From an uncultured Desulfobulbus sp. (GTDB taxonomy: Bacteria > Desulfobacterota > Desulfobulbia > Desulfobulbales > Desulfobulbaceae): a stretch of DNA of 64,000 nucleotides. Below are positions 1 through 64,000 of this stretch, in pieces. Under the pieces are notes generated by a model. It worked only from the letters and a program-made list of their open reading frames with translations, was not told the origin of the DNA and made no database searches. Position numbers and translations under genes: made by a program. Numbering within the stretch: the stretch's first letter is position 1; the number at the start of each line of letters is the position of its first letter. Where the stretch lies: the NCBI RefSeq assembly GCF_963665445.1, contig NZ_OY762276.1, positions 3,838,601 to 3,902,600 on the forward strand. The letters run 5' to 3'.

Positions 1-34
1 GGCTGATCACGCCCATACTGCTCAAAATTTCCAT
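1..34 (-). CDS. Possible 5' end of a gene running off the left edge
   Basis: On the minus strand an ATG at 34 opens a reading frame that stays open to the window edge and begins MEILSSMGVIS. A GGTGAG-like sequence lies just upstream. Only 11 codons are visible, so no function can be given. It would be transcribed away from the PsiE-like gene. It could equally be a chance open frame. Confidence 0.25.
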   Translation of the reverse strand, partial: MEILSSMGVIS

Positions 35-176
35 GCTCACCGCACCTAAAAAAAGACAACGCACCTATCGCTGTTTTCAGGAAGTCTAGAGTACAACAGC
101 TGTACACCATGAACTGCGCCGTCTTGACGGTAAAACCGGATGACTTCAAATCTCCATTAATAACTATTTGAAAATT

Positions 177-620
177 ATGAAGTTTCTCGACAAAGATGAC
201 GATAATTTCCTTTATATACTGAAGAGGATAATCCACTTCTGTCTGAAGGCCCTTGGCCTACTCATGGTTATCGTCATCATTTCGGGGGTGGTCGATGTGG
301 CCTGGACCATCTACCAGCGTTTTACGGCTGAACCGCGCTTTATCCTTACCATGGGAGACATCCTGAATACATTTGGCGCATTTATGGTCGTCTTGATCGC
401 CATTGAGATCTTTCAGAACATCATTCTCTATCTTCGTGATGATGTTATCCATGTGAAAATTGTGCTCGCCACAGCACTGATGGCTATCGCCAGGAAGGTG
501 ATCATTCTCGACTACGATGAACTTGAACCCCTCTATATCATTGCCACTGGCGTAGTCCTCGTGGCGACGGGCATCGCGTATTGGTTTGTCCATAAGCTGT
601 CCTCGACATCTCAGGAGTAA
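177..620 (+). CDS. PsiE-like phosphate-starvation-inducible membrane protein
   Basis: A protein of about 147 residues that resembles the PsiE family of small inner-membrane proteins. In Escherichia coli this family is induced by phosphate starvation; its biochemical role is unknown. Four hydrophobic segments are visible, roughly at residues 17-42, 60-85, 90-108 and 115-137, separated by short charged loops. The N-terminus is charged (KFLDKDDDN). I prefer the ATG at 177; a TTG at 168 would add three residues, and neither has a clear ribosome binding site. The gene stands alone, with a decayed transporter converging on it. Family assignment is by overall sequence pattern; induction by phosphate in this organism is not shown by the sequence. 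Confidence 0.75.
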   Translation: MKFLDKDDDNFLYILKRIIHFCLKALGLLMVIVIISGVVDVAWTIYQRFTAEPRFILTMGDILNTFGAFMVVLIAIEIFQNIILYLRDDVIHVKIVLATALMAIARKVIILDYDELEPLYIIATGVVLVATGIAYWFVHKLSSTSQE

Positions 621-640
621 CTCTGCAAAAAGCAAGATGT

Positions 641-1441
641 TTATTCCCCAGAAGTTTTGGTGCCGTGTAGTCTGAACCGTTGGGCATTCAGGATGACCAG
701 ACCTATAAAGATCAGGCAAATCCCGGCGAAAGCGCTGGAAGTAAGTTGTTCCCCCAGTACCATGACCCCGAGGGTCGCTGCCGGCATCGGCTCCGTCAAG
801 GACAGGGTGATGGTGGTTGCCAGTTGACCTCTTTGCAGGCCACGGACAAAGAGCCAGTACCACAGGGCCATGACAGCATTGGGCACATGATCTTTCAGCA
901 GCCCTTTGATCATCAGCGAATAGATTGCTGAGGAAGTACCGGCGCAATGGCCAACACGACGCCCATCAGGTCAATCTTCACCTCCCCGCTGTTGAGACTG
1001 TGCATGACACAACCGCACACAGCCAATAGGGTTGCCAGGTACCAGCGCCGGCTCAGAGATTCTCGACAGAACAGGCGTCCCCGTAAACCTCCGGCCACAG
1101 GCGCGCTGCCGATACCGACAATGGTACCGACAGCCACTCCGGTCCGGCCCTGGAGACAGCCGCAAAAAGCAGAGTTGGTACAGGGCGGTCAAGCCTGCTG
1201 CCCAGCCTACCAATGGTTTGTTCCTGTCCGCGAGTATCCCCAGCTCCCGTGTGCAAGGGCAAGCAGGAGCAGCACCGCTCCACCAACAACCAGCCGCAGC
1301 GCCCCAATGACCTTTGGTTCGAATCCTGCTGGTGAAAATGCCTGGGCCGTGCCGGTCGTCCCCCAGAGTACCGCTGCGGCCAAAATCAGCCCCCCCTGTT
1401 ATCGTGTCCTTTTTGCGCACAAGATAATATCCTTCCAACAT
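641..1441 (-). pseudogene. Decayed EamA/DMT-family transporter
   Basis: Conceptual translation across three frames reconstructs an EamA (drug/metabolite transporter) protein, but no single frame reads through. Visible blocks include LILAAAVLWGTTGTAQAF near 1400-1350, VAVGTIVGIGSAPV near 1140-1100, and LSLTEPMPAATLGVMVLGE near 820-760. The frame is lost at a G-run near 1395, again between about 1210 and 1145, and near 944, where restoring one G gives GAGTSSAIYSLMIKGLL. Between PNAVMAL and WYWLFVRGLQR about 40-50 residues usual in this family are missing. At least four frameshifts plus a deletion make this a true pseudogene and not one sequencing error. Its substrate cannot be inferred. Confidence 0.85.
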
Positions 1442-1480
1442 GGAATGAACGATTTTTTAGTTTTCCGGCACAGATCATAA

Positions 1481-1563
1481 ACCCAAAAAGCACGTATCGT
1501 GAAATCAGGGAGTTCCGAAGCTCAAAATGTCATTCTCGGGGCGTATTACGAAAATGACAATTC
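1481..1563 (+). repeat. Dispersed TIR repeat, copy 1 (5'-truncated)
   Basis: The sequence carries the repeat core (CGTGAAATCAGG, then CCGAAGCTCAAAATGTCATT) and the right end CTCGGGGCGTATTACG followed by AAAATGACAA. The left terminal CTCGTAAAAAGTC is missing or eroded. It lies between the EamA pseudogene and the SagB-like gene. Confidence 0.7.
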
Positions 1564-1706
1564 TGAAAAATTAAACAGGCTGTTGAGAGAATCAGGCATT
1601 CTCAATCAACTGCTCTGCGGTTAGCATATCTTCACAAAATTGAAATGTAACGAGCGGAAGGTGACTCCTTATCACCTCACCCATTGACAGTATGGAGATC
1701 AAGAAG

Positions 1707-3287
1707 ATGCCGGATGCCATCGCCAGCTATCATCAGCGCAGTAAACATCACCTCGACCGCTACGCCTTCGGACCCGATGGGATGGACTGGGCGACCCAGC
1801 CCGATCCGTTCCGTCGTTTCGCCGGCGCACCGGAACTGATCCTGCCCCTGGCCGCCGACCTTCGCACAGTGCGGTATGCTGATCTGTTTGAGGTGGGACT
1901 GATTCCGCCCGAACCGCTCGGCCTGGAGAGCGTGGCGGTCCTTCTCGAACTCTCCTTCGGCCTGTCTGCCTGGAAATCTTGGGGCGGTGAGCGCTGGGCC
2001 CTGCGCTGCAACCCTTCCAGCGGCAACCTCCATCCCACCGAATGCTCTGTCGTCGCTTCCGGAGTGGCTGGCATAACCGATGGTGTGTACCACTATGCCT
2101 GCCGCGAACACCTGCTTGAGCGCCGCTGCTCGGTTTCCTTACCCCTGTCAGGGGTGTTGGTGGGTTTGAGTTCCATCCACTGGCGAGAGGCATGGAAGTA
2201 CGGGGAGCGCGCTTTCCGCTATTGCCAGCACGACATCGGCCATGGGCTGGCCGCCTTGCGTTACGCCGCCGGAGTGGTGGGCTGGCAGGTGCGGCTCCTC
2301 GATGACTGGAGCGATGGAGATGTCGCAACACTTCTCGGCCTGGATCGCAGCGAGGATTTTGCCGCCGCCGAACCGGAGGTGCCGGATTTGGTCTGCGCTG
2401 TGGGGCCGGAACCCGAGTCGATCGCCCCCGAACCGCTGTTGGCTGCTCTGGCTGCAGGTCAGTGGTATGGGCGGGCCAATGTGCTCAGTCACCACCACCG
2501 ACATAGCTGGCCGGTGATTGATGATGCCCATCGGGCAACGATCAAGCCGAGAACGGTCGCGTCAGGAGTCCCGTCACCCAGTCTGCCGCCCGCTCCCGCT
2601 GTCGCCGGGGCGCAATCAGCGGCGACGCTGATTCGCCAACGCCGCAGTGCCCAGGATTTTGATGGTGTCACCGTTGCCAGCACTGAGACCTTGTGGCGAC
2701 TGCTGGATGCCACCCTGCCACGAACCGGACTGCCGCCCTTCGATTGCTGGCCTGCTCCGCCTCGACTCCACCTACTTCTTTTTCTGCACCGGGTGGACGG
2801 TTTTGCCCCGGGCCTGTTGTTCTTTCCCCGCAAAAACGGTGTGGTGGAGAGCGTCCGCCCATTGATGCGTGCCGACTTTGCCTGGATCCGGGAGGAGGGA
2901 CCTGAACATCTTCAGTTGTATCGACTGCTCTCCGGTGATTGTCGGCAGCTGGCGACCACGGTCGCCTGCCACCAGGAAATCGCTGGAGACAGTGTACTGA
3001 GCGTGGGGATGCTGGCCGAGTTCGACCAAACGCTTGCCGAGGGGAGCTGGCTCTACCGCCGTCTGTTCTGGGAGGCGGGGATGATCGGCCAGACGCTTTA
3101 TCTGGAGGCCGAGGCCGCAGGGTTACGGGGGACCGGAATTGGTTGCTATTTCGACGACGCCGTCCATGAGGTCTGCGGCCTCACCGGGACCGCCTATCAA
3201 AGCCTCTACCACTTCACCCTGGGTGGGGCCCGCACCGACCGTCGCATCCAGACCCTGCCGGCCTACAGTCACCTCCACCGTTTGTGA
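1707..3287 (+). CDS. SagB/ThcOx-type nitroreductase-fold dehydrogenase
   Basis: A 526-residue protein with two nitroreductase-like halves, as in the SagB/ThcOx family. Members use FMN to oxidise thiazolines and oxazolines in ribosomal peptides; others are of unknown function. The first half (about residues 60-250) has the FMN-site-like stretch RCNPSSGNLHPTE at 100-112. The second half (about 300-520) starts with the typical LIRQRRSAQDF and ends with LYLEAEAAGLRGTGIGCYF. The ATG at 1707 is preceded at 9 nt by GGAG; an in-frame ATG at 1692 overlaps that site. No YcaO cyclodehydratase, precursor peptide, leader peptidase or transporter lies nearby, so a role in peptide maturation is not supported by context. 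Product class is secure; substrate is unknown. Confidence 0.85.
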   Translation: MPDAIASYHQRSKHHLDRYAFGPDGMDWATQPDPFRRFAGAPELILPLAADLRTVRYADLFEVGLIPPEPLGLESVAVLLELSFGLSAWKSWGGERWALRCNPSSGNLHPTECSVVASGVAGITDGVYHYACREHLLERRCSVSLPLSGVLVGLSSIHWREAWKYGERAFRYCQHDIGHGLAALRYAAGVVGWQVRLLDDWSDGDVATLLGLDRSEDFAAAEPEVPDLVCAVGPEPESIAPEPLLAALAAGQWYGRANVLSHHHRHSWPVIDDAHRATIKPRTVASGVPSPSLPPAPAVAGAQSAATLIRQRRSAQDFDGVTVASTETLWRLLDATLPRTGLPPFDCWPAPPRLHLLLFLHRVDGFAPGLLFFPRKNGVVESVRPLMRADFAWIREEGPEHLQLYRLLSGDCRQLATTVACHQEIAGDSVLSVGMLAEFDQTLAEGSWLYRRLFWEAGMIGQTLYLEAEAAGLRGTGIGCYFDDAVHEVCGLTGTAYQSLYHFTLGGARTDRRIQTLPAYSHLHRL

Positions 3288-3770
3288 TCCTAACGACGCG
3301 CAGTCAGTTGATGCTCATTCGTATTGCGCGACAGAGGATATCGAAAATATTCGGCCGCGGTGGTTGATACGCCGAGCTTTTGTACTGGCGGTTAAACTTA
3401 CCAGTTTTTTTTGTGGCTCCATCTACCCGATCACACATGGTTCCTTCAGGGTGACCAGAGACATCTTCCATACGGACTGTACCAGATTCTCGATATACTG
3501 CTGTCTTGCGCGCTCCTTTCCATGCTTAAGGCGAACTCCCGGTGCACGATACCATCCTCAAGCACCTCAGGGAACCGACCAGGTATAGGGCTTCGTGTAA
3601 TTGTGCACACTTACCCTGCCGTATGGCCCAATCAGATTCGCCTTCGCCCCGAATCGTTCACTTCTGTTCCAATATTTTTTGCATCGTTTCGATTTATGTC
3701 GCCAGCTGAAAAACCTCGAGGTATAAAAAAAATCGTTGCTTTAACTCCATCCAACGAAACGAGGGGTATT
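3288..3770 (+). other. Gene-poor interval
   Basis: About 480 bases without a supportable gene. Open frames here have no recognisable domain and no ribosome binding site, and the longest merely extends the small gene at 3771 upstream. A GAGGGG ribosome binding site at the right end belongs to that gene. Confidence 0.5.
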
Positions 3771-4001
3771 ATGACAATAATGATAGGGATTCACCAGAAA
3801 CAGGATAAGATTGATAACTTGTATGAAAATTTGGGCCTGCGTGCCGCATCTCTTGCAACGGCCGGACCGTTCGCATCCAAAGAAGAGGCGCTGGAATGGC
3901 AGGAGGGGGTTCATTTAAAATTGAAGGGTTGTTCAATTATAGAACCCCTTGGGCCCGATGTGGAAAGCGTTCCATGGTATGGCTTCTCTTTCGAGAAATA
4001 A
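3771..4001 (+). CDS. Small hypothetical protein
   Basis: A 76-residue soluble protein beginning MTIMIGIHQKQDKIDNLYEN. The start is chosen because GAGGGG sits 5-9 nt upstream of this ATG. The gene is followed within 10 bases by a near-perfect hairpin terminator, which supports it being a real expressed unit. A segment reading AGPFASKEEALEWQEGVH suggests a small alpha/beta fold of the kind that checks or binds a ligand, but I recognise no family. The long upstream extension of the frame has no coding character and is not included. Confidence 0.55.
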   Translation: MTIMIGIHQKQDKIDNLYENLGLRAASLATAGPFASKEEALEWQEGVHLKLKGCSIIEPLGPDVESVPWYGFSFEK

Positions 4002-4009
4002 GATGAACC

Positions 4010-4043
4010 AAAAGAGGAAAGATTTTCAAATCTTTCCTCTTTT
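4010..4043 (+). terminator. Intrinsic terminator after the small gene
   Basis: Perfect 16-bp inverted repeat (4010-4025 and 4028-4043) with a 2-nt loop; the right arm ends in TTTT and the left arm starts with AAAA, so it could act on both strands. Confidence 0.8.
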
Positions 4044-4296
4044 GTGCCATAGAGGTGGTTCACGGACTCTGTGGTCATGCAACACAGCCACTCATCCCAG
4101 CCATGCCCCAGTGCCCATTGTGCACGAGAAAATTTGTTCGCCAGTATTAACCAAGACGTCGAGTTGCGTACCGGTTCCAATGACAAGCGTTCTGACAGAC
4201 GGGAAACCGCCTCCGTTCCCCCTGCACATCCCCCTGAATAAACTCCGACAGCCCAGCCTCCTTTTCATGCTCGCAGGGGACAACTCCAGTTACCAA

Positions 4297-4599
4297 TCAA
4301 CCTCGCTGATCTCCATCCTTTGGCTTGAGGAAAACGTCACTGAGCACTCTTCGATTTTCTTCCGTTTTTTCAATCCAGATCACCAAATCGCCTTTTTCGG
4401 CCCAGACCTTCATCATGTCGAAATGCGGTGGGCCTTTGGTTGAAAACCGCAGTGTCCCCACATACTCGTGAAATAAACTCATGCATTCCATGCACTGCCC
4501 GGTTCTCTGTCCTTCCCTGTACTGCACGGATCCTGTACAGAAAGGACAGGTAAAAATTTCGTCTTGAGTCAACTGCACCCAAAATTCATCCGGAAACAT
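4297..4599 (-). CDS. Small zinc-ribbon hypothetical protein
   Basis: A protein of about 100 residues with two CxxC pairs, CPFC at about residues 18-21 and CMEC at 36-39, typical of a structural zinc ribbon. The rest is predicted soluble and includes DLVIWIEKTEENRR. An ATG at 4599 has GAGGGAAGG upstream; a GTG at 4605 would add two residues. The gene starts about 25 nt from a copy of the dispersed repeat. No family is recognised; possible roles include nucleic-acid or protein binding, which is inference from the zinc ribbon alone. Confidence 0.55.
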   Translation of the reverse strand: MFPDEFWVQLTQDEIFTCPFCTGSVQYREGQRTGQCMECMSLFHEYVGTLRFSTKGPPHFDMMKVWAEKGDLVIWIEKTEENRRVLSDVFLKPKDGDQRG

Positions 4600-4622
4600 T
4601 CCCACCTTCCCTCATCAACTGT

Positions 4623-4727
4623 TTGTTCTCGTAAAAAGGCCCGAGAACGAGGTTTCGAGCTTCGTAAGTTGCTGATTTCACCATGCGTGACATCCAGGCT
4701 TTTGACTTTTGACGAAACCATCAACTG
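4623..4727 (-). repeat. Dispersed TIR repeat, copy 2 (reverse orientation)
   Basis: Reads TTGTTCTCGTAAAAAGGCC at its left edge, then CGAGGTTTCGAGCTTCGTAA and CTGATTTCACCATGCGTGA, and ends TTTTGACGAAACCATCA. This is the reverse complement of the family consensus. It lies immediately upstream of the zinc-ribbon gene on the minus strand. Confidence 0.85.
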
Positions 4728-5405
4728 TTTCCCAACAACTCCCACTGACCCTGAATACGGCTCGTCAAAATGAAAAGGTGGTGATATCCGGAAACAGAAA
4801 TAGATGGTCAATGATCCGAATCAAAATAGCGTTACCGTTGCGCCCACTCCTGTTGGGAATCATTCCCGTCGATATACGAATACTCATATACCCTTTTGCC
4901 GCTTCCGGCAACCGGGGAAGAGGACGAAAGAGGAATCCACAGAACCCAACAGACTGGACGCGAGCCCAGAGGAATGCCTTTTTACGACAAGCCCATCCGG
5001 TTAAAGTTGTCTTCAGTTTGCCTTCTTGCTCAACAGTCCTGCGAGTTGTCAGGCAACGCTTCCTCATATACAGATTGCTGAGATTGTGAAGACCAGACTT
5101 CTTTCCCTTTCCGCATCGATACATTTTGTAGAATTCCAAGAAATGTATATCATAGAAAAAGCGGTCTCTCTCAGCCACCTTGAGAGTCGCGTGCAGACAA
5201 ACAGGAGCGAGGCCTGAGGTTGCGCCCGTATCCAGCCTGCATCCTCCGCGACCGCTTGGACCATACCTGTTTTCCACACCGACAGTTCACCGCTATGACC
5301 AAGCTGCGAATTCCCCCAGCCACAAGAGTCCCAACAAACAGTGACTGAGCATCATCAGCCCGAGCAACGATTGGAAAAGCTCCACACCAACCACGGACAC
5401 AGACC
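4728..5405 (+). other. Gene-poor interval before the carbonic anhydrase gene
   Basis: About 680 bases without a supportable gene. Overlapping short open frames on both strands have skewed composition and no recognisable domain. I see no tRNA cloverleaf, insertion sequence end or clear promoter. Confidence 0.5.
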
Positions 5406-6041
5406 ATGAAAGATATCGAACGATTCATCAAAGGATTCCGCCAATTTCAGGAAGATTATTTCACTGCGAAAAATGCCCCGTTTGAACCGCTGAAACAGGG
5501 ACAAAGCCCTAAAACCATGCTGATCGGCTGCTCCGACTCGCGCGTGGACCCTGCCATTCTTACCCAATGTGCCCCTGGAGACATCTTTGTGGTACGCAAC
5601 GTGGCCAACCTGGTACCTCCGTACGAGCAGGGGACAGGCTTGCACGGTGTGAGTGCGGCCCTTGAATATGCGGTGTGTCATCTGGAAATCGAGCACCTGA
5701 TCATTTTGGGGCACTCCAAATGCGGTGGCATCCATGCCCTGATGGAATCGGAACAGTGCGAGGGTGAGAACTGCGGCTTCATCGACCGCTGGATGTCCAT
5801 TGCAGCGCCGGCAAAGGTCAAGGTTCTGGCCGAGCTCCCCGGCAAGGAACCCCGGCTGCAACACCGGGCAGTCGAGCAGGCCGCACTTTTACTGTCGCTT
5901 GAAAACCTGCAGACCTTTCCCTGGATACGAGAGGCTATGGCAAGCGGACATCTTGCCCTGCACGGCTGGTATTTTGATATCGAAGCGGGTGAACTGCTGG
6001 AATACCAGCCGACCAATGGAGGCTTCGTCACGATCAGCTGA
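5406..6041 (+). CDS. Beta-class carbonic anhydrase
   Basis: A 211-residue enzyme that interconverts carbon dioxide and bicarbonate using a cysteine-coordinated zinc. The signature GCSDSRVDP at residues 41-49 gives C42 with the D44/R46 dyad, and GHSKCGG at 102-108 gives H103 and C106, completing the zinc ligands. Length is normal for the family and there is no signal peptide, so it is cytoplasmic. The final residues (NGGFVTIS) also match the usual ending of this family. The ribosome binding site upstream of ATG 5406 is weak (ACGGACAC). The gene is monocistronic. In an anaerobe it would supply bicarbonate for carboxylations or help with pH balance, which is inference. Confidence 0.95.
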   Translation: MKDIERFIKGFRQFQEDYFTAKNAPFEPLKQGQSPKTMLIGCSDSRVDPAILTQCAPGDIFVVRNVANLVPPYEQGTGLHGVSAALEYAVCHLEIEHLIILGHSKCGGIHALMESEQCEGENCGFIDRWMSIAAPAKVKVLAELPGKEPRLQHRAVEQAALLLSLENLQTFPWIREAMASGHLALHGWYFDIEAGELLEYQPTNGGFVTIS

Positions 6042-6423
6042 GGGGATGTGGCTGACGATATGGCTGTGCGGAATGTCCCTAGAGAGGCTTTTTCATTGCT
6101 TCCCCGCACGGCATGTGCTTCAGTTTGTAAAAAGCCTGAAGGCATGAGCGCGGCGCGAAGATGCCCCCCTGCCCGGTCGTGGTCAGCCGAAGCAGTTCAC
6201 GGCACGCTAGGCCTTGTTGCCGCCAGACAATCCGGATGGCTCTATAAAAAATGATTACCTCTACAACCCCGCTTGGAGAAAGGAGATCTCTCCCTTCGGT
6301 CGAGATACCCCCCGCGCGGGGCCGACACTTTTCGGATCGCGCCGCAATTTCGATGTCATCTCAAACGAATGCAAGCGATCTCAAAACCAGAGCCTTGAGC
6401 TGAGGTTCAATGGTAATCATATC
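6042..6423 (+). other. Intergenic interval
   Basis: About 380 bases after the carbonic anhydrase gene with no supportable gene. It contains a GC palindrome (CCCGCGCGGG near 6311-6321). No T-rich terminator was recognised. Confidence 0.4.
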
Positions 6424-6516
6424 GTAATAAGCCAAAACTGAACGTCACCGAGAGTGACATCAGCAGGGTGCGGAGCTCAAAACGTCGCCCTCAAGGCTTT
6501 TTACGAGAACGACAAT
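6424..6516 (+). repeat. Dispersed TIR repeat, copy 3
   Basis: Contains AGCCAAAACTGAACGTCACC, GCGGAGCTCAAAACGTCGCC and the complete right end AAGGCTTTTTACGAGAACGA followed by CAAT. The left terminus is eroded. It ends 21 nt before the ATG of the PilZ gene and creates an artificial upstream extension of that reading frame. Confidence 0.85.
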
Positions 6517-6537
6517 CTTTTACCAGAGACTCACACT

Positions 6538-6900
6538 ATGGAAAAACGAAGATTTAGTCGCATTGCGCTTAAAATGCCCGCTAAGTTGACCATCGGCGAG
6601 GACATTTTTTCACTCAAGACGATCGATAATCTCAGTGTGGGGGGATGTTCGCTGGAAATTGCGGGAACCGTCCCGATCGGAACCGAATGCCGCCTATGGA
6701 TCCCCCTTGACTCGACCAATCCCGGCCTGGGAGTTGATGTCAGCGGGGTGGTTTTACGTGCCGACGAGAAGAGCTTGGGGATTCGCTTTGACACCATCAC
6801 CCCGGAGAGCCTGTTTCACCTGCACAACCTGATCCGCTACAACGCACCGGATCCGGACCGGATCGACGAGGAAATCGTCACCCATCCTGGCCTCAAGTAA
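6538..6900 (+). CDS. PilZ-domain protein
   Basis: A 120-residue single-domain PilZ protein, a class that often binds cyclic di-GMP. The binding signature is intact: RRFSR at residues 4-8 (RxxxR) and NLSVGG at 31-36 (NxSxxG). The remainder follows the usual beta-barrel pattern up to GIRFDTI. I start at the ATG at 6538 because the RxxxR motif lies right after it. The longer frame from 6454 would add 28 residues encoded entirely by the dispersed repeat. No partner domain is present, so it probably acts by binding another protein; the target cannot be inferred. Confidence 0.9.
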   Translation: MEKRRFSRIALKMPAKLTIGEDIFSLKTIDNLSVGGCSLEIAGTVPIGTECRLWIPLDSTNPGLGVDVSGVVLRADEKSLGIRFDTITPESLFHLHNLIRYNAPDPDRIDEEIVTHPGLK

Positions 6901-6920
6901 TCAATGACGGCCTCATGCAA

Positions 6921-7026
6921 AGTGATGGCCTCGTAAAAAGGAGCAATCTCTAAATCACGTCTTGTGAAATCAGTCGATTACACAGCTCAAAACGTCATTC
7001 TCGGGGCTTTTGTCGAAAACGTCAAT
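6921..7026 (+). repeat. Dispersed TIR repeat, copy 4
   Basis: Begins AGTGATGGCCTCGTAAAAAG, continues AATCACGTCTTGTGAAATCA and GCTCAAAACGTCATTCTCGG, and ends GGGCTTTTGTCGAAAACGTC. Nearly full length. It lies between the PilZ and ferredoxin-nitroreductase genes. Confidence 0.85.
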
Positions 7027-7040
7027 CGTGTAAAGACCGA

Positions 7041-7063
7041 GGGGCGCGACCGATGTGCGCCCC
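7041..7063 (-). terminator. Possible terminator of the ferredoxin-nitroreductase gene
   Basis: GGGGCGC (7041-7047) pairs with GCGCCCC (7057-7063) over a 9-nt loop just downstream of the minus-strand gene. The following sequence is only moderately T-rich (CTCGGTCTTT), so efficiency is uncertain. Confidence 0.35.
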
Positions 7064-7078
7064 GCCAGGATGGACATT

Positions 7079-7915
7079 TCAATGCAGGTTTACCCGGTTG
7101 ACAAAGGCCTCGTCGCGCTGCACGGTCCGGTGATACTGGACCGCCGGATAACCAAAGAGGAGTGTGTACCCTTTGACATGATCCTTGGGAATATCCAGCC
7201 GGGCAAACATATCGACATCCGGCTCGATAATTTCAAAGGCCCAACGGATCATGGCATTCCATAAAGTTCCAATCCCCATGGAACCGGCGAGCAAATCAAA
7301 ATAGCTCATGGCGATCAGTGCATCGGCATCCGGGGTGGTGATGGTCGGCGGTGCGGAAACCATCAAGAGATGCGGCGCGTTACGAAAGATGATATCCCGG
7401 CCCTGATCCCAAGCCTTGACCACATGGCGAAAATAGCTCTGCCCCTCTCCAAGCCGCTTCTCGGCCACCGCCCTGCGCAGCCCTTCCATGGTATCCCGCC
7501 GCAGGATGTCCATGCTCTCCTGATCCTCGATCACGGTGAATAGACACAATCGGTTGTTTTTTCCCGTGGGCGCATTGGCGACAATGGCAAGCATCTCGGC
7601 TATGGTGGCAGGCGCAACCGGCTCGGTCTTGTAGAACCGCACCGAACGGCGACCGCGAATAAGCGCCTCCATCTGCCTGGGACTGGGCAGCGTTTCCGGA
7701 AGCGGCAGGGAATTTTCCGGTCGGACGCCGAAAATCGACAGGGCGCCGGTGGGACAGACGGCCAGACAATGCTGACACTGGATGCAATGGTGCTCGCGCT
7801 TATGGTTGATCACCGGATAACCATCCTCCATCTCAATAATGTGAAAGGGACAGTCATCCACGCAGGCCCCGCATTGGCTGCAGAGATCGTGATCAATAGT
7901 CAACTGTAAATCCAT
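7079..7915 (-). CDS. Ferredoxin-nitroreductase fusion protein
   Basis: A 278-residue FMN oxidoreductase with an N-terminal 2[4Fe-4S] ferredoxin domain. Cysteines C12, C15, C18 and C22, and C44, C47, C50 and C54, form two complete CxxCxxCxxxCP sets. The nitroreductase domain follows from about residue 83 (LIRGRRSVRFYKTEP) with the typical APTGKNN stretch. This architecture is common in strict anaerobes, where the enzyme is fed electrons by its own clusters and reduces nitro compounds, quinones or unknown substrates. A GGAG-like site (AAGGAGCATCACT) precedes the ATG. It is divergent from the PIN-like gene at 8071. Confidence 0.93.
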   Translation of the reverse strand: MDLQLTIDHDLCSQCGACVDDCPFHIIEMEDGYPVINHKREHHCIQCQHCLAVCPTGALSIFGVRPENSLPLPETLPSPRQMEALIRGRRSVRFYKTEPVAPATIAEMLAIVANAPTGKNNRLCLFTVIEDQESMDILRRDTMEGLRRAVAEKRLGEGQSYFRHVVKAWDQGRDIIFRNAPHLLMVSAPPTITTPDADALIAMSYFDLLAGSMGIGTLWNAMIRWAFEIIEPDVDMFARLDIPKDHVKGYTLLFGYPAVQYHRTVQRDEAFVNRVNLH

Positions 7916-8070
7916 AGTGATGCTCCTTGAAAAAAACCGAATCGCGCTGACCGCGGAATCGGTTATGGTTCGTGGGATATTCGTTCCGGCAATACCTGCG
8001 GGAACAGGAGGTTGCGCTTCGTGATCGGTTGGCGAACCGACGAAGCTCGCGCTTTGAGGAAAAGAAGCCC

Positions 8071-8589
8071 ATGAAGCCGCCGAAACACGACAACCGGGCA
8101 GTACAACTGGTCTGCAGTGAATTGCAGGGTCTCTGTGGCGGCATTGCCGATACCTCGACCCTGATTTATTTGGATACGCTGGAACTCTTGGAGTTCACTG
8201 GGCAATGGCTCGATTTTCTGCTCATCCCCCAGGTGGTGGCCGAGTTCGGTCATCAGCCGTCGGGCATGCAGGTGCCCCCTGCGGTAGACGCGGCGACAAC
8301 CGATATGGCGGTCATAAAAACGGCCCTTGCCCTCAAGATGCCCGTCTTCTCCGAGGACGGCCAGATCCTTCGCCGGGCTCGGGACCTTCACCATCCGCAT
8401 TATAACTGCCTGATGCTGCTCACCGCACTCTATGCGCGCGGAATATTTCCTGAGCCCAGTTTTCAGCGGTTACGGGAAGACCTGCTCGGATTTGCCCGCT
8501 ACAGCCGCCGGGTGGTGAGCTACGCCGACCTGGTCTTCAACACCCTTCTAACGCTGCAAGCTGGGCGCCCATCCGACAAAAACAGATAA
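8071..8589 (+). CDS. PIN-like domain protein
   Basis: About 172 residues resembling the PIN nuclease fold. Acidic residues in the expected order are D27 (in IADTSTLIYLD), E58 (in QVVAEF), D78 (in TTDMAVI) and D96 (in FSEDGQIL). In toxin-antitoxin PIN proteins these bind metal for RNA cleavage. The ATG at 8071 has GAGGAAAAG upstream; the frame is open back to 7972, overlapping the promoter region of the divergent nitroreductase gene. There is no neighbouring small antitoxin gene, so a VapBC pair is not supported. It may be a stand-alone PIN-like nuclease. Domain assignment is from motif spacing only. Confidence 0.6.
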   Translation: MKPPKHDNRAVQLVCSELQGLCGGIADTSTLIYLDTLELLEFTGQWLDFLLIPQVVAEFGHQPSGMQVPPAVDAATTDMAVIKTALALKMPVFSEDGQILRRARDLHHPHYNCLMLLTALYARGIFPEPSFQRLREDLLGFARYSRRVVSYADLVFNTLLTLQAGRPSDKNR

Positions 8590-8600
8590 TACACGCACAA

Positions 8601-9173
8601 TCACTCGCTGCGGAGCAGTTCCCGGGCCAGTTTATCGGCTACGTCTAGGTGCTCGTCGATATCCGAGTTGGATTGCAGGGGCAACCCTCCCGCTGTGATG
8701 GAACGCACTTCAAACCCGTAAAGTTCCAGATAGTCGGTATACCGTTCCGTCACATCCTTGTAGACGCCGGCACGCTCCACATGGGTCAGAATGAGGACCG
8801 CCAGTTTCCCCGGCGGCAGGCGACTGCTGTTCTCCGCATCGTTGGCCGGATCGGTGCTGATCAGGGACCACATCCTATCGTAGAACAGTTTGAATTGGCC
8901 GCAGGTGTCGCCGAAATAGATCGGCGAGGAAAAGATGACGATATCAGCCGTGTACATATCCTCGAGAAGCTGGGTGACATCGTCGAGCAACACACAGCGA
9001 TCCGACCGGGTATGGCATCCCTCGCACCCCTGGCAGCCACGGTAGTGCATCTGGTTGAGCGGATAATCGGTCACCACGGCCCCATAGGCCGCCGCTGTTT
9101 CGGTGAAGGCGTGGGCGATACGGCTGCTGGTCCCGTTTTTTCTCGGACTCCCGAGGATGTTCAAAATTTTCAA
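8601..9173 (-). CDS. Iron-sulfur flavoprotein (flavodoxin-like NAD(P)H oxidoreductase)
   Basis: A 190-residue flavodoxin-fold protein. It begins LKILNILGSPRKNGTSS, the phosphate-binding loop for FMN. C47, C50, C53 and C60 form the compact CxxCxxCx6C motif of archaeal and anaerobic iron-sulfur flavoproteins (Isf), which carry FMN plus one [4Fe-4S] cluster and move electrons from ferredoxin to acceptors including oxygen or peroxide. FSSPIYFGDTCGQFKLFYDR matches the family. The start is a TTG at 9173 with GAGGGG 6 nt upstream; the frame runs on to 9260 without coding character. It converges on the PIN-like gene. Confidence 0.88.
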   Translation of the reverse strand: MKILNILGSPRKNGTSSRIAHAFTETAAAYGAVVTDYPLNQMHYRGCQGCEGCHTRSDRCVLLDDVTQLLEDMYTADIVIFSSPIYFGDTCGQFKLFYDRMWSLISTDPANDAENSSRLPPGKLAVLILTHVERAGVYKDVTERYTDYLELYGFEVRSITAGGLPLQSNSDIDEHLDVADKLARELLRSE

Positions 9174-9556
9174 GATAGACCCCTCATCATTGGAGAGTAT
9201 GTTTTCTCTAGCTGCATGCGCCAATGGTCTGTTTTGCCTCGCAGGTGGCGCGCATCGCACATCCAGGCGTCTGTATTTTCGTCATTTATCCCGGAAACCC
9301 CATGACAAGGGGCCAGGCGAGCCTCTGCTGCGTTTTTCTCGGCGGCATTGTACGGGCAAGCTTTCTATTTTTCCAGGGAATTGTGCAGGCCCGAGGTCGC
9401 AATTCAATTTCATTTTCGTTATTGCACTCGTAAAAATATCGTTTTTCTGGTAGGATGGTTTTTCTTTGTCAACAAACGTTCTCCCTGTCCTGGGTACATT
9501 CCCTGCATCCACGGCAGCAACCTTCCCCCTTCTTTTTCCGCTCAAGCGGGCAAGTC

Positions 9557-11119
9557 ATGAATTTCCGTACCAATATCGATCAAATGAGAGCCTGGGCCCA
9601 TCGCCCTTCCCGCACCAGCGGCACCTGGGGCTTTCCCCTGAATTTTTTCTACTGGCTGGCCGGTGCACGCCGCTCCACCCTCAACCAGCTCCCGGAGAGT
9701 GAGCGAGAACGCATTGCCATTCTCGGTTCATCGGTGATGATCCCCACCCTGCTCGCCTTTTTCGGCATGTATCTCTATGCCACAAGCAGATTTCAGACCT
9801 CCCGGCCGATTGTCACCCTGCTGATTGCCCTGACCTGGGCGTTTATCATCATGAACGTGGACCGCATTCTCTTGGCCACCTACCGTCCCTTCCAGTCCCG
9901 TGTGCGCAAGACCATTCAGGTCTGCTTCCGGATCGGCCTGGCAGCGGTGATCAGTGTGGCCATAGCCTTCCCCTTCTGCCTTGAACAGTACCAGGGGGCG
10001 ATCAAGGACCGACTCCAGGGCGAGTACCGCCAGCGCCTTGACGCCCTGCAAACCCAGGAGCGTAGCGAGCGCGACCTGCTAGGCTCTCAGGACGATCAAC
10101 GGCTGGCCGGATTGCGCACCCAACTCGATGCCATCCTGGCCGCAGGCCCGGCCGAAGCAACGCTCTTTGCGGAAACACTGGCCAAACGGCAGGTTGATCA
10201 GCGAGCCGATACCAGCCGCACGTTTAAAGAGCAACTCGATCAGGAGGCGGCCAAGGCCCTGCAATCCTGGAAAGAGATATCAGCCCACATGCGGGTGGTG
10301 GAGCAGGATCTCAAGGATGAGGCACGAGGACGGCTGACCGAGGAACGGGGCGGTACCGGCAAGCCCGGCCAGGGCGCCAAATACCGGGAGCTCTCCCGAG
10401 ATCTGGAGTTGATGGGCAAGGCCGAACAGGCCGCGCGCGATCGCTACCAACAACTGCTCGCCCGAGCAGCCCAGGTGCAACCGGCCGCCCCCCCCAAGGA
10501 TCGTCTATCAGCCCTTGAGCCTGAACAACGGGAACATTTTCTTGCCGAGGCCAAGGCCCGCTCGGAGCGAATCAATCAGCTCAGCCTGGCCCTGGCCGCT
10601 GCCGAAAAGGATCGGGACGAGCACCTGGCACGCCATAAACTGCGCTTCGACCCGGTCATCGAGAGTTACACCGCCAAAAGTCAGGGAAACTTTGACCCCA
10701 TGGAGGAAACCATTGGCCTCTTCAAGGTGATCTTTGTCCCGGAAAAGGGCAGCGACAACATTGACCCGATCGTGCAGCAGTACAAGTGGATGGCGGCCCT
10801 GTTCCAGTTTTCCATCATCTTCGGCACCCTGTTTCTCCTCGACTTGATCGCCATTCTCTCCAAGGTCATGTCCCGCCCCGGACCGTATGATGTCATGGTC
10901 GAGTTTCCGGAGCTGGTGGCGACGCGCAATCTCGAGGCCCTGCGGACTCAGTATCCCGATATGGCAGGCATCTGGGCCACGCAGCAGGGCCAGGCTGCGG
11001 AGGAGACCTCCGCAGGAGTGGATCTACGCAACTCGGAGGAGGTGGCCCGACTGCTGCTCGCGGCCCATGTCCCGCTCAGGCAACGCAGGGTTGAGCAAGC
11101 GGACAAGAATAACGAATAG
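9557..11119 (+). CDS. DUF4407 membrane protein with long coiled coil
   Basis: A 520-residue protein of the DUF4407 type. Three membrane segments lie at about residues 55-75, 84-103 and 121-141, followed by a charged helical or coiled-coil region (about 145-400, rich in E, Q, R and A), and then a fourth membrane segment near 410-432 (FSIIFGTLFLLDLIAIL). The C-terminal part is cytoplasmic and acidic. The family has no established function; members are found in Bacteroidetes, Cyanobacteria and Proteobacteria. I use the ATG at 9557, because MNFRTNIDQM starts the conserved region. It has no operon partner. The helical region between membrane segments 3 and 4 probably lies in the periplasm or forms a scaffold, which is inference. 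Confidence 0.75.
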   Translation: MNFRTNIDQMRAWAHRPSRTSGTWGFPLNFFYWLAGARRSTLNQLPESERERIAILGSSVMIPTLLAFFGMYLYATSRFQTSRPIVTLLIALTWAFIIMNVDRILLATYRPFQSRVRKTIQVCFRIGLAAVISVAIAFPFCLEQYQGAIKDRLQGEYRQRLDALQTQERSERDLLGSQDDQRLAGLRTQLDAILAAGPAEATLFAETLAKRQVDQRADTSRTFKEQLDQEAAKALQSWKEISAHMRVVEQDLKDEARGRLTEERGGTGKPGQGAKYRELSRDLELMGKAEQAARDRYQQLLARAAQVQPAAPPKDRLSALEPEQREHFLAEAKARSERINQLSLALAAAEKDRDEHLARHKLRFDPVIESYTAKSQGNFDPMEETIGLFKVIFVPEKGSDNIDPIVQQYKWMAALFQFSIIFGTLFLLDLIAILSKVMSRPGPYDVMVEFPELVATRNLEALRTQYPDMAGIWATQQGQAAEETSAGVDLRNSEEVARLLLAAHVPLRQRRVEQADKNNE

Positions 11120-11142
11120 AAACGAGGCCTGTTCCAGCAAGC

Positions 11143-11168
11143 AATGGGTCGCGTTGCTGCGACCCATT
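11143..11168 (+). terminator. Hairpin after the DUF4407 gene
   Basis: AATGGGTCGC (11143-11152) pairs perfectly with GCGACCCATT (11159-11168) around a 6-nt loop, 23 bases after the stop codon. No T-tract follows, so it may be a weak terminator or an mRNA-stabilising hairpin. The rest of the interval to 11390 holds nothing I can support. Confidence 0.45.
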
Positions 11169-11390
11169 ACTTGTCCTAAAAAATGCAGTAGCGCGACCCT
11201 TTACGCGCGACTGCGCAACAAAATCCCATAAAAACGGTGTAAATACGGCAAGATTCCAGTATCGCCCAAACTCCACCGCCCCTGGTATCAGGATTGCTTA
11301 GGCAACTCTCAGGTAATTCGCATCTGCTCTCCCCTCCAGCGGAGTGGCAGTTCCATCCCCCCTGACCATGGGTCAGACTGTCCAGCAGGC

Positions 11391-11894
11391 ATGTTCATGA
11401 ATCTCTTTTCCATTACGTTTTCACCTATCGGTGTCATCCGCAGCGAACACACCGTCGCCAAACAGACCCCCATTCAACCCACCTATGCCAAAGGCTGCCG
11501 TGGCCGGGCGGAAATCCTGCCCGAGTTCTGCCAGGGCCTGCAAGACCTGGCCGGTTTTTCCCATATCTACATAGTGACCCATCTGCATCAGGCAGAGCCC
11601 CCCAAACTGGTCGTCAAACCCTTTCTCCAGGACGTGCCCCGCGGCGTCTTCTCCACCCGTGCCCCTTGCCGTCCCAATGCCATCGGCTTGAGTATCGTTG
11701 AGTTGGTGGGCATCGAAGGGACCACCCTTCTCCTCGATGGGGTCGATATCCTTGACGGCACCCCCGTCCTTGACATCAAGCCCTACTGCGCTAAATTCGA
11801 CCTGATCGAGCACACCCGCAACGGCTGGCAGGACGAGGTGGACCAGGCCACCGCGCAAAAGCGCGGCCTGCGCGACTACGAGCAAAGCAAATAG
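11391..11894 (+). CDS. trmO: tRNA m6t6A37 methyltransferase, TsaA/TrmO family
   Basis: A 167-residue single-domain TsaA (TrmO-like) protein. The family uses S-adenosylmethionine to methylate N6 of threonylcarbamoyladenosine at position 37 of tRNA-Thr. Family motifs are visible: FSPIGVIRSEH at the N-terminus, then DVPRGVFSTRAPCRPNAIGL and LDGTPVLDIKPY. The E. coli protein is longer, with an extra C-terminal domain; the short version here is common. The start could be ATG 11391 or 11397. It heads a likely operon with a thioesterase 7 nt downstream and a metallo-hydrolase; these neighbours do not suggest a shared pathway. Confidence 0.9.
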   Translation: MFMNLFSITFSPIGVIRSEHTVAKQTPIQPTYAKGCRGRAEILPEFCQGLQDLAGFSHIYIVTHLHQAEPPKLVVKPFLQDVPRGVFSTRAPCRPNAIGLSIVELVGIEGTTLLLDGVDILDGTPVLDIKPYCAKFDLIEHTRNGWQDEVDQATAQKRGLRDYEQSK

Positions 11895-11901
11895 AGGGGC
11901 A

Positions 11902-12348
11902 ATGGACAGCATAAGCGGCCACGAGCACTGCCTGCTCTGCGGCGCGTTGCATCCACATTCGTGGAAATTGCGCTTTGCCCAGGATGCAGAGGGTGAGGTT
12001 TCCACCAATTTTGTAGCGGGAAAAGATTTACAGGGGTACGATAATCTCGTTCATGGCGGAGTGATTTGCTCACTGCTCGATGCGGCCATGACCCATTGTC
12101 TGTTTCACCAATCCATCCAGGCGGTGACCGGCGACCTTCGGGTTCGTTTTCTCCATCCGGTGGCCTGCGAGGTCCCCCTGGAACTTCGGGCCAGGCTGCT
12201 CTTTGCCTGCCCGCCGCTGTACCAGTTGCAGGCTGAACTGCGATGCGACGGACAATTGATGGCCAGGGCCGAGGGCAAATTCATGCGACGAGGTTGCCAT
12301 GACAGTATTGACAGAGTCCCGGCAGATCAAAATCACCATTCTCGTTGA
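11902..12348 (+). CDS. PaaI-type hotdog thioesterase
   Basis: A 148-residue hotdog-fold protein of the PaaI/acyl-CoA thioesterase type. The active-site stretch NLVHGGVICSLLDAAM (about residues 48-63) has the HGG turn and an acidic residue at D60, which hydrolyse thioesters such as acyl-CoA. TGDLRVRFLHPV is the second conserved strand. Two cysteines (CLLC, residues 10-13) near the N-terminus recall the short cysteine-containing leader seen in some family members. Its C-terminus overlaps the next gene by about 50 nt in another frame, so the two are probably translationally coupled. Substrate unknown. Confidence 0.85.
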   Translation: MDSISGHEHCLLCGALHPHSWKLRFAQDAEGEVSTNFVAGKDLQGYDNLVHGGVICSLLDAAMTHCLFHQSIQAVTGDLRVRFLHPVACEVPLELRARLLFACPPLYQLQAELRCDGQLMARAEGKFMRRGCHDSIDRVPADQNHHSR

Positions 12349-13162
12349 CAACGAAGCAGGCGCCGGCCTTCAGGCTGAGCACGGCTTTTCCCTCTGGATC
12401 GACACCGGCGAGCGCCATATTCTTTTCGATACCGGCCAGAGCGAACTCCTGATGACCAACGCGCGAGCGCTCGATATCGACCTTGCCACAGCCGACACCG
12501 TCATCCTCAGTCACGGCCACTACGATCACACCGGCGGGCTATCCTCCCTGCTCCACCACTGCCATGCCTTTGACCTCTACTGCCACCCGGCAGCGGTGCA
12601 TCCTCGCTATGCGGTCAGAAATCATCAGGCCAAGTCTCTGCAGATGCCGCGCGAATCCATGGCCGCCCTGGATCGTTTTCCCCAGGAGCATCTGCATTGG
12701 GTGCAACAGCCGATACTGCTCGCCCCCGATATCGGCCTGACCGGCCCTATTGCTCGAAAAACCAGCTTCGAGGATACCGGCGGCCCCTTCTTCCTTGACC
12801 AAGGCGGCCATCGGCCCGATCCGGTCGACGATGATCTCGCCCTGTGGATCTCCACCGATTCCGGCCTGATTGTCTGCGTCGGATGCGCCCATTCCGGCCT
12901 GATCAACACCCTGCACCATATCCAGCGGCAGAATCCCGGCCAACCCATCCGCAGCATTATCGGCGGGTTCCATCTCCTCAACGCCGATCACCGACGGATC
13001 GAACTGACCATCAAGGCCCTGAAGGAAATGGCGCCCGAGCAGATCATCCCCTGCCACTGCACCGGCGAGGAAGCCTTCAATCAGCTGCGCCACACCTTGG
13101 GCAAACGCTGTCGTTCCGGGATGGCCGGCATGCAACTCAACTTTGAAGTGCAACAAGCATAA
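12299..13162 (+). CDS. Metallo-beta-lactamase-fold hydrolase
   Basis: A 287-residue MBL-fold protein. The metal site is ILSHGHYDHTGG, with H72, H74, D76 and H77, supported by later CAHSG, GGFHLL and IIPCHCTG segments. This combination, with CxG-type motifs in the second half, is that of the archaeal/anaerobic subgroup annotated as dihydropterin-ribofuranosylaminobenzene-phosphate synthase-like (COG1237). Whether it acts on a pterin is not established here. There is no signal peptide. It overlaps the upstream thioesterase gene and ends the trmO operon; a small hairpin follows at 13171. Confidence 0.85.
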   Translation: MTVLTESRQIKITILVDNEAGAGLQAEHGFSLWIDTGERHILFDTGQSELLMTNARALDIDLATADTVILSHGHYDHTGGLSSLLHHCHAFDLYCHPAAVHPRYAVRNHQAKSLQMPRESMAALDRFPQEHLHWVQQPILLAPDIGLTGPIARKTSFEDTGGPFFLDQGGHRPDPVDDDLALWISTDSGLIVCVGCAHSGLINTLHHIQRQNPGQPIRSIIGGFHLLNADHRRIELTIKALKEMAPEQIIPCHCTGEEAFNQLRHTLGKRCRSGMAGMQLNFEVQQA

Positions 13163-13170
13163 ATACCATC

Positions 13171-13190
13171 AGAATGCATTGCAGCATTCT
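13171..13190 (+). terminator. Small hairpin after the metallo-hydrolase gene
   Basis: AGAATGC (13171-13177) pairs with GCATTCT (13184-13190) around a 6-nt loop, 9 bases after the stop. No T-tract follows, so this is a weak candidate. Confidence 0.3.
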
Positions 13191-13280
13191 TGAACAAACC
13201 GCCGACTGAGGAGAGAACAGGACAAATTCTGCAGCACATCAGGCAGTCAACACCAACAGCAATCAAAAGGAGGAGTGTGA

Positions 13281-14027
13281 ATGAGCGGGGGCAAGGCAAT
13301 CTTTGAGCAGGCTGACAACGACATGCTGGTGCAGATGGTGATGGATGGATTTCGACGCATTGTGGTGCATTACGGCGCATGGTTTGCCGAGGTGGCGCAC
13401 CAGGTTGGGCTGGAAAAAGCGATGGAGGTGGAGCATCAGGTGTGGCATGCCAGCGTCGGCAATCAGGTCGACCGGTTGGGCAAGACTCTGGGATTTTCAA
13501 CTGAGAACGGCATTCCCTCGGCCCTGCACAGCCTGCCCAAGGAGACGCTGGTGGATTTGATCGAGAAGCTGAGCATCAACTGGCTGGCCAATGACGGCAT
13601 CTGGTTCCAGGCCGTGGAAAAACAGTTCGGCATGGGCGATGCCAAGCGCTGCAACGACACCTGCTGGACCCGTTTTTCCCCCTTCGAGGCCACCCGCATC
13701 AAGAGGCTGCTCAACCTGCCGGACAACGGCGGCATCCCGGCATTGAAGAAGGCGCTCGCCTTTCGCATGTATGCCTTTATCAACGAGCAGTCGATCGAGG
13801 ATGTGGGCGATGACTGCATCATCTTCTACATGAACAACTGCCGCGTCCAGGCCGCCCGCAAGCGCAAAGGCTTGCCCGATTATCCCTGCAAATCCGCTGG
13901 CATGGTCGAATACCCAACCTTTGCCAGCACCATCGACAAACGCATCGTCACCGAATGCGTCGGCTGCCCGCCGGACGAGCACCCGGACAAATGGTTCTGC
14001 GCCTGGAAATTTACCCTGGGAGAATAA
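13281..14027 (+). CDS. DUF6125-like cysteine-containing protein
   Basis: A 248-residue soluble protein that I associate, from memory of the pattern, with the DUF6125 family common in anaerobic Deltaproteobacteria. A strong AGGAGGA site lies directly upstream of the ATG. Conserved-looking features include CNDTCWTRFSPFEATRIKRL in the middle and a C-terminal cysteine cluster, PCKSAGMVEY and then TECVGCPPDEHPDKWFCAW. These could bind a metal or iron-sulfur cluster. The family has no established function. It is a single gene; the downstream hairpin at 14035 may end it. Confidence 0.6.
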   Translation: MSGGKAIFEQADNDMLVQMVMDGFRRIVVHYGAWFAEVAHQVGLEKAMEVEHQVWHASVGNQVDRLGKTLGFSTENGIPSALHSLPKETLVDLIEKLSINWLANDGIWFQAVEKQFGMGDAKRCNDTCWTRFSPFEATRIKRLLNLPDNGGIPALKKALAFRMYAFINEQSIEDVGDDCIIFYMNNCRVQAARKRKGLPDYPCKSAGMVEYPTFASTIDKRIVTECVGCPPDEHPDKWFCAWKFTLGE

Positions 14028-14034
14028 ATAAATA

Positions 14035-14063
14035 CGGGCCAAACAGACATGCTGCTTGGCCCG
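14035..14063 (-). terminator. Terminator of the PEP-CTERM gene
   Basis: CGGGCCAA pairs with TTGGCCCG (arms 14035-14042 and 14056-14063), with a further CAG/CTG pairing inside. On the minus strand it is followed by TATTTATTTATTC, so it fits as terminator of the minus-strand gene and possibly also acts on the plus strand. A second hairpin, CCGGTCTC/GAGACCGG, lies at about 14083-14101. Confidence 0.6.
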
Positions 14064-14109
14064 TCTCCAGGAGCATGTACCCCGGTCTCAGGAGACCGGG
14101 AGTCTATAC

Positions 14110-14721
14110 TCAATTTTTCCGTTTTCTCGAAATAAACGCCATGCCGGCAAGGCCTGCGCCCAAAAGCAGCATGGTGCTCGGCTCGGGCACGGGAGAGGAA
14201 GATGTTCCAAACGCTTGCACTTCGCCGACGGAGTAATAACCATCACCACCTACAGCGGAGATTCGAAGATATTGGGCCGAAACCGCTTCACCAAAGTCAA
14301 TTGAGGCAACATATTCACTGTCACCGTAAATAGTTGTCATGGTGTCCATTCCACCTGGAGAGACGGGGATTTCGCCATAGCTCGCGTAGATTTTAAACAA
14401 CTCATACCAATCGGTCCCATTCGCTGAATACTCAACAATATAGTCATCATTGTTGTCAACGGAAACGGTTACATCCTCAATAGTGTAGATTGCGCCATAG
14501 TTGATAGTAAAGATCGGCTCAGCCCCATACCAATATACATTGGCCCCATCTTGCCAGTGTGTTGTTTCCGAAGGAATAATTCCATCAATGATAAGGTCAG
14601 CACTGTGATAATAGGTTCCACTTCCGGAAACACCAATTGGATTCAACAGGGTCGCACTGGCCTCACCCGCAACCAGCGCCAAAAAACCAGCGGTCATTAA
14701 CGCAACAGATTTTCTCGTCAT
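14110..14721 (-). CDS. PEP-CTERM exported protein with discoidin-like domain
   Basis: A 203-residue exported protein. The N-terminus has a signal peptide (about residues 1-23, ending EASA), and the C-terminus has the PEP-CTERM sorting signal: VPEPSTMLLLGAGLAGMAF, then the basic tail ISRKRKN. Proteins with this tail are processed by exosortase (EpsH) and are linked to exopolysaccharide and biofilm formation. The mature domain has a sugar-binding-like discoidin pattern ending GDGYYSVGEVQAFG. AAGGAGGGTG precedes ATG 14721. No exosortase or polysaccharide gene is in the window, so it depends on machinery elsewhere. Composition is richer in A+T than its neighbours. Confidence 0.9.
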   Translation of the reverse strand: MTRKSVALMTAGFLALVAGEASATLLNPIGVSGSGTYYHSADLIIDGIIPSETTHWQDGANVYWYGAEPIFTINYGAIYTIEDVTVSVDNNDDYIVEYSANGTDWYELFKIYASYGEIPVSPGGMDTMTTIYGDSEYVASIDFGEAVSAQYLRISAVGGDGYYSVGEVQAFGTSSSPVPEPSTMLLLGAGLAGMAFISRKRKN

Positions 14722-14990
14722 GAGTTCACCCTCCTTAGGTTTAACAGTGACAAATTTCAACCAGCTCCTGTCGACAAGAGCGTCTTCCTTTATTGCGAAC
14801 GTTTTTTCACACGACAAAAATATTCTACAGGATTCGTACCAGCTTTTACATGCGCAAGCAAAAAAAATATTTCCTATATTTTCAGATAATTAGATCATCG
14901 AACCTTTTCTTTATACTTAACACAGAACTAAATTGTATTCCCTGTATCCGAAATATCGTCAATTTTATTTCGATTTTCAGGAAAATCATC

Positions 14991-15806
14991 CTAGAAGGTT
15001 CCCGGCGCTTCAACCAGCGGAGGCAACAAACTCTGCACCTCCAGCGCGGACCACAATGGCTGGCCAGACAGGGTGGCCACATTGATCTGATTCAGGCCAC
15101 GGGCGATCTCCTCGAAACTCTTCCCCTTGGCACGGAGCCGCTGGATAGAACGGGCAAGCTCCTCCTGCGGGAACACCTTTTTTACAGGTTCCTCCACATC
15201 CGTCGCGAGCGAGGCCTCTTCCCCGTGCGGCTCGGCCAGATCCGGCATCACCTCTACGGCGGCCTCAGGCAACTCCACCACCTCGTAGATTCCCTCGGTT
15301 TTGATCGCCATCTCCTCCATTACCTCGGGCTCTTGGGAGGCTGAGACAAGCGAGGCATTCTCATCGGGCATGGGAGTGTATTCAAGCTGCAGCCCGACCA
15401 TCAACCGCATCAGATCATCGATCTGACGGTCGCGCCGGGCCAGTTGCTCGCGCATATCCTCGATCTGATCCTTGAGCAGTTCAATCTGATCCTTGTAGGC
15501 GGCCAGGAGATCACTTAAGTAATCAACACTCTCCGCAGAGATAGGCAGCCGGGATGCGACCGACCTGGATGGCCCGAGGTCGACCGGTTCCTCGGCGTCG
15601 CGGGCGTAGGTGGCCAACAGCTGCCGCCCTTCGTCCCAACGTTCGAGATCTGCATAGCGAAAACGAACCTCCTGTTTGCCGGTACTGGGATTGAGAATCA
15701 ACTTGAAGGGTAATCCCCGTTTCCGGTATCGACTGATGGATTTGGTGGAGACGTTGAGGAAATCCGCAGCCTCCTTTTGCGTGACCAGATATTCGTTGTC
15801 GCTCAT
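14991..15806 (-). CDS. HTH DNA-binding protein with coiled coil
   Basis: A 271-residue putative regulator or DNA-binding adaptor. The N-terminal 65 residues form a MerR/excisionase-type helix-turn-helix (VTQKEAADFLNVSTKSISRY, then RFRYADLERW). A coiled coil follows at about residues 105-140 (KDQIELLKDQIEDMREQLAR). The middle is acidic and low in complexity. The last 45 residues (LRAKGKSFEEIARGLNQINV and LWSALEVQSLL) look like the C-terminal recombinase-type helix-turn-helix of serine recombinases, but no catalytic domain is present. It ends the transcript downstream of the PLP decarboxylase with only 9 nt between, so the two may be co-transcribed. Confidence 0.7.
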   Translation of the reverse strand: MSDNEYLVTQKEAADFLNVSTKSISRYRKRGLPFKLILNPSTGKQEVRFRYADLERWDEGRQLLATYARDAEEPVDLGPSRSVASRLPISAESVDYLSDLLAAYKDQIELLKDQIEDMREQLARRDRQIDDLMRLMVGLQLEYTPMPDENASLVSASQEPEVMEEMAIKTEGIYEVVELPEAAVEVMPDLAEPHGEEASLATDVEEPVKKVFPQEELARSIQRLRAKGKSFEEIARGLNQINVATLSGQPLWSALEVQSLLPPLVEAPGTF

Positions 15807-15815
15807 GCCTACCTC

Positions 15816-17249
15816 TTATTGCGTATTCTCCGGGCCGCTCCTTTCGGCCAGCAATTCGCGGCCGGTTTCGATGACCGCCCGGAAAAAGTCGTCGATCTCG
15901 GGTTTCCCGACATTGACGTTGGTGACCAACAGGCGAAGAACCAATTCTCCGTTCACCAGGCCGGTGCCGACCAGTGCCCGGCCTTTGCGTTGCATCCGCT
16001 CCCGCAGCTCTTTGTTGAATGCGGCTCTGGGCACCCCCCCCGGTGGCAGAAAGCGGAAACAGATGTTAAATGATTCCCGCGGCACCACCATCTCCAGCTC
16101 GTCGGCCTGCTCCACCTGCTCTTCGGCATATTGACACAGTTGCAGATAATTTTCCACCCGTGTCGCAAAACCTTCCTGGGAGTAAAATTTCCAGTCAAGA
16201 AACCATTTGAGACTGTCGACCCGACGCCCGCATTGCAGGGAGAGGGTCCCCAGATCGCGGACCTCACCGCCTTCCCCCTCACGAAAAATATAGCTCTCGT
16301 CTCCGGCACTCAGAACATCACGGAGGACATGCTGATCTCGATTGAACAAGAGCACGTTGCACATCAGCGCCGCGCCCAGCATCTTGTGAAAATCCAGGGT
16401 GAAGGAGTCGGCCTGGGAGAGGTGGGGTAAAAAGTGGTCGCGCAATTGCTCGCTGAACAGAACGGCCCCGCCCCAGGCCCCATCCACATGGAGCCAGAAA
16501 TGGTAGCGGTCGCGCAACTCAAGCAGAGGGGCTATCTGATCATAGGATCCACGCACCGTGGTGCCGGCGGTGGCCGCCACCCAAAAAGGCACCCCCCCCT
16601 CCCGGACCACGCGCTTGATCTGCCGCTCGAGTTCATCGCATCGCATGCGGCCGTGCTGATCGACGGGAATTTTCAGGAGATGCTCTGACCCGAGGCCGAG
16701 AATATTGGCCGCACGATCCATGGAGTAATGGGCATCGGCATTGACAAAGCCATACAGCGGCGCTTGGCTGAACAGCCCCTGCGTTTTGGTTTCCGGGGCA
16801 AGATTGTTGCGGGCGGCCATCATCGCGATCATGTTGGCATTGCTGGAACCGGTGGTCATCTGGCCGCAGCCGTGTTCAAACCCGACCAGATCAAGCATGG
16901 TCTGCAGCATGAATTTTTCCATCAGGGTCGAGACTGGCGCGGTCTCAAAGGTGCAGGCCGAGGTGTTGGTGATTGCTGCAACCATCTCACCAATCATCGA
17001 CGGCGGATTGGCACCGGCCCACATTCGGTTGACATATCCCGGATGGTTGGTTTTGACCGCATACGCCAGATACTGCTCCACCCAGGCAAAGAGCGCGTCC
17101 CAGTCGCCCTGTTGATCCTGATGTTCAAGGTGCAACCGCTGCCGCAATTCCTCCGGGTCCAGGTAATCGACAAAATTGCCGGTTTCCCGATCCGTTGAAT
17201 AACGAGCGAACACGTGCAACAACCGCTCAAAGATTTTTTCCTGCTCCAT
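15816..17249 (-). CDS. Group II PLP-dependent amino-acid decarboxylase
   Basis: A 477-residue PLP decarboxylase of the glutamate/aspartate/diaminobutyrate/aromatic amino-acid family. The PLP lysine is K289 in FTLDFHKML, and the cofactor aspartate is D256 in HVDGAWGGA. TGSSNANMIAM and HYSMDRAANILGLG also match the family. Candidate reactions are aspartate to beta-alanine (PanP type), glutamate to GABA, or 2,4-diaminobutyrate to diaminopropane. The sequence alone does not settle this. Because panD or polyamine genes can substitute, beta-alanine and diaminopropane are the most interesting possibilities. It lies upstream of the HTH gene. The upstream 500 bases contain nested inverted repeats. Confidence 0.88.
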   Translation of the reverse strand: MEQEKIFERLLHVFARYSTDRETGNFVDYLDPEELRQRLHLEHQDQQGDWDALFAWVEQYLAYAVKTNHPGYVNRMWAGANPPSMIGEMVAAITNTSACTFETAPVSTLMEKFMLQTMLDLVGFEHGCGQMTTGSSNANMIAMMAARNNLAPETKTQGLFSQAPLYGFVNADAHYSMDRAANILGLGSEHLLKIPVDQHGRMRCDELERQIKRVVREGGVPFWVAATAGTTVRGSYDQIAPLLELRDRYHFWLHVDGAWGGAVLFSEQLRDHFLPHLSQADSFTLDFHKMLGAALMCNVLLFNRDQHVLRDVLSAGDESYIFREGEGGEVRDLGTLSLQCGRRVDSLKWFLDWKFYSQEGFATRVENYLQLCQYAEEQVEQADELEMVVPRESFNICFRFLPPGGVPRAAFNKELRERMQRKGRALVGTGLVNGELVLRLLVTNVNVGKPEIDDFFRAVIETGRELLAERSGPENTQ

Positions 17250-17753
17250 ACGTCCCGTGAATGCTCCCTGTGATCAGTGACGTTTGTCGTTCTCGTAAAG
17301 TCGCGCGAACAACTTCCCGGCTCGGGAAAAATGCGTTTCCCCTATAAAAACTATAAGGATAAACGACCAAGGAATGCCCGCTGGCGGTTGTTGACGAGTC
17401 CATCACAATTTGAAATAACGCAACCTGAACGCACCCCGGCGAGGCGTGAAAGATCGCCGGGTGGAAAACTATCTACTCTTGGCGTTTTTGCAAGGCCGAT
17501 TCCCGGGAAAACCGCTGTGGACAGAAGTCCCCCTGAACAGCGGACGACCCGAAAAAATGCAAAAGCGATTGCTCATATACTACAGGGAGGACGGATTATC
17601 GAACAGAAAGTGGCCATTGGCGCCAACAGGAAGCAATAGAGCAAAAAAAAGGCAAAAAAATGATTGGGGCGGGGGATATCGATTTTCAGGCATAATTTTT
17701 TTGACAAAAATGGAACGCAACAACACTCCCTTCTCGAGGGAATTGGTCAGTCA
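17250..17753 (-). other. Intergenic interval with inverted repeats upstream of the decarboxylase
   Basis: About 500 bases with no supportable gene. On the minus strand they form the potential leader of the decarboxylase. CCCGGCGA (17435-17442) pairs with TCGCCGGG (17454-17461), and CCGCTGT (about 17512-17518) pairs with ACAGCGG (about 17537-17543), with a smaller GGAC/GTCC pairing inside. It does not match a riboswitch class that I can name. Confidence 0.4.
17283..17302 (-). repeat. Dispersed TIR repeat, terminal fragment
   Basis: TTTGTCGTTCTCGTAAAG matches the reverse complement of the repeat's right end (CTTTTTACGAGAACGACAA) apart from two missing A's. The rest of the element is not recognisable. 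It lies just upstream of the PLP decarboxylase start. Confidence 0.5.
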
Positions 17754-18302
17754 TCAGGGCCCGCTGAGACTGTCGAGATAAATCATCCCCTCGAGAAGGA
17801 GGTGATCCACCCGTTCCTGGAGTTGAGCGGCGTGGGCGGCCGGTTCCTCTCCGGGATAATAGGCAAAGCGGCCATGCCGCCAGGCCAATGCCTCAAAAAA
17901 AGCCTCCTTGACCTGCCGCTCGAGGGAATCATCGAGGCTTTGCGGATCGACATAGCCCTTGTCCACCAGAATTTTCCCCAGAGGCGTCTCCTGCCCCGAC
18001 TGCTCATGCAAGCGGACGCACTCATCGAGTTGCGCCTGGGTGATGCCGCCAGTTTCCAGCAGCATGGTACCGATACGACGGGGGTTGATTCGCAGGGTGC
18101 CGTGGATGAAGACTCCGCCGATGAAATAAAAGATACCGTCGTTGCCTTCTGAGCGGACCTCGAGTTTTCCACTGAGCGCAGCAAGGTCAAAGAGCTGAAA
18201 AATATTATCCAGGGCAATGGCTCCTATATCGCCCTGAAATCCGATGGCTACGGAATCTCGGGGCATACAGTCGACCGATTGCAGGGGAAAGGCTGCGGGC
18301 AT
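17754..18302 (-). CDS. DUF4388 (PATAN-like) protein
   Basis: A 182-residue protein with an N-terminal DUF4388 domain (about residues 22-105): FQGDIGAIALDNIFQLFDLA, then SGKLEVRS and GIFYFIGGVFIHG. The domain is related to PATAN and is common in Deltaproteobacteria and Myxobacteria, often beside gliding, response-regulator or signal proteins; it is thought to mediate protein interactions. The second half is helical, with repeated LxxxGxIT/VxPxxLDxxLxxQ patterns (GGITQAQLDECVRLHEQ and KGYVDPQSLDDSLERQ) like type II secretion ATPase N-domains. The start may be the ATG at 18302 or the internal one at residue 13. Function unknown. It is not in an operon. Confidence 0.75.
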   Translation of the reverse strand: MPAAFPLQSVDCMPRDSVAIGFQGDIGAIALDNIFQLFDLAALSGKLEVRSEGNDGIFYFIGGVFIHGTLRINPRRIGTMLLETGGITQAQLDECVRLHEQSGQETPLGKILVDKGYVDPQSLDDSLERQVKEAFFEALAWRHGRFAYYPGEEPAAHAAQLQERVDHLLLEGMIYLDSLSGP

Positions 18303-18452
18303 GGGCTATCTTCTCCAAAGTCTGTAAAAGTGGCAGCGAGCTTGCTCTTGTTCTACTCTTGCACGTTCCCTTGAGATGTCAAGCGGAGAATCGGCTAGCA
18401 CACCTCGATTGGCAGCCGCCTCCTCACCGCCTCGCCCGCCCCTTGTCCCCCC

Positions 18453-19646
18453 TCAGACGCGAACAATATCCTCCGGGGCATGGGTCAAAACGTGCGCCCC
18501 GCTTTCGCTGAGCACATAGGTATTTTCGGTGCCAATCGCGCCCTCGGCAAAGACGAATTTCGGTTCCAGGGCAAAAGTCATCCCCGCAGCCAGGACCATC
18601 TTCACCCCCTTGGCAAATATGGGGTGTTCATCGAGTTCCAGGCCGACTCCATGGCCGATAAAACGGACCCGGTCGTTGCCAAGGCCCATAAAATGGGCCG
18701 CCAAGCCCATCTGCTCGGCCAACTCGACTGACTTGAAATAGACATCCTCGCAGAGCATTCCGGGACGAAGCATCGCCACCAGGGTATCGGCGATAGTACG
18801 GGAGGCGGCATGCGCTCGCGCCAGCGGCTCCGAGACATCGCCAATGACGAACATGCGGGCACCGTCGGCGGTGTAGCCGTTGATCACACAGGTGTAATCG
18901 ATATAGATCACCTCGTTCCTGGCGATTTTTTTCCACCCCGCGCCATGGGGATTGTTGGCCGGGGTCAGACCGCACCCCCCCACCGGGCCATCGAAATAGG
19001 TCGCGGCCGCGCCGCTTGCACCGGAAGTCACGTTGCCCATGAAAAAGTCCTGGTTAAAGGAGCGCATCTTGGAACAGCCGCCGTAGCCCCGTTTGCGCAT
19101 TCCGGCCTCGAACAGGCTGGCCAACTCGATCTCGGTCATGCCCTCGTGCAACCATCCAGGCACCTCGGCGAAGACCTGGTCGAGCACAGTACAGGCCCGC
19201 TGGAGCAGATCGATCTCATAGGCGGATTTAATGGTGCGGATGCGTTTGATCCCATCGGAGATATCCCTGAAGTTGCTCTCGGCAAAGACCTTGTTGTACA
19301 ACTGCCAGGTGTTGTAGGGGATGACATCCAGCTCCAGGCCGACGTTCTCCAGGCTGAACCCTTTTTCCTTGAGCAAATCCGGAATCGCCTTGATGCTCTT
19401 GAGCTCAAGGATCTCCGCAAGGGGCGACTCCGCACAGGCCCGCGCATAGCTCCTGCGCACCATGAGAACGGGTTTGCCCGCCCTGGGAATGAAAAGGTGG
19501 GCCGACTGCGAGGTCCCGCTGAAATAAAAGAGATTGGTGTGATGGATGATCAGGGCGCCATCAAGCTCTAGTTGATCAAGGGTGGTCTGCAAGAACTGGA
19601 TGCGTGCATCGATCTCGCTCTTGGGGGTATACAGCATATCCGTCAT
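18453..19646 (-). CDS. M24-family metallopeptidase (Xaa-Pro peptidase-like)
   Basis: A 397-residue pita-bread peptidase of the creatinase/prolidase/Xaa-Pro aminopeptidase family. The N-terminal creatinase-like domain spans about residues 1-140. The metal-ligand set is present: D250 (VIYIDYT), D261 (TADGARMF), the histidine in GHGVGLELDEHP, and glutamates in ALEPKFVF and GTENTYVL. There is no signal peptide, so it should be cytoplasmic. The ATG at 19646 follows GGGAG; the frame extends upstream into a repeat copy. It lies downstream of the polyamine operon on the same strand, separated by a terminator and a repeat, so it is probably independent. Confidence 0.9.
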   Translation of the reverse strand: MTDMLYTPKSEIDARIQFLQTTLDQLELDGALIIHHTNLFYFSGTSQSAHLFIPRAGKPVLMVRRSYARACAESPLAEILELKSIKAIPDLLKEKGFSLENVGLELDVIPYNTWQLYNKVFAESNFRDISDGIKRIRTIKSAYEIDLLQRACTVLDQVFAEVPGWLHEGMTEIELASLFEAGMRKRGYGGCSKMRSFNQDFFMGNVTSGASGAAATYFDGPVGGCGLTPANNPHGAGWKKIARNEVIYIDYTCVINGYTADGARMFVIGDVSEPLARAHAASRTIADTLVAMLRPGMLCEDVYFKSVELAEQMGLAAHFMGLGNDRVRFIGHGVGLELDEHPIFAKGVKMVLAAGMTFALEPKFVFAEGAIGTENTYVLSESGAHVLTHAPEDIVRV

Positions 19647-19690
19647 CGTTGTCGCTCCCGCATTGTTCAATGGTGAGGGCTTCGTCAAAA

Positions 19691-19798
19691 GTGATGGCCT
19701 CGTAAAAAGTCAAAAACCTGAAACTCACATCTTGTGATATCAGGACATTGCGAAGATCGAAGCGTCAGTCTCGGGGGTGGTTGAGGAGAATGACAATC
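19691..19798 (+). repeat. Dispersed TIR repeat, copy 5
   Basis: Left end GTGATGGCCTCGTAAAAAGT, then CAAAAACCTGAAACTCACAT, CTTGTGATATCAGG and GCGAAGATCGAAGCGTCAGT. The right end (CTCGGGGGTGGTTGAGGAGA and ATGACAATC) is diverged. It sits 45 bases upstream of the M24 peptidase start. Confidence 0.9.
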
Positions 19799-19940
19799 GC
19801 GCGAGAAACCACAGCGCCGGGGGATCGCGCCTCAATTGGGTAGAACATACCGGTTTAACTACGAGCTATTGAGACTTATAGAGCGCTGGAGGATTCTGTC
19901 AAGCGCTGATCTTCGGCAAAGACTTGAAAAAATAAGGAGA

Positions 19941-19956
19941 AAGGCTCCTGAGCCTT
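19941..19956 (-). terminator. Terminator of the polyamine operon
   Basis: AAGGCTC and GAGCCTT pair around a 2-nt loop, 14 nt beyond the nspC stop. On the minus strand the stem is followed by TCTCCTTATTTTTTC, a typical intrinsic terminator. Confidence 0.7.
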
Positions 19957-19969
19957 GGGTGGGCAGGAC

Positions 19970-21163
19970 TCAGGAGAGACGGTTTTTAAAATCCTCGTAG
20001 CCGAAATTGCGCACCAGGGTGAAGGTGTCGCCGGGTGATTGATAACGGATAATCGAGGGCAGTTGCACCCCGTTGAAGGTATTGGTCTTGACCATGGTGT
20101 AGATGGCCATGTCGGTGAAGACCAGCCGGTCGCCCGCAACCAGGGGGGTGGCGAAGGAGTACTCACCGGCCACGTCGCCGGCCAGGCAGGAGAGCCCGCC
20201 GATGCGGCAGGTCCAGGCTTTTTCGCCGGGCTCGCCGGAACCGACGATCAGCGGCCTGTAGGGCATCTCCAGCACGTCGGGCATATGTGCCGGAACCGAA
20301 CCATCGATGATGGCGATCGGCATATCGGCCTGAACCACATCGAGCACCGTGGCCACCAGGTAGCCGCTGTTGAGCGCCACCGCCTCGCCGGGCTCGAGAT
20401 AGACCTGCACCCCCCAGCGATCCTGAAAGCGGTTGATGATGTCGATCAACAGCTGCAGGTCATAACCCGGCCGGGTGATATGATGGCCACCGCCGAAGTT
20501 GACGTAGGCCATGCTCGGAATCACATCGGCAAAGGATCGCTCCACAGCATGCACGGTTCGCTGGAGACAGTCGGCATCCTGCTCACAGAGGTTGTGCCAG
20601 TGAAGACCGCTGATCCCATCCAGCTGATCGAGACGGAAATCGGCCCGACGAATCCCCAGGCGCGAGCCGGGCGAGCAGGGATCGTAGATCGGGGTGGCGC
20701 CTTCGGAATGCTCGGGATTGATCCGCAGGGCAAAGGCAAGGCTGCGCCCCGCCTCTGTGGCCACCCTTTCTGCCAGGGGACGAAAACGGTGCCATTGGGC
20801 AAAGGAGTTGAACACCAGGTGGTCGCTGGTCTTGGCCAACTGCGCGATATCCGCTTCCGAGTAGGCGGCGGCAAAACTGTGCACCTCGCGGCCGAACTCT
20901 TCCCGCCCCAGGCGCGCCTCATGGGGCGAGCTGCAGCAGACGCCATCCAGCGTCTCCCGCAGAAGCGGGAAGACGCTGTGCATGGCAAAGCATTTCAGGG
21001 CGAGCAGAATCCTGCAGCCGGTGGCCTGCTTGACCCGGGCGAGGATGGACAGGTTGTCGGCCAGAAGCCCCTCATCGACCACAAAGGCCGGAGTCGTCAC
21101 CCGTGCCGGATCAAAGCGGCAGGCAATCCGCCCGTTGTAGCGCTCGCTGTCGGCCTTCCTCAC
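19970..21163 (-). CDS. nspC: Carboxynorspermidine/carboxyspermidine decarboxylase
   Basis: A 397-residue alanine-racemase-fold PLP decarboxylase that makes spermidine (or norspermidine) from its carboxy precursor. The PLP lysine is K57 in LALKCFA. SSPHEARLGREEFG, LHWHNLCEQDAD, MAYVNFGGGHH and VYLEPGEAVA match the NspC subgroup and not lysine or ornithine decarboxylases. It starts with GTG at 21163, overlapping the TGA of the dehydrogenase gene, which means translational coupling. It is the last gene of the speA operon and is followed by a terminator. Confidence 0.95.
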   Translation of the reverse strand: MRKADSERYNGRIACRFDPARVTTPAFVVDEGLLADNLSILARVKQATGCRILLALKCFAMHSVFPLLRETLDGVCCSSPHEARLGREEFGREVHSFAAAYSEADIAQLAKTSDHLVFNSFAQWHRFRPLAERVATEAGRSLAFALRINPEHSEGATPIYDPCSPGSRLGIRRADFRLDQLDGISGLHWHNLCEQDADCLQRTVHAVERSFADVIPSMAYVNFGGGHHITRPGYDLQLLIDIINRFQDRWGVQVYLEPGEAVALNSGYLVATVLDVVQADMPIAIIDGSVPAHMPDVLEMPYRPLIVGSGEPGEKAWTCRIGGLSCLAGDVAGEYSFATPLVAGDRLVFTDMAIYTMVKTNTFNGVQLPSIIRYQSPGDTFTLVRNFGYEDFKNRLS

Positions 21164-22350
21164 TGCTCAACCACCACCCAGGGGAGGCCGTGTCTGTTGA
21201 GATCCTCCATAAAGGGGTCCGGATCGAACTCTTCCATATTCCACACCCCGGCCCTTTTCCACAGCCCCTGGAGCATCATCTTGGCGCCGATCATCGCCGG
21301 GACGCCGGTGGTGTAGCTGATCGCCTGGGAACCGACCTCGCGGTAGGCCTCCTCGTGGCTGCAGATATTGTAGATGTAGATCTGCTTTTCCTTGCCGTCC
21401 TTGATCCCCTTCATCACGCAACCGATGCAGGTGCGGCCCTTGGTCAGCGGCCCCAGGGATGCCGGCTCGGGCAGGACGGCCTTCAAAAACTGGATCGGAA
21501 TGATCTCACTGCCCTGGTACTGCACCGGGTCGATCCGGGTCATGCCCACGTTCTCCAGCACCCGCAGGTGGGTGAGGTAGTTTTCGGAAAAGGTCATCCA
21601 GAAGCGGGCACGCTTGAGCCCCTTGATGTTCTGCACCAGGGACTCGAGTTCCTCGTGGTACATGAGAAAGCATTTTTTCGGGCCGATGCCCTCGGGGAAG
21701 TCATAGCTCATGGACCAGGAGAGCGGATCGGTCTCCACCCACTCACCGTGCTCCCAGTAGCGGCCGCGCTGGGTGATCTCGCGGATGTTGATCTCCGGGT
21801 TGAAGTTGGTGGCGAAATGCTGACCATGGTCACCGGCATTGCAGTCGATGATGTCCAGGGTATGGATCTCATCGAAGTAATGCTTCATCGCATAGGCGCA
21901 GTAGACGTTGGTCACGCCGGGGTCGAAGCCCGAGCCGAGCAGCCCGGTCAATCCCGCCTTCTCGAATCGCTCCTTATAGGCCCACTGCCACTTGTACTCG
22001 AACTTGGCCACATCCGGCGGCTCGTAGTTGGCGGTATCGAGGTAATCCACCCCGGCCTCCAGGCAGGCATCCATCAGCGGCAGATCCTGGTACGGCAGGG
22101 CGACATTGAGCACCAGATCCGGTTTGACCCGCAAGATCAGGGCAACGGTCTCGGCAACATTGTCGGCATCCACCTGGGCAACAGCCACAGTCACGCCGGT
22201 GCGCTCCTTGACCGAGGCGGCAATGGCCTCGCATTTGGCGACAGTCCGACTTGCAAGGGTAATTGCGGTGAATACCTCGGGGATCTGCGCACATTTGTGG
22301 ACAACAACACTGCCGACGCCGCCGGCACCGATGATAAGGACATGGGACAT
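21160..22350 (-). CDS. Carboxynorspermidine/carboxyspermidine dehydrogenase (saccharopine dehydrogenase family)
   Basis: A 396-residue NAD(P)-dependent enzyme that couples a diamine (putrescine, diaminopropane or possibly agmatine) to L-aspartate-4-semialdehyde and reduces the imine. The N-terminal Rossmann motif is GAGGVGSVV at residues 8-16. GSGFDPGVTNVYCAYAMKHY and the FATNFNPEINIREITQ segment are typical of this saccharopine-dehydrogenase branch. AAGGAG lies 8 nt before ATG 22350. It overlaps nspC, and speA lies about 110 bases upstream on the same strand, so the three steps form one operon. The true acceptor amine cannot be read from the sequence. Confidence 0.93.
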   Translation of the reverse strand: MSHVLIIGAGGVGSVVVHKCAQIPEVFTAITLASRTVAKCEAIAASVKERTGVTVAVAQVDADNVAETVALILRVKPDLVLNVALPYQDLPLMDACLEAGVDYLDTANYEPPDVAKFEYKWQWAYKERFEKAGLTGLLGSGFDPGVTNVYCAYAMKHYFDEIHTLDIIDCNAGDHGQHFATNFNPEINIREITQRGRYWEHGEWVETDPLSWSMSYDFPEGIGPKKCFLMYHEELESLVQNIKGLKRARFWMTFSENYLTHLRVLENVGMTRIDPVQYQGSEIIPIQFLKAVLPEPASLGPLTKGRTCIGCVMKGIKDGKEKQIYIYNICSHEEAYREVGSQAISYTTGVPAMIGAKMMLQGLWKRAGVWNMEEFDPDPFMEDLNRHGLPWVVVEQ

Positions 22351-22460
22351 TCGAGTTCTCCTTTGGGATAATGTCGAGAGGGGATAGTCTGGAGACGATG
22401 ACCTGTGGTCACATAACGGGGCGGACAAGGTACCTGCCCACCCCAAAGGTGCACGTTCTT

Positions 22461-24377
22461 CTACCGCTCAAAATAGGTATACCCGCGCAACCCCGCCTCA
22501 TAGACGGCGACGATCTCGCGCCGCTCCTGGGCGCTGATTTTACCCTCGCGAACCGCCTGCTCGGCTGTTTCGCGGAAACGGACAAAGAGCCGTTTGGGAT
22601 CATACTGCACATAGGAGAGCACCTCGGCCACGGTATCCCCCTCCTGCTCGCTGACAAACTCGAACTCGCCCTGCTCCTGAATGCGGATGGTGACGATGTT
22701 GGTGTCGCCGAGCAGGTTATGCAGATCGCCCAGGGTCTCCTGGTAGGCACCGACGAGAAAGACGCCGAGGATGTATTCCTCGTAGGCCTTGAGTTCATGC
22801 AGGGGGAGAAAACGTTTCACCCCGCGTTTGTCGATGAACTGATCGATCTTGCCGTCGCAGTCGCAGGTGATATCGGCCAGGATGCCCTTGCGGGTCGGCT
22901 CCTCGTCGAGCCGGTGGATCGGGGTGATCGGGAAGAGCTGGCCGATGGCCCAGGAGTCGGGCAGGCTCTGGAAAACGGAAAAATTGCAGTAATAAAAGTC
23001 AGACAGCACCCGTTCCAGATCGGAGAGCTCCGCGCCCGGATTTTTCAGGTCCTTGGCCAGGCGGCTGATCTCGTTGATAGTTGTCCAGAAGAGGCGTTCG
23101 GCCAGCGAGCGCTCGCGCAGGGTGATCTTGCCGGTTTGAAACAGCCGCCGGGTTTCATCGCGATAGAAGATGGTGTCGTTGAACACCTCCTGGATGTTGC
23201 GGATGGTCAGATCCTTGAGCGCCTGGTGCATGTACTCCAACTGGGGCGGGCAATCCTCAGGCAAGGCACTGGGCAGGGGATCGGGCTGAAACTTGGTGAC
23301 ATCGAGGATGTTGAACAGCAGAATCGAATAGTAAGCCACCAAGGCCCGGCCCGACTCGGTGATGATCACCGGATGGGGGACCTCCGAGTCCTCGAGCGAG
23401 GTCATGACCGCCTCGATGATATCGGTGCAGTACTCTTTGAGGGAGTAGTTGCGACTGGAGAGAAAATTGGACTGGGATCCGTCATAGTCCACGGCCAGAC
23501 CGCCGCCGAGATCGAGGTACTCGACCCCCGCCCCTTCCTTGGCCAGTCCGGCATAGACCCGGCAGGCCTCGTTGACCGCGGTACGAATCTCGCGAATGTT
23601 GGAGATCTGTGAACCCAGGTGATAATGGACCAGTTTGAGGCAGTCGAGCATTCCTGCATCATTGAGCAGATCAACTGCATGGATGACCTGGCTGGTGTTG
23701 AGCCCGAAGATGGAACGCTCGCCGCCGGATTCGGACCAGTGACCGCCGGCCTGGGCCGAAAGCTTGATGCGGATACCGAGTATCGGCGTGGCCTGCAATT
23801 TTTTCGATCGCTCGATGATCAGGGGCAGCTCATCGGGCATCTCCACCACAAGGATGCAGGTGTAGCCGATCTTGGTGGCATAGAGTCCGAGATCGATGAA
23901 CTCCTCGTCCTTGTAGCCGTTGCAGATCAGCACCGCCTTCTTGTCGCGCATCATGCCCATGGCGGCAATCAGCTCGGCCTTGGAACCGGCCTCCAGGCCA
24001 TGGTGGTAACGGGAGCCGAACTGGGCGATCTTCTCCACCACCTGCTGCTGCTGATTGACCTTGATCGGGTAGGCGCCCATGAACGAGCCCTTGTAGCCGA
24101 GTTCCTCCATGGCCTGGCGAAAGGTCTCATTGAGCTGGGTTATCTGGGAATCGAGAATATTTTCAATGCGCAGCAGCACAGGCATATCAAAACCGCGATC
24201 ACGGATGCCGCGGGATATCTCGGCAATACTGACCGCGCGATCAGTGGCACCAGGTGCAGGCATGACCATCATGTCGCCATTCTCGGCCACAAAGAAATAG
24301 CCGCCACCCCACTCCGTGACACCGTACAGATCCGACGATTTTGTGATATTCCAACGTTCCATTGCGTAATTAACCAA
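22461..24377 (-). CDS. speA: Biosynthetic arginine decarboxylase
   Basis: A 638-residue PLP enzyme that converts arginine to agmatine, the entry step of polyamine synthesis. The PLP lysine is K106 in GAYPIKVNQQ. VEYLDLGGGLAVDYDGS and IITESGRALVAYYS are typical of the large SpeA type, and the length is normal (630-660). AGGAGG lies 6 nt before a TTG at 24377; an ATG at 24362 is an alternative, but its spacing would be poor. It is the first gene of the operon, downstream of the promoter near 24410-24439. No agmatinase or agmatine deiminase gene is in the window, so the putrescine-forming step must be elsewhere or bypassed. Confidence 0.96.
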   Translation of the reverse strand: MVNYAMERWNITKSSDLYGVTEWGGGYFFVAENGDMMVMPAPGATDRAVSIAEISRGIRDRGFDMPVLLRIENILDSQITQLNETFRQAMEELGYKGSFMGAYPIKVNQQQQVVEKIAQFGSRYHHGLEAGSKAELIAAMGMMRDKKAVLICNGYKDEEFIDLGLYATKIGYTCILVVEMPDELPLIIERSKKLQATPILGIRIKLSAQAGGHWSESGGERSIFGLNTSQVIHAVDLLNDAGMLDCLKLVHYHLGSQISNIREIRTAVNEACRVYAGLAKEGAGVEYLDLGGGLAVDYDGSQSNFLSSRNYSLKEYCTDIIEAVMTSLEDSEVPHPVIITESGRALVAYYSILLFNILDVTKFQPDPLPSALPEDCPPQLEYMHQALKDLTIRNIQEVFNDTIFYRDETRRLFQTGKITLRERSLAERLFWTTINEISRLAKDLKNPGAELSDLERVLSDFYYCNFSVFQSLPDSWAIGQLFPITPIHRLDEEPTRKGILADITCDCDGKIDQFIDKRGVKRFLPLHELKAYEEYILGVFLVGAYQETLGDLHNLLGDTNIVTIRIQEQGEFEFVSEQEGDTVAEVLSYVQYDPKRLFVRFRETAEQAVREGKISAQERREIVAVYEAGLRGYTYFER

Positions 24378-24409
24378 TCCTTTCCTCCTTCATTACAACG
24401 TGCTGCTGT

Positions 24410-24439
24410 TCTATACTCAAGGGGCAAGCCCCGCGTCAA
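24410..24439 (-). promoter_or_regulatory. Sigma-70-like promoter of the speA operon
   Basis: On the minus strand TTGACG (24434-24439) is separated by 18 nt from TATAGA (24410-24415). Predicted transcription starts about 25 nt before the speA TTG. The spacer contains the inverted repeat GGGGCTTGCCCC, a possible operator. Confidence 0.65.
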
Positions 24440-24478
24440 GCAGGAGACTTTGCCCTATTACAACTCTAACAATCGACC

Positions 24479-25600
24479 CTAGGTCAGTTGCTTGGGGACC
24501 TCATCCCCTGCAACCGGTCGGAGCAGGGTCAGTTCCCGCCCAATGTCGACTGCTTTTCGATAGGCCTCGCCATGCAGGCTGACCGATTTTCCCCGACGGC
24601 GGCTCAAGCGGGGAAAGCGCCAGGCCACAAAATCATCCAGCCGCTGCTCCGACCGCAGGGCCGGCAGGTGGCTCTTCGGCGCAGCATCCCGAACAGGCGG
24701 AACTGGCGAGCCCCCTGGGTTCTGCAGGGTCTGCCGAAACCCGGCCAATATCCCTAAAAAATAACTGTTGCGTGCCCGTAATCCGCCACCGGGAAAACTG
24801 TGCCGATTTTTTTGCCAATAACTTTCCAATCGATTTTCCAGAAAGTGGTAGCAGTGCTCGGCAATGGCCACATTCTCTTCCGGCCCAAGCAGCTCGATCG
24901 TCTTGAAGGAGCAATCTGCCAGCGGCTCATAGAGGGAAGCGCAAATCACCCGCACCCCGAAATGGGTGCCAAGCAGGCCGCAGATCGCCTTGCGGTGGGC
25001 GGGAAAGGTGCGGCTGCCGGTGTTGATGGTCCGATGGATCAGGTTCTCCTCTGCGGCAAGGCTTGTCCAATCAAGCTGATGCCGCTCCAACAGTTCCTGC
25101 GCCCGCTGCATGGCAAGTGCCGCCTCATGCTCGTTGGCCGAATCCCCCAGGGCAAGCAGCTTGCGCACCTTCTCAATGATCCGCCTCCCCGGTTCGGTTG
25201 CCGCTGATCCGGGGACGACAGTCGCCACCTGATCGTGCAGATCGGCCCCGGCGCGATGAAAAACGGGATCCAGTCCCAAACGGGTGCAGACCTCACGAAA
25301 CAGGGGACCATGGGCTGCATCGTCACGGCCGTGCAGTTCGCTGCAGATCTGATGGGCCATCTCGTGCTTGAGTACCTGCAGGGTCACATCCCAGGGATGT
25401 TCACTGACAAGAAAATGGCTGAGGCGCAAGACGCGCTCCGTCGTTGACCAACTGCCCAACTGCGTTCGGCTTCTGCTGATGGTCAGGGTCGGCATTTCCA
25501 GGTCTATCCGATACTGATAACAGATATCCCGGTACTCCCGGACCAACTGGCTAAGCCAGGCCTCATGGAGGCGGCTGTCGATCGACAAGGGAGGCGTCAT
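24479..25600 (-). CDS. SprT-like / DUF2786 protein
   Basis: A 373-residue two-part protein. The first 110 residues are SprT-like, with a zinc-protease motif HEMAHQ (H79, E80, H83) and a downstream H97 in DAAHGPLF as likely third ligand. A DUF2786 segment follows at about 145-185 (EKVRKLLALGDSANEHEAAL), then a helical domain usually linked to it. SprT-like proteases in other organisms cut DNA-protein crosslinks; DUF2786 has no known function. The ATG at 25600 lies 1 nt after the stop of the M48 gene. No DNA-binding motif is obvious. A protease activity is inferred from the HExxH motif only. Confidence 0.8.
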   Translation of the reverse strand: MTPPLSIDSRLHEAWLSQLVREYRDICYQYRIDLEMPTLTISRSRTQLGSWSTTERVLRLSHFLVSEHPWDVTLQVLKHEMAHQICSELHGRDDAAHGPLFREVCTRLGLDPVFHRAGADLHDQVATVVPGSAATEPGRRIIEKVRKLLALGDSANEHEAALAMQRAQELLERHQLDWTSLAAEENLIHRTINTGSRTFPAHRKAICGLLGTHFGVRVICASLYEPLADCSFKTIELLGPEENVAIAEHCYHFLENRLESYWQKNRHSFPGGGLRARNSYFLGILAGFRQTLQNPGGSPVPPVRDAAPKSHLPALRSEQRLDDFVAWRFPRLSRRRGKSVSLHGEAYRKAVDIGRELTLLRPVAGDEVPKQLT

Positions 25601-25601
25601 G

Positions 25602-26861
25602 TCAACCAAGGGGATGCTGTTTCCGCAGGGCCTCGATACGGGCAAGGACCGGCGGATGGGAATAGTTGAGGAACACGTTGAGCGGGTGTGGAGTGAGGTT
25701 GCTGAGGTTACTCACGCTCAATTTTTTCAAGCCACTGATCAATGACTCGCTGCCGTTCTCCTCCTGCAGGGTTTCGGCGGCATAGCGGTCGGCCTGATAC
25801 TCGTTGCGACGGGAAAAGATATTGAGCCCGATGGACAACAACATGGAAATGGGGCTGTAAAGGAACCCGAAAAAAACCAGGGAGGCATACGTCGAGACAT
25901 GCTCCATGCCAAAGGCGGCAAAGAGCCCTTGGTTCTCAAGAAAGAGCGAGAGGATAAAAAACATCACCCCCATCTGCGCAACAGAGATCACCATCATGGT
26001 AGGAATATGGCGCAGCTTGTAATGCCCCATCTCATGGGCAAGGACGGCGAGCAACTCGTTCTCGGCCAGCTTGGAAATCAGGGTGTCAAAAAAGACGATA
26101 CGGCGAAAACGGCCAAACCCGGTAAAAAAGGCATTGGCGCGGTTGGATCGCTTGGAGCCGTCCATGGTGTAGATCCCCTGCAGGGCAAACTGCTGTTTTT
26201 GCGCATATGAGGTGATCGATTGCCTGAGCGAGCCGTCTTCCAGGGGCACAAAGGTATTGAACAGTGGCATGATCACCACCGGCGCGAGGAACTGAATCAC
26301 CAGGATGAAGATCACTGCGGCCAGCCAGCAGTAGAGCCAGGCCGATTGGCCGCTGGTTGTAAAAAACCAGAGCACAGCCGCCAAGAGCGGTCCGCCAAGG
26401 AGAACCACCAGAGCCATTGCCTTGAGCTGATCAACAACAAACGTTTTCCAGGTGGTGGTGTTGAAACCAAAGCGTTGTTCAACAACAAAGGTGGAATAAA
26501 CGGTGAACGGCAGGTTGACGACCATGCTCAGCAGGCCAAGCAGGCCGGTAAAGACCAGGCCGGTTGCAATCGATCCCCAGCCAAGGGCGCGGGCCACAAG
26601 ATCAACGGCATTAAATCCACCGACCAGGATGAACCCCAGGGTGAGCACCAGGCTCACGCTTGACTGCACCAGGGAAAAGCGGGTGGTGGCCCGGGTATAC
26701 TCCTGCGAGCGGGCATACGCCTTGGCATCGTACACACCCGCAAACTCCGCAGGGAGCACCGGCGAAAGCGAACGGAGATTGAGCAGGGCCACGGCCAGAT
26801 CGAGAAGATAGCCGATCAACAGAACACTGAGAATAAAAAGGAGATAGCTGTTTATCACCAT
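25602..26861 (-). CDS. M48-family membrane zinc protease (Ste24/CAAX-like)
   Basis: A 419-residue integral membrane metalloprotease of the M48 family. It has the Ste24-type N-terminal domain with membrane segments at about residues 3-28, 65-85, 98-120, 147-168 and 175-200. The catalytic HEMGH is at 276-280, and the third ligand is expected in the later ENEYQADRYAAE segment. NAFFTGFGRFRRIVFFDTLI is the typical pre-catalytic motif. Family members act on membrane or secreted proteins, including quality control. It is co-directional with, and 1 nt upstream of, the SprT-like gene. No stress-response operator is evident. Confidence 0.93.
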   Translation of the reverse strand: MVINSYLLFILSVLLIGYLLDLAVALLNLRSLSPVLPAEFAGVYDAKAYARSQEYTRATTRFSLVQSSVSLVLTLGFILVGGFNAVDLVARALGWGSIATGLVFTGLLGLLSMVVNLPFTVYSTFVVEQRFGFNTTTWKTFVVDQLKAMALVVLLGGPLLAAVLWFFTTSGQSAWLYCWLAAVIFILVIQFLAPVVIMPLFNTFVPLEDGSLRQSITSYAQKQQFALQGIYTMDGSKRSNRANAFFTGFGRFRRIVFFDTLISKLAENELLAVLAHEMGHYKLRHIPTMMVISVAQMGVMFFILSLFLENQGLFAAFGMEHVSTYASLVFFGFLYSPISMLLSIGLNIFSRRNEYQADRYAAETLQEENGSESLISGLKKLSVSNLSNLTPHPLNVFLNYSHPPVLARIEALRKQHPLG

Positions 26862-26940
26862 AGAGATTCCATAGAGAATTTCATGCCCGGTTAACGGGTG
26901 CGATCACTTACAGGAGATTGGAGCATGGTGCAAGACAAAA

Positions 26941-27043
26941 ATGATGGCCTCGTAAAAAGTCACAAGCTGAGAAATCACGGTTAATCAAATCAATAAGTTA
27001 GAAGGCAAGAAACGTCGTTCTCAAGGCTTTTGACAAGAACAAA
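26941..27043 (+). repeat. Dispersed TIR repeat, copy 6
   Basis: Left end ATGATGGCCTCGTAAAAAGT, then CACAAGCTGAGAAATCACGG, and GCAAGAAACGTCGTTCTCAA. The right end is GGCTTTTGACAAGAAC. It is nearly complete and lies between the divergent M48 and membrane-anchored protein genes. Confidence 0.88.
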
Positions 27044-27411
27044 GGATGAGGACCGAGAAAAAAGCAAATCCGAACACAACACCAGATCCCCAAAAGCGGC
27101 CGATGCAGCTCGAGTTCTCATGGAGTGGGGCCATTTCCGCGGATGACCGCACGGAGAATCTTATCAAAAGCCACGCCTCTCTCTTGCAATATCAGTGCGT
27201 TAAACGGGCAAGGGGGCCGCCCCACAACGTCACCAAACCGATTTTAAAGGATTTTTTAGCTAATAACTTGTATTTTCGCCAGAAGAACCTGTTTTTTCAT
27301 CATCAACAACCTCTGCCAACTTCGAGCAGTTCCCCTGCTCCAAAGCTGCTGCACCGGATGGACTCCGGTGGAAAAGGCAGGGGAATTCACTCCCGCATCA
27401 AGGAGGCGATC
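27044..27411 (+). other. Leader region of the membrane-anchored protein gene
   Basis: About 370 bases. The downstream reading frame is open through it, but the encoded residues are low-complexity and have no domain. CACCGGA (27352-27358) pairs with TCCGGTG (27364-27370), a 7-bp hairpin about 40 nt before the ATG. Confidence 0.4.
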
Positions 27412-28089
27412 ATGGAACCTCTCCCCCAAAAAACTGGATTATCCGCCGCCAAGGTGTTCGCCATTGTCTTTTGTGCCATGCTTCTTGCCCTGCTGGTTGC
27501 CTTTCTGGTGATCAAAAGCTGGCTCTTTCCCGGACCGTTTACCCCGGTTCAACTCAGCCAGGCTGAAGAACAGCGGCTTGAACGCAAGCTCGCACGCTTC
27601 GAACACTGGGGCAACGACGCCCAGCCGCTCCCTCAGGCAAACACGCACATCACCGACGCCGATCTCACTCCAGAACCCTACAGCGAGGTGGGCGCATCCC
27701 ATGAAATTCATCTCAGCGAACGGGAGATCAACGGCCTCATTGCCCAGAACACTGACCTGGCCAGACGGCTGGTGGTCGATTTTTCCCAGGACCTGATCAG
27801 TGTCAAGCTGCTCATCCCGGTGGATCCGGATTTTCCCATCATGGGCGGTAAGGTGCTCAAGGTCCGGGCTGGGGCCGAAATGGCCTACCGCCAGGGACGG
27901 CCGGTGGTGATCCTCCGTGGCATTTCCATCATGGGGGTCCCCCTGCCCAACGCCTGGCTGGGAGGCTTGAAAAACATCGACCTGATCGAAACCTTCGGCA
28001 CCGACCCCGGTTTCTGGAAAAGCTTTGCCGACGGGGTTGCGGCCATTGACGTGGGTGACGGCAGCCTGCGCATAGTCCTGCGGGAATAA
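27412..28089 (+). CDS. Membrane-anchored hypothetical protein
   Basis: A 225-residue protein with one N-terminal transmembrane segment at about residues 14-37 (IVFCAMLLALLVAFLVIKSW) and a periplasmic domain of about 185 residues. AAGGAGG lies 7 nt before ATG 27412, which decides the start. The soluble part reads like an alternating beta domain (EIHLSEREINGLIAQNTDLA, then VKLLIPVDPDFPIMGGKVL), similar to AsmA/LptC-like or YhdP-like periplasmic domains, but I cannot assign a family. A hairpin follows at 28116. It is a single gene with no co-directional upstream partner. Confidence 0.65.
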   Translation: MEPLPQKTGLSAAKVFAIVFCAMLLALLVAFLVIKSWLFPGPFTPVQLSQAEEQRLERKLARFEHWGNDAQPLPQANTHITDADLTPEPYSEVGASHEIHLSEREINGLIAQNTDLARRLVVDFSQDLISVKLLIPVDPDFPIMGGKVLKVRAGAEMAYRQGRPVVILRGISIMGVPLPNAWLGGLKNIDLIETFGTDPGFWKSFADGVAAIDVGDGSLRIVLRE

Positions 28090-28115
28090 TGCACACCCTA
28101 TCCCCTCCTCGACGC

Positions 28116-28140
28116 ATCCACCTGCCGTCCGCAGGTGGAT
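28116..28140 (+). terminator. Hairpin after the membrane-anchored protein gene
   Basis: ATCCACCTGC (28116-28125) pairs perfectly with GCAGGTGGAT (28131-28140). No T-tract follows. The interval up to the FadL gene holds no other supported gene. Confidence 0.45.
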
Positions 28141-28415
28141 GCTCTGTTCCCCCTCATCTCCATCCGCCTCAAGCAGGCATTTCAAGCCCCCCACCCTTGT
28201 GCAACCTTCTTCAACGCGGCACCCCCCTTATCTATGCGCAAAATCCTCTTCGGACAAGCCGATCAGTTGTAACATTTGTATCAGTATTTGCCATCGCCGT
28301 CACAATGATCAACGCCGATCCACATAATTAAGCATCTTTAGGTAAAATTACCCACTTCTTTACATTGACTTTTAGGCAACATCTACTGCGGAGATGATTA
28401 TTCGGCTAAATTCAT

Positions 28416-28442
28416 TTTACTTTTTCAATTCAATGCTATAAT
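28416..28442 (+). promoter_or_regulatory. Candidate promoter of the FadL-like gene
   Basis: A consensus -10 box TATAAT lies at 28437-28442, preceded 15 nt upstream by TTTACT. The -35 match is weak and the spacing short. Predicted start is about 60 nt before ATG 28509. Confidence 0.4.
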
Positions 28443-28508
28443 CGCCTTAAGAGGAGCAATGCTTCTTTCCGTATCGAATCCGAACGACATTTCTTTGCAG
28501 GAGCACAC

Positions 28509-29804
28509 ATGACATTTGGTCAACGACCTCAGCTTTGGGGCAACACCTATGCTTGCGGCCTTCTTCTTGCAGAAATCTTTCTCAACACCTCCCTTTTTAT
28601 TCATCCTGTACAGGCTTCAGGGTTCCGCATCACCAACCAGTCACTGGGGGCAGTGGGGCTTTCCGGCGCGCACATCGCCTATACACCTGGACCGGATGCC
28701 AGTTACTACAATCCGGCCAACATGGTCTTTCAGCCGGATCAGTGGCGCGTTGAAACCAGCTTGACCACGCTCTACCTGCCCTCAGTCACCTACACCGACA
28801 ACCGGCTCTCGGGACTGAACGGGGAATCGGAGAGCGAGCTGTTTTTCATGCCCCTTGTCCATATCGTTTCCCCAGAGTACGGGAAGCTGCGCTTCGGTTT
28901 TTCCCTCACCTATCCGTACGGGTTAGCCAAACAATGGCTGCAACCCTACCCTCAGGGCTTTGCGCAAAAATTTTCCCTGATCACGGTGGAAGCCAACCCG
29001 ACCATGGCCTATCAGGTCAACGACTGGCTCAGCCTGGGCGGTGGCGTACGTTTCATCTACGGCAAGGGCGAGGTGGACAACACCCTTTCCGCCCCGACCT
29101 TTCCCCTGTCGCCTCTCACCTCGGCCAGCCGCTCTTTGAACGCCTCGGATACGGAACTGGGCTACAATCTTGCCCTCAGCCTTCGCCCCATTGAACGGTG
29201 GAATATCGCCGCAACCTATCGTTCGGAGGTGGAGCTGAACCTCTCCGGTTCCGGTCAGTTGCGGGCCATGATCGGCTCGCTGCCTGCTCTTGTCTATTCC
29301 GGCGCCACCGGTATCGACCTCAGCCTGCCGGCGGTCTTCAGCCTGGCGACCTCCTCCAGCTTCGATCGCCTCACCGTCGAAATTGGTTGGGACCGCACCT
29401 TCTGGAGCTCACTCAAACAGCTCGATTTTGACTACAACCAAAATTTCACCACCCCGCCTTTTGACGTCTTTGACCGGGCCATCACCAAAAACTGGAAAGA
29501 CACCAATGCCTATCGCATCGGTCTGACCTACGACTGGAACGAACGCTGGACCACCACCCTTGGTTTCTCCTACGACGAAACACCGGTACCGGACCAGACC
29601 CTCGGCTTTGAGCTGCCGGACAGCGATGCCACGGTGTATTGCGCCGGCATCCGTTATCGCTCCTCGGCCAACACCGAGATCGGCCTCTCTTACATGTACC
29701 ATCGAACCCAAACCCGCTCGCTTGCCAACAACCAAGGAGTGGACGGCACCTTTACCGATGGTGGTGCCCATGCCGTCACCATCGGGCTCATCACCTCCTT
29801 CTAG
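28509..29804 (+). CDS. FadL/OmpP1/TodX-family outer-membrane transporter
   Basis: A 431-residue outer-membrane beta-barrel of the FadL family, which takes up long-chain fatty acids or aromatic hydrocarbons. The signal peptide ends near residue 36 (HPVQA/SGF). The mature N-terminus SGFRITNQSLGAVGLSGAHI and DASYYNPANMVF are the typical plug segments (N-box NPAN). The C-terminus ends in phenylalanine (LITSF), as expected for BAM substrates. GCAGGAG precedes the ATG. It stands upstream of the cNMP/methyltransferase gene by 59 nt on the same strand, so they may be co-transcribed. Substrate unknown. Confidence 0.93.
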   Translation: MTFGQRPQLWGNTYACGLLLAEIFLNTSLFIHPVQASGFRITNQSLGAVGLSGAHIAYTPGPDASYYNPANMVFQPDQWRVETSLTTLYLPSVTYTDNRLSGLNGESESELFFMPLVHIVSPEYGKLRFGFSLTYPYGLAKQWLQPYPQGFAQKFSLITVEANPTMAYQVNDWLSLGGGVRFIYGKGEVDNTLSAPTFPLSPLTSASRSLNASDTELGYNLALSLRPIERWNIAATYRSEVELNLSGSGQLRAMIGSLPALVYSGATGIDLSLPAVFSLATSSSFDRLTVEIGWDRTFWSSLKQLDFDYNQNFTTPPFDVFDRAITKNWKDTNAYRIGLTYDWNERWTTTLGFSYDETPVPDQTLGFELPDSDATVYCAGIRYRSSANTEIGLSYMYHRTQTRSLANNQGVDGTFTDGGAHAVTIGLITSF

Positions 29805-29863
29805 CGACTCTTTTTTACAAAGTATCTCTCTAGAGCACCCACACACGGCCTCAAGGACACCCC

Positions 29864-31357
29864 ATGACACCTTCCCCCACCCCTATTTCTCCTGCCCTGC
29901 TCGACTCTGTGCTCGTCTATGCAAACATTCGTCAATTTTCCCCCGGTGAACCGATTCTCAGTCCGGAAAATGCGACCATAGCCTTTTATTACCTGGTCAA
30001 GGGGACGGTGGAGGTCAGCTACACCGACCGCGTCGACACCCGCATTACCGTGGCCCTGATCGGTGAAGGCGAATTCTTTGGCGAGATCGGCTATTTCGAC
30101 GGCGAGTCCCGCGTACGCAATATTCAGGCCTCAGGAGAGGCCAAGGTCGGCATTTTTGACGAGATGGTGATGACCAAACTGCGGGCGGCCAAGCCGGAAC
30201 TCTTTGTCGATTTCCTCATCTTCCTCACCCAGAATATCTGCGGCAAGTTCCGCCGCATCGCCGGCGAGCGTGAGCCGATTGCCGGCTACGCCGACTCCCT
30301 GTCCACCCGTCATGCCAGCCGCTATACCGAGGCCAAGCCCCTGCCCTCAGCCCTGATCAACTCTTCCCAGTGGCACTTTATCAGCAGCACGATGGAGGCC
30401 TTCAAAACAGAATTATTCAACCTCTCCCACAGGCTGCAGAAAGCCGAGGCCGAGGGCACCCAGGATGCGGAGAGCGAGGCCCGCTGCCACGCGGTCATGG
30501 CGGAATTGAACAAGGCCCTGCCCCAATTTGAAAAGACCATGTCCGGAAGCAATTACGGGGAGATGATGTGGGGATATGTCTTCAAGGAGATCTTTCCCTA
30601 CTTCATGCGCAGCCGTTTTGCCGAACGCGCCTACTTCAAGCCCAAGGGCTACGCCGGCGATTTTCTCATGATGGAGCACATCTATGCCGACATTCCCAAG
30701 GGCGAGGGCAAGCTCGGGGAAATTATCGATGCCTTCTGCCTGCAGCGGCCGGGATCGCTGGCCATCCGCGGCCGACGCCTTCTCATGCGGGAGCAACTCA
30801 AAAAACACAGCTCGGCCATCCACGCCCAGGGGAAAATCACCCGGATCATGAATCTGGCCTGCGGCCCCAACCGTGAGCTGTTCGACTTTCTCGCCGACTG
30901 CGATTACAGCGAATCCATCGAAGCCCTCTGTGTGGATATCGATTCCGAAGCCCTCCAGTATACCAACCAGTACGTCAACATCTTTCCTCACCGGGCCTCG
31001 ATCCGGCTGATGAGTGAAAACGTGATCAAATGGGCCCTCGGCCGGGCCAAGCACCACATTGAGCCCCTGGATATCATCTACTCCGCAGGTCTCTGCGATT
31101 ACCTCGACCCACGGCTGTTCCGCGCCCTGATCACCCAGTGCTACAATCATCTCAAGCCCGGCGGCACCCTGCTCCTCGGCAACTTCACCTTTTACCCGGA
31201 CTCGCTCTTTCTCGACAAACTGCTCAAGTGGGAGTTGATTTACCGCACCGAGGATGATCTCCGGGAAATTTTTGCCCCCACCCCCTTTGGCGACAAGATC
31301 GAGGTCCTGGTCGAGGAGGCGGGCGTCAACCTCTTTGCCCTGGCGACCAAGGAATGA
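29864..31357 (+). CDS. cNMP-binding domain/SAM methyltransferase fusion
   Basis: A 497-residue soluble protein. Residues 20-110 form a cyclic-nucleotide-binding-like domain (FYYLVKGTVEVSYTDR, then GEGEFFGEIGYFDGESRVRN). The exact phosphate-binding cassette is not canonical, so ligand binding is uncertain. A helical linker follows. From about residue 320 a class I methyltransferase domain is seen, with the SAM glycine motif in MNLACGPNRELFDF and the later GGTLLLGNFTF. This two-part architecture resembles proteins annotated as 3-hydroxypalmitate methyl ester biosynthesis factors, named after the Ralstonia quorum signal, but that role is not proven here. It overlaps the first HD-GYP gene by 4 nt. 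Confidence 0.8.
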   Translation: MTPSPTPISPALLDSVLVYANIRQFSPGEPILSPENATIAFYYLVKGTVEVSYTDRVDTRITVALIGEGEFFGEIGYFDGESRVRNIQASGEAKVGIFDEMVMTKLRAAKPELFVDFLIFLTQNICGKFRRIAGEREPIAGYADSLSTRHASRYTEAKPLPSALINSSQWHFISSTMEAFKTELFNLSHRLQKAEAEGTQDAESEARCHAVMAELNKALPQFEKTMSGSNYGEMMWGYVFKEIFPYFMRSRFAERAYFKPKGYAGDFLMMEHIYADIPKGEGKLGEIIDAFCLQRPGSLAIRGRRLLMREQLKKHSSAIHAQGKITRIMNLACGPNRELFDFLADCDYSESIEALCVDIDSEALQYTNQYVNIFPHRASIRLMSENVIKWALGRAKHHIEPLDIIYSAGLCDYLDPRLFRALITQCYNHLKPGGTLLLGNFTFYPDSLFLDKLLKWELIYRTEDDLREIFAPTPFGDKIEVLVEEAGVNLFALATKE

Positions 31358-33063
31358 TAACCACCGCGGTACAGGCAGTGAGCCCCCCAACTCTGCCGGA
31401 GCTGGAGGAGCTTTTCTACCAGCGCACTCGTATCTGCCTCTGGTTGGGGGCGGTCTTTTTCACCTTTTTCGCCCTGTTGGACTACGTGCACGCCAGGGCT
31501 CATTTTTCCCTGTTTCTCGCCTACCGGCTGAGCTATGTCCTGGTACTCATAGGACTGCTGCAACTACTGCGATCCCCGGAGCTCAGGACTTTCAGCCGCG
31601 AAATCATATTCGGCGCCATTCTCCTGGGCACCCTGGTCATCGCCCTGATGACCGTCAAACTCGGTGGATTCGGCTCGGGCTACTATGTGGGCATCCTGCT
31701 GATGATTGCCGGCGGCTTTTCGGTACTGCCCCTCAATGTCGCCCAGTCCCTGGGGCTGGGCGGCGCCATGTATCTCATCTATGCCCTCACCGTGTACCTG
31801 GGCTCACGCCCGCTGAGCGGCGAGGCGATCCACTACTTTATCAACAACAGTTTTTTCTTCCTCAGCATCGTCATCGTCACCACGGTCCAGTGTTTCGACG
31901 AAATCCAGACCCTGCTCAGCTCCTTGCGAACCCAAAAAAGCCTGCAATCGATCAACGCTGAGCTCAAGCTCTACACCGGCAACCTTGAAAACCTGGTCAA
32001 ACAGCGCATGGCCCAACAGGAGGAGTCTGATCTCAAGTTTCGCGATCTGTACAACAACATCCTCGACCTGGTGGTCCTGATCGACCCCCGCGGCATCATT
32101 CAGATGATCAACCACCATGGAGCCCTGTTATTGGAACTCTCCACCCAGGCCCTGAAGAATCGCCCCCTGGCCGATTTTCTTCCCCCCCAGGATCGGGACC
32201 ATTTCCACCGTGAGATCCTCATGCGCCTGGGCCGGGGCGAACAAATTCGCGGCAGCCAGCTGCAGATGCTGACCTACCGGGGACGCAACCTGGAGGTGGA
32301 ACTCAGCGGCAACGCGGTCGCCATGCCGGAGAAGCAACGCTGCTTTCAACTCATCATCCGCGACATCACCCTGACCAAGCAGATGGAAAAACAGGTCCTC
32401 CAGTCCAAGCAGCTTCTCGACACCTCCCGCCAGGCCGCCATCTTCGGCCTGGCGAGCCTGGCCGAATGCCGTGACGACACCACCGGTGCCCATTTGCTCA
32501 GGATTCGCGCCTACACCCGCATCCTGGCGATGGAGCTTGCTCTTTCCCCGGATCCGCCGGCGGTGATCACCGATCACTTCATTGAGGACCTGTGCATTTC
32601 CTCCATGCTGCACGATATCGGCAAGATCGGCATCCCCGACGCCATCCTGCTCAAGCCCGATCGACTCACCCAAGACGAATTTGCGGTGATCAAACAACAC
32701 TGTGAGCTGGGCAGTAACGCCCTGGCCTCTGCGGAGCGGGATTCGGAAAGTCTGTCGTTTCTCAGGCTCGGCCAGGAAATTACCCGCTGCCACCATGAAC
32801 GCTGGGACGGGACCGGTTACCCCCAAGGACTCAAGGGAGAAGCCATCCCCCTGGCGGCCCGCATCGTCAGCCTGGTCGATGTCTACGACGCCCTGACCTC
32901 GGAACGTCCCTACAAGAAGGCCTATAGCCATGAAGAGGCCTGCCGCGTTATCCTCAGTGAAAGCGGCCACCTGTTCGATCCGGTGGTGGTGGCGGCCTTT
33001 CTTCGTCGCGAGCAGGACTTCGAGCTGAGCAAGCGACAAATGTCTAAGCTCGAGACTCACTGA
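31354..33063 (+). CDS. Membrane PAS-HD-GYP protein 1
   Basis: A 569-residue putative cyclic-di-GMP phosphodiesterase and sensor. The N-terminal domain (residues 28-180) has about six membrane segments. A short coiled linker (185-220) and a PAS domain (about 223-340) follow. The HD-GYP domain (about 355-560) is intact: HD at 420-421, K424 in HDIGKIGIP, HHERWDGTGYP at 480-490, and DVYDALTSERPYK at 509-521. Such proteins hydrolyse c-di-GMP to GMP. The start overlaps the stop of the methyltransferase gene (ATGA), so they are translationally coupled. It is closely related in layout to the next gene. Confidence 0.93.
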   Translation: MITTAVQAVSPPTLPELEELFYQRTRICLWLGAVFFTFFALLDYVHARAHFSLFLAYRLSYVLVLIGLLQLLRSPELRTFSREIIFGAILLGTLVIALMTVKLGGFGSGYYVGILLMIAGGFSVLPLNVAQSLGLGGAMYLIYALTVYLGSRPLSGEAIHYFINNSFFFLSIVIVTTVQCFDEIQTLLSSLRTQKSLQSINAELKLYTGNLENLVKQRMAQQEESDLKFRDLYNNILDLVVLIDPRGIIQMINHHGALLLELSTQALKNRPLADFLPPQDRDHFHREILMRLGRGEQIRGSQLQMLTYRGRNLEVELSGNAVAMPEKQRCFQLIIRDITLTKQMEKQVLQSKQLLDTSRQAAIFGLASLAECRDDTTGAHLLRIRAYTRILAMELALSPDPPAVITDHFIEDLCISSMLHDIGKIGIPDAILLKPDRLTQDEFAVIKQHCELGSNALASAERDSESLSFLRLGQEITRCHHERWDGTGYPQGLKGEAIPLAARIVSLVDVYDALTSERPYKKAYSHEEACRVILSESGHLFDPVVVAAFLRREQDFELSKRQMSKLETH

Positions 33064-33080
33064 AACACACTTCTCGATTT

Positions 33081-34805
33081 ATGGTTCCCGACCGAAACTA
33101 TCTGCAGGAAGTGCAGCAGCTTCACCACCAGCGGGTCTATTCCATCCTCCTGGTTGGGATAGGGATCATGGTGCTGTTCACGGCCCTTGATTACCTCCTG
33201 ATCCGCGAACATTTTAGCGAATTTTTCCGCTATCGAATCGGTGCCATCGGCGTGGTCGGGCTCCTTCTCGCAGCCAACTATTTCGACCGCTCCCATACCC
33301 GGGCCTGGGCGATCGGATTCACCGGTTACCTTTTTGCCGGCGGCATCATGCTCCTCACCGTTTTACGCCTGGGAGGCATAACCTCCCCCTACTATGTGGG
33401 CGTGATCGTGGCCATGACCATCTATACCGCGCTCGCCCCCCTCAGTGCCGGCCAGACACTGATCAGCGGCTTCGCCCTGGTCGCGATTTACCTGGTCTCG
33501 ATGACCATGCTCGGCCCGCTTTCCGAGTATGAGGTGCTCAGTCTGTTCAGCAACCTCTTTTTCATGATCTGTTTTGTCTTCATTGCCGCCACCCAGAGCT
33601 GGGCCGACAATTCAGCCCGCCAGCACGAATACCGTCTTCGCCGCGATGAAAACCTGGCTTCGGAAAGACTCTCGCAGCAGGCTGAGTTTCTCGAGCAGGA
33701 AGTGAAACGAAGAACCGAAGAACAACAGGCCACGGAACAGCGGTTTCGTATCCTGTACGAAGCCATCGCCGACAATGTCCTCCTCGTCAACCCGCGGGGA
33801 GACATTCTCCAGGCCAACGAGCATTATCTGACCCTATTTTACGGAGGCAGCCTACCGTATCAGGCCTCCCTGCTTGATGCCGTTTCGCCCCAGGATCGGA
33901 TGCGGGTGGAGCGGGAGCTGCTTCAACCGCTGACGCGGGGCACAACCATTTCCGGGTGGAGAATCACCCTCAATTCCCATGCGAACAAACCGGTGGAGGC
34001 CGAAATCAGCGGCGCCCTTCTTCAGCGGGGTGAAAAAAAACTCGGCCTGCAGTTGGTGGTGCGCGATATCAGTATCCGCCAGGAGTTGGAGCAAAAAGTG
34101 GTCACCTCACTCAACCGGGTACGCAAAATGGAAAATGCCGCCATTCTTGCCCTGGCCAAGCTTTCTGAATATCGTGACGTGACCCCGGGAAACCATCTTG
34201 AACGCATACGCGAGTATTGTCGTCTGCTTGCGCAGGAACTCTCGCGTCGACCCGAGTATGCCGATGAACTGACCCCCAATTTCATCCAAAACCTCTTTCA
34301 GGGCGCCATTCTCCACGATATCGGCAAGGTGGCCGTTCCCGACGAGATCCTCAACAAAAAGACTCCGCTGACCCCGGAGGAGGAATCCCTGCTTCGCCTA
34401 CACACCCGAAGGGGGGGAGATGTGATCAACACCATGATGGAAGGCATCCAAAACAGCGGCTTCCTTGCGGTTGCACAAAACATCGCCTATTTCCATCATG
34501 AACGCTGGGATGGGCGCGGGTATCCCCAGGGGTTGCGCGGTGAAAGAATCCCAATAGAAGCCCGCATCTTGGCAGTGGCCGATGCCTACGAAGAGAAAAC
34601 CGCATCCCTCGACCCCGAAAAACGGCTCTCCCATGCACAAGCCGTGCAGATGATCACCGAGGAGGTCGGCCACCAGTTTGATCCCACCATTGTCGACGCC
34701 TTTCTCCTCATCCAGGATTCCTTCAACTGGATCAGGCAAACACTGGCGGAGCCTGATCCGGGTTTTTGCATGGAATCAGGGGATTGCGGAAGGGAAAAGA
34801 AATGA
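33081..34805 (+). CDS. Membrane PAS-HD-GYP protein 2 with altered C-terminal motif
   Basis: A 574-residue paralogue of the preceding protein, lying 17 nt downstream. It has the same layout: membrane sensor (about residues 20-172), linker, PAS (about 220-335) and HD-GYP (from about 350). HD is at 412-413 with HDIGKVAVP, and HHERWDGRGYP at 472-482 is intact. The usual DxxDALTSxRPYK is replaced by DAYEEKTAS at 501-509 with no RPYK, so activity may be altered although the first aspartate (D501) is kept. A tandem duplication followed by divergence is likely. It ends the signalling block before the coiled-coil membrane gene. Confidence 0.9.
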   Translation: MVPDRNYLQEVQQLHHQRVYSILLVGIGIMVLFTALDYLLIREHFSEFFRYRIGAIGVVGLLLAANYFDRSHTRAWAIGFTGYLFAGGIMLLTVLRLGGITSPYYVGVIVAMTIYTALAPLSAGQTLISGFALVAIYLVSMTMLGPLSEYEVLSLFSNLFFMICFVFIAATQSWADNSARQHEYRLRRDENLASERLSQQAEFLEQEVKRRTEEQQATEQRFRILYEAIADNVLLVNPRGDILQANEHYLTLFYGGSLPYQASLLDAVSPQDRMRVERELLQPLTRGTTISGWRITLNSHANKPVEAEISGALLQRGEKKLGLQLVVRDISIRQELEQKVVTSLNRVRKMENAAILALAKLSEYRDVTPGNHLERIREYCRLLAQELSRRPEYADELTPNFIQNLFQGAILHDIGKVAVPDEILNKKTPLTPEEESLLRLHTRRGGDVINTMMEGIQNSGFLAVAQNIAYFHHERWDGRGYPQGLRGERIPIEARILAVADAYEEKTASLDPEKRLSHAQAVQMITEEVGHQFDPTIVDAFLLIQDSFNWIRQTLAEPDPGFCMESGDCGREKK

Positions 34806-34984
34806 ATACCGATTCACGTTCGCCCTCGGACAACCAATATTTTTCCTTGCCGTTCCCACGCAAATACACTAAAACCTCACAGAATTAATCGATACACGTA
34901 TTGAGAGCGTGAAAGCTTTCCGCTTTCTACGTATTTTGTCATACCCAGTTCCAGGACGCGAGTTTCCTAACGGAGGAGTAAACG

Positions 34985-35827
34985 ATGAAAACAAACTTGA
35001 TGCGGGCACCGTTGATCAAATCGGCGGTAGTACTCTTAATTTTTATCCTTTTGGCCTACTTGACCAGCGCCTCTCCCGAAGGTGGAGTGCTCAGTTCGCT
35101 TGGCCTGATTATCATCGGTGCCTTCCGTCTCGTGCAATGGGCCATTGCCATGGTCATCGGATTGTCTGTCTGCATCGCCTTCCTGATCGGTATCTTCCTG
35201 TTGGCAGCGTCCATGGTGAACAAGGAGGCCGCGGCCGAGATGTATGTTGCCGCCCAAAAAGGCGTTGGCGAGCTGTTGACCCCTGTCTTCTCCTTTATCG
35301 GCTCCCTGGCCTGTAAAGACGGCAAATGCTCCGCCCCGGCCGCGCTTCCCGCTCCGGAGGGACCGTCCGCGGTTGAACTCAAAGACGAGTTGCAATCCAT
35401 CATCTGCGGCGAGGTCGAAAAAGTGACCTCCAGCCAGCAGTCGCTCAACGATCGGTTTGCCGACCTGAGCAGCAAGATTGCAGCCCTGGAAGCCAAAAGC
35501 GGGGAGTTTGCCGCTGCAGGTCAGTTGGAAGCCATTGCCGGCGAGATCGCCGCATCCGGTCAGGCCCTGAATGAGGTCAAGGAGCAGGTAGCATCCCTCG
35601 AGGGAAAGCTCAATGAGACCGTCACCAAACTTGACGGTCTCAGCCCTGAAAAGATGCTGGGCGATATCCCCGAGCGTCTGGAAAAACTGGAACAGCAGGA
35701 GGGGTTTGATCCCCAGCCCCTGACCGAGGCCATCGAGGCCCTGAAAACTGAGGTGGAAGCCGTGAAAAGTGCCCCGGCCAAGAGAACGACCACCACTCGA
35801 ACCACCAAAGCCAAGAAAAAAATCTGA
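34985..35827 (+). CDS. Membrane protein with coiled-coil domain and basic tail
   Basis: A 280-residue protein with no recognised family. Two or three membrane segments occupy about residues 10-76 (AVVLLIFILLAYLTSA and GLIIIGAFRLVQWAIAMVIG). From about residue 115 it is a long heptad-rich helical region (QSLNDRFADLSSKIAALEAK and QALNEVKEQVASLEGKLNET). It ends in a basic threonine/arginine/lysine tail (KRTTTTRTTKAKKKI). GGAGGAG lies 7 nt before the ATG. The basic tail could bind acidic lipid, nucleic acid or a partner, which is inference. It follows the HD-GYP pair by 180 nt on the same strand and ends at a strong terminator. Confidence 0.65.
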   Translation: MKTNLMRAPLIKSAVVLLIFILLAYLTSASPEGGVLSSLGLIIIGAFRLVQWAIAMVIGLSVCIAFLIGIFLLAASMVNKEAAAEMYVAAQKGVGELLTPVFSFIGSLACKDGKCSAPAALPAPEGPSAVELKDELQSIICGEVEKVTSSQQSLNDRFADLSSKIAALEAKSGEFAAAGQLEAIAGEIAASGQALNEVKEQVASLEGKLNETVTKLDGLSPEKMLGDIPERLEKLEQQEGFDPQPLTEAIEALKTEVEAVKSAPAKRTTTTRTTKAKKKI

Positions 35828-35842
35828 TCATTTCTTCGAAAA

Positions 35843-35890
35843 ACGCATAAAAAAAGCCCGCCTGTCTCAGGCGGGCTTTTTTTTATGCGT
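35843..35890. terminator. Strong bidirectional terminator
   Basis: AGCCCGCCTG (35855-35864) and CAGGCGGGCT (35868-35877) pair around a 3-nt loop, flanked by A-run and T-run, with outer ACGCATAA/TTATGCGT pairing. It ends the coiled-coil gene on the plus strand and the yrfG-like gene on the minus strand. Confidence 0.92.
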
Positions 35891-35902
35891 TGAGCCTCCG
35901 AT

Positions 35903-36595
35903 TTATCGCGGCATCAGTTCCTTGAAATACTCAATAGAGGGAAAATGGCAGGAGTACTGCACACGTTGCCGACTGCTCGGCCGGGCCACAAACAGCAGGT
36001 AGGCCAGTCCATGCTCTTTGGCGGTGAACAGGACTTTTTCGGTGTCATCCACCAGGACGGTACGCCTCTTGTCATAACCGAGCAGGGTTTCAAGCCGCTC
36101 CCAGAAGGAGAGTTCCTCCTTGGCCGCGCCAATCTCCGAGGAACAGACAATGCGGTCGAACCAGGGGCCGATGGCGGTCTTCTGCAGCTTTAACGCCAGG
36201 GACTGGGAATGGGCGTTGGTTATCAGATAGAGTTTTTTGCGGTTTTTCAGGCAGAACTCAAAAAACTCGATCACATAGGGATGGACGCCGATAAGATGAT
36301 TGATCCGCATCTTCAGTTCCTGCAGATCAAGACCGAGCTCGTCCGACCAAAAATCAAGATCCGACCAATCCAGGGTATGCTGCACCTTGTGGTAGCGGGC
36401 AAGCAGTTCGTTCTTCGCCTCATCCACGCTCAAATCGTGGGCCAGGCTGTAATGTTCCGGCAGGTACTGTTCCCAGAAATAGTCGTCGAAATGTTTATCC
36501 AACAGGGTGCCGTCCATATCCAGCAGCACGGTATCGATCTCATTCCAAGGGAAGACCGGAAATATCTTTTCACAATAGAGGGGTGTATTGCTCAT
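35903..36595 (-). CDS. HAD-family nucleotidase, YrfG-like
   Basis: A 230-residue HAD phosphatase. The nucleophile motif DMDGT lies at residues 26-30 (D26, D28), motif II is LITNAH, and the late motif IV is VLVDDTEKVL. The family resembles YrfG, a GMP/IMP 5'-nucleotidase of E. coli, so nucleotide dephosphorylation is likely but not certain. Its ATG overlaps the stop of mfd by 3 nt (ATGA). Together with bamA and mfd it forms one transcriptional unit ending at the terminator at 35843-35890. Confidence 0.85.
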   Translation of the reverse strand: MSNTPLYCEKIFPVFPWNEIDTVLLDMDGTLLDKHFDDYFWEQYLPEHYSLAHDLSVDEAKNELLARYHKVQHTLDWSDLDFWSDELGLDLQELKMRINHLIGVHPYVIEFFEFCLKNRKKLYLITNAHSQSLALKLQKTAIGPWFDRIVCSSEIGAAKEELSFWERLETLLGYDKRRTVLVDDTEKVLFTAKEHGLAYLLFVARPSSRQRVQYSCHFPSIEYFKELMPR

Positions 36596-39500
36596 TGTTC
36601 ATCTCCCTGCAATGCGGACATGATTGACTGAATCTTTGCAAAAACGTTCTCCGGGGCCGAAAACGGCACAACCAGACGCTGGTCCGGGGTCAAACGTAGA
36701 GGAGGAGCCGGTTTTTTCTTGGAGGGCTTCTGCTGTATCAGGGCCAACAACCGATGGGGATCGACCGGGGCCTGGTCGACAAAGGAAAAGACAAGCGCCT
36801 CCGGCGCCTGTTCAAGCTTGTGGATACCGAGCCTGCGAAACTGTTGTTTGAGGCCGATGATCGCAAGTAAGGTCGCCGCCTCCGGGGGCAACGGACCGTA
36901 GCGATCGACCAGTTCGTTCTCCATGTCGGCCAACTCTTCTTCGCTGCCGAAGCCGAGCATGGAAATGCGGCGATAGGCCTGATAGCGCTGGGTGGTATCG
37001 CCAATGAAGGTATCCGGCAGATAGGCCGCCACCTTCAGCTTGACCTCGGGATCGATCTCCTCGGCGGTTGAACGCTCTTTCCCTTCCAGGGCTCTGTGTT
37101 TCAAGTCGGCCACCGTGGACTGCAAAAGCTCCAGGTAGAGATCATAGCCAACCGCAGCGATGTGGCCCGACTGCGAGACCCCCAGGAGGTTTCCGCCGCC
37201 TCGGATCTGCAGGTCATTCATAGCCAGCTTGAACCCGCCGCCCAGCTCGGAACAATCCATCAGGGCACGCAACCGTTGTTGCGCATCCGCGGTAAGATGA
37301 TCCAGGGAGGCCACCAGCAAATAGGCATAGGCCTGGCGGTTGGAACGCCCGACCCGGCCCCGCAGCTGGTAGATATCAGCCAGACCGAGATGATCGGCGC
37401 GGTTGATGATGATGGTGTTGGCGTTGGGTATATCGAGCCCTGACTCGACGATGGTCGTGCACACCAGGATATCGAGTTCGTGGTTGATGAAGCGGACCAT
37501 GACATCTTCCAGCTCCGGCCCGGCCATCTGCCCATGGGCAACGCCGATGCGCGCCTGGGGCACGAGGGTGCCGATGTTTTCGGCGACCCGGTGGATCGAC
37601 TGCACCCGGTTGTGGACGAAAAAGAGCTGCCCGCCCCGCTCCAGTTCCCGCACCACCGCCTCGCGGATTACCAGCTGGTCGTGCTTGGCCAAAAAGGTCT
37701 TGACCGCCCGTCGTTGCTGCGGCGGCGTGGAGATCACCGAAAGATCGCGAATGCCCAGAAGCGACATCTGCAGGGTCCGGGGAATGGGGGTGGCGGTCAG
37801 GGTGAGGACATCGACGCTTGCCTTGAACTTCTTGATTTTTTCCTTGTGGGCCACGCCGAACCGATGTTCCTCGTCGATGATCAGCAGGCCAAGTTTACTG
37901 AACTGAATATCCTTGGATAGCAGGCGATGGGTGCCCACCACCAGATCGACGGCGCCGGTGGATAATCGAGCGGCGATCTCCTTTTGCTGCTTGCTGGTGC
38001 GGAACCGGTTGAGGCAGGCAATTTCCACCGGAAAGGAGGCAAATCGCTCGCGAAAGGTGGCCGCGTGCTGCTCGGCAAGCACTGTGGTCGGCACGAGCAG
38101 GGCCACCTGAAAACCATCCTCGATGACCTTGAAGGCGGCCCGCGCCGCGACCTCGGTCTTGCCGTAGCCGACATCCCCGCAGACCAGTCGATCCATGGGC
38201 TGATCATGGGTCAGATCATCGACAACCTCGTCGATCGCCTTGGCCTGGCCGCTTGTCTCGTCGTAGGGAAAGCTCTCCTCCAGCTGACGGTACAAATCAC
38301 CGGGCGGCGAGAACCGATGTCCCTGGCGCATGGCCCGTTTGGCGTAAATATCCAACAGTTCCTGGGCGACCTTCCAGACCGCGTCGCTGACCTTTTTCTT
38401 GGTCGTCTGCCAGCGTTGCGAGCCCAGGCTGTCGAGTTTGGGTTCCTGATCGGTCAACCCCTGGTAGCGGCTGACCCAGTGCAGACGGTCAACCGGCACA
38501 TAGAGCTTGTCGTCGTCCTTGTAGCCTATCAGGAGAAAATCGCCGCGCTGACCGGAGATCTCCATATTGACCATGCCCTGGAACACCCCGATGCCGTGAT
38601 CGCGGTGAACGACAAAATCGCCTTCCGAGAGCTGTTCGAGCTGAACCGGCTCGCCCTCCTTGCGCCCCTTTTTCCTGTGCCGGCCCGAACGCAGTCGTTT
38701 CTCGCCAAACAGTTCCGAGGCCGAAAGAAAATGGATCCGCTCCTCGGGCAGGTCAAACCCTCGCGACAGCGGATGTTCGAAACAGTGGAGCACCTTTGTG
38801 TCGTCAACCGGTGCAGTGCAGAAGGGGGCGGGCTGGAGGACGGTCTGCAGCTGGTAGTGACCGAGCAGTTCCCGCAGATGCTCGCATTGACGCAGGGAAC
38901 GGCAGGCAAGAACAATGGTCTCTTTGCCCTCTTGCCACCGGATGATGCGATCGGCGAGGGGGGCGAGCAGCCCCCGTTTCTTGCGTTGCAGCTCTATCTC
39001 CTGGGCAAGGAGCCCGTGATCACTGCAGGCAAGGGTCTGTGTCTCCACCTGCCCTTCCGGGTCCGGCAAAACGGAGATCCGGGCGGAGAGCCGTTTACCG
39101 ACAATCTCCTCGTACTCCTCAACACCAAGGAAAAGGTCCTCCGGCGGCAACGCCGCTCTCTGCTTGTCCACCGCCTCCAGGTAGTTTGCCTGAATGCGGT
39201 CGCGCACCAGAGACATCCTGCGAGCCACGGAAGGTCCGTCGGAGAGCATGAGCAATGCATCTGCGGGGAGGTAATCGAACACGCTGTGCAGTGCCTCCCG
39301 GCCACCATAGACCAGCGGCAGAAAAAATTCAATGCCGGGGAAACGCTGGCCGGTGCTCAGACGCTCGCGCAGACCGCGGGTCGCCTGGGCCGGCCACTGC
39401 AGTTCCTCGCCGCAGTGCTGAAGAAATCTCTGCCAGTCCCTCCGCTCATCCTCGGGCGGAAACAACAATTCGGTTGCCGGCAGGAGCACGGTCTCTGCAA

Positions 39501-40125
39501 GCGATTGTTTGGAGCGCTGGGACACAGGATCAAAAAGACGGATGCTTTCAACGGTGTCACCGAAAAAATCAAGGCGAAGAGGGCCGGAGTGCTCGGCATC
39601 GAGGGCGGGCGGGAAGACATCGACAATGCCCCCGCGCAGGGCCAGATCCCCTTCCTGCCGCACCATATCACATAGCTGGTAACCGCTGGCGGTGAGGGAG
39701 GCGATCAACCCCTCCTGATCGATATCCTCGTTGGCAATAACCAACTCGCAGTGGTTATTGAGCGCAGTCGCCGGTAAAACGCGGCGAAGCACCGCTTCAG
39801 CCGAGGTCAAAAAAATGCAGGGTTCGGGGCTCTCTTTGACCTGGTAGAGGGTGGCGATCCGCTGACAGATGGTGGCCGGGTCGGGGGAAAGCGGTGTATA
39901 GGGGGGGATTTCGTAGCTCGGATAGATCAGCACCCGGCAGGACGAGAAAAAAGCCAGGTCTTGGGCCAGCAGCTCAAGATGTTCATCGGCAGGAAGAATA
40001 CAGCAGATGGTCGTGTGCAGCTGCTCCACTGCCCTGCTTAACAACAGGGCAGTGGAGGCGCCATGAAGACCGCAAATGTCAAAATATGGGCCGCGTTCAC
40101 GCAGCCGCGCCAGGATCGACTGCAT
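36592..40125 (-). CDS. mfd: Transcription-repair coupling factor
   Basis: A 1177-residue Mfd protein, of typical length. It removes RNA polymerase stalled at DNA damage and recruits UvrA. The UvrB-homology region is N-terminal. The RNA-polymerase-interacting CarD-like domain begins GDFVVHRDHGIGVFQGM. The helicase has Walker A GDVGYGKTEVA, motif II DEEHRFGV, motif III TLTATPIPRT, and motif VI QLRGRVGRSNRQAYAYL. A C-terminal TRCF domain follows (AAYLPDTFIGDTTQRYQAYR). The gene follows bamA by 32 nt on the same strand, an unusual pairing, and overlaps the yrfG-like gene. Confidence 0.98.
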   Translation of the reverse strand: MQSILARLRERGPYFDICGLHGASTALLLSRAVEQLHTTICCILPADEHLELLAQDLAFFSSCRVLIYPSYEIPPYTPLSPDPATICQRIATLYQVKESPEPCIFLTSAEAVLRRVLPATALNNHCELVIANEDIDQEGLIASLTASGYQLCDMVRQEGDLALRGGIVDVFPPALDAEHSGPLRLDFFGDTVESIRLFDPVSQRSKQSLAETVLLPATELLFPPEDERRDWQRFLQHCGEELQWPAQATRGLRERLSTGQRFPGIEFFLPLVYGGREALHSVFDYLPADALLMLSDGPSVARRMSLVRDRIQANYLEAVDKQRAALPPEDLFLGVEEYEEIVGKRLSARISVLPDPEGQVETQTLACSDHGLLAQEIELQRKKRGLLAPLADRIIRWQEGKETIVLACRSLRQCEHLRELLGHYQLQTVLQPAPFCTAPVDDTKVLHCFEHPLSRGFDLPEERIHFLSASELFGEKRLRSGRHRKKGRKEGEPVQLEQLSEGDFVVHRDHGIGVFQGMVNMEISGQRGDFLLIGYKDDDKLYVPVDRLHWVSRYQGLTDQEPKLDSLGSQRWQTTKKKVSDAVWKVAQELLDIYAKRAMRQGHRFSPPGDLYRQLEESFPYDETSGQAKAIDEVVDDLTHDQPMDRLVCGDVGYGKTEVAARAAFKVIEDGFQVALLVPTTVLAEQHAATFRERFASFPVEIACLNRFRTSKQQKEIAARLSTGAVDLVVGTHRLLSKDIQFSKLGLLIIDEEHRFGVAHKEKIKKFKASVDVLTLTATPIPRTLQMSLLGIRDLSVISTPPQQRRAVKTFLAKHDQLVIREAVVRELERGGQLFFVHNRVQSIHRVAENIGTLVPQARIGVAHGQMAGPELEDVMVRFINHELDILVCTTIVESGLDIPNANTIIINRADHLGLADIYQLRGRVGRSNRQAYAYLLVASLDHLTADAQQRLRALMDCSELGGGFKLAMNDLQIRGGGNLLGVSQSGHIAAVGYDLYLELLQSTVADLKHRALEGKERSTAEEIDPEVKLKVAAYLPDTFIGDTTQRYQAYRRISMLGFGSEEELADMENELVDRYGPLPPEAATLLAIIGLKQQFRRLGIHKLEQAPEALVFSFVDQAPVDPHRLLALIQQKPSKKKPAPPLRLTPDQRLVVPFSAPENVFAKIQSIMSALQGDEQ

Positions 40126-40157
40126 GCACAGCGTTTGAGTAGAGGTTGCTGGAAATT

Positions 40158-42839
40158 TTAGAAGGTACCGCCCATACTGAAATCCCAGTTCGAGCTGTCT
40201 TCGCCATCTTTTTGATCCAAGTTAAAGCCCCAGGCCAGGCGAAGCGGCCCAAGCGGTGAGGCCCAAAGGATGCCAACGCCGGCAGTTTTTTTGTAGTCGC
40301 CGAAATCCCAGTCATCGTCAACGTCGTATACGTTACCGAAGTCATGAAAAATCTCTCCATCCATGCCCATATCCTTGATCAGCGGGAAGATGATCGAGAC
40401 TGTACCGTACCACATCTTGTCGCCACCGATCTTATCGCCGGTGTCTGGATCAAGAGGGCTGATCGAGGCCGACTCGAACCCGCGGATGGAGTTCATGCCA
40501 CCGAGGAAGAAATGCTCATACACCGGCAACTTGTCGTCTTCGTTTTCAAAGGCTTGGCCGATGGCGCCCTTGACATGAAAGACCGTGCTCCAGACCAGGG
40601 GGAAATACCAGGAGGAGGAGGCTTCCACCTTGGTGAACTGGGCGTCGCCGCCAAGCGGACCACCGGCATATTCCACACTGATACTGTTGCGCGAGCCCTC
40701 GGTGGGCGAGAACAGTTTATCGCGGGTATCGCGGACAAAGGAGAGGTCAACCGCGCTCTCCCAGTGAATTTTGGCCGACTCCTTGATGTAGGTGGAGGCC
40801 GAATCATCGATATCGGTGATATCGGTGTCCTGCAGGGTATAGCCGTAATAGATGCGCCACTGCTCGATAAGCGGATGGCCGAGGCGCACAGTGCCACCGG
40901 TTGAATCCTTGGTGAAGTCATCGTACTCATGTTCCCAGTTGAACAGGTTGGTGCTTCCCGAGACCTGGGAGTCCATGATGCGGGGATTGGTGAAGGTCAG
41001 GTTGTACTTGGTCGACTTTGACGAGGTTGAGGCGGCCAGGGAGAGACGGTTACCGGTTCCGAAGATGTTATCCTCCGAGATCTCGCCCATGAAAAGCACG
41101 TTCTCTGAAGAGGAGTAACCGGCACCGATACTGAACTGGCCGGTGGATTTCTCCTTGACATTGACGATCACGTCCATCTGGTTTTCCACCATGGTTGGCT
41201 TGGGAGTGACCGTCACCTCCTCAAAAAAGCCAAGACGGTTGAGCTTCTGGGTCGAGGTACGAATGGCCTTGGAGTTGAACTTCCCGCCCTCCTCCACCTT
41301 GAGATCACGGCGAATGACGTTGTCCCGGGTACGGGTGTTGCCTTGAATCTCCACCCGGTTGATATAGGCCATGGCGCCCTGGGTGACGTGCAGTTTCAGG
41401 TCGATGCGCTTGTTCGCCTCGGATTTATCGATTTTGGTGCTCACATCGGCAAAGGCATAGCCCTTTTCGGCGTACATATCGCTGATGCGGGTGATGTCAT
41501 CCCGCAGTACCTGACGGTTGAGGTATTCCTCGTCACGAATCTTCATTTGGGCAAGGATCTCTTCCTTGCTCTTGATCAGATCACCGTCGATATCAACCGT
41601 GCCGACTTTAAAACGAGGCCCCTCATCGATGGGAAAGGTGATATATAAATCGCCTTCCTTCTGCTTGACGATGGGCTCCCCCACCTTGGCCTCGATGAAA
41701 CCGTGGTTCTGGTAGAAGTTGGCGATGCGTTCGGCGTCCTGGCGGAGCACTTCCATTTTCAGCACGCCCGCGTCGGTCAGCCAGGAAATCCACCAACTGT
41801 GGGTACTGGTCTGAATGACATCATCCAGGTCTCCATCTGAGAAACTGTTGTTCCCTGAGAAGGAGATCTCTTCGATGGTGATCTTCTCGCCTTCCTTGAT
41901 GGTGAAGCGGACCTCGGTCTTGCCGTCGTCGGCGGCGGCAATCTGCCCGTTGACCTCGGTATTGAAATAGCCTTTGGATTTGTAGAGGTCCTTGATCTTA
42001 TTGACAGCCTCGTTGACCTTGGAGGGATTGAGAATCGAGTTGGCCGTGATCCCGGCAGCCTCACGGACCTCCTCTTCCTTGATCTCATCGGCGCCGGTGA
42101 TCAGTACCTTGCTGACCAGTGGCTTCTCCTTGACATGGAAGATGATCTTTTTGCCGGCCTCTGAATCGGTGGCTTCAATTTCAACGTTGTCAAAATAGCC
42201 TAGGCTAAAGACTGATTTCAGATCCTGACGCAGGGTTGAGGGATCGTAGAGATCGCCCGGTTTGGTGGAAATCTTCTGCAGAATGGCGCCGGAATCGATG
42301 CGAACGTTGCCCTCGGGAACAATGGAGGCGACCGAGGCGCTTCTGTTGGAATAGGCAAGCATGGCACCGACAATGTCACCGGAGAGCCGCGGCAGATCAT
42401 TGACGGACTCGGCCTCGCGAAATGCGGAGTAAGGCGCCTGTGGCGCCAGGACGTCGACGATGGAGCAGTCGACACTGATCCGGTTCCCCAGTTTGTTGAC
42501 ACTCCCCACCACCACGTAATCGGCTCCGGCCGATTCGGCGACCCGAACCAGGCTGGCCGATGACGGAGGCCATGCCCCCTGATAGCCGACCAGTCGTTCC
42601 GCCTGGGAGCGGGGCATCATCTTCATGCCTTTGGCTGCAACCTCCTGGGCCAGTGACTTGTCCGCCACAAGCGCGATATTTGCGGCATCCGGAGCATTGA
42701 TTTTGAACGGCAGGAAAAGGGTGCTGTGCTCCAAAGCCGAGGCCACCTGCGGCAAGCCGGCGAGACAACCGAAAACCAAAGCACAGAGCAGAAGTGAAAA
42801 AGTCTGATACGCCGATCGTTTCTTAGATGTCGACTGCAT
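40158..42839 (-). CDS. bamA: BamA outer-membrane assembly factor with extra N-terminal domain
   Basis: An 893-residue Omp85 protein that inserts beta-barrel proteins into the outer membrane. It has a signal peptide, then five POTRA domains from about residue 180 (GNVRIDSGAILQKISTKPGD and the repeated GYFDNVEIEA-type units), then a C-terminal barrel from about residue 545 with the strong FFLGGMNSIRGFE signature (the RGF motif) and a terminal F. Unusually, about 130 residues precede POTRA1 (ADYVVVGSVNKLGNRISVDC), resembling FlgO/TolB-like exported domains. ATG 42839 has AGGA upstream; the frame runs on to 42977. A candidate promoter lies at 43066-43093. Confidence 0.95.
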   Translation of the reverse strand: MQSTSKKRSAYQTFSLLLCALVFGCLAGLPQVASALEHSTLFLPFKINAPDAANIALVADKSLAQEVAAKGMKMMPRSQAERLVGYQGAWPPSSASLVRVAESAGADYVVVGSVNKLGNRISVDCSIVDVLAPQAPYSAFREAESVNDLPRLSGDIVGAMLAYSNRSASVASIVPEGNVRIDSGAILQKISTKPGDLYDPSTLRQDLKSVFSLGYFDNVEIEATDSEAGKKIIFHVKEKPLVSKVLITGADEIKEEEVREAAGITANSILNPSKVNEAVNKIKDLYKSKGYFNTEVNGQIAAADDGKTEVRFTIKEGEKITIEEISFSGNNSFSDGDLDDVIQTSTHSWWISWLTDAGVLKMEVLRQDAERIANFYQNHGFIEAKVGEPIVKQKEGDLYITFPIDEGPRFKVGTVDIDGDLIKSKEEILAQMKIRDEEYLNRQVLRDDITRISDMYAEKGYAFADVSTKIDKSEANKRIDLKLHVTQGAMAYINRVEIQGNTRTRDNVIRRDLKVEEGGKFNSKAIRTSTQKLNRLGFFEEVTVTPKPTMVENQMDVIVNVKEKSTGQFSIGAGYSSSENVLFMGEISEDNIFGTGNRLSLAASTSSKSTKYNLTFTNPRIMDSQVSGSTNLFNWEHEYDDFTKDSTGGTVRLGHPLIEQWRIYYGYTLQDTDITDIDDSASTYIKESAKIHWESAVDLSFVRDTRDKLFSPTEGSRNSISVEYAGGPLGGDAQFTKVEASSSWYFPLVWSTVFHVKGAIGQAFENEDDKLPVYEHFFLGGMNSIRGFESASISPLDPDTGDKIGGDKMWYGTVSIIFPLIKDMGMDGEIFHDFGNVYDVDDDWDFGDYKKTAGVGILWASPLGPLRLAWGFNLDQKDGEDSSNWDFSMGGTF

Positions 42840-43065
42840 GGATGAAGGTCCTGTTAGAGTCATAGTGTCGTTCGATGCCTGCCAATCATGCCGGCATCGA
42901 CCATGGGAGGGGAGGAAAGGGCAAAACGGCACGCCTTCGCTTCTCGATATACATGCCATTGTCACAAAATTGCTCAAATGGCGATTCTCGCTTCACAAGG
43001 TTCTGCATTTGTGAGAGCGTTACCTACAGTAGAGTTTGTGTGCAACGTACTGCTAATTGCCGGTC

Positions 43066-43093
43066 ATTATGACAGGTTTGCCTGTTTTTGCAA
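43066..43093 (-). promoter_or_regulatory. Candidate promoter of bamA-mfd operon
   Basis: On the minus strand TTGCAA (43088-43093) is separated by 16 nt from CATAAT (43066-43071), giving a leader of about 220 nt before the bamA ATG. The interval 42840-43185 holds no other feature I can support. Confidence 0.4.
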
Positions 43094-43185
43094 GAAATTC
43101 CGCGTCACACCAGAGACGCTTCTCCGCATTTGAAAACCAGGGAATTGCTCCGTTCTTCCGCGGGCAAGGAAAGTGAGAAAAGGTG

Positions 43186-43992
43186 TCAGTCATGATCCTG
43201 CGGCGACAGCAGGGCAGCGACCGCCTCCTGCAACTGGCTGGCGAGCAACTGCTTGTCACTGCTCTTAAAATGATCGGTGGCGATCGGCCGGCCGATCCTG
43301 ATCACGATCTCGCCTCCTCGGGGCAGGTATTTTCCTTTGGGCAGCACCTCGTAGGATCCGTTGAATCCCAAAGGCACGATCGGCACCCCGGCCTTGATGG
43401 CCAGCAGCACGGCACCGGCCTTGAAATCCTGCAGCTGGCCATTGGCGCTTCTGGTCCCTTCGGGAAAGATGAGCACGGAACTGCCCTGGGAAATTCTTTG
43501 GGCCGCCTTATCCAGGCTTTTCATGGCCTGCCGACCATGGGAACGGTCGATGGGTATGTAGCCGACACGGTGCATGGCCTGCCCAAACACGGGAATCGTA
43601 AAGAGCTCCTTTTTGGCGATCCAACGGAAATCATGGGGAAAATAACCTTGAAAGGAAAAAATATCGTATTGGCTCACATGATTTCCGGCAAAGATATAGG
43701 TCTGGGAGGGGTCGATATGCTCAAAGCCCTCGACCCGAACCCTGACACCGGCCAGTCGGCAAAGAATGCGGCCCCAATAGCGGGGAAAGACCTGGGCCTT
43801 GACCTCTGATTTTCGGCCCAACAACAGGTCGAGCAAGGACAAGGCGGAAACGGCAAAGGTGAGAAACGGGGCAGCGACCAGGGTGCAGATCCCGCGAATG
43901 AACTGAGCAGGCGACATGAAAAAACCATTGATTGAACGAAATGCCGCCCAAAAAATACCGCCGTGTTCCAGAGGGGGACGGCGTAACGGCAA
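43186..43992 (-). CDS. 1-acyl-sn-glycerol-3-phosphate acyltransferase
   Basis: A PlsC-type acyltransferase of up to 268 residues, which makes phosphatidate from lysophosphatidate and acyl donor at the inner membrane. The catalytic NHVSQYD (NHxxxxD), FPEGTRS and VPIVPLGFNGS motifs are present. A hydrophobic N-terminal segment (FIRGICTLVAAPFLTFAVSA) anchors it. The start is uncertain: the ATG at 43917 (MSPAQF) or one at 43992; the first has no strong ribosome binding site. It precedes bamA on the same strand by 346 nt and is divergent from icd. Homologues with other acyl acceptors exist. Confidence 0.9.
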   Translation of the reverse strand: MPLRRPPLEHGGIFWAAFRSINGFFMSPAQFIRGICTLVAAPFLTFAVSALSLLDLLLGRKSEVKAQVFPRYWGRILCRLAGVRVRVEGFEHIDPSQTYIFAGNHVSQYDIFSFQGYFPHDFRWIAKKELFTIPVFGQAMHRVGYIPIDRSHGRQAMKSLDKAAQRISQGSSVLIFPEGTRSANGQLQDFKAGAVLLAIKAGVPIVPLGFNGSYEVLPKGKYLPRGGEIVIRIGRPIATDHFKSSDKQLLASQLQEAVAALLSPQDHD

Positions 43993-44116
43993 GCAAAATT
44001 TCTTTTTTACTTATCAAGGACCTGAGGGAAGAGCAAGCATTTATCCCCCTTTCCGACCTTTCACCGGGGGCCGTTTCTCAAGGTCCAGCCCGAGACGCCC
44101 TGCAAAGGCGGCGGGA

Positions 44117-44145
44117 TTGACGGGAGAAGATCAATCGAATATAGT
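44117..44145 (+). promoter_or_regulatory. Sigma-70-like promoter of icd
   Basis: TTGACG (44117-44122), 17-nt spacer, TATAGT (44140-44145). Transcription would start about 75 nt before the icd GTG. This is the best-scoring promoter-like sequence by eye in the divergent plsC/icd region. Confidence 0.7.
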
Positions 44146-44225
44146 CTCTTGCTTTCAACTATACGATTGTACTTCCACTGCTTGATCAAAGAGATAACGA
44201 CTTGTCCGCATTAAAGGAGTCTACT

Positions 44226-45443
44226 GTGACTGCAGAAATCATCACCGTAAAAACTGATGGAACACTCTCTGTTCCCGAAAACCCCATCATTCCCTTCATC
44301 GAAGGAGACGGAACCGGGCCGGATATCTGGGCGGCTACCCAGAAGGTGCTCGATGCTGCAGTTGCCCGCAGTTACAACGGATCCCGCGCCATCGAATGGC
44401 TGGAAATCCTTGCTGGAGAAAAGGCCTTTGCGACCACCGGCGAATGGCTCCCCAAGGCCACGGTCGAGGCACTGAAAAAATACATGGTCAGCATCAAGGG
44501 CCCCTTGACCACTCCGGTCGGCGAGGGCATGCGCAGCCTGAATGTCACCCTTCGCCAGGTCCTTGATCTCTATGCCTGTGTCCGTCCGGTACGCTATTAT
44601 CAGGGTGTGGTTTCTCCGGTGAAGAATCCCGAACAGGTGGACATGATCATCTTTCGGGAAAACACCGAGGATGTCTATGCCGGCATCGAATGGCAGGCCG
44701 GCACCGAAAAGGCCAACCGGGTCATTGAATTTCTCCGCAATGAGATGGGGGCCTCGGTACGCGACAACTCCGGCATCGGTATCAAACCGATCTCCGAATT
44801 CGGCACCAAACGACTGGTGCGCAAGGCCATCCAGTATGCCCTTGATGCGGGCCGCGATTCCGTGACCCTGGTCCACAAGGGCAATATCATGAAGTTCACC
44901 GAGGGCGCCTTCCGCAACTGGGGCTATGAGTTGGCGGTCGAGGAATTCGGCGAGCTGACCATCACCGAAGCCGCTCTGTGGGAGCAGCACAACGGCGTCG
45001 TGCCCGAGGGAAAAATCGTGATCAAGGATCGCATCGCCGACGCCATGTTCCAACAGATCCTGCTCCGTCCCAACGAGTATTCCGTCCTGGCCATGCCCAA
45101 CCTCAACGGAGATTACATGTCGGATGCCCTTGCCGCCCAGGTCGGTGGCCTGGGAATGGCTCCCGGCGCCAACATCGGCGACGGCGTGGCCATGTTTGAA
45201 GCCACCCACGGCACCGCCCCCAAGTATGCCGGTTTGGATAAGGTCAATCCCGGCTCCCTGTTGCTCTCCGGGGTCATGCTCCTGGATTACATCGGCTGGA
45301 AGGAGGCGGCGGCCCTGATCCAGACGGCGATGGAAAAAACGATTTCCAAAAAGACCGTCACCTATGACCTGGCGCGTCTCATGGACGGGGCAACCGAGCT
45401 TTCCTGCTCCGCATTCGGCAGCGCGATCATCAACAACATGTAA
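44226..45443 (+). CDS. icd: Isocitrate dehydrogenase, NADP-type
   Basis: A 405-residue isocitrate dehydrogenase that makes 2-oxoglutarate. Substrate-binding serine and arginines are in [27 protein letters not shown] (only parts quoted: [11 protein letters not shown]). [15 protein letters not shown] is the phosphorylation-loop/substrate stretch, and [19 protein letters not shown] the cofactor region. AAGGAG lies 6 nt before a GTG at 44226, so I use that start; the frame extends to 44202. A TTGACG-N17-TATAGT promoter lies upstream. It is followed 2 nt after its stop by the comF-like frame, so the two are probably co-transcribed. Length is typical for the bacterial NADP enzyme. Confidence 0.96.
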
Positions 45444-45445
45444 CC

Positions 45446-46192
45446 GTGGCCCGCGGGCGGATGTCTCTGCTTGGAGCCATCCAGGACCTCCTGTTTCCGC
45501 CACTTTGCCTGGGTTGCTCGCGGCGGCTGGATCATTCCCGGCCGCCGCTTTTCTGTAGCGACTGTCGCGCGCAACTGGTCTTCATCACCTCCCCGCGCTG
45601 TCCCTGCTGCGGCGTTCCCTACACCAGCGGTGTTGATCACCTCTGTGGCGACTGCCTGGGCAAGCACAATCATTTCGACCTGGCCCGATCCCTGCTCCTC
45701 TACCGCCCGCCTGCGGACAAGCTCATCCTTGGCTTGAAATTCGGCGGGCAACTCAGCGGACTGCACACTCTCAGCACCCTCACCAAATCCTCACCGGCCG
45801 TTCTTGACCTGACCCCTCCGGACTACCTCATCCCCGTGCCCCTACATGGCAAGCGTCTCCGCCAGCGTGGCTATAACCAGTCGGCCCTGCTAGCCCGGGG
45901 ATGTTTTCCCCAATGGAAAAGCAAACTGCGCCTTGATCTGTTGAGCAGAGATCGACACACCCCGCCCCAATCGCACCTGAGCGGCAAAGAGCGGCGGCAA
46001 AACCTCAAGGGGGCATTCTCCCTTGATGGACGCACTGACCTTGACGGCAAGACAGTGCTGTTGATCGACGATGTCCTGACCACCGGAAGCACGGTCAACG
46101 AGTGCGCCAAAATACTCCGCAGCAAAGGGGCCGGACGCATTGAAGTGTTTACCCTGGCGCGCAGTCTTGCCCAGGCAACGTCACAGCCTTAA
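45446..46192 (+). CDS. ComF-family phosphoribosyltransferase-like protein
   Basis: A protein of about 243-248 residues. The N-terminal zinc-ribbon part has four CxxC-type pairs (CLGC, CSDC, CPCC and CGDC). The C-terminal PRTase-fold domain has the phosphate-binding motif LLIDDVLTTGSTVNEC. ComF proteins help DNA uptake in naturally competent bacteria and are otherwise of unknown function. The start may be GTG 45446 or ATG 45461. It is 3 nt from the icd stop. Terminator-like sequence follows but points mainly to the minus strand. Competence genes are not visible here. Confidence 0.88.
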   Translation: MARGRMSLLGAIQDLLFPPLCLGCSRRLDHSRPPLFCSDCRAQLVFITSPRCPCCGVPYTSGVDHLCGDCLGKHNHFDLARSLLLYRPPADKLILGLKFGGQLSGLHTLSTLTKSSPAVLDLTPPDYLIPVPLHGKRLRQRGYNQSALLARGCFPQWKSKLRLDLLSRDRHTPPQSHLSGKERRQNLKGAFSLDGRTDLDGKTVLLIDDVLTTGSTVNECAKILRSKGAGRIEVFTLARSLAQATSQP

Positions 46193-46213
46193 ACATGCGC
46201 GCCAACGACCGCT

Positions 46214-46255
46214 AAAAAAAAAACGGCCCCCGCAGAAATATCCGCGAGGGCCGTT
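46214..46255 (-). terminator. Terminator of the YcbK-like gene
   Basis: AACGGCCC (46222-46229) pairs with GGGCCGTT (46248-46255) with further CGC/GCG pairing. The minus-strand transcript would end in a run of about nine T's (complement of the A-run at 46214-46223). It may also halt plus-strand comF transcription. Confidence 0.8.
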
Positions 46256-46395
46256 CCTATGTATGCAGCCGCTCACCCCACAGCCGATTTTGGACAGAAG
46301 GTCACATCAGATTAGGCCTAGTCAGGCAACAGGCCATCTCTGAAGCGAGACGCCCTTAAAGGTCGATCTCGAGTTGTTCTGCGCAAACAGTCCCG

Positions 46396-46959
46396 TTACC
46401 AGGTCCGATAGATGCCCGTGTCCAGATGGACAAAATCGGATTTGGGATAGTAGCCCACACCACCGGTCTGCATGTTCATCGCGCATTGGCGAATATGGCT
46501 CAAGCTGACCCCGGGCAACGAAATATCGATCGCCTTGCCCTGCATGTGCAGGCTGTGGCCGGCGACGCCCGATTTGGTGCGGGCCAACTTGCGGTTGGTC
46601 TGGGGAGATCGGAAGGCGGAAACAACCTTGTAGGGCCCCTTTGTTCCCATCTCCTGCTGCACGACCCAAAGGATATCGAGCAACTTTGGATCCATGCGAT
46701 GGATCTGGCCTGTCTGGTAATCTCGAAGGAAGGCATTGATCTGGGCAAGCGCCCTCGGGTCATACGAATTTCCTGTACCGTACCTGACGGTCAGCTCTTT
46801 TTGCGCCCGCACATGGTACAGCGAGATGGAACGCTTTTTGGCAACCTTGGCCGAGCAGATATCGGCAATGGACAGTGTGGCGAGCCCGGCAAGGGCCTGG
46901 GTGGAATGAATGAGAAACGAACGACGGGTCGAATGAAGAATTGTTTTTTCTGGAACCAT
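46396..46959 (-). CDS. Tat-exported YcbK/peptidase M15 (DUF882) protein
   Basis: A 187-residue protein with a twin-arginine signal (STRRSFLIHSTQALAG) ending near residue 33, then a DUF882/YcbK domain related to peptidase M15 and D,D-carboxypeptidases. Metal-ligand-type residues are in GHSLHMQGKAIDISL and DFVHLDTG. It probably trims peptidoglycan or links to the outer envelope in the periplasm. ATG 46959 was chosen because the twin-arginine motif follows it at the proper distance; the upstream frame (to 47064) has no coding sense. Terminated by the hairpin at 46214. Confidence 0.9.
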   Translation of the reverse strand: MVPEKTILHSTRRSFLIHSTQALAGLATLSIADICSAKVAKKRSISLYHVRAQKELTVRYGTGNSYDPRALAQINAFLRDYQTGQIHRMDPKLLDILWVVQQEMGTKGPYKVVSAFRSPQTNRKLARTKSGVAGHSLHMQGKAIDISLPGVSLSHIRQCAMNMQTGGVGYYPKSDFVHLDTGIYRTW

Positions 46960-47367
46960 TATTCTCTTTGTGTTTGGGCCTTTCAATTTTATCCTTGATG
47001 GACAAACTCGTACACCCACGCTGAGTGGTTGCAGCCTTGATACTTGACTCGCACTGCACCGCAAAAATGGCTTGGCGGCTCACAACACGTTGTTTTCAAT
47101 ATCATGTTGTGCTCAACCTGAGCCCTGCGAGCTCTCAAAATTGTCGTCCTCGTAAAAAGCCTCGAGAACGACGTTTCGCGCTTCGTAACCAACTGATTTC
47201 ACGATATGTGATTTTCAGGTTTTTGACTTGTTACGAAGCCGTCAAAATTGGCAGTCATTAAAATGGAAAGAGCCAGCATTGTCAAGGCCTTGAGCTCGAG
47301 TTGCCCGGTCGTTTGTTTTTTTCACTCTATCTTTTCAGCACGTTAGCCCAATAATTATTTTTAGATC
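46960..47367 (+). other. Intergenic region holding repeat copy 7
   Basis: About 400 bases. Apart from the dispersed repeat at 47141-47244 I see no gene or RNA. Short open frames here lack domains and ribosome binding sites. Confidence 0.4.
47141..47244 (-). repeat. Dispersed TIR repeat, copy 7 (reverse orientation)
   Basis: Starts TTGTCGTCCTCGTAAAAAGC, then CTCGAGAACGACGTTTCGCG, CTTCGTAACC and CTGATTTCACGATATGTGAT, and ends TTTTTGACTTGTTACGAAGC. It is close to a full-length reverse-complement copy. Confidence 0.9.
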
Positions 47368-47856
47368 ATGCTAACACGGCAACATAGGGAAGCTAAATTT
47401 TGTATTATCTCAGGCGGACAGACAGGTGCGGACCTGGCCGCACTCGATGCCGCCATCGCCCTGGGGATTCCCCATGGAGGCTGGCTCCCCAGAGGACGCA
47501 AAACCGAAGCAGGACCGCTTCCCCCCAGCTACCGCCTGCAGGAGCACCACTCGCCGCGCTACCGCGATCGAACGGAAAAAAATATTCTCGCAGCCGATGC
47601 CACCCTGATCTGTTCCTTCGGGCCACTCAGTGGCGGCTCCGCACTGACCGAGGCCCTGGCCATTCGCCACGATCGTCCGGTTTTCCATATCGACTTCGAA
47701 CATGCTTCCCCGCAGGCCGCGGCAACGCGCGTAGAACAGTGGCTTGCCCGGGTACAGCCGACGACCCTGAATGTGGCCGGACCGCGAGCCAGTAACGATG
47801 CCCGTATTTATCAGGCGGTGTATGCGTTGATGACCGCTGTTCGCTGGCCGAGATAG
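47368..47856 (+). CDS. Putative molybdenum carrier / LOG-like protein
   Basis: A 162-residue protein of the family annotated as putative molybdenum carrier, with a Rossmann/LOG-like fold. It starts FCIISGGQTGADLAALDAAI and has GGWLPRGRKTEAG, NILAADATLICS and SGGSALTEALAI. The relation to molybdenum cofactor binding comes from structural work on related proteins and remains weak for individual members. No molybdopterin-synthesis gene lies nearby. ATG 47368 lacks a strong ribosome binding site. It stands alone between two repeat copies. Confidence 0.8.
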   Translation: MLTRQHREAKFCIISGGQTGADLAALDAAIALGIPHGGWLPRGRKTEAGPLPPSYRLQEHHSPRYRDRTEKNILAADATLICSFGPLSGGSALTEALAIRHDRPVFHIDFEHASPQAAATRVEQWLARVQPTTLNVAGPRASNDARIYQAVYALMTAVRWPR

Positions 47857-47919
47857 GGTCTTGTCATTTGCTGCTCGACAGAGCCTGTGCGCCGCACTAC
47901 CTTGTTCGATAGTCTTTTT

Positions 47920-48020
47920 TAACGTTCTCGTAAAAAGCCCCGTGAACGGCGTTTCGCTCTTGGTCACGTACGAATTTCACACGACCTCACCTTCAGGTCT
48001 CTCCCTTTTTACGAGTCATT
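47920..48020 (-). repeat. Dispersed TIR repeat, copy 8 (reverse orientation)
   Basis: Starts AACGTTCTCGTAAAAAGCCC, then CGTGAACGGCGTTTCGCTCT, AATTTCACACG and CTTCAGGTCT, and ends CCCTTTTTACGAGTCATT. Both termini carry the inverted CTCGTAAAAAG/CTTTTTACGAG pair. It lies 34 bases upstream of the TrhA-like start. Confidence 0.88.
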
Positions 48021-48053
48021 TTTTAATCCGTCTCTCTTTTGGGAGCCATAACC

Positions 48054-48710
48054 ATGCAACAACCTCCTTCCCCCTCCTACAGCCGTGGCGAAGAGTTGGC
48101 CAACACCCTCACCCATGGCCTGGGAACCGCTCTGGCCCTGAGCGGACTCGTGCAGATGGTGCTAGTCTCCTCCTGGTACGGCACGGCCCGTGATATTGTC
48201 AGCAGCGCCCTCTACGGATCCACCCTTGTTTTGCTCTACCTGGCCTCAACCCTCTATCATGCGGTGCAGCGGCCAGAGGCAAAAAAAATCCTGCGCATCG
48301 TCGATCACTCCGCCATACTGCTGCTGATTGCCGGCACCTATACCCCCTTTACCCTCATCAGCCTGCACGGCCCATGGGGCTGGAGCCTTTTCGGCACCAT
48401 CTGGGGGCTGGCCCTGTTGGGCATCATCCTTGAGATCACCAGCCTTCGCCGTCTGCGATTCCTGCTCATCGGCCTGTATCTGGTCATGGGATGGGCCGTG
48501 GTCGTTGCGGTGAAGCCAATGCTGAGCCACGTCGCCCCCTCCGGCCTCTGGCTGCTGCTCGCCGGAGGACTGTGCTATACCGGCGGCCTCGTCTTTTATC
48601 TCTGGAAACGGCTCCCCTACCACCATGCAATCTGGCATCTCTTTGTGCTCGCGGGATCCGTGCTTCACTACTGTTCTATCTATTGCGATGTACTCCCCCA
48701 TGCGGCCTAG
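48054..48710 (+). CDS. TrhA/hemolysin III-family membrane protein
   Basis: A 218-residue, seven-transmembrane protein of the hemolysin III/YqfA/TrhA family, distantly related to PAQR receptors. Conserved residues are SRGEELANTLTHGLG at the N-terminus, STLYHAV in segment 2, DHSAILLLIAGTYTPFTL in segment 3, and YHHAIWHLFVLAGSVLHYCS at the end. In E. coli it influences membrane lipid or energy homeostasis; hemolysin activity is not established for most members. GGGAG lies 8 nt before ATG 48054, which decides the start over 48039. It is followed 20 nt later by an SRPBCC gene. Confidence 0.93.
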   Translation: MQQPPSPSYSRGEELANTLTHGLGTALALSGLVQMVLVSSWYGTARDIVSSALYGSTLVLLYLASTLYHAVQRPEAKKILRIVDHSAILLLIAGTYTPFTLISLHGPWGWSLFGTIWGLALLGIILEITSLRRLRFLLIGLYLVMGWAVVVAVKPMLSHVAPSGLWLLLAGGLCYTGGLVFYLWKRLPYHHAIWHLFVLAGSVLHYCSIYCDVLPHAA

Positions 48711-48730
48711 CCGATTCTTTCAGTGAGACC

Positions 48731-49183
48731 ATGCCCATCATGCCAACGACCCCTTTGCAGGCCACCGATTCGACGCTTCTCGCCACCTCGCCCGAACGCA
48801 TTTGGCCGGTTTTAGCCGATATCAACCGCTATCCCCAGTGGTGGCCCGCCACATTTTTTCTCCGGGTTTCGCCCGCGCCCACCGGCCTGATCGGCAGTGA
48901 GCTGCATCTCCGCCCCATGGGGGCACGTCCCTTTACCTGCCGGGTGGTCCAGGCCTATGAGCCGCACCGCATCGATCTCGAATATATCGGTTCCTTCATC
49001 ACCGGCAATGCACAGTGGTTGCTCGAACCCGAATCCGAGGGAACCCGCGTCAGTTATGTGGTTGATGTCGTCGCCCACGGCATCATGGTTGCCCTGGCCG
49101 CGAGGATGATCAACCTGTCCGCGGTTCACTCGTCCTCCATGGAGAAAGTTTTTCGAGGGTTACACAAAAGGGTTCTTGGCTGA
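48731..49183 (+). CDS. SRPBCC-family (START-like) protein
   Basis: A 150-residue SRPBCC-like ligand-binding protein. The N-terminus (LLATSPERIWPVLADINRYP and WWPATFFLRV) and the C-terminal helix (SSMEKVFRGLHKRVLG) match the polyketide-cyclase/dehydrase subgroup. Such proteins bind hydrophobic ligands in a deep cavity; no catalytic residue can be named. The longer reading frame begins inside the preceding gene, so I start at ATG 48731. It is 20 nt downstream of the TrhA-like gene and probably co-transcribed. Confidence 0.82.
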   Translation: MPIMPTTPLQATDSTLLATSPERIWPVLADINRYPQWWPATFFLRVSPAPTGLIGSELHLRPMGARPFTCRVVQAYEPHRIDLEYIGSFITGNAQWLLEPESEGTRVSYVVDVVAHGIMVALAARMINLSAVHSSSMEKVFRGLHKRVLG

Positions 49184-49260
49184 ATGCGAAAAAGCCGTGC
49201 ACCACACGGCGTTTTGCAAGGCTTTTGCTTCATTGATCCGTGTTTTTGTGTTACCAATAA

Positions 49261-49345
49261 AGATGACTTTGTAAAAAGCCAAAACCTGAAAATCACATCA
49301 CGTGAAATCAGCGAGTTACGAAGCGCGAAACGTTCATTGCGGCGC
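49261..49345 (+). repeat. Dispersed TIR repeat, copy 9 (3'-truncated)
   Basis: Starts AGATGACTTTGTAAAAAGCC, then AAAACCTGAAAATCACATCA, CGTGAAATCAGCGAGTTACG and AAGCGCGAAACGTTCATTGC. The right terminus is replaced by unrelated sequence before the HDOD ATG at 49372. Confidence 0.88.
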
Positions 49346-49371
49346 ATGCCCCAACCTTACCCTGACATCCC

Positions 49372-50211
49372 ATGGCCACCCAACAAGCCTTTGTTGAAAC
49401 CCTGCGCACCTATCTGGAATCAGAACGGTTGACGCTACCGGTTTTCAATCCCATTACCCTGCGGGTCCAACAGGAGTTGGTCAAAAAAGAGCCGAACTTT
49501 TCCAAAGTCGAAAAACTCATCCGCGCCGACCAGTCCCTGTCGAGCAACATCGTCAACATTGCCAACTCGCCCATCTTTCGCGGACTTTTACCGGTCAGCA
49601 CCGTCAAGGCCGCGATTGTGCGCCTCGGCATCACCGAGGTGGCGCGTATCGCCTTTACCGACATCAACAAAAAAATTTTTACCTGCCGCGACGCCCAGAT
49701 CGATGCGATCATGAAGAAGTTGTGGCAGCATTCCCTGGGCTGTGCCTTTGCCGCGGGCATGCTCTCCAAGCACTTGGATTTCGGCGTCATGCAGCATGAG
49801 GCCTTTTCTGCGGGACTCTTCCACGATATCGGCAAGCTGCTCATTCTCAAGGTGCTTGCCGAAAAAAAGAAGAACAACAAGACACTGGCCGTTTCCGAAG
49901 ACATTCTGACGGGAGCCATGGACCTGTTGCACACCGAACAGGGCGATCATCTGCTGCGCCAGATACAGATGCCGGAGGTCTTTGCCATCATTGCCCGCGA
50001 CCATCATATGGAGGAATATGATCGGGACAATTATCTCCTGGTCCTCGTTCGCATGGCCAATCACATCTGCCACGCCCTCGGCATAGGCCTCAAAGAAGAA
50101 CTCGAGATGCCCCTTGTCCGCCGCCCCGAGGCCGTCCAGCTGCGTCTCGTGCACTCCGATCTGGAAGAGATCGAAAAATTTCTCCAAAGCACAGCCGGAC
50201 TGTTCGACTGA
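49372..50211 (+). CDS. HDOD-domain protein
   Basis: A 279-residue single-domain HDOD protein. The HDOD fold spans about residues 20-215 (LRVQQELVKKEPNFSKVEKL, DQSLSSNIVNIANSP, and HDIGKLLILKVLAEKKK). The HD pair is in FSAGLFHDIGKL, but HDOD proteins generally lack phosphodiesterase activity and act as signalling or scaffold modules in chemotaxis, motility or stress. No partner domain or neighbour fixes its pathway. A repeat copy ends about 25 nt upstream of ATG 49372 and occupies the position of the promoter or leader. It converges on the Ehr-like operon. Confidence 0.9.
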   Translation: MATQQAFVETLRTYLESERLTLPVFNPITLRVQQELVKKEPNFSKVEKLIRADQSLSSNIVNIANSPIFRGLLPVSTVKAAIVRLGITEVARIAFTDINKKIFTCRDAQIDAIMKKLWQHSLGCAFAAGMLSKHLDFGVMQHEAFSAGLFHDIGKLLILKVLAEKKKNNKTLAVSEDILTGAMDLLHTEQGDHLLRQIQMPEVFAIIARDHHMEEYDRDNYLLVLVRMANHICHALGIGLKEELEMPLVRRPEAVQLRLVHSDLEEIEKFLQSTAGLFD

Positions 50212-50283
50212 TCAGCGCGTCACAGTCCGAGCAATACCCGTCGCCCTGCCCCCTCTTCTGTAGTTTCGCCGCAACAGGATCTT

Positions 50284-51030
50284 TCACCTTTTGAAAAAGG
50301 CCAGCAGGGCGTGCAGGGTGGTCATCGGATGGGGTGGGCAGCCGGGAATATAGAGGTCAACCGGTACCAGGGAGGAGAGGTCGCCCACAATCTGCTCGGA
50401 TCCATGAAAGGGCCCCCCGGAGATGGAGCAACAGCCGCTGGCAATGACCACCTTGGGCGCAGGCACTGCCGCATAGGTCTCCAGCAGGGCGGTCTTCATG
50501 TTGCGGGTGATCGGGCCGGTCACATGGATGCCGTCGGCATGGCGGGGAGAGGCGACAAAATCGATGCCGAAACGGGAAAGATCAAAAAAGGGCGTGTTGA
50601 GCACGTTGGTATCCGCTTCACAGGCGTTGCAACCGCCAGCGGACACCTGACGCAGCTGCAGGGAACGGCCAAACAATTTCTTGAAATGGGCCTTGCTGTG
50701 TGCGGCAAGATCGGGCAGGGTTCCACCGGTGATCAGATCCTCGCGGTTGGCCGCCCCAAGTTCGAAGCAAGAGCTGAAACGGACAAAGGCGCCTTGGGCC
50801 ACTTGGGCACAGAGACCGCAAAAGGTGCATCGCCCCAGATCGATTTTTTTCTCGTCGGCAAGGATAGCCTCCTGCGGACAGAGTTCGGCGCATTGGCGGA
50901 CAATGGCCGGATCGCAGTCGCGGTTGATCTCCGGCATCCCGCGAAACCGCGAATACAACTCTACCGGCCTTTTGGGGTAGCCGTTGGTTCGATACCCCTG
51001 TTCCAGTCTGTTTCCGATCACCTTCAGCAT
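50284..51030 (-). CDS. Ehr-like small subunit (ferredoxin/NuoB-like fusion)
   Basis: A 248-residue protein joining an N-terminal ferredoxin domain to a NuoB/HycG-like small subunit. C39, C47 and C51 and C68, C71 and C74 lie in the ferredoxin part; the last cysteine of the second motif is replaced by alanine (CGLCAQVAQ), so probably one [4Fe-4S] cluster remains. The NuoB-like part has GGCNACEAD (C134, C137), SGCCSISGG and PGCPPHP, giving the proximal cluster. AGAGGACAAG precedes the ATG. It is the last gene of the six-gene complex and would take electrons toward the large subunit. It corresponds to HyfI/EhrS. Confidence 0.88.
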   Translation of the reverse strand: MLKVIGNRLEQGYRTNGYPKRPVELYSRFRGMPEINRDCDPAIVRQCAELCPQEAILADEKKIDLGRCTFCGLCAQVAQGAFVRFSSCFELGAANREDLITGGTLPDLAAHSKAHFKKLFGRSLQLRQVSAGGCNACEADTNVLNTPFFDLSRFGIDFVASPRHADGIHVTGPITRNMKTALLETYAAVPAPKVVIASGCCSISGGPFHGSEQIVGDLSSLVPVDLYIPGCPPHPMTTLHALLAFFKR

Positions 51031-51092
51031 CTTGTCCTCTCCTCTCTCTTGTCCATCCCCTTGCCCACCTGTCCCTGTCCCGGCCTGTCCAT

Positions 51093-52604
51093 TTAGAGGT
51101 CAAAGCCGCAGTAACTGAGGTTGAAACTCTTGTTACACAAGGGAAAATCGGAAATTTCCTGGTTGCGCAGCGCCATGGCCAGTCCTGTCCAGTTGTGGAA
51201 CGAAGGGTCCTTCACCTTGTAGCGGATGAGCCTGCCCTCATCGTCGGTCAGCAGGCAATGGGCCACCTCCCCCCGCCAGCCTTCATTGATGCTCACCACA
51301 AAACTTGATGGGGCCAGCGGCTGTTGTCCGCCCCAGGTCGACTGCTCGGTGTCCGCATCCATGGCCAGCAAGGCCTCGATCAGAGCAAGGGAGTGGATGA
51401 TCTCCTCGTTGCGGACCATGGCCCGGCTGTACACATCGCCATTGGTGACCTGATTGATGTGGGCCGGGAGCTGATTGTAGAGCTCGATCGGAAAACTGGC
51501 ACGCACGTCGTAGTCCAGGCCGGATGCCCGCCCGCAGTAGCCCACCAGCCCCAGTTGGGCCGCGACTTCCCGGCTGACCGTTCCTGTGTTTTCAAACCGG
51601 CCCAGCACCGTGTGGGCGGAAAAGAGCAGGTCGCTGACATGGACGATCTCCGGGCGCAGTTCCTTGAGCTTCGCCGCGATGATGGTACGTTGTTCCGCAC
51701 CCATGGCCTGGGTCACGCCGCCGGGCCGCAGCAGACTCTTGCCGAATCGGTTGCCGCAGAGGGTCAGCAGCAGGTTGAGGAATTCACCGCGTATACGCCC
51801 GAAATAGGCTGCCGGAGGATTGAAGGCAACATCTCCGCTGAGCGCACCGAGATCACCAATATGATTGGCAATCCGCTCAAGCTCAAGCGCAATCGTCCTC
51901 ACGACTCGCCCCCCTGCGCCTACCTCCAGGCCGGCCAGGGCTTCGACCGCCTGGCAGCAGCAGAGATTATGGCCGATGGTGGTATCCCCGGCAATGGCCT
52001 CACAGATCACCGGCCACCTTGATTGCGCCACTCTCGGCAAGAGTTGCTCCACGCCCCGATGCTGGTAGCCCAGCTGAATCTCGAGATGGAGCACCTCTTC
52101 CCCGGCGCACTGAAAACGGAAATGGCCCGGTTCGATGATGCCGGCATGCACCGGTCCGACCCCCACCTCATGGATCGACTCGCCTTCCACCCGGAAATAG
52201 GGATAGTTGCCGGGAATATCCTCCCCGTAGTCGTTGGCGAACACATCTTCCCTGCCAGCGAGATTGGGGTGGTAGCGCACCATCTTCAGCCAGGGATGCC
52301 CCAGGGGGCGCAGTCCGTACTGCTCGGCGATCTCCCGCTCAAACATGCTGAATTTGGCCCCACCCAGCAGGGTGAGCGAACGAAACTCCTCCTCGACCAC
52401 GGTTTCCACCACATAGAGGCCGTTGTTGCGCAAAACCGCCAGCAACCGGGTTTCGCCGTCACTCTCGTAGGCAAAAAGATGGACGATATACCCCTCGTAA
52501 TGGACAAAATCGCTGAGCATCTGAGAAAATTTCGTCAGGGGCAGACAGGGAATCGTGTTGCGGGCAATGCACTGGCCGTTGCTGATCTGCAAAAAATTAT
52601 CCAT
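51093..52604 (-). CDS. Ehr-like large subunit without NiFe-ligand cysteines
   Basis: A 503-residue protein matching a fused NuoC-NuoD/HyfG-type hydrogenase large subunit. The N-terminal NuoC-like part ends near residue 125. In NiFe hydrogenases the L1 motif reads CGIC; here the aligned stretch is AGDTTIGH (A205, T208), and the C-terminal DPCxxC is replaced by SFNLSYCGFDL. The metal ligands are therefore missing and it cannot hold a normal NiFe site. This is the pattern described for Ehr (energy-converting-hydrogenase-related) complexes. ATG 52604 with GGAGG 8 nt upstream overlaps the preceding gene by 8 nt. Confidence 0.9.
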   Translation of the reverse strand: MDNFLQISNGQCIARNTIPCLPLTKFSQMLSDFVHYEGYIVHLFAYESDGETRLLAVLRNNGLYVVETVVEEEFRSLTLLGGAKFSMFEREIAEQYGLRPLGHPWLKMVRYHPNLAGREDVFANDYGEDIPGNYPYFRVEGESIHEVGVGPVHAGIIEPGHFRFQCAGEEVLHLEIQLGYQHRGVEQLLPRVAQSRWPVICEAIAGDTTIGHNLCCCQAVEALAGLEVGAGGRVVRTIALELERIANHIGDLGALSGDVAFNPPAAYFGRIRGEFLNLLLTLCGNRFGKSLLRPGGVTQAMGAEQRTIIAAKLKELRPEIVHVSDLLFSAHTVLGRFENTGTVSREVAAQLGLVGYCGRASGLDYDVRASFPIELYNQLPAHINQVTNGDVYSRAMVRNEEIIHSLALIEALLAMDADTEQSTWGGQQPLAPSSFVVSINEGWRGEVAHCLLTDDEGRLIRYKVKDPSFHNWTGLAMALRNQEISDFPLCNKSFNLSYCGFDL

Positions 52605-54024
52605 GGAGAGTCCCTCCAATGGCGGCTATGGCCCCGGCAATCACCTGATACAAGACGGCTGGCATCCACAGACAGAGCACCATTGAGCTGAGGAGCAGGG
52701 CAAACGGTGGCACAATCCGCCAAAAAGATTCGCCAATCTTGACCTCTTCCTTGAAGGGGGCAAAGGAAAGCGCAACGACGATGCGCGAAAAACCGGCCAC
52801 CACCAACACCAGGGCGGCAATAAACAGGGCACCGGCCAGAGAATGGCCGCTACGAAAGGCTCCCAAGATAATCAGCAGTTCACTGAGAAAGAGGCCAAAG
52901 GGCGGCAGGCCGGAGATACCGACGAATCCCGCGAAAAAAGCGACAAAGGTTTTGGGCAAGATCTGCACCATGCGGCCACAGCGGGCGACCAGCTTGGTGC
53001 CGAAGCCGAGCACCAGATTACCGGCCGAGAGAAAAAGCGAGGACTTGAGCAGGGAATGGTGGATGAGGTGGAGCATGGCCCCATAGACGCCGATACCGCC
53101 GACCCCGACGCCGAAGGCGATGATACCCATGTTCTCGATGCTCGAATAGGCCAGCATCCGTTTGTAGTCGGATTGATTGAGAATGAAGATACCGGCCACC
53201 ACGATGGAGAACAGGCCAAAGCCCATCAGCAGCTGTCCGGAAAAGTCGCCCAGACCGGCCAGCACCATCACCGTATGCACCTTGTAGATGCCGAGAAAGG
53301 CACAGTTCAACAGGGCGCCGGAGAGCAGCGCCGAGGCAGGGCTGGGAGCCTCGCTGTGGGCATCCGGCAGCCAGGTGTGCATCGGCGCCAGCCCCATCTT
53401 GGTGCCGAACCCAATCAACACAAAGGCAAAACCGGTCTTCAGCCAGAGAGGGTCGAGGCTGGCCGCAACCCGGTTGAGCGAGGTAAAACTCAGCGGCAGG
53501 TCCAGGCCCGCCTGCTCCAGGGCCAGGGTAATGAAGAAGAAGCCCAGCAGGGCCAGGGCAATGCCCACGGAACAGATAAGGACATACTTCCAGGTGGCCT
53601 CCAGGGCCTTTTTCGAGCGATGGACGAAAATCAGGGGTGCGCTGACCAGGGTGGTGGTCTCCACCGCGATCCAGAAGACGATCGGGTGCTCGGCCACCGC
53701 GGCCATGCTCATCGCCCCGACAAAGAGGAGCATCGAACCGATAAAGACCGGCTCGCTCGCCGTTTCCTGCGCCCGCATGTAGAATACGGCATAGGGGGCG
53801 ATGAAGACAAAGATAAAGGCGGTGACCACCAGCACCAGCATGCCCTCGGGGGCGGTGCCGAAGTAGGCCGGCAACAGGGGCTTCAGGGGTGAAAGCCAGG
53901 CGAACAACGCCAGCTGCAGCTGCAGCAGCGCGCCGATGACCAGGATCACCCGGCCCAGTTTCACCGGAAGGCGCAGGGCGATCAGGCCGAGGACCAACGG
54001 CAGGCAAAAAACAGATTCCAACAT
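52597..54024 (-). CDS. Ehr-like antiporter subunit (HyfF/NuoN-like)
   Basis: A 475-residue, about 13-14-segment membrane protein of the Mrp/NuoL-M-N family. The central proton-channel residues are suggested by GFGTKMGLAPMHTWLPDAHSE (split motif GTKMGLAP and HTWLPDAHS), with EAPSPASALLSG following, and by KRMLAYSSIENMGII. It should move protons or sodium ions as part of the complex. AAGGA lies 9 nt before ATG 54024; a TTG at 54033 overlapping the previous stop is the alternative. It corresponds to EhrD or HyfF, the second antiporter-like subunit after the large one at 55709. Confidence 0.88.
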   Translation of the reverse strand: MLESVFCLPLVLGLIALRLPVKLGRVILVIGALLQLQLALFAWLSPLKPLLPAYFGTAPEGMLVLVVTAFIFVFIAPYAVFYMRAQETASEPVFIGSMLLFVGAMSMAAVAEHPIVFWIAVETTTLVSAPLIFVHRSKKALEATWKYVLICSVGIALALLGFFFITLALEQAGLDLPLSFTSLNRVAASLDPLWLKTGFAFVLIGFGTKMGLAPMHTWLPDAHSEAPSPASALLSGALLNCAFLGIYKVHTVMVLAGLGDFSGQLLMGFGLFSIVVAGIFILNQSDYKRMLAYSSIENMGIIAFGVGVGGIGVYGAMLHLIHHSLLKSSLFLSAGNLVLGFGTKLVARCGRMVQILPKTFVAFFAGFVGISGLPPFGLFLSELLIILGAFRSGHSLAGALFIAALVLVVAGFSRIVVALSFAPFKEEVKIGESFWRIVPPFALLLSSMVLCLWMPAVLYQVIAGAIAAIGGTLHG

Positions 54025-54029
54025 AACAT

Positions 54030-54683
54030 TCAATCCTTGAGCTGTTCCAGGTAGGTGGTGTCGACGTCGTCAAAGGCGCGGTTGATGTTGTGGAGAATGA
54101 TCCCCATGATCATCACCCCGACGAGCAGGTCCAGGAGCACCCCGAATTCGACCAGATAGATGGAGCGCGAGTGTTTGGTCAGGGCCGTGCCCACCAGGTA
54201 GATGCCGTTTTCAAGCATCAGGTAGCCGATGACCTGGGTCAGGGCCTTGGTTCGACTCATCATCAGAAACAGACCGCCCCCCAGGGTGGTGATGGCGGTG
54301 ATCAGCAGCAGGGTGTACTCGCCATGGAGGGTGACGGCAAGTCCGCGACTGATAAACACCGCTGCCAGGACCAGGACAATCCCGGCAAGCAGGGAGGCGT
54401 GGTAGCCGATCAGGGGTTCGACCTCGCGCTTGATCGAAATCCGGGTCAGGGCAAGGTAGAGCAGCCCCGGGATCAGTGCCGCCTTGATCAGAAGCATCAG
54501 CTGAAAAAAAAGGATACCGCCGTTGCTGAGGCGAAGGTTCGGTTCAAGGAAAATAGGGGCCAGGGAGACCAGCGCGCCCTGCAGGGCCATGAGCTTGATC
54601 AGGGCCATCATCCGGCTCGACCCGAGCGACAGCAGCACGGTGAGGAGAAGCGTGACCAGAATCAGATCCAGGGTATGGTTCAT
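54030..54683 (-). CDS. Ehr-like NuoK/HyfE subunit
   Basis: A 217-residue membrane protein with about seven membrane segments, like HyfE/HycD-type subunits with a NuoK-like C-terminal half (MLENGIYLVGTALTKHSRSI, then VEFGVLLDLLVGVMIMGIIL). Its ATG overlaps the preceding stop by 1 nt (TGATG). Within the complex it probably forms part of the lateral proton path between the NuoH-like and antiporter-like subunits. No odd features. It corresponds to EhrC. Confidence 0.85.
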   Translation of the reverse strand: MNHTLDLILVTLLLTVLLSLGSSRMMALIKLMALQGALVSLAPIFLEPNLRLSNGGILFFQLMLLIKAALIPGLLYLALTRISIKREVEPLIGYHASLLAGIVLVLAAVFISRGLAVTLHGEYTLLLITAITTLGGGLFLMMSRTKALTQVIGYLMLENGIYLVGTALTKHSRSIYLVEFGVLLDLLVGVMIMGIILHNINRAFDDVDTTYLEQLKD

Positions 54684-55597
54684 CAGGCAAACTCCATGGT
54701 GAGAATGATGGCAAGAAAGGCCAAGGCAAAGGCACTGAGAAGATACTTGGGAACAAGCGGCATCTTCAGGCGGGCCGTCACCGATTCGGTGATGCCGATG
54801 GCGATAGAGACCAGGGTCAGTCCGCCGAAGAACCAGAGAAAGTTGGCCAGCACACCCATCTCTGGAACAGGCTTGAGCAGACAGGTGATCCAGGCCGCAT
54901 AAAACAAGAGTTTATAAAAAGCGCCCAGTTCGATCAGGGCCAGATCAGGACCACTGTGGTCGAGAATCATGGCCTCGTGAATCATGGTCAACTCCAGATG
55001 GGTGGCGGGATCATCCACCGGCACCCGCGAATTCTCGGCCAAGAGGATCATGAACAGGGCCACCACGATCAAGAGCAACAGCGCCCCCTGATCACCGAAA
55101 ATGGAGATGGCCTCGGTTCCGCCAAAGTAGCGTCCCAGGCTGAAGGCGCCGTTCATACGGAAAAAAACCACAAGAATGACGAAGGTGCCCAGTTCCGCCA
55201 GGGTTGCGAAAAAGGCCTCACGGGCCGCGCCCATCCCCTCAAAGGGCGAGGCCGTATCCAGGGCGGCGAGTATGGTGAAAAACCGGCCGAGTCCCATCAG
55301 GTACAACACGAAAAGCACATCGCCACGAAAGGAGAACAGGGGCGGGCAGCCGGCCAGGGGAAAAAAGAGCAGGACCAATGTGGCGGTAGCGCAGGAAACC
55401 ACCGGCCCCAGACAAAAGACCAGACTGGTGCTGCGGCTATAGACCGATCCCTTGCGGAACAGCTTGGCCAGGGTGAAGTACTTGATCAACAGGGGAGGCC
55501 CTTTTTTGCCGGCGAACAGGGCCTTGGTTTTCAGGATGATTCCGGGAAAAAGCGGGGCCAGAAGAAGAGACAAGAGAAATGCACCAAGAGATTCCAT
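54683..55597 (-). CDS. Ehr-like NuoH/HyfC subunit
   Basis: A 304-residue, eight-segment NuoH/HyfC/HycD-like subunit. In complex I and group 4 hydrogenases this subunit links the soluble redox arm to the ion-pumping membrane arm. Conserved features are SRVPVDDPATHLELTMIHEA, AMILDHSGPDLALIELG and the acidic residues in the third loop, and GAFFATLAELGTF-like spacing. It starts at ATG 55597, about 110 nt after the antiporter subunit, and overlaps the next gene. It corresponds to EhrB. Confidence 0.9.
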   Translation of the reverse strand: MESLGAFLLSLLLAPLFPGIILKTKALFAGKKGPPLLIKYFTLAKLFRKGSVYSRSTSLVFCLGPVVSCATATLVLLFFPLAGCPPLFSFRGDVLFVLYLMGLGRFFTILAALDTASPFEGMGAAREAFFATLAELGTFVILVVFFRMNGAFSLGRYFGGTEAISIFGDQGALLLLIVVALFMILLAENSRVPVDDPATHLELTMIHEAMILDHSGPDLALIELGAFYKLLFYAAWITCLLKPVPEMGVLANFLWFFGGLTLVSIAIGITESVTARLKMPLVPKYLLSAFALAFLAIILTMEFA

Positions 55598-55708
55598 CGT
55601 CTACCTCACCTCCTCAAGTCGACGCGCTGTCGGCGCCTGCCCTTGTTCTCCAATCGGCCTCTTGACCGCTTGGCCCGAGTCTATCGTACTGTGCATTTTG
55701 CCTCCTCC

Positions 55709-57667
55709 TCAATAGGCGATCATCACCAGCAGCACTGCAATGGTGAAGACGATATACGCGATATACAACTGGATATGCCCATGCTGAATCCAGCGCATCC
55801 GTTCGACCATGCCCAACAGGGGATTGAGCACCAGACGCTGCAGCCCCTGTTCGGCAAGGTCTGTGACCTTTGCGCTGTAACGGGCCGATGCCGGGAAGAT
55901 CTTTGCAATCGGGGTTGCCCGGTCGCTGATCCCCACCAGGGGATGATTGAAATCAACCATGCTGCGGGCATAGGAGGTTCCCGTATACTGAATGCGAGCC
56001 GTGCCTTGGCTAAACCCGCATCCCCAGGTCGAATTTTCCTCGATGGGTTTGCCCCGGTAGAGCAGACGGCGCAGCAGGGCCACGGCAATCAACCCGAGCA
56101 GCGCGGTCCGTGCCGCCGTGGCCAGGGCCTGGCCCATGTTGGCCAAGGTCTCGTGGGCAGCGCCGTCCGCAACAAGGCCGCTGATGCCCTGGGCGACGAA
56201 ACCGATCAGGGGTTCGGGCCAGAGCCCCACTAAGAGACAGCCGACGCTTAACAGGGTCATGGCCAGACGCATGCTCGCCCCCGCCTCATGGGGGGCTTTG
56301 GCCAGTGGATGACGCGGCTCGCCGAGGAAGGTGGCGCCCACCATCTTGGTAAAACAGGCAGCAGCCAACCCACCGATCAGCGCCATCGCCAGCAGGGCCG
56401 CCACCGTGATCAGCAGTGTTTTGCCGTGGTGGGACAGTCCCTGAAAGGCTGCACAGTAGATGAGAAATTCACCGACAAAACCATTGAGCGGCGGCAATCC
56501 GGCAATGGCGGCCGATCCGAGAAGGACATTCTTGCCGGTCACCGGCATCTGCCGCATCAGCCCTCCGAGCCTGTCCATATTGCGAATTCCACAGGCATGG
56601 AGCACGGCCCCGGCCCCGAGAAAGAGCAGGGATTTGAACAGGGCATGATTCAGCAGATGCACCAGCGCGCCGGTAAAGCCGAACAGGGCCATGGTCGGGT
56701 TGCCGATACTTACGCCCAGCATCCCTAGCCCGCAGCCGATAAGAATGATACCGATATTTTCAATACTTGAATACGCAAGCAACCGTTTGATATCTTTCTC
56801 CGCCAGGGCGTAGGCCACCCCGAGCACACCGGAGACGATCCCCACCAGAAGGACCGCCCAGGCAAAGACCGGGGTCTTGTCGGCCAGGAGGAGATAGAAA
56901 CGGAGGATTCCGTAGATCCCCATCTTGATCATCACCCCGGACATCAGGGCAGAGACATGGCTGGGTGCGGCAGGATGGGCATGGGGAAGCCAGATATGGA
57001 GCGGGACGATGCCGGCTTTGGAGCCGAATCCCACCAGGGCGAGAAAAAAGGCCAGCAGTCTGACCCCGTGGGAGAGCGTCTCCCAGGAGGTGAAGGTCAG
57101 GGAACCGGTGGCGGTGAACACCACGCCAAAGGCGGCAAAAACGCAGAGTGCGCCGGCCTGGGTAAAGAGCAGGTAGCGGACTGCCGCCTCCTGCACCTCC
57201 TGTTTTTCCCAGTCGACCAGCACCAGAAAGAAGGAAGAGAGCGACATCAACTCCCAGGCAAGGGCAAAGGTGAGCATGTTCGCGGCCAGCGTCACGAGGA
57301 CCATGGCAATCAGCAGCAGGCTGAAAAAGAACTGGCTGACCAACGACCGAAGGCAATGCGCGGGCGTATCGAGATAATCATACCCGTACAAACCGAGGAT
57401 CGGGGCCACAAGGAAAATCGGGAGGAGAAATACCCGACTCAAACCATCGACCCTGACGGAAAAGGTAAACACCCGCAGCCAGTTCCAGTCGCCCCCGGCA
57501 GGACCAACCGTTAGCGGGGAGGCAAACAGGGCAAAGAGACCGCAGGCCGCTCCCAGACTCAGCAGGGCAATATGGCTGGCCTTGGCAACGGCAAACCATC
57601 GTCTGAGTGCAAACGGGGCTATTCCGCCGGCAAGGAAACAGCAAAGAGCGAGCAAGAGCGTATCCAT
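55709..57667 (-). CDS. Ehr-like antiporter subunit (HyfB/NuoL-like)
   Basis: A 652-residue NuoL/HyfB-type membrane protein, the first gene of the six-gene operon. Family motifs are AWELMSLSSFFLV (with the conserved glutamate), GSKAGIVPLHIWLPHAHPAA (split: GSKAGIVPLHIW and LPHAHPAAPSHVSALMSG), and KRLLAYSSIENIGII. The C-terminal 100 residues form an extra helical region. It should carry proton or sodium translocation. ATG 57667 with GAGG upstream was preferred to one at 57715. A 650-base leader lies upstream with several hairpins. It corresponds to EhrA. Confidence 0.9.
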   Translation of the reverse strand: MDTLLLALCCFLAGGIAPFALRRWFAVAKASHIALLSLGAACGLFALFASPLTVGPAGGDWNWLRVFTFSVRVDGLSRVFLLPIFLVAPILGLYGYDYLDTPAHCLRSLVSQFFFSLLLIAMVLVTLAANMLTFALAWELMSLSSFFLVLVDWEKQEVQEAAVRYLLFTQAGALCVFAAFGVVFTATGSLTFTSWETLSHGVRLLAFFLALVGFGSKAGIVPLHIWLPHAHPAAPSHVSALMSGVMIKMGIYGILRFYLLLADKTPVFAWAVLLVGIVSGVLGVAYALAEKDIKRLLAYSSIENIGIILIGCGLGMLGVSIGNPTMALFGFTGALVHLLNHALFKSLLFLGAGAVLHACGIRNMDRLGGLMRQMPVTGKNVLLGSAAIAGLPPLNGFVGEFLIYCAAFQGLSHHGKTLLITVAALLAMALIGGLAAACFTKMVGATFLGEPRHPLAKAPHEAGASMRLAMTLLSVGCLLVGLWPEPLIGFVAQGISGLVADGAAHETLANMGQALATAARTALLGLIAVALLRRLLYRGKPIEENSTWGCGFSQGTARIQYTGTSYARSMVDFNHPLVGISDRATPIAKIFPASARYSAKVTDLAEQGLQRLVLNPLLGMVERMRWIQHGHIQLYIAYIVFTIAVLLVMIAY

Positions 57668-58363
57668 ACGAGGGAGCCTCTCAACAGAGCGAAGAAAGAA
57701 GGGGGAGACGAGCAAGGTGAGCCCTCCCCCCGGATGATCGAGAAAGGAAAAAACAGCGGCAAAGCCTGTTCAAAAAAGGACAACAGGCAAAAGACGGACT
57801 ACAGACGCACAGGGGCCGCCCCATAACAAACCTCCGCTAAACGCTTACACCGAAAAGTCGGTGCGGAGGCTCAGGGCAAGCGGTTCGGGCGGCGAGAATG
57901 TCTCAGCAGGGCGAACAGGGAGCGAAGAGAAAGAGGGTAAAAAGAGGGGAAGCAACAGGGCGCGGAGGAATTGCGCACGCACAGCACGGGGGGCCGTGCT
58001 GTTCACAGCCGGACTCCTGCAGAGAAAAAGGCGGGAACCCGCCCCGAAAAGACAGCACGATAGACCACAAACACAAGTAAGCGCGTTGTCCCCGTACTGC
58101 CGGGCAGAAGGCCTCGGAAAGCCGATGACAACGCGGTTGGGGGCACACTTCCCCCCAGGGTCAAGGACACGAGCGTGTGCATGGTCTGCTGGTACCACCA
58201 CCGATTGAAAGGATCGCGGCAACTCGCGCCAGCTGAGGCACGGGTCAATTCGGGGGAGCACCTTACCGCGCTGCAGGCAAACAGACCAATAAATAAAATT
58301 GATAGGTGCAAAGAAAGCCGGTCAGGCTTCCTTCGCACCGGGCATGAGAACGCTCCGGAAAAC
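57668..58363 (-). other. Long non-coding leader upstream of the Ehr-like operon
   Basis: About 650-700 bases with no supportable gene. GC-rich open frames occur on both strands but encode low-complexity residues. Hairpins include CCTCCG (57831-57836) with CGGAGG (57864-57869), enclosing CACCGA/TCGGTG, also GCCTGTT/AACAGGC (57764-57788), and the palindrome GGCGGGAACCCGCC (58030-58043). I could not match them to a known riboswitch. Confidence 0.5.
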
Positions 58364-60019
58364 TCAGGAGCGCTGCATATTCACCGAACGGCGGCCGATG
58401 CGGTAGGCGCCGTTTTTCGACAACAGCTGGCCGACCAGGGCTTCCGGCACATCCACGGTGGTCGAGTTCGATTCTAAGCGAATCTTGCCCAGCTGACTGG
58501 CATCGATGCCGGAGTAATGGGCGATGGAAGCCACCACGTGATTGACGCCGATACCGTCGGCGCGGCCGATGTCAAGCTTGAGCGCCACCATGTCTTTGTC
58601 CCGCACCGGACCGCGCTTGCCGCCGGGACCGGCAGCGGCGTGTCCCCGCCGGCCAAATCGATCGTTTTTCCGGTCGCGCTGGCGAAACAGTTCCTCCTTG
58701 ATCGGGGTCACCGGGTCGATTGGCCGTTTTCTCTCATCGTTGCGGGCAAGCTTCATGGCTGCAGCAGCGATATCCAGGGGATCGTTGCCGGTCTGAACCA
58801 GCAGGTCGACCATCTCGCGCTCGCGGCGGCAGCGGCCACGGCGAATCCACACCTCTAGCTGTTCCATCAACAGGGCTTGACGGTGGTTTTCAATCTGCTG
58901 GATGGAGGGCAGTTCGGCACGCTCCAACTTGAAACGTGTGTAGTCCTCGATACGACGCAGCTGCCAACGATCCTTGGGGGTCAACAGGGAGATGGCGGTG
59001 CCCTCACGTCCGGCGCGGCCGGTCCGCCCCACCCGGTGCACATACACCTCGGGATCGTCGGGAAGGTCGAAGTTGAACACATGGGAGATATCATCGATAT
59101 CAAGCCCGCGCGCCGCCACATCGGTGGCCACCAGCACCCGCACCTGGCCGTTACGGTAACGGTTGAGCACCTGAATACGGGCATCCTGGCTGAGATCGCC
59201 GTTCAAGGCCTCGGCGGCAAAGCCGCGCGAAGTCAGCTGGTTGGCCAGCTCACCGGTGCCGATACGGGTGCGGACAAAAATAATGGCGCTGTCAATGGTC
59301 TCCATCTCAAACAGCCGGGTCAGGGCGGCGATCTTGTCCTGTTGGTTGACCAGGTAATAACGCTGCTTGATGGTGTTGCCGGTCAGCTGTTTGGGGGTGA
59401 TGGTGACCATCTCCGGATCGCGCAGATAGCGCTCGGACAGGGCGAGCACCCGCTTGGAGATGGTGGCGGAAAAGAGCATGGTCTGCCGATCGGCGGGGAT
59501 CTGCTCGAAGATCTGCTCAATATCTTCGACAAAGCCCATGCTGAGCATCTCGTCGGCCTCGTCCAGGACCACGCTGCCCACCGAATCCAGGGCAAGCGAG
59601 CCCTGGCGGATCAGGTCCAGCAGACGTCCCGGCGTGGCCACGAGCACATCCACCCCCTGCCGCAGACTGCGCAGCTGCTGCTGGTAGGACTGGCCCCCAT
59701 AGACGGCGAGCACGGAAAAGCCCTGCAACCGGCCGTAGCTGGCGATGGCATCGGCCACCTGGATGGCCAGTTCCCTGGTAGGCGCAAGCACGAGCGCCTG
59801 TACCCCTTTTTTGCGGCTGGTAATCCGCTGCAACAGCGGCAGGCCAAAGGCGGCGGTTTTGCCGGTACCGGTCTGGGCCTGGCCGATCAGGTCGCGGCCT
59901 CCGAGAAGCAGGGGAATGGTGGCCAGCTGAATCGGCGTGGGTTGGGCATAACCGAGTTCGGTTATGGCCTCGATGAGTTTAGGGTGAAGGTCGAATTCGG
60001 CAAAGGTCTCTGTGGTCAT
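58364..60019 (-). CDS. DEAD-box RNA helicase with DbpA-type C-terminal domain
   Basis: A 551-residue ATP-dependent RNA helicase. Motif Q (FAEFDLHPKLIEAI), Walker A AQTGTGKT (48-55), PTRELA, DEAD in VLDEADEML, SAT in LFSATIS and HRVGRTGRAGREG are present, followed by a linker and a C-terminal DbpA/CsdA-like RNA-binding domain (about 470-548; LKLDIGRADGIGVNHVVASI). Such proteins unwind RNA in ribosome assembly, RNA decay or the cold response. ATG 60019 has GAGGAG upstream. The long leader holds a perfect hairpin followed by T's. It is distinct from the Ehr operon downstream, separated by a 650-nt leader. Confidence 0.94.
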   Translation of the reverse strand: MTTETFAEFDLHPKLIEAITELGYAQPTPIQLATIPLLLGGRDLIGQAQTGTGKTAAFGLPLLQRITSRKKGVQALVLAPTRELAIQVADAIASYGRLQGFSVLAVYGGQSYQQQLRSLRQGVDVLVATPGRLLDLIRQGSLALDSVGSVVLDEADEMLSMGFVEDIEQIFEQIPADRQTMLFSATISKRVLALSERYLRDPEMVTITPKQLTGNTIKQRYYLVNQQDKIAALTRLFEMETIDSAIIFVRTRIGTGELANQLTSRGFAAEALNGDLSQDARIQVLNRYRNGQVRVLVATDVAARGLDIDDISHVFNFDLPDDPEVYVHRVGRTGRAGREGTAISLLTPKDRWQLRRIEDYTRFKLERAELPSIQQIENHRQALLMEQLEVWIRRGRCRREREMVDLLVQTGNDPLDIAAAAMKLARNDERKRPIDPVTPIKEELFRQRDRKNDRFGRRGHAAAGPGGKRGPVRDKDMVALKLDIGRADGIGVNHVVASIAHYSGIDASQLGKIRLESNSTTVDVPEALVGQLLSKNGAYRIGRRSVNMQRS

Positions 60020-60138
60020 CAGGCGACTCCTCATGAGCGGCAATGTCTTGATAATCCTGGGGCTGGGGCGGCCTTGCGGCATATACCCTGTTGTCCGTTA
60101 ACAGATGCCCGCATACTAACGACATGGACGAGCCTGAC

Positions 60139-60170
60139 TGTCAAACTGAACCGAGCCTGTTTCAATACTG
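60139..60170 (-). promoter_or_regulatory. Possible second promoter of the helicase
   Basis: On the minus strand a perfect TTGACA lies at 60139-60144, but the -10 candidate (TTAGTA-like) has spacing of 19 nt or more. Weak. Confidence 0.25.
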
Positions 60171-60203
60171 CTGGAAGCGTGGGGAAAAGGCGGGTCAACT
60201 ACA

Positions 60204-60232
60204 ACAAAAAAGCCTGGCCGGGACTGGCCAGG
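60204..60232 (-). terminator. Hairpin-plus-T terminator/attenuator in the helicase leader
   Basis: CCTGGCC (60213-60219) pairs with GGCCAGG (60226-60232) around a 6-nt loop; on the minus strand the stem is followed by TTTTTT. It lies downstream of the Sir2 gene and downstream of the likely helicase promoter at 60295-60323, so it may both end the sir2 transcript and attenuate the helicase transcript. Confidence 0.75.
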
Positions 60233-60294
60233 TAACCGTCATGGAATGTTCAAAACGTGGATGGAAAGAAACAACGCATTTTTAAGATTTTTAA

Positions 60295-60323
60295 AATATA
60301 CTGCACATCCAAGGCAAAGGCAA
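60295..60323 (-). promoter_or_regulatory. Sigma-70-like promoter of the DEAD-box helicase
   Basis: On the minus strand TTGCCT (60318-60323), 17-nt spacer and TATATT (60295-60300). Transcription would start near 60288, giving a leader of about 270 nt that contains the hairpin at 60204-60232. An A/T-rich stretch surrounds it. Confidence 0.6.
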
Positions 60324-60400
60324 GGCCTCAACCATGAGGCAAGTCAAGCAAAATCGCCTCACACACACCATATTTTTTCGAAAAACATGGTCATTTGAGC

Positions 60401-61183
60401 TCAACCGCCGTCACAGGCCTTGACCAGTCGGGGCAAGGTCTTGCCCACGTCACCGGGGAAAAACCAGATCTGCTGATCCAAACCGCGCCCGGAACCGTAT
60501 TCCGGCAGGGCGGATTCGCGGTTAAATTCAAACAGTCCCCCACCCTGTTCACCTACCAGTTCGGGCAGGGCCGCCGCCGGGAAGACCTGGGCCGAAGTGC
60601 CGATCACCAACAGCAGGTCACAATCGGCGACAAACTCGTGGATTGCCTCCAGTTCCCGTACCGATTCACCGAACAGGACAACATTGGGTTTCAGCGGTCG
60701 GCTGCAATGGCTGCAGAGGGGAACCTCTTTGGCCTGATACTGCGCCTCATCAACCGGAAAAAGGGTGTCGCAGTGGACACACTGCAGATGCTGATGATCG
60801 CCGTGAATTTCGAAAACCAGGCCGCTGCCGGCCTGTTGGTGCAAATTATCGATATTTTGGGTGATGATACCTGCCAAAAGCCCCATGGATTCGAGGTGTG
60901 CCAAAGCAATGTGGGCCGGGTTGGGTTTCTTGCCGATGAGGGTCTTGCCCAGGGCGCGATAGAGCTGCCAGGCCTTGGCAGGATTGCGATGAAACACCTC
61001 GATGGTGGCATACTCTTCCGGAGAAAATACCGTCCACAGACCGCCTGGGCTGCGAAAATCGGGAATTCCGCTGCCCACCGAGATGCCGGCACCGGTCAGG
61101 GCGACCACCTTGCGCGCTTTCCGCAGACGCGTAGCGGCAGTACCCCAGGCTTCCTGGTCGTGGTAAGCGATGCAGTGTTTCAT
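60401..61183 (-). CDS. Sir2-family NAD-dependent protein deacylase (CobB-like)
   Basis: A 260-residue sirtuin. GAGISVGSGIPDFR at residues 31-44 is the NAD-binding signature, TQNIDNLH at 108-115 the ribose-binding motif, and H127 in FEIHGDH the catalytic base. The zinc ribbon is C135, C138, C157 and C160. Such enzymes remove acetyl, succinyl or other acyl groups from lysine, often on acetyl-CoA synthetase and metabolic enzymes. The ATG overlaps the stop of the preceding zinc-ribbon PilZ gene by 1 nt, so both are translated together, a pairing that links deacylation with c-di-GMP. Confidence 0.94.
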   Translation of the reverse strand: MKHCIAYHDQEAWGTAATRLRKARKVVALTGAGISVGSGIPDFRSPGGLWTVFSPEEYATIEVFHRNPAKAWQLYRALGKTLIGKKPNPAHIALAHLESMGLLAGIITQNIDNLHQQAGSGLVFEIHGDHQHLQCVHCDTLFPVDEAQYQAKEVPLCSHCSRPLKPNVVLFGESVRELEAIHEFVADCDLLLVIGTSAQVFPAAALPELVGEQGGGLFEFNRESALPEYGSGRGLDQQIWFFPGDVGKTLPRLVKACDGG

Positions 61184-61668
61184 CAGTGTGGCTGGATGTC
61201 CGGTCCTCTCGAGGACTGCGACGGGGACAGGTCGTCAAAGGAACCGCCGATTCTGCGGCCGTGCTCGAAGTGACGAACGGTAATCGCCCGCTCGATCTCC
61301 TGGCCACCTCCCTCGTGCGGCCGAAAGCAAACAATCAGCCGGTCGTTGGTCTGCACCGGAACATCATCGTCGAGATGGAGCAACAGCCCCCCGCTGGACC
61401 TGTTGACCACGACACAACTGCAGGCCCTGTCCTTGGGGGTCGCAAAGGCCCTGAAGGTCGCCGGGATGTGGGTCGGTACGCGAAAGTCTTGGCGAAATTC
61501 AAGATCAACGACAAAGGTCTCGGAACAGGGACAACTCATCTCAAGCAAGTGTCTGCCCCCTCGCCCCCCGGCGACGGAAAAGCGACTCACTTTGCCACAG
61601 GCCATGCAGCGAATGGCCACCGTATCCTGGTGATTGACAAAATATTTCTGCCGTCTTGCCGAGTCCAT
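61183..61668 (-). CDS. PilZ-domain protein with N-terminal zinc-ribbon-like cysteines
   Basis: A 161-residue protein. The first 50 residues have C21, C24 and C46, C48 arranged as two close pairs (CMACGK and CPC), probably binding zinc. The PilZ domain begins RQDFR (R59-R63) and continues to NRSSGG (N89, S91, G94), so c-di-GMP binding is plausible. C83 and C85 in the domain are additional. GGAG-like sequence is weak at ATG 61668. It is the first gene of the Sir2 operon, and a repeat copy lies about 80 nt upstream. Zinc binding is inferred. Confidence 0.85.
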   Translation of the reverse strand: MDSARRQKYFVNHQDTVAIRCMACGKVSRFSVAGGRGGRHLLEMSCPCSETFVVDLEFRQDFRVPTHIPATFRAFATPKDRACSCVVVNRSSGGLLLHLDDDVPVQTNDRLIVCFRPHEGGGQEIERAITVRHFEHGRRIGGSFDDLSPSQSSRGPDIQPH

Positions 61669-61748
61669 GAGAAGTCGCCTTCCTGCGCCAAATTTGAGCG
61701 GTTACAGAGTACTGGCAAATGCCACCTCTAATTTTTGTCCCCCTATGG

Positions 61749-61853
61749 AGATGGACTCGTAAAAAGTCAAAATATTGAACGCCACACACAGTGAAAACAG
61801 TATGTTACGAAAATCGAAACGTCATTATCGAGGCTTTTTACGAGAACTTCAAT
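61749..61853 (+). repeat. Dispersed TIR repeat, copy 10
   Basis: Left end GATGGACTCGTAAAAAGTCA, then AAATATTGAACGCCACACAC, AGTGAAAACAGTATGTTACG, and AAATCGAAACGTCATTATCG. The right end is AGGCTTTTTACGAGAACTTC. It is complete, with both inverted termini matching (CTCGTAAAAAGTC and GGCTTTTTACGAG). Confidence 0.92.
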
Positions 61854-61893
61854 GTAGATCCTTCAAACTGAAATACAAGTCCATTTTTCCCTT

Positions 61894-62772
61894 TCAGGGG
61901 GGCGTTTGCAAAAATACCTCCGCATAGGCCCGCCGATACTCGGCAATACTGTTAGGATCCAGCCAACGCTCATAGGCAGCCCGATACGCCTCAGTGGGAC
62001 GCTGCTCCTGCAGCACCTTATTCACCCTTGCAATGACAGCCTTGCCCCAAGGGGTTTTCGAGCAGGCGACACAGCTCATCCAGCCATCGTAATTGTGCAG
62101 GTTTTCCGAAAGGGTCAGGGTGATGAACTGATCGCGAACTCCCATCTGCTCCGCCTGATAGAGCGCCTCCTCAGGTAAGCCGATCAGACCGTCGAGCCTG
62201 CCGAGCAACAGCATCTTAAAGAGGTTCAACGACAACTCCTGTCCGGTGAACTCCACCACATTTGCCTGGCCCTCATGACGTTTAAGGATCTCATCCAGGG
62301 TGTTGCCGTAGGAGCGGTCCTTGGCCAGGCCGATCATCAAGGCCCCGTTGCCCAAAACCTGGTCAAGGGATACGGTGGTTTTCTTGCTGAACTTGTGGAT
62401 ATTTTCTTTTTTTATAATGATCACCGGCGGCAGGGTGATAAAGCTGGGCATGGAGAAATACATGAACTGTTCCCGCTCAGGGGTTCTGTACAGCCCCACG
62501 CTGCACACCTGTTCCTTCTGCTTGAACATATAGAAATGGCGGGTGATGTTGGTATTGATTTCCTCGTGCCTGTATTCGGGCATGTGTTTCTGGAGAATTT
62601 TGGCGATGACATCGCCGTATCCCTGCTCCTGATTGAGACCGCTTTTGATAAAGAACGGCGGAAGAACGGCTTCCATCCAGACAAGATTTTCTTGTGCCAG
62701 AGCCCATCGCTGGTCGGCAGAGGGCAGCAGCCCCAGGCAGAGAACTATCATGAAAAAAAGGACTTTGAGCAT
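61894..62772 (-). CDS. Periplasmic solute-binding protein (amino-acid type)
   Basis: A 292-residue exported protein of the extracellular solute-binding family 3 type. A signal peptide covers about residues 1-26 (LFFMIVLCLGLLPSADQRWA). The mature part has the two-lobe pattern with VWMEAVLPPFFIKSG at the start and FKMLLLGRLDGLIGLPEEAL near the middle. No ABC permease or ATPase gene lies nearby, so it may serve a distant transporter or act as a sensor input. GGAGGGG precedes the ATG. A gene for a histidine kinase is not visible. Substrate unknown. Confidence 0.82.
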   Translation of the reverse strand: MLKVLFFMIVLCLGLLPSADQRWALAQENLVWMEAVLPPFFIKSGLNQEQGYGDVIAKILQKHMPEYRHEEINTNITRHFYMFKQKEQVCSVGLYRTPEREQFMYFSMPSFITLPPVIIIKKENIHKFSKKTTVSLDQVLGNGALMIGLAKDRSYGNTLDEILKRHEGQANVVEFTGQELSLNLFKMLLLGRLDGLIGLPEEALYQAEQMGVRDQFITLTLSENLHNYDGWMSCVACSKTPWGKAVIARVNKVLQEQRPTEAYRAAYERWLDPNSIAEYRRAYAEVFLQTPP

Positions 62773-62970
62773 TTCCCCTCCTTGGAGGCTGTCAATCAGG
62801 TTGGCCTTTCGAAAACCGTTGGACCTTGTAAGTCCTTTTAACGGAATCGAATCCTATTCCTGTAACGAATGCACAAAGAGAATGTCAAGCACGATTTACA
62901 CGTGGAAAAAAACGTGCGCTGCCAAGGCGTTCAAGGAATTGTGGCGGCCGGACGGGTCAACGGCCTCCCC

Positions 62971-64000
62971 TTAGACAGTATCGCCGGAGGTGGTGAATCC
63001 TGGCTCATGAAGCGTGTCCCGCTGCACCGCCGCCAACTGATGATCCGGGGTGCCACGATTGAAAAAGAGGCGAATGAGCAGCCCTGTATAGGCGATCACC
63101 GCCAACACCGCAAAGACGGGAATGAAATAGCCCAGAGGGCAGAGGATGAGCACGGTCAGCCAGTGGAGCAGAATCACCGACCGCGAGTGCAGCTTGAGCG
63201 GAAAATCGCCGTGACGGCTAATGACGGCCAAGCCGCTCAGGTTCCAGCCATAGAGGGCGGTGAAGGCATGCAGCCGCAGCAGGGGGATGCTGTGTTCCGG
63301 GGTATAAAAGCTGGAAAAGGAGAGCAGGATGTAGGCAATGCCGGTGATGGAGGTTACCAGTAAAAAAAGAATCCCCGAGGAGAGAAAGGCCTTTTGCTGC
63401 AGCGGCATCCCCTCGTACCAATAGAGATAGAAAATCAGGGCAACGGTGAAAAAGAGGATCAGGGAGATGGCGACCTGGGAGGTGAACATCTCTCCAAGGA
63501 TAAAGAGGAAAAAGATGATCACGCCCAGATTGATGATCCAGAAGGCGGCCTCTTTGAGCAGCGCGGTCAAGCGCAGCGATTCCTGCTTCATCAGGCTGAA
63601 GATCACCGACATGGATATCAGGGAAAGGGGAAAGGAGAAGCCAAGAAAGAAGGTGTCGAGCTTGAGTTTCTCAATATGGACCCAATGCAGATAGACCGAA
63701 TTGAGAATAACCGGGCTGGAAAAACAGAGGCCCAGGGTCAGACAGAGCAGGGCCGCCTGATGGAATTTGCGCGGGACCGATTCGTGCAAGGAAAAGAGGC
63801 CGACGGGAAAGCCACTGCCGAAATGATCGATCCGCACCCGGTTGACCAGGTTGGCCAGGGCAAGCGGTAGAAGCATGGCCGGAATGTACCACTGGAAAAA
63901 GGCCGAAAAGGCAAAGGCCAGCGCCAGGACCACGAACAGTTGTCCCCGGCGCGAGAGTTCCTTCTGCTCCTCGGTGAAATAGATCAGCAGGGTGCCGCCG
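62971..64000 (-). CDS. Polytopic membrane protein, 5' end outside the window
   Basis: At least 342 residues, running off the right edge without a start; the frame is open to 64000 (first visible residues GGTLLIYFTEEQKELSRRGQ). It has about nine or ten hydrophobic segments (VVLALAFAFSAFF, AALLCLTLGLCFSSPVIL, FPLSLISMSVIFSL, VGISLILFF-like, GILFLLVTSITGIAYILL, VILLHWLTVLILCPLGYF). No family is recognised; a heme- or quinone-related multi-pass protein cannot be excluded because several histidines lie in or near segments. The C-terminus is soluble and short. Interpretation is limited by the missing N-terminus. Confidence 0.6.
   Translation of the reverse strand, partial: GGTLLIYFTEEQKELSRRGQLFVVLALAFAFSAFFQWYIPAMLLPLALANLVNRVRIDHFGSGFPVGLFSLHESVPRKFHQAALLCLTLGLCFSSPVILNSVYLHWVHIEKLKLDTFFLGFSFPLSLISMSVIFSLMKQESLRLTALLKEAAFWIINLGVIIFFLFILGEMFTSQVAISLILFFTVALIFYLYWYEGMPLQQKAFLSSGILFLLVTSITGIAYILLSFSSFYTPEHSIPLLRLHAFTALYGWNLSGLAVISRHGDFPLKLHSRSVILLHWLTVLILCPLGYFIPVFAVLAVIAYTGLLIRLFFNRGTPDHQLAAVQRDTLHEPGFTTSGDTV

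Follow-up and report, generated by a model that had tools for sequence, protein, structure and literature searches.

The stretch of DNA analysed here (64,000 nucleotides, the window) carries at 50284-57667, on the minus strand, six co-directional genes that resemble E. coli hyfB, C, E, F, G and I and are flanked by an HDOD gene and a DEAD-box helicase gene. The six-gene Ehr-like layout named in a preliminary description of this locus thus holds, and we call the products EhrB, EhrC, EhrE, EhrF, EhrL and EhrS (Table 1). Pfam searches of the operon identified Proton_antipo_M in two proteins, together with NADHdh, Complex1_49kDa and Oxidored_q6, whereas the sole match of EhrE was to an NCBIfam model, below its cut-off. 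EhrB also matched the NCBIfam model for hydrogenase 4 subunit B (2.8e-165, under the cut-off of that model); its start was placed at the ATG at 57667, and an in-frame TTG is present at 57715. A phmmer search of EhrL against solved structures retrieved MbhL (PDB ID: 6cfw, E value of 4.1e-38) and HycE (PDB ID: 7z0s, E value of 3.8e-37), so that membrane-bound hydrogenase (MBH) and formate hydrogenlyase (FHL) are the nearest solved relatives of the complex. The gene order is intact in 19 of 20 loci of the same Ehr subtype, the 20th being truncated by the end of its contig, which together with the E values argues that the likeness is not due to chance.

Table 1. Features of the Ehr operon and of the carbon-related gene pair in the window
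Feature	Position	Strand	Evidence or remark
EhrB, HyfB/NuoL-like antiporter subunit	55709..57667	-	PF00361 2.2e-56; TM5 Glu, TM7 Lys and TM8 Lys kept
EhrC, NuoH/HyfC-like; Ehr motif VDDPATHLELTMIHE replaces FDxxEAEQEL	54683..55597	-	PF00146 4.6e-26; alignment
EhrE, HyfE-like, C-terminal half NuoK-like	54030..54683	-	NCBIfam PRK11492 2.1e-19, under cut-off
EhrF, HyfF/NuoM-like antiporter subunit	52597..54033	-	PF00361 1.6e-46; TM5 Glu and TM7 Lys kept
EhrL, HyfG/NuoCD-like (NuoC+NuoD) large subunit without NiFe ligands	51093..52604	-	PF00346 1.2e-37
EhrL residues 205-208, AGDT, replacing CGIC	51981..51992	-	alignment
EhrL residues 491-503, C-terminal NKSFNLSYCGFDL, replacing DPCxxC	51096..51134	-	alignment
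EhrS, HyfI/NuoB-like small subunit with N-terminal ferredoxin domain	50284..51030	-	PF01058 4.7e-26
EhrS Cys 134, 137, 201, 231 (proximal cluster); 51, 68, 71, 74 (complete set of ferredoxin domain)			
76-aa protein	3771..4001	+	family adjoining Ehr operons in relatives
beta-Carbonic anhydrase	5406..6041	+	PF00484 1.1e-48

Ehr complexes that lack the NiFe site and have no known function are already published (excerpts of PMC6349859, PMC10284858, PMC12342949). The window complex resembles those described from Geobacter (GSU0739-45), Nitrospirales and others in its group 4-like subunits and in the missing NiFe ligands, a trait given for most members in the excerpted papers (PMC6349859, PMC10284858, PMC7894505, PMC12342949), while the Ehr of D. 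ruminis is reported with all four Cys (excerpt of PMC3569383). What sets it apart from other Ehr is that, in its subtype, a one-cluster ferredoxin domain is fused to the small subunit and, in relatives, genes for LCIB-type proteins, beta-carbonic anhydrases and SulP permeases are linked to the operon. Among experimentally known complexes, Hyc/Hyf (7z0s) and MBH have the nearest large and small subunits, and the membrane subunits of Hyc/Hyf match except for HyfD; the window complex, however, is without CGIC, DPCxxC, the C-terminal tail, HyfA and HyfD, has HyfH fused to HyfI, and carries THLELT rather than EAEQEL. Unlike complex I, the window operon contains no NADH module (NuoEFG).

A conserved pocket replaces the NiFe site of EhrL

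When EhrL is aligned with E. coli HyfG, HycE and NuoCD, CGIC becomes A205-G-D-T208 and CYSC becomes S497-Y-C499-G500 (DPCYSC reading NLSYCG), and the four NiFe cysteine columns hold A205, T208, S497 and G500; C499 sits between ligand columns, none of which contains a Cys. The alignment agrees with the preliminary description, which had placed A205 and T208 at the CGIC cysteines and SFNLSYCGFDL at DPCxxC. EhrL stops (SYCGFDL) at the point where the C-terminal tail of HyfG and HycE begins, which we take to be the protease site, and both hallmarks of group 4 NiFe hydrogenases, the two CxxC motifs and the C-terminal extension, are absent. We reject an active hydrogenase on the ground of the missing NiFe ligands.

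The residues now at the site are strongly conserved. Of the 138 large-subunit rows in the alignment, no fewer than 130 keep GD[T/S] and NKSxNxSYxGxDL; the set holds some genomes twice and includes three rows of another NiFe-less type (L262, L263, L268), a NuoD (L218) and a truncated sequence (L066). D207 is found in 134 rows, Thr or Ser at 208 in 137, N491 in 133, K492 in 133, S493 in 135, N495 in 130, S497 in 135, Y498 in 133, G500 in 134 and D502 in 137. L228 is the sole row of the 138 with a single Cys at column 205. The EhrC motif, an E-channel motif specific to Ehr, behaves similarly, with THLELT in 145 of 149 NuoH-like proteins of Ehr loci (some genomes again present twice) where HyfC, HycD and NuoH have EAEQEL. 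The near-invariance of pocket and motif points to a dedicated reaction rather than to decay or a dead hydrogenase; as judged by sequence, the EhrL site is a specific conserved pocket and not a mere absence. The preliminary description had treated the site as a loss, which is right for the NiFe ligands but overlooked the conserved replacement. Given the pocket conservation we likewise reject a degenerating relic for the family, yet the Ehr of G. sulfurreducens KN400 is called nonfunctional in the excerpted text of PMC13194489.

C499 stands apart from the other pocket residues in being Cys in just 111 of the 138 rows. It is of interest for a sulfur-reducing complex like archaeal MBS, in which the pocket would reduce sulfane or another sulfur compound: the hosts metabolise sulfur, MbsL (6u8y) is related, and C499 lies within the pocket. 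However, 27 of the 138 rows have Ser or Ala at this position, so C499 is not essential in all Ehr, and Rhizobium, Burkholderia and Methylovirgula have Ehr too; we consider such an activity very improbable. A quinone-reducing relative of complex I, working as a ferredoxin:quinone oxidoreductase with quinone in the EhrL pocket, would fit the superfamily membership, the proximal cluster and the cavity-forming subunits. Against this, the columns that we take to be those of the quinone-site His and Tyr of NuoD hold I156 and G206 in EhrL, EPGHFR and the pocket resemble HycE and not NuoD, and the window genome (a single contig of 5.08 Mb, which also carries several NiFe hydrogenases) already has three NuoD-type complexes, all of which makes quinone reduction an unlikely assignment.

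A FastTree phylogeny of 69 sequences over 357 columns, rooted on NuoD, placed all 58 sequences without CxxC motifs (a set with 8 from named plasmids and no Geobacter or Nitrospira Ehr) in one Ehr clade with local support of 0.89. The sister group of this clade is L262/L263/L268 (0.97), Hyf/Hyc being the next one outward (0.997), and the whole group branches among the group 4 hydrogenases. None of the sampled active hydrogenases falls in the Ehr clade, so the placement of Ehr does not contradict the reading of the preliminary description, which had named phylogeny as a check. L262, L263 and L268 represent a second NiFe-less large-subunit type, with SGTS and ASFGLSNAECDR motifs and no THLELT.

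Ehr was detected in 95 of 195 relatives (E value of 1e-60), in 93 of 394 genomes of the phylum and in 35 of 276 genomes of a gammaproteobacterial class sample (E value of 1e-90). Plasmids of Variovorax, Rhodococcus, Rhizobium, Azospirillum, Methylovirgula and Burkholderia carry it as well; true hydrogenases are among the 89 plasmid records that this search returned. In L229, L264, L265 and L280, two Ehr operons of differing subtypes lie less than 20 kb apart.

Clusters, membrane arm and proposed electron path

All 119 small subunits with a ferredoxin domain retain the four Cys of the proximal cluster, and one row deviates among 34 short small subunits without that domain. With the ferredoxin Cys sets assigned by motif, the last Cys of the second motif is missing in 55/55 proteins of the window subtype and present in 53/63 others; one complete four-Cys set therefore remains in the window subtype. 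In the membrane arm, the TM5 Glu and TM7 Lys align in both antiporter-like subunits, and the TM8 position is Lys in the HyfB-like subunit and Asn in the HyfF-like subunit, identical to HyfF. These intact Glu and Lys residues lend weight to the ion pump proposed in the preliminary description.

We conclude that the complex is very probably a redox-linked pump that is not a hydrogenase. The best overall explanation, which we hold with good though lesser confidence, is an Ehr-type complex acting as a complex-I/FHL-like redox-driven ion pump, together with a less firm role in carbon metabolism. A low-potential donor, probably ferredoxin, would give electrons to the one cluster in the ferredoxin domain of EhrS; by way of the proximal cluster they would then reach an EhrL pocket formed by D207, T208, N491, K492, S493, N495, S497, Y498 and D502, where they would react. 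The EhrC loop with THLELT/IHE may relay the resulting change to EhrE, EhrF and EhrB, which would move H+ or Na+.

Carbon genes beside related operons

The preliminary description had suggested a search for co-occurring soluble partners. Candidates that it missed, namely LCIB-type, beta-carbonic anhydrase and SulP genes, do lie near the subtype in relatives, including other Desulfobulbales genomes where carbonic-anhydrase and SulP genes flank it, but no carbonic-anhydrase-type gene or other such partner stands beside the window operon. A gene for an LCIB-fold protein (carbonic-anhydrase-type) is present in 35 of 60 genomes with the window subtype vs 8 of 135 without, and in 27 of those subtype genomes it lies less than 8 kb from the large-subunit gene on the same strand; these and the following linkage counts are not independent, since related genomes share ancestry and kinship inflates the numbers. 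Among the 39 subtype genomes having a copy at least 65% identical, 14 carry a SulP permease with a STAS domain within 12 kb, two of them (G162, G174) having SulP near Ehr without an LCIB-type gene. SulP adjoins a beta-carbonic anhydrase gene in at least eight genomes, an arrangement that favours bicarbonate rather than sulfate as its probable substrate. No fewer than 6 of the 60 subtype genomes have a beta-carbonic anhydrase gene at most 12 kb from Ehr, directly downstream of it in four, and at least one of the three families is found within 12 kb in 31 of the 60. Outside the subtype, beta-carbonic anhydrase is a weak neighbour (L059, L220, L254); L087 also has one.

The Ehr-linked protein of relatives was assigned to the LCIB fold; the PF18599 score of the first member was 22.9 against a cut-off of 25 bits. 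C54, D56, H89, H92, H95, H106 and C133 are invariant in 44 rows, and in the structural model the segment 76-91, with conserved His, is of low confidence. Searching the PDB sequences with alignments of the LCIB-type proteins returned nothing useful. The protein is ∼15% identical to LCIB/LCIC and PtLCIB4 (PDB IDs: 5b5y, 5k5w, 5b5x) and we regard it as a putative carbonic anhydrase.

Three unrelated gene families thus cluster with Ehr in several arrangements, which makes a link to inorganic carbon likely for the subtype; that inorganic-carbon handling is its physiology we rate at even chances. Against the link, many Ehr loci are without carbon genes, and certain purified LCIB proteins are described in the excerpted text of PMC5876011 as lacking carbonic anhydrase activity. 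No LCIB or beta-carbonic anhydrase relatives (one query each) and no shared flank partner were found across 20 gammaproteobacterial Ehr loci, and neither gene is annotated beside seven plasmid Ehr loci.

Ehr may instead be a general energy converter housed in a carbon-supply island, with CO2 neither its substrate nor its product. The LCIB-type gene and Ehr each commonly occur without the other: none of 13 gammaproteobacterial carriers of the LCIB-type gene has Ehr, nor do 7 of 17 other genomes in which the gene is unlinked. On the other hand, packing is close and co-directional, with the LCIB-type gene 65-793 bp from the operon in 37 of 67 non-gammaproteobacterial LCIB loci (33 upstream, 4 downstream); the linkage recurs with the other Ehr subtype (L125, L215); and in L341 a small gene, an LCIB-type gene and EhrB-C-E-F-L-S share one strand with a beta-carbonic anhydrase gene that immediately follows EhrS. 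We hold this island arrangement to be a possibility of less than even standing.

A further reading is a formate-linked module in which Ehr would take electrons from formate dehydrogenase and pump ions, the carbonic anhydrases merely disposing of CO2. Formate is a serious rival: Ehr subunits were more abundant in formate-grown Geobacter sulfurreducens (excerpt of PMC7894505), a formate dehydrogenase-Ehr complex was proposed for Margulisbacteria and Saganbacteria (excerpt of PMC6349859), and the large subunit has HycE/HyfG ancestry. However, no formate dehydrogenase is annotated beside the seven plasmid loci or was recognised among the clustered flank families inspected, and SulP is left unexplained, and we judge the formate module improbable.

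Within the favoured reading, a redox-driven pump with a carbon role, the window's own case is weaker. The linked genes stand beside Ehr in 0/12 window-genus genomes with the subtype (LCIB and SulP within 12 kb; beta-carbonic anhydrase within 12 kb among the matches listed), so the link, likely for the subtype, is unproven for the window, whose genome gave no LCIB match. The gene for the 76-aa protein, which has no Pfam match at an E value of 1 or below, stands 47 kb from Ehr in the window, and the beta-carbonic anhydrase gene begins 1.4 kb downstream of it. Its family lies within ∼7 kb of EhrL in six of nine window-genus genomes that have both, and on other contigs in two; in L068, L070, L071 and L078 it immediately precedes Ehr, and it lies next to Ehr in other Desulfobulbales too and elsewhere directly upstream of LCIB-type genes. 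The 76-aa protein may therefore belong to the Ehr system, and the beta-carbonic anhydrase could be functionally tied to it; apart from this gene pair, nothing ties the Ehr of the window itself to carbon genes. That the pump and an inorganic-carbon role both hold for the window genome seems to us somewhat doubtful.

In excerpts of PMC13144422, DAB2 (DabA2-DabB2) and NDH-1MS are described as complex-I-type proton modules that can drive CO2 hydration. Relatives of the window operon likewise carry carbonic-anhydrase-type genes; unlike in DAB2 and NDH-1MS, the candidate partner is an LCIB-type protein or beta-carbonic anhydrase, and the coupling is inferred. We speculated, though we think this unlikely, that the subtype might add to NDH-1MS and DAB a third kind of vectorial CO2-hydrating complex, one that is redox-driven: electron flow through EhrS and EhrL would drive proton removal and pumping, which would make CO2 hydration by the associated LCIB-type or beta-carbonic anhydrase one-way. 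If true, such a complex would feed bicarbonate to autotrophic anaerobes, including cable bacteria. Ehr spans many phyla, and the tie of one subtype to carbon genes is a new lead, testable under limiting CO2 in named isolates such as Desulfoprunum benzoelyticum (L131) and Desulfofustis glycolicus (L161). A literature search for a link between Ehr and carbonic anhydrase returned, in the excerpts available, nothing relevant besides an Acidithiobacillus caldus hyfBCEFG cluster directly beside a beta-carbonic anhydrase gene, which was read there as a hydrogenase (PMC3826726).

Several minor observations concern other lineages. Gammaproteobacteria that lack Ehr, sulfur oxidisers among them, have LCIB-type genes that are ∼45% identical (L169-L182), and in two Sedimenticola loci the LCIB-type gene adjoins SulP. 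One gammaproteobacterial draft genome (L328, 173-5484) has a SulP-like gene directly upstream of EhrF and EhrL, and no B, C or E genes were seen in it. An HTH and PTS EIIA (PtsN-like) regulator (L052, 2835-3590, and relatives) is often encoded near operons of the other Ehr subtype, the cluster to which it belongs being present in 24 of 60 loci and, in another locus set, 9 of 14; HPr is annotated close to two Burkholderia Ehr loci.
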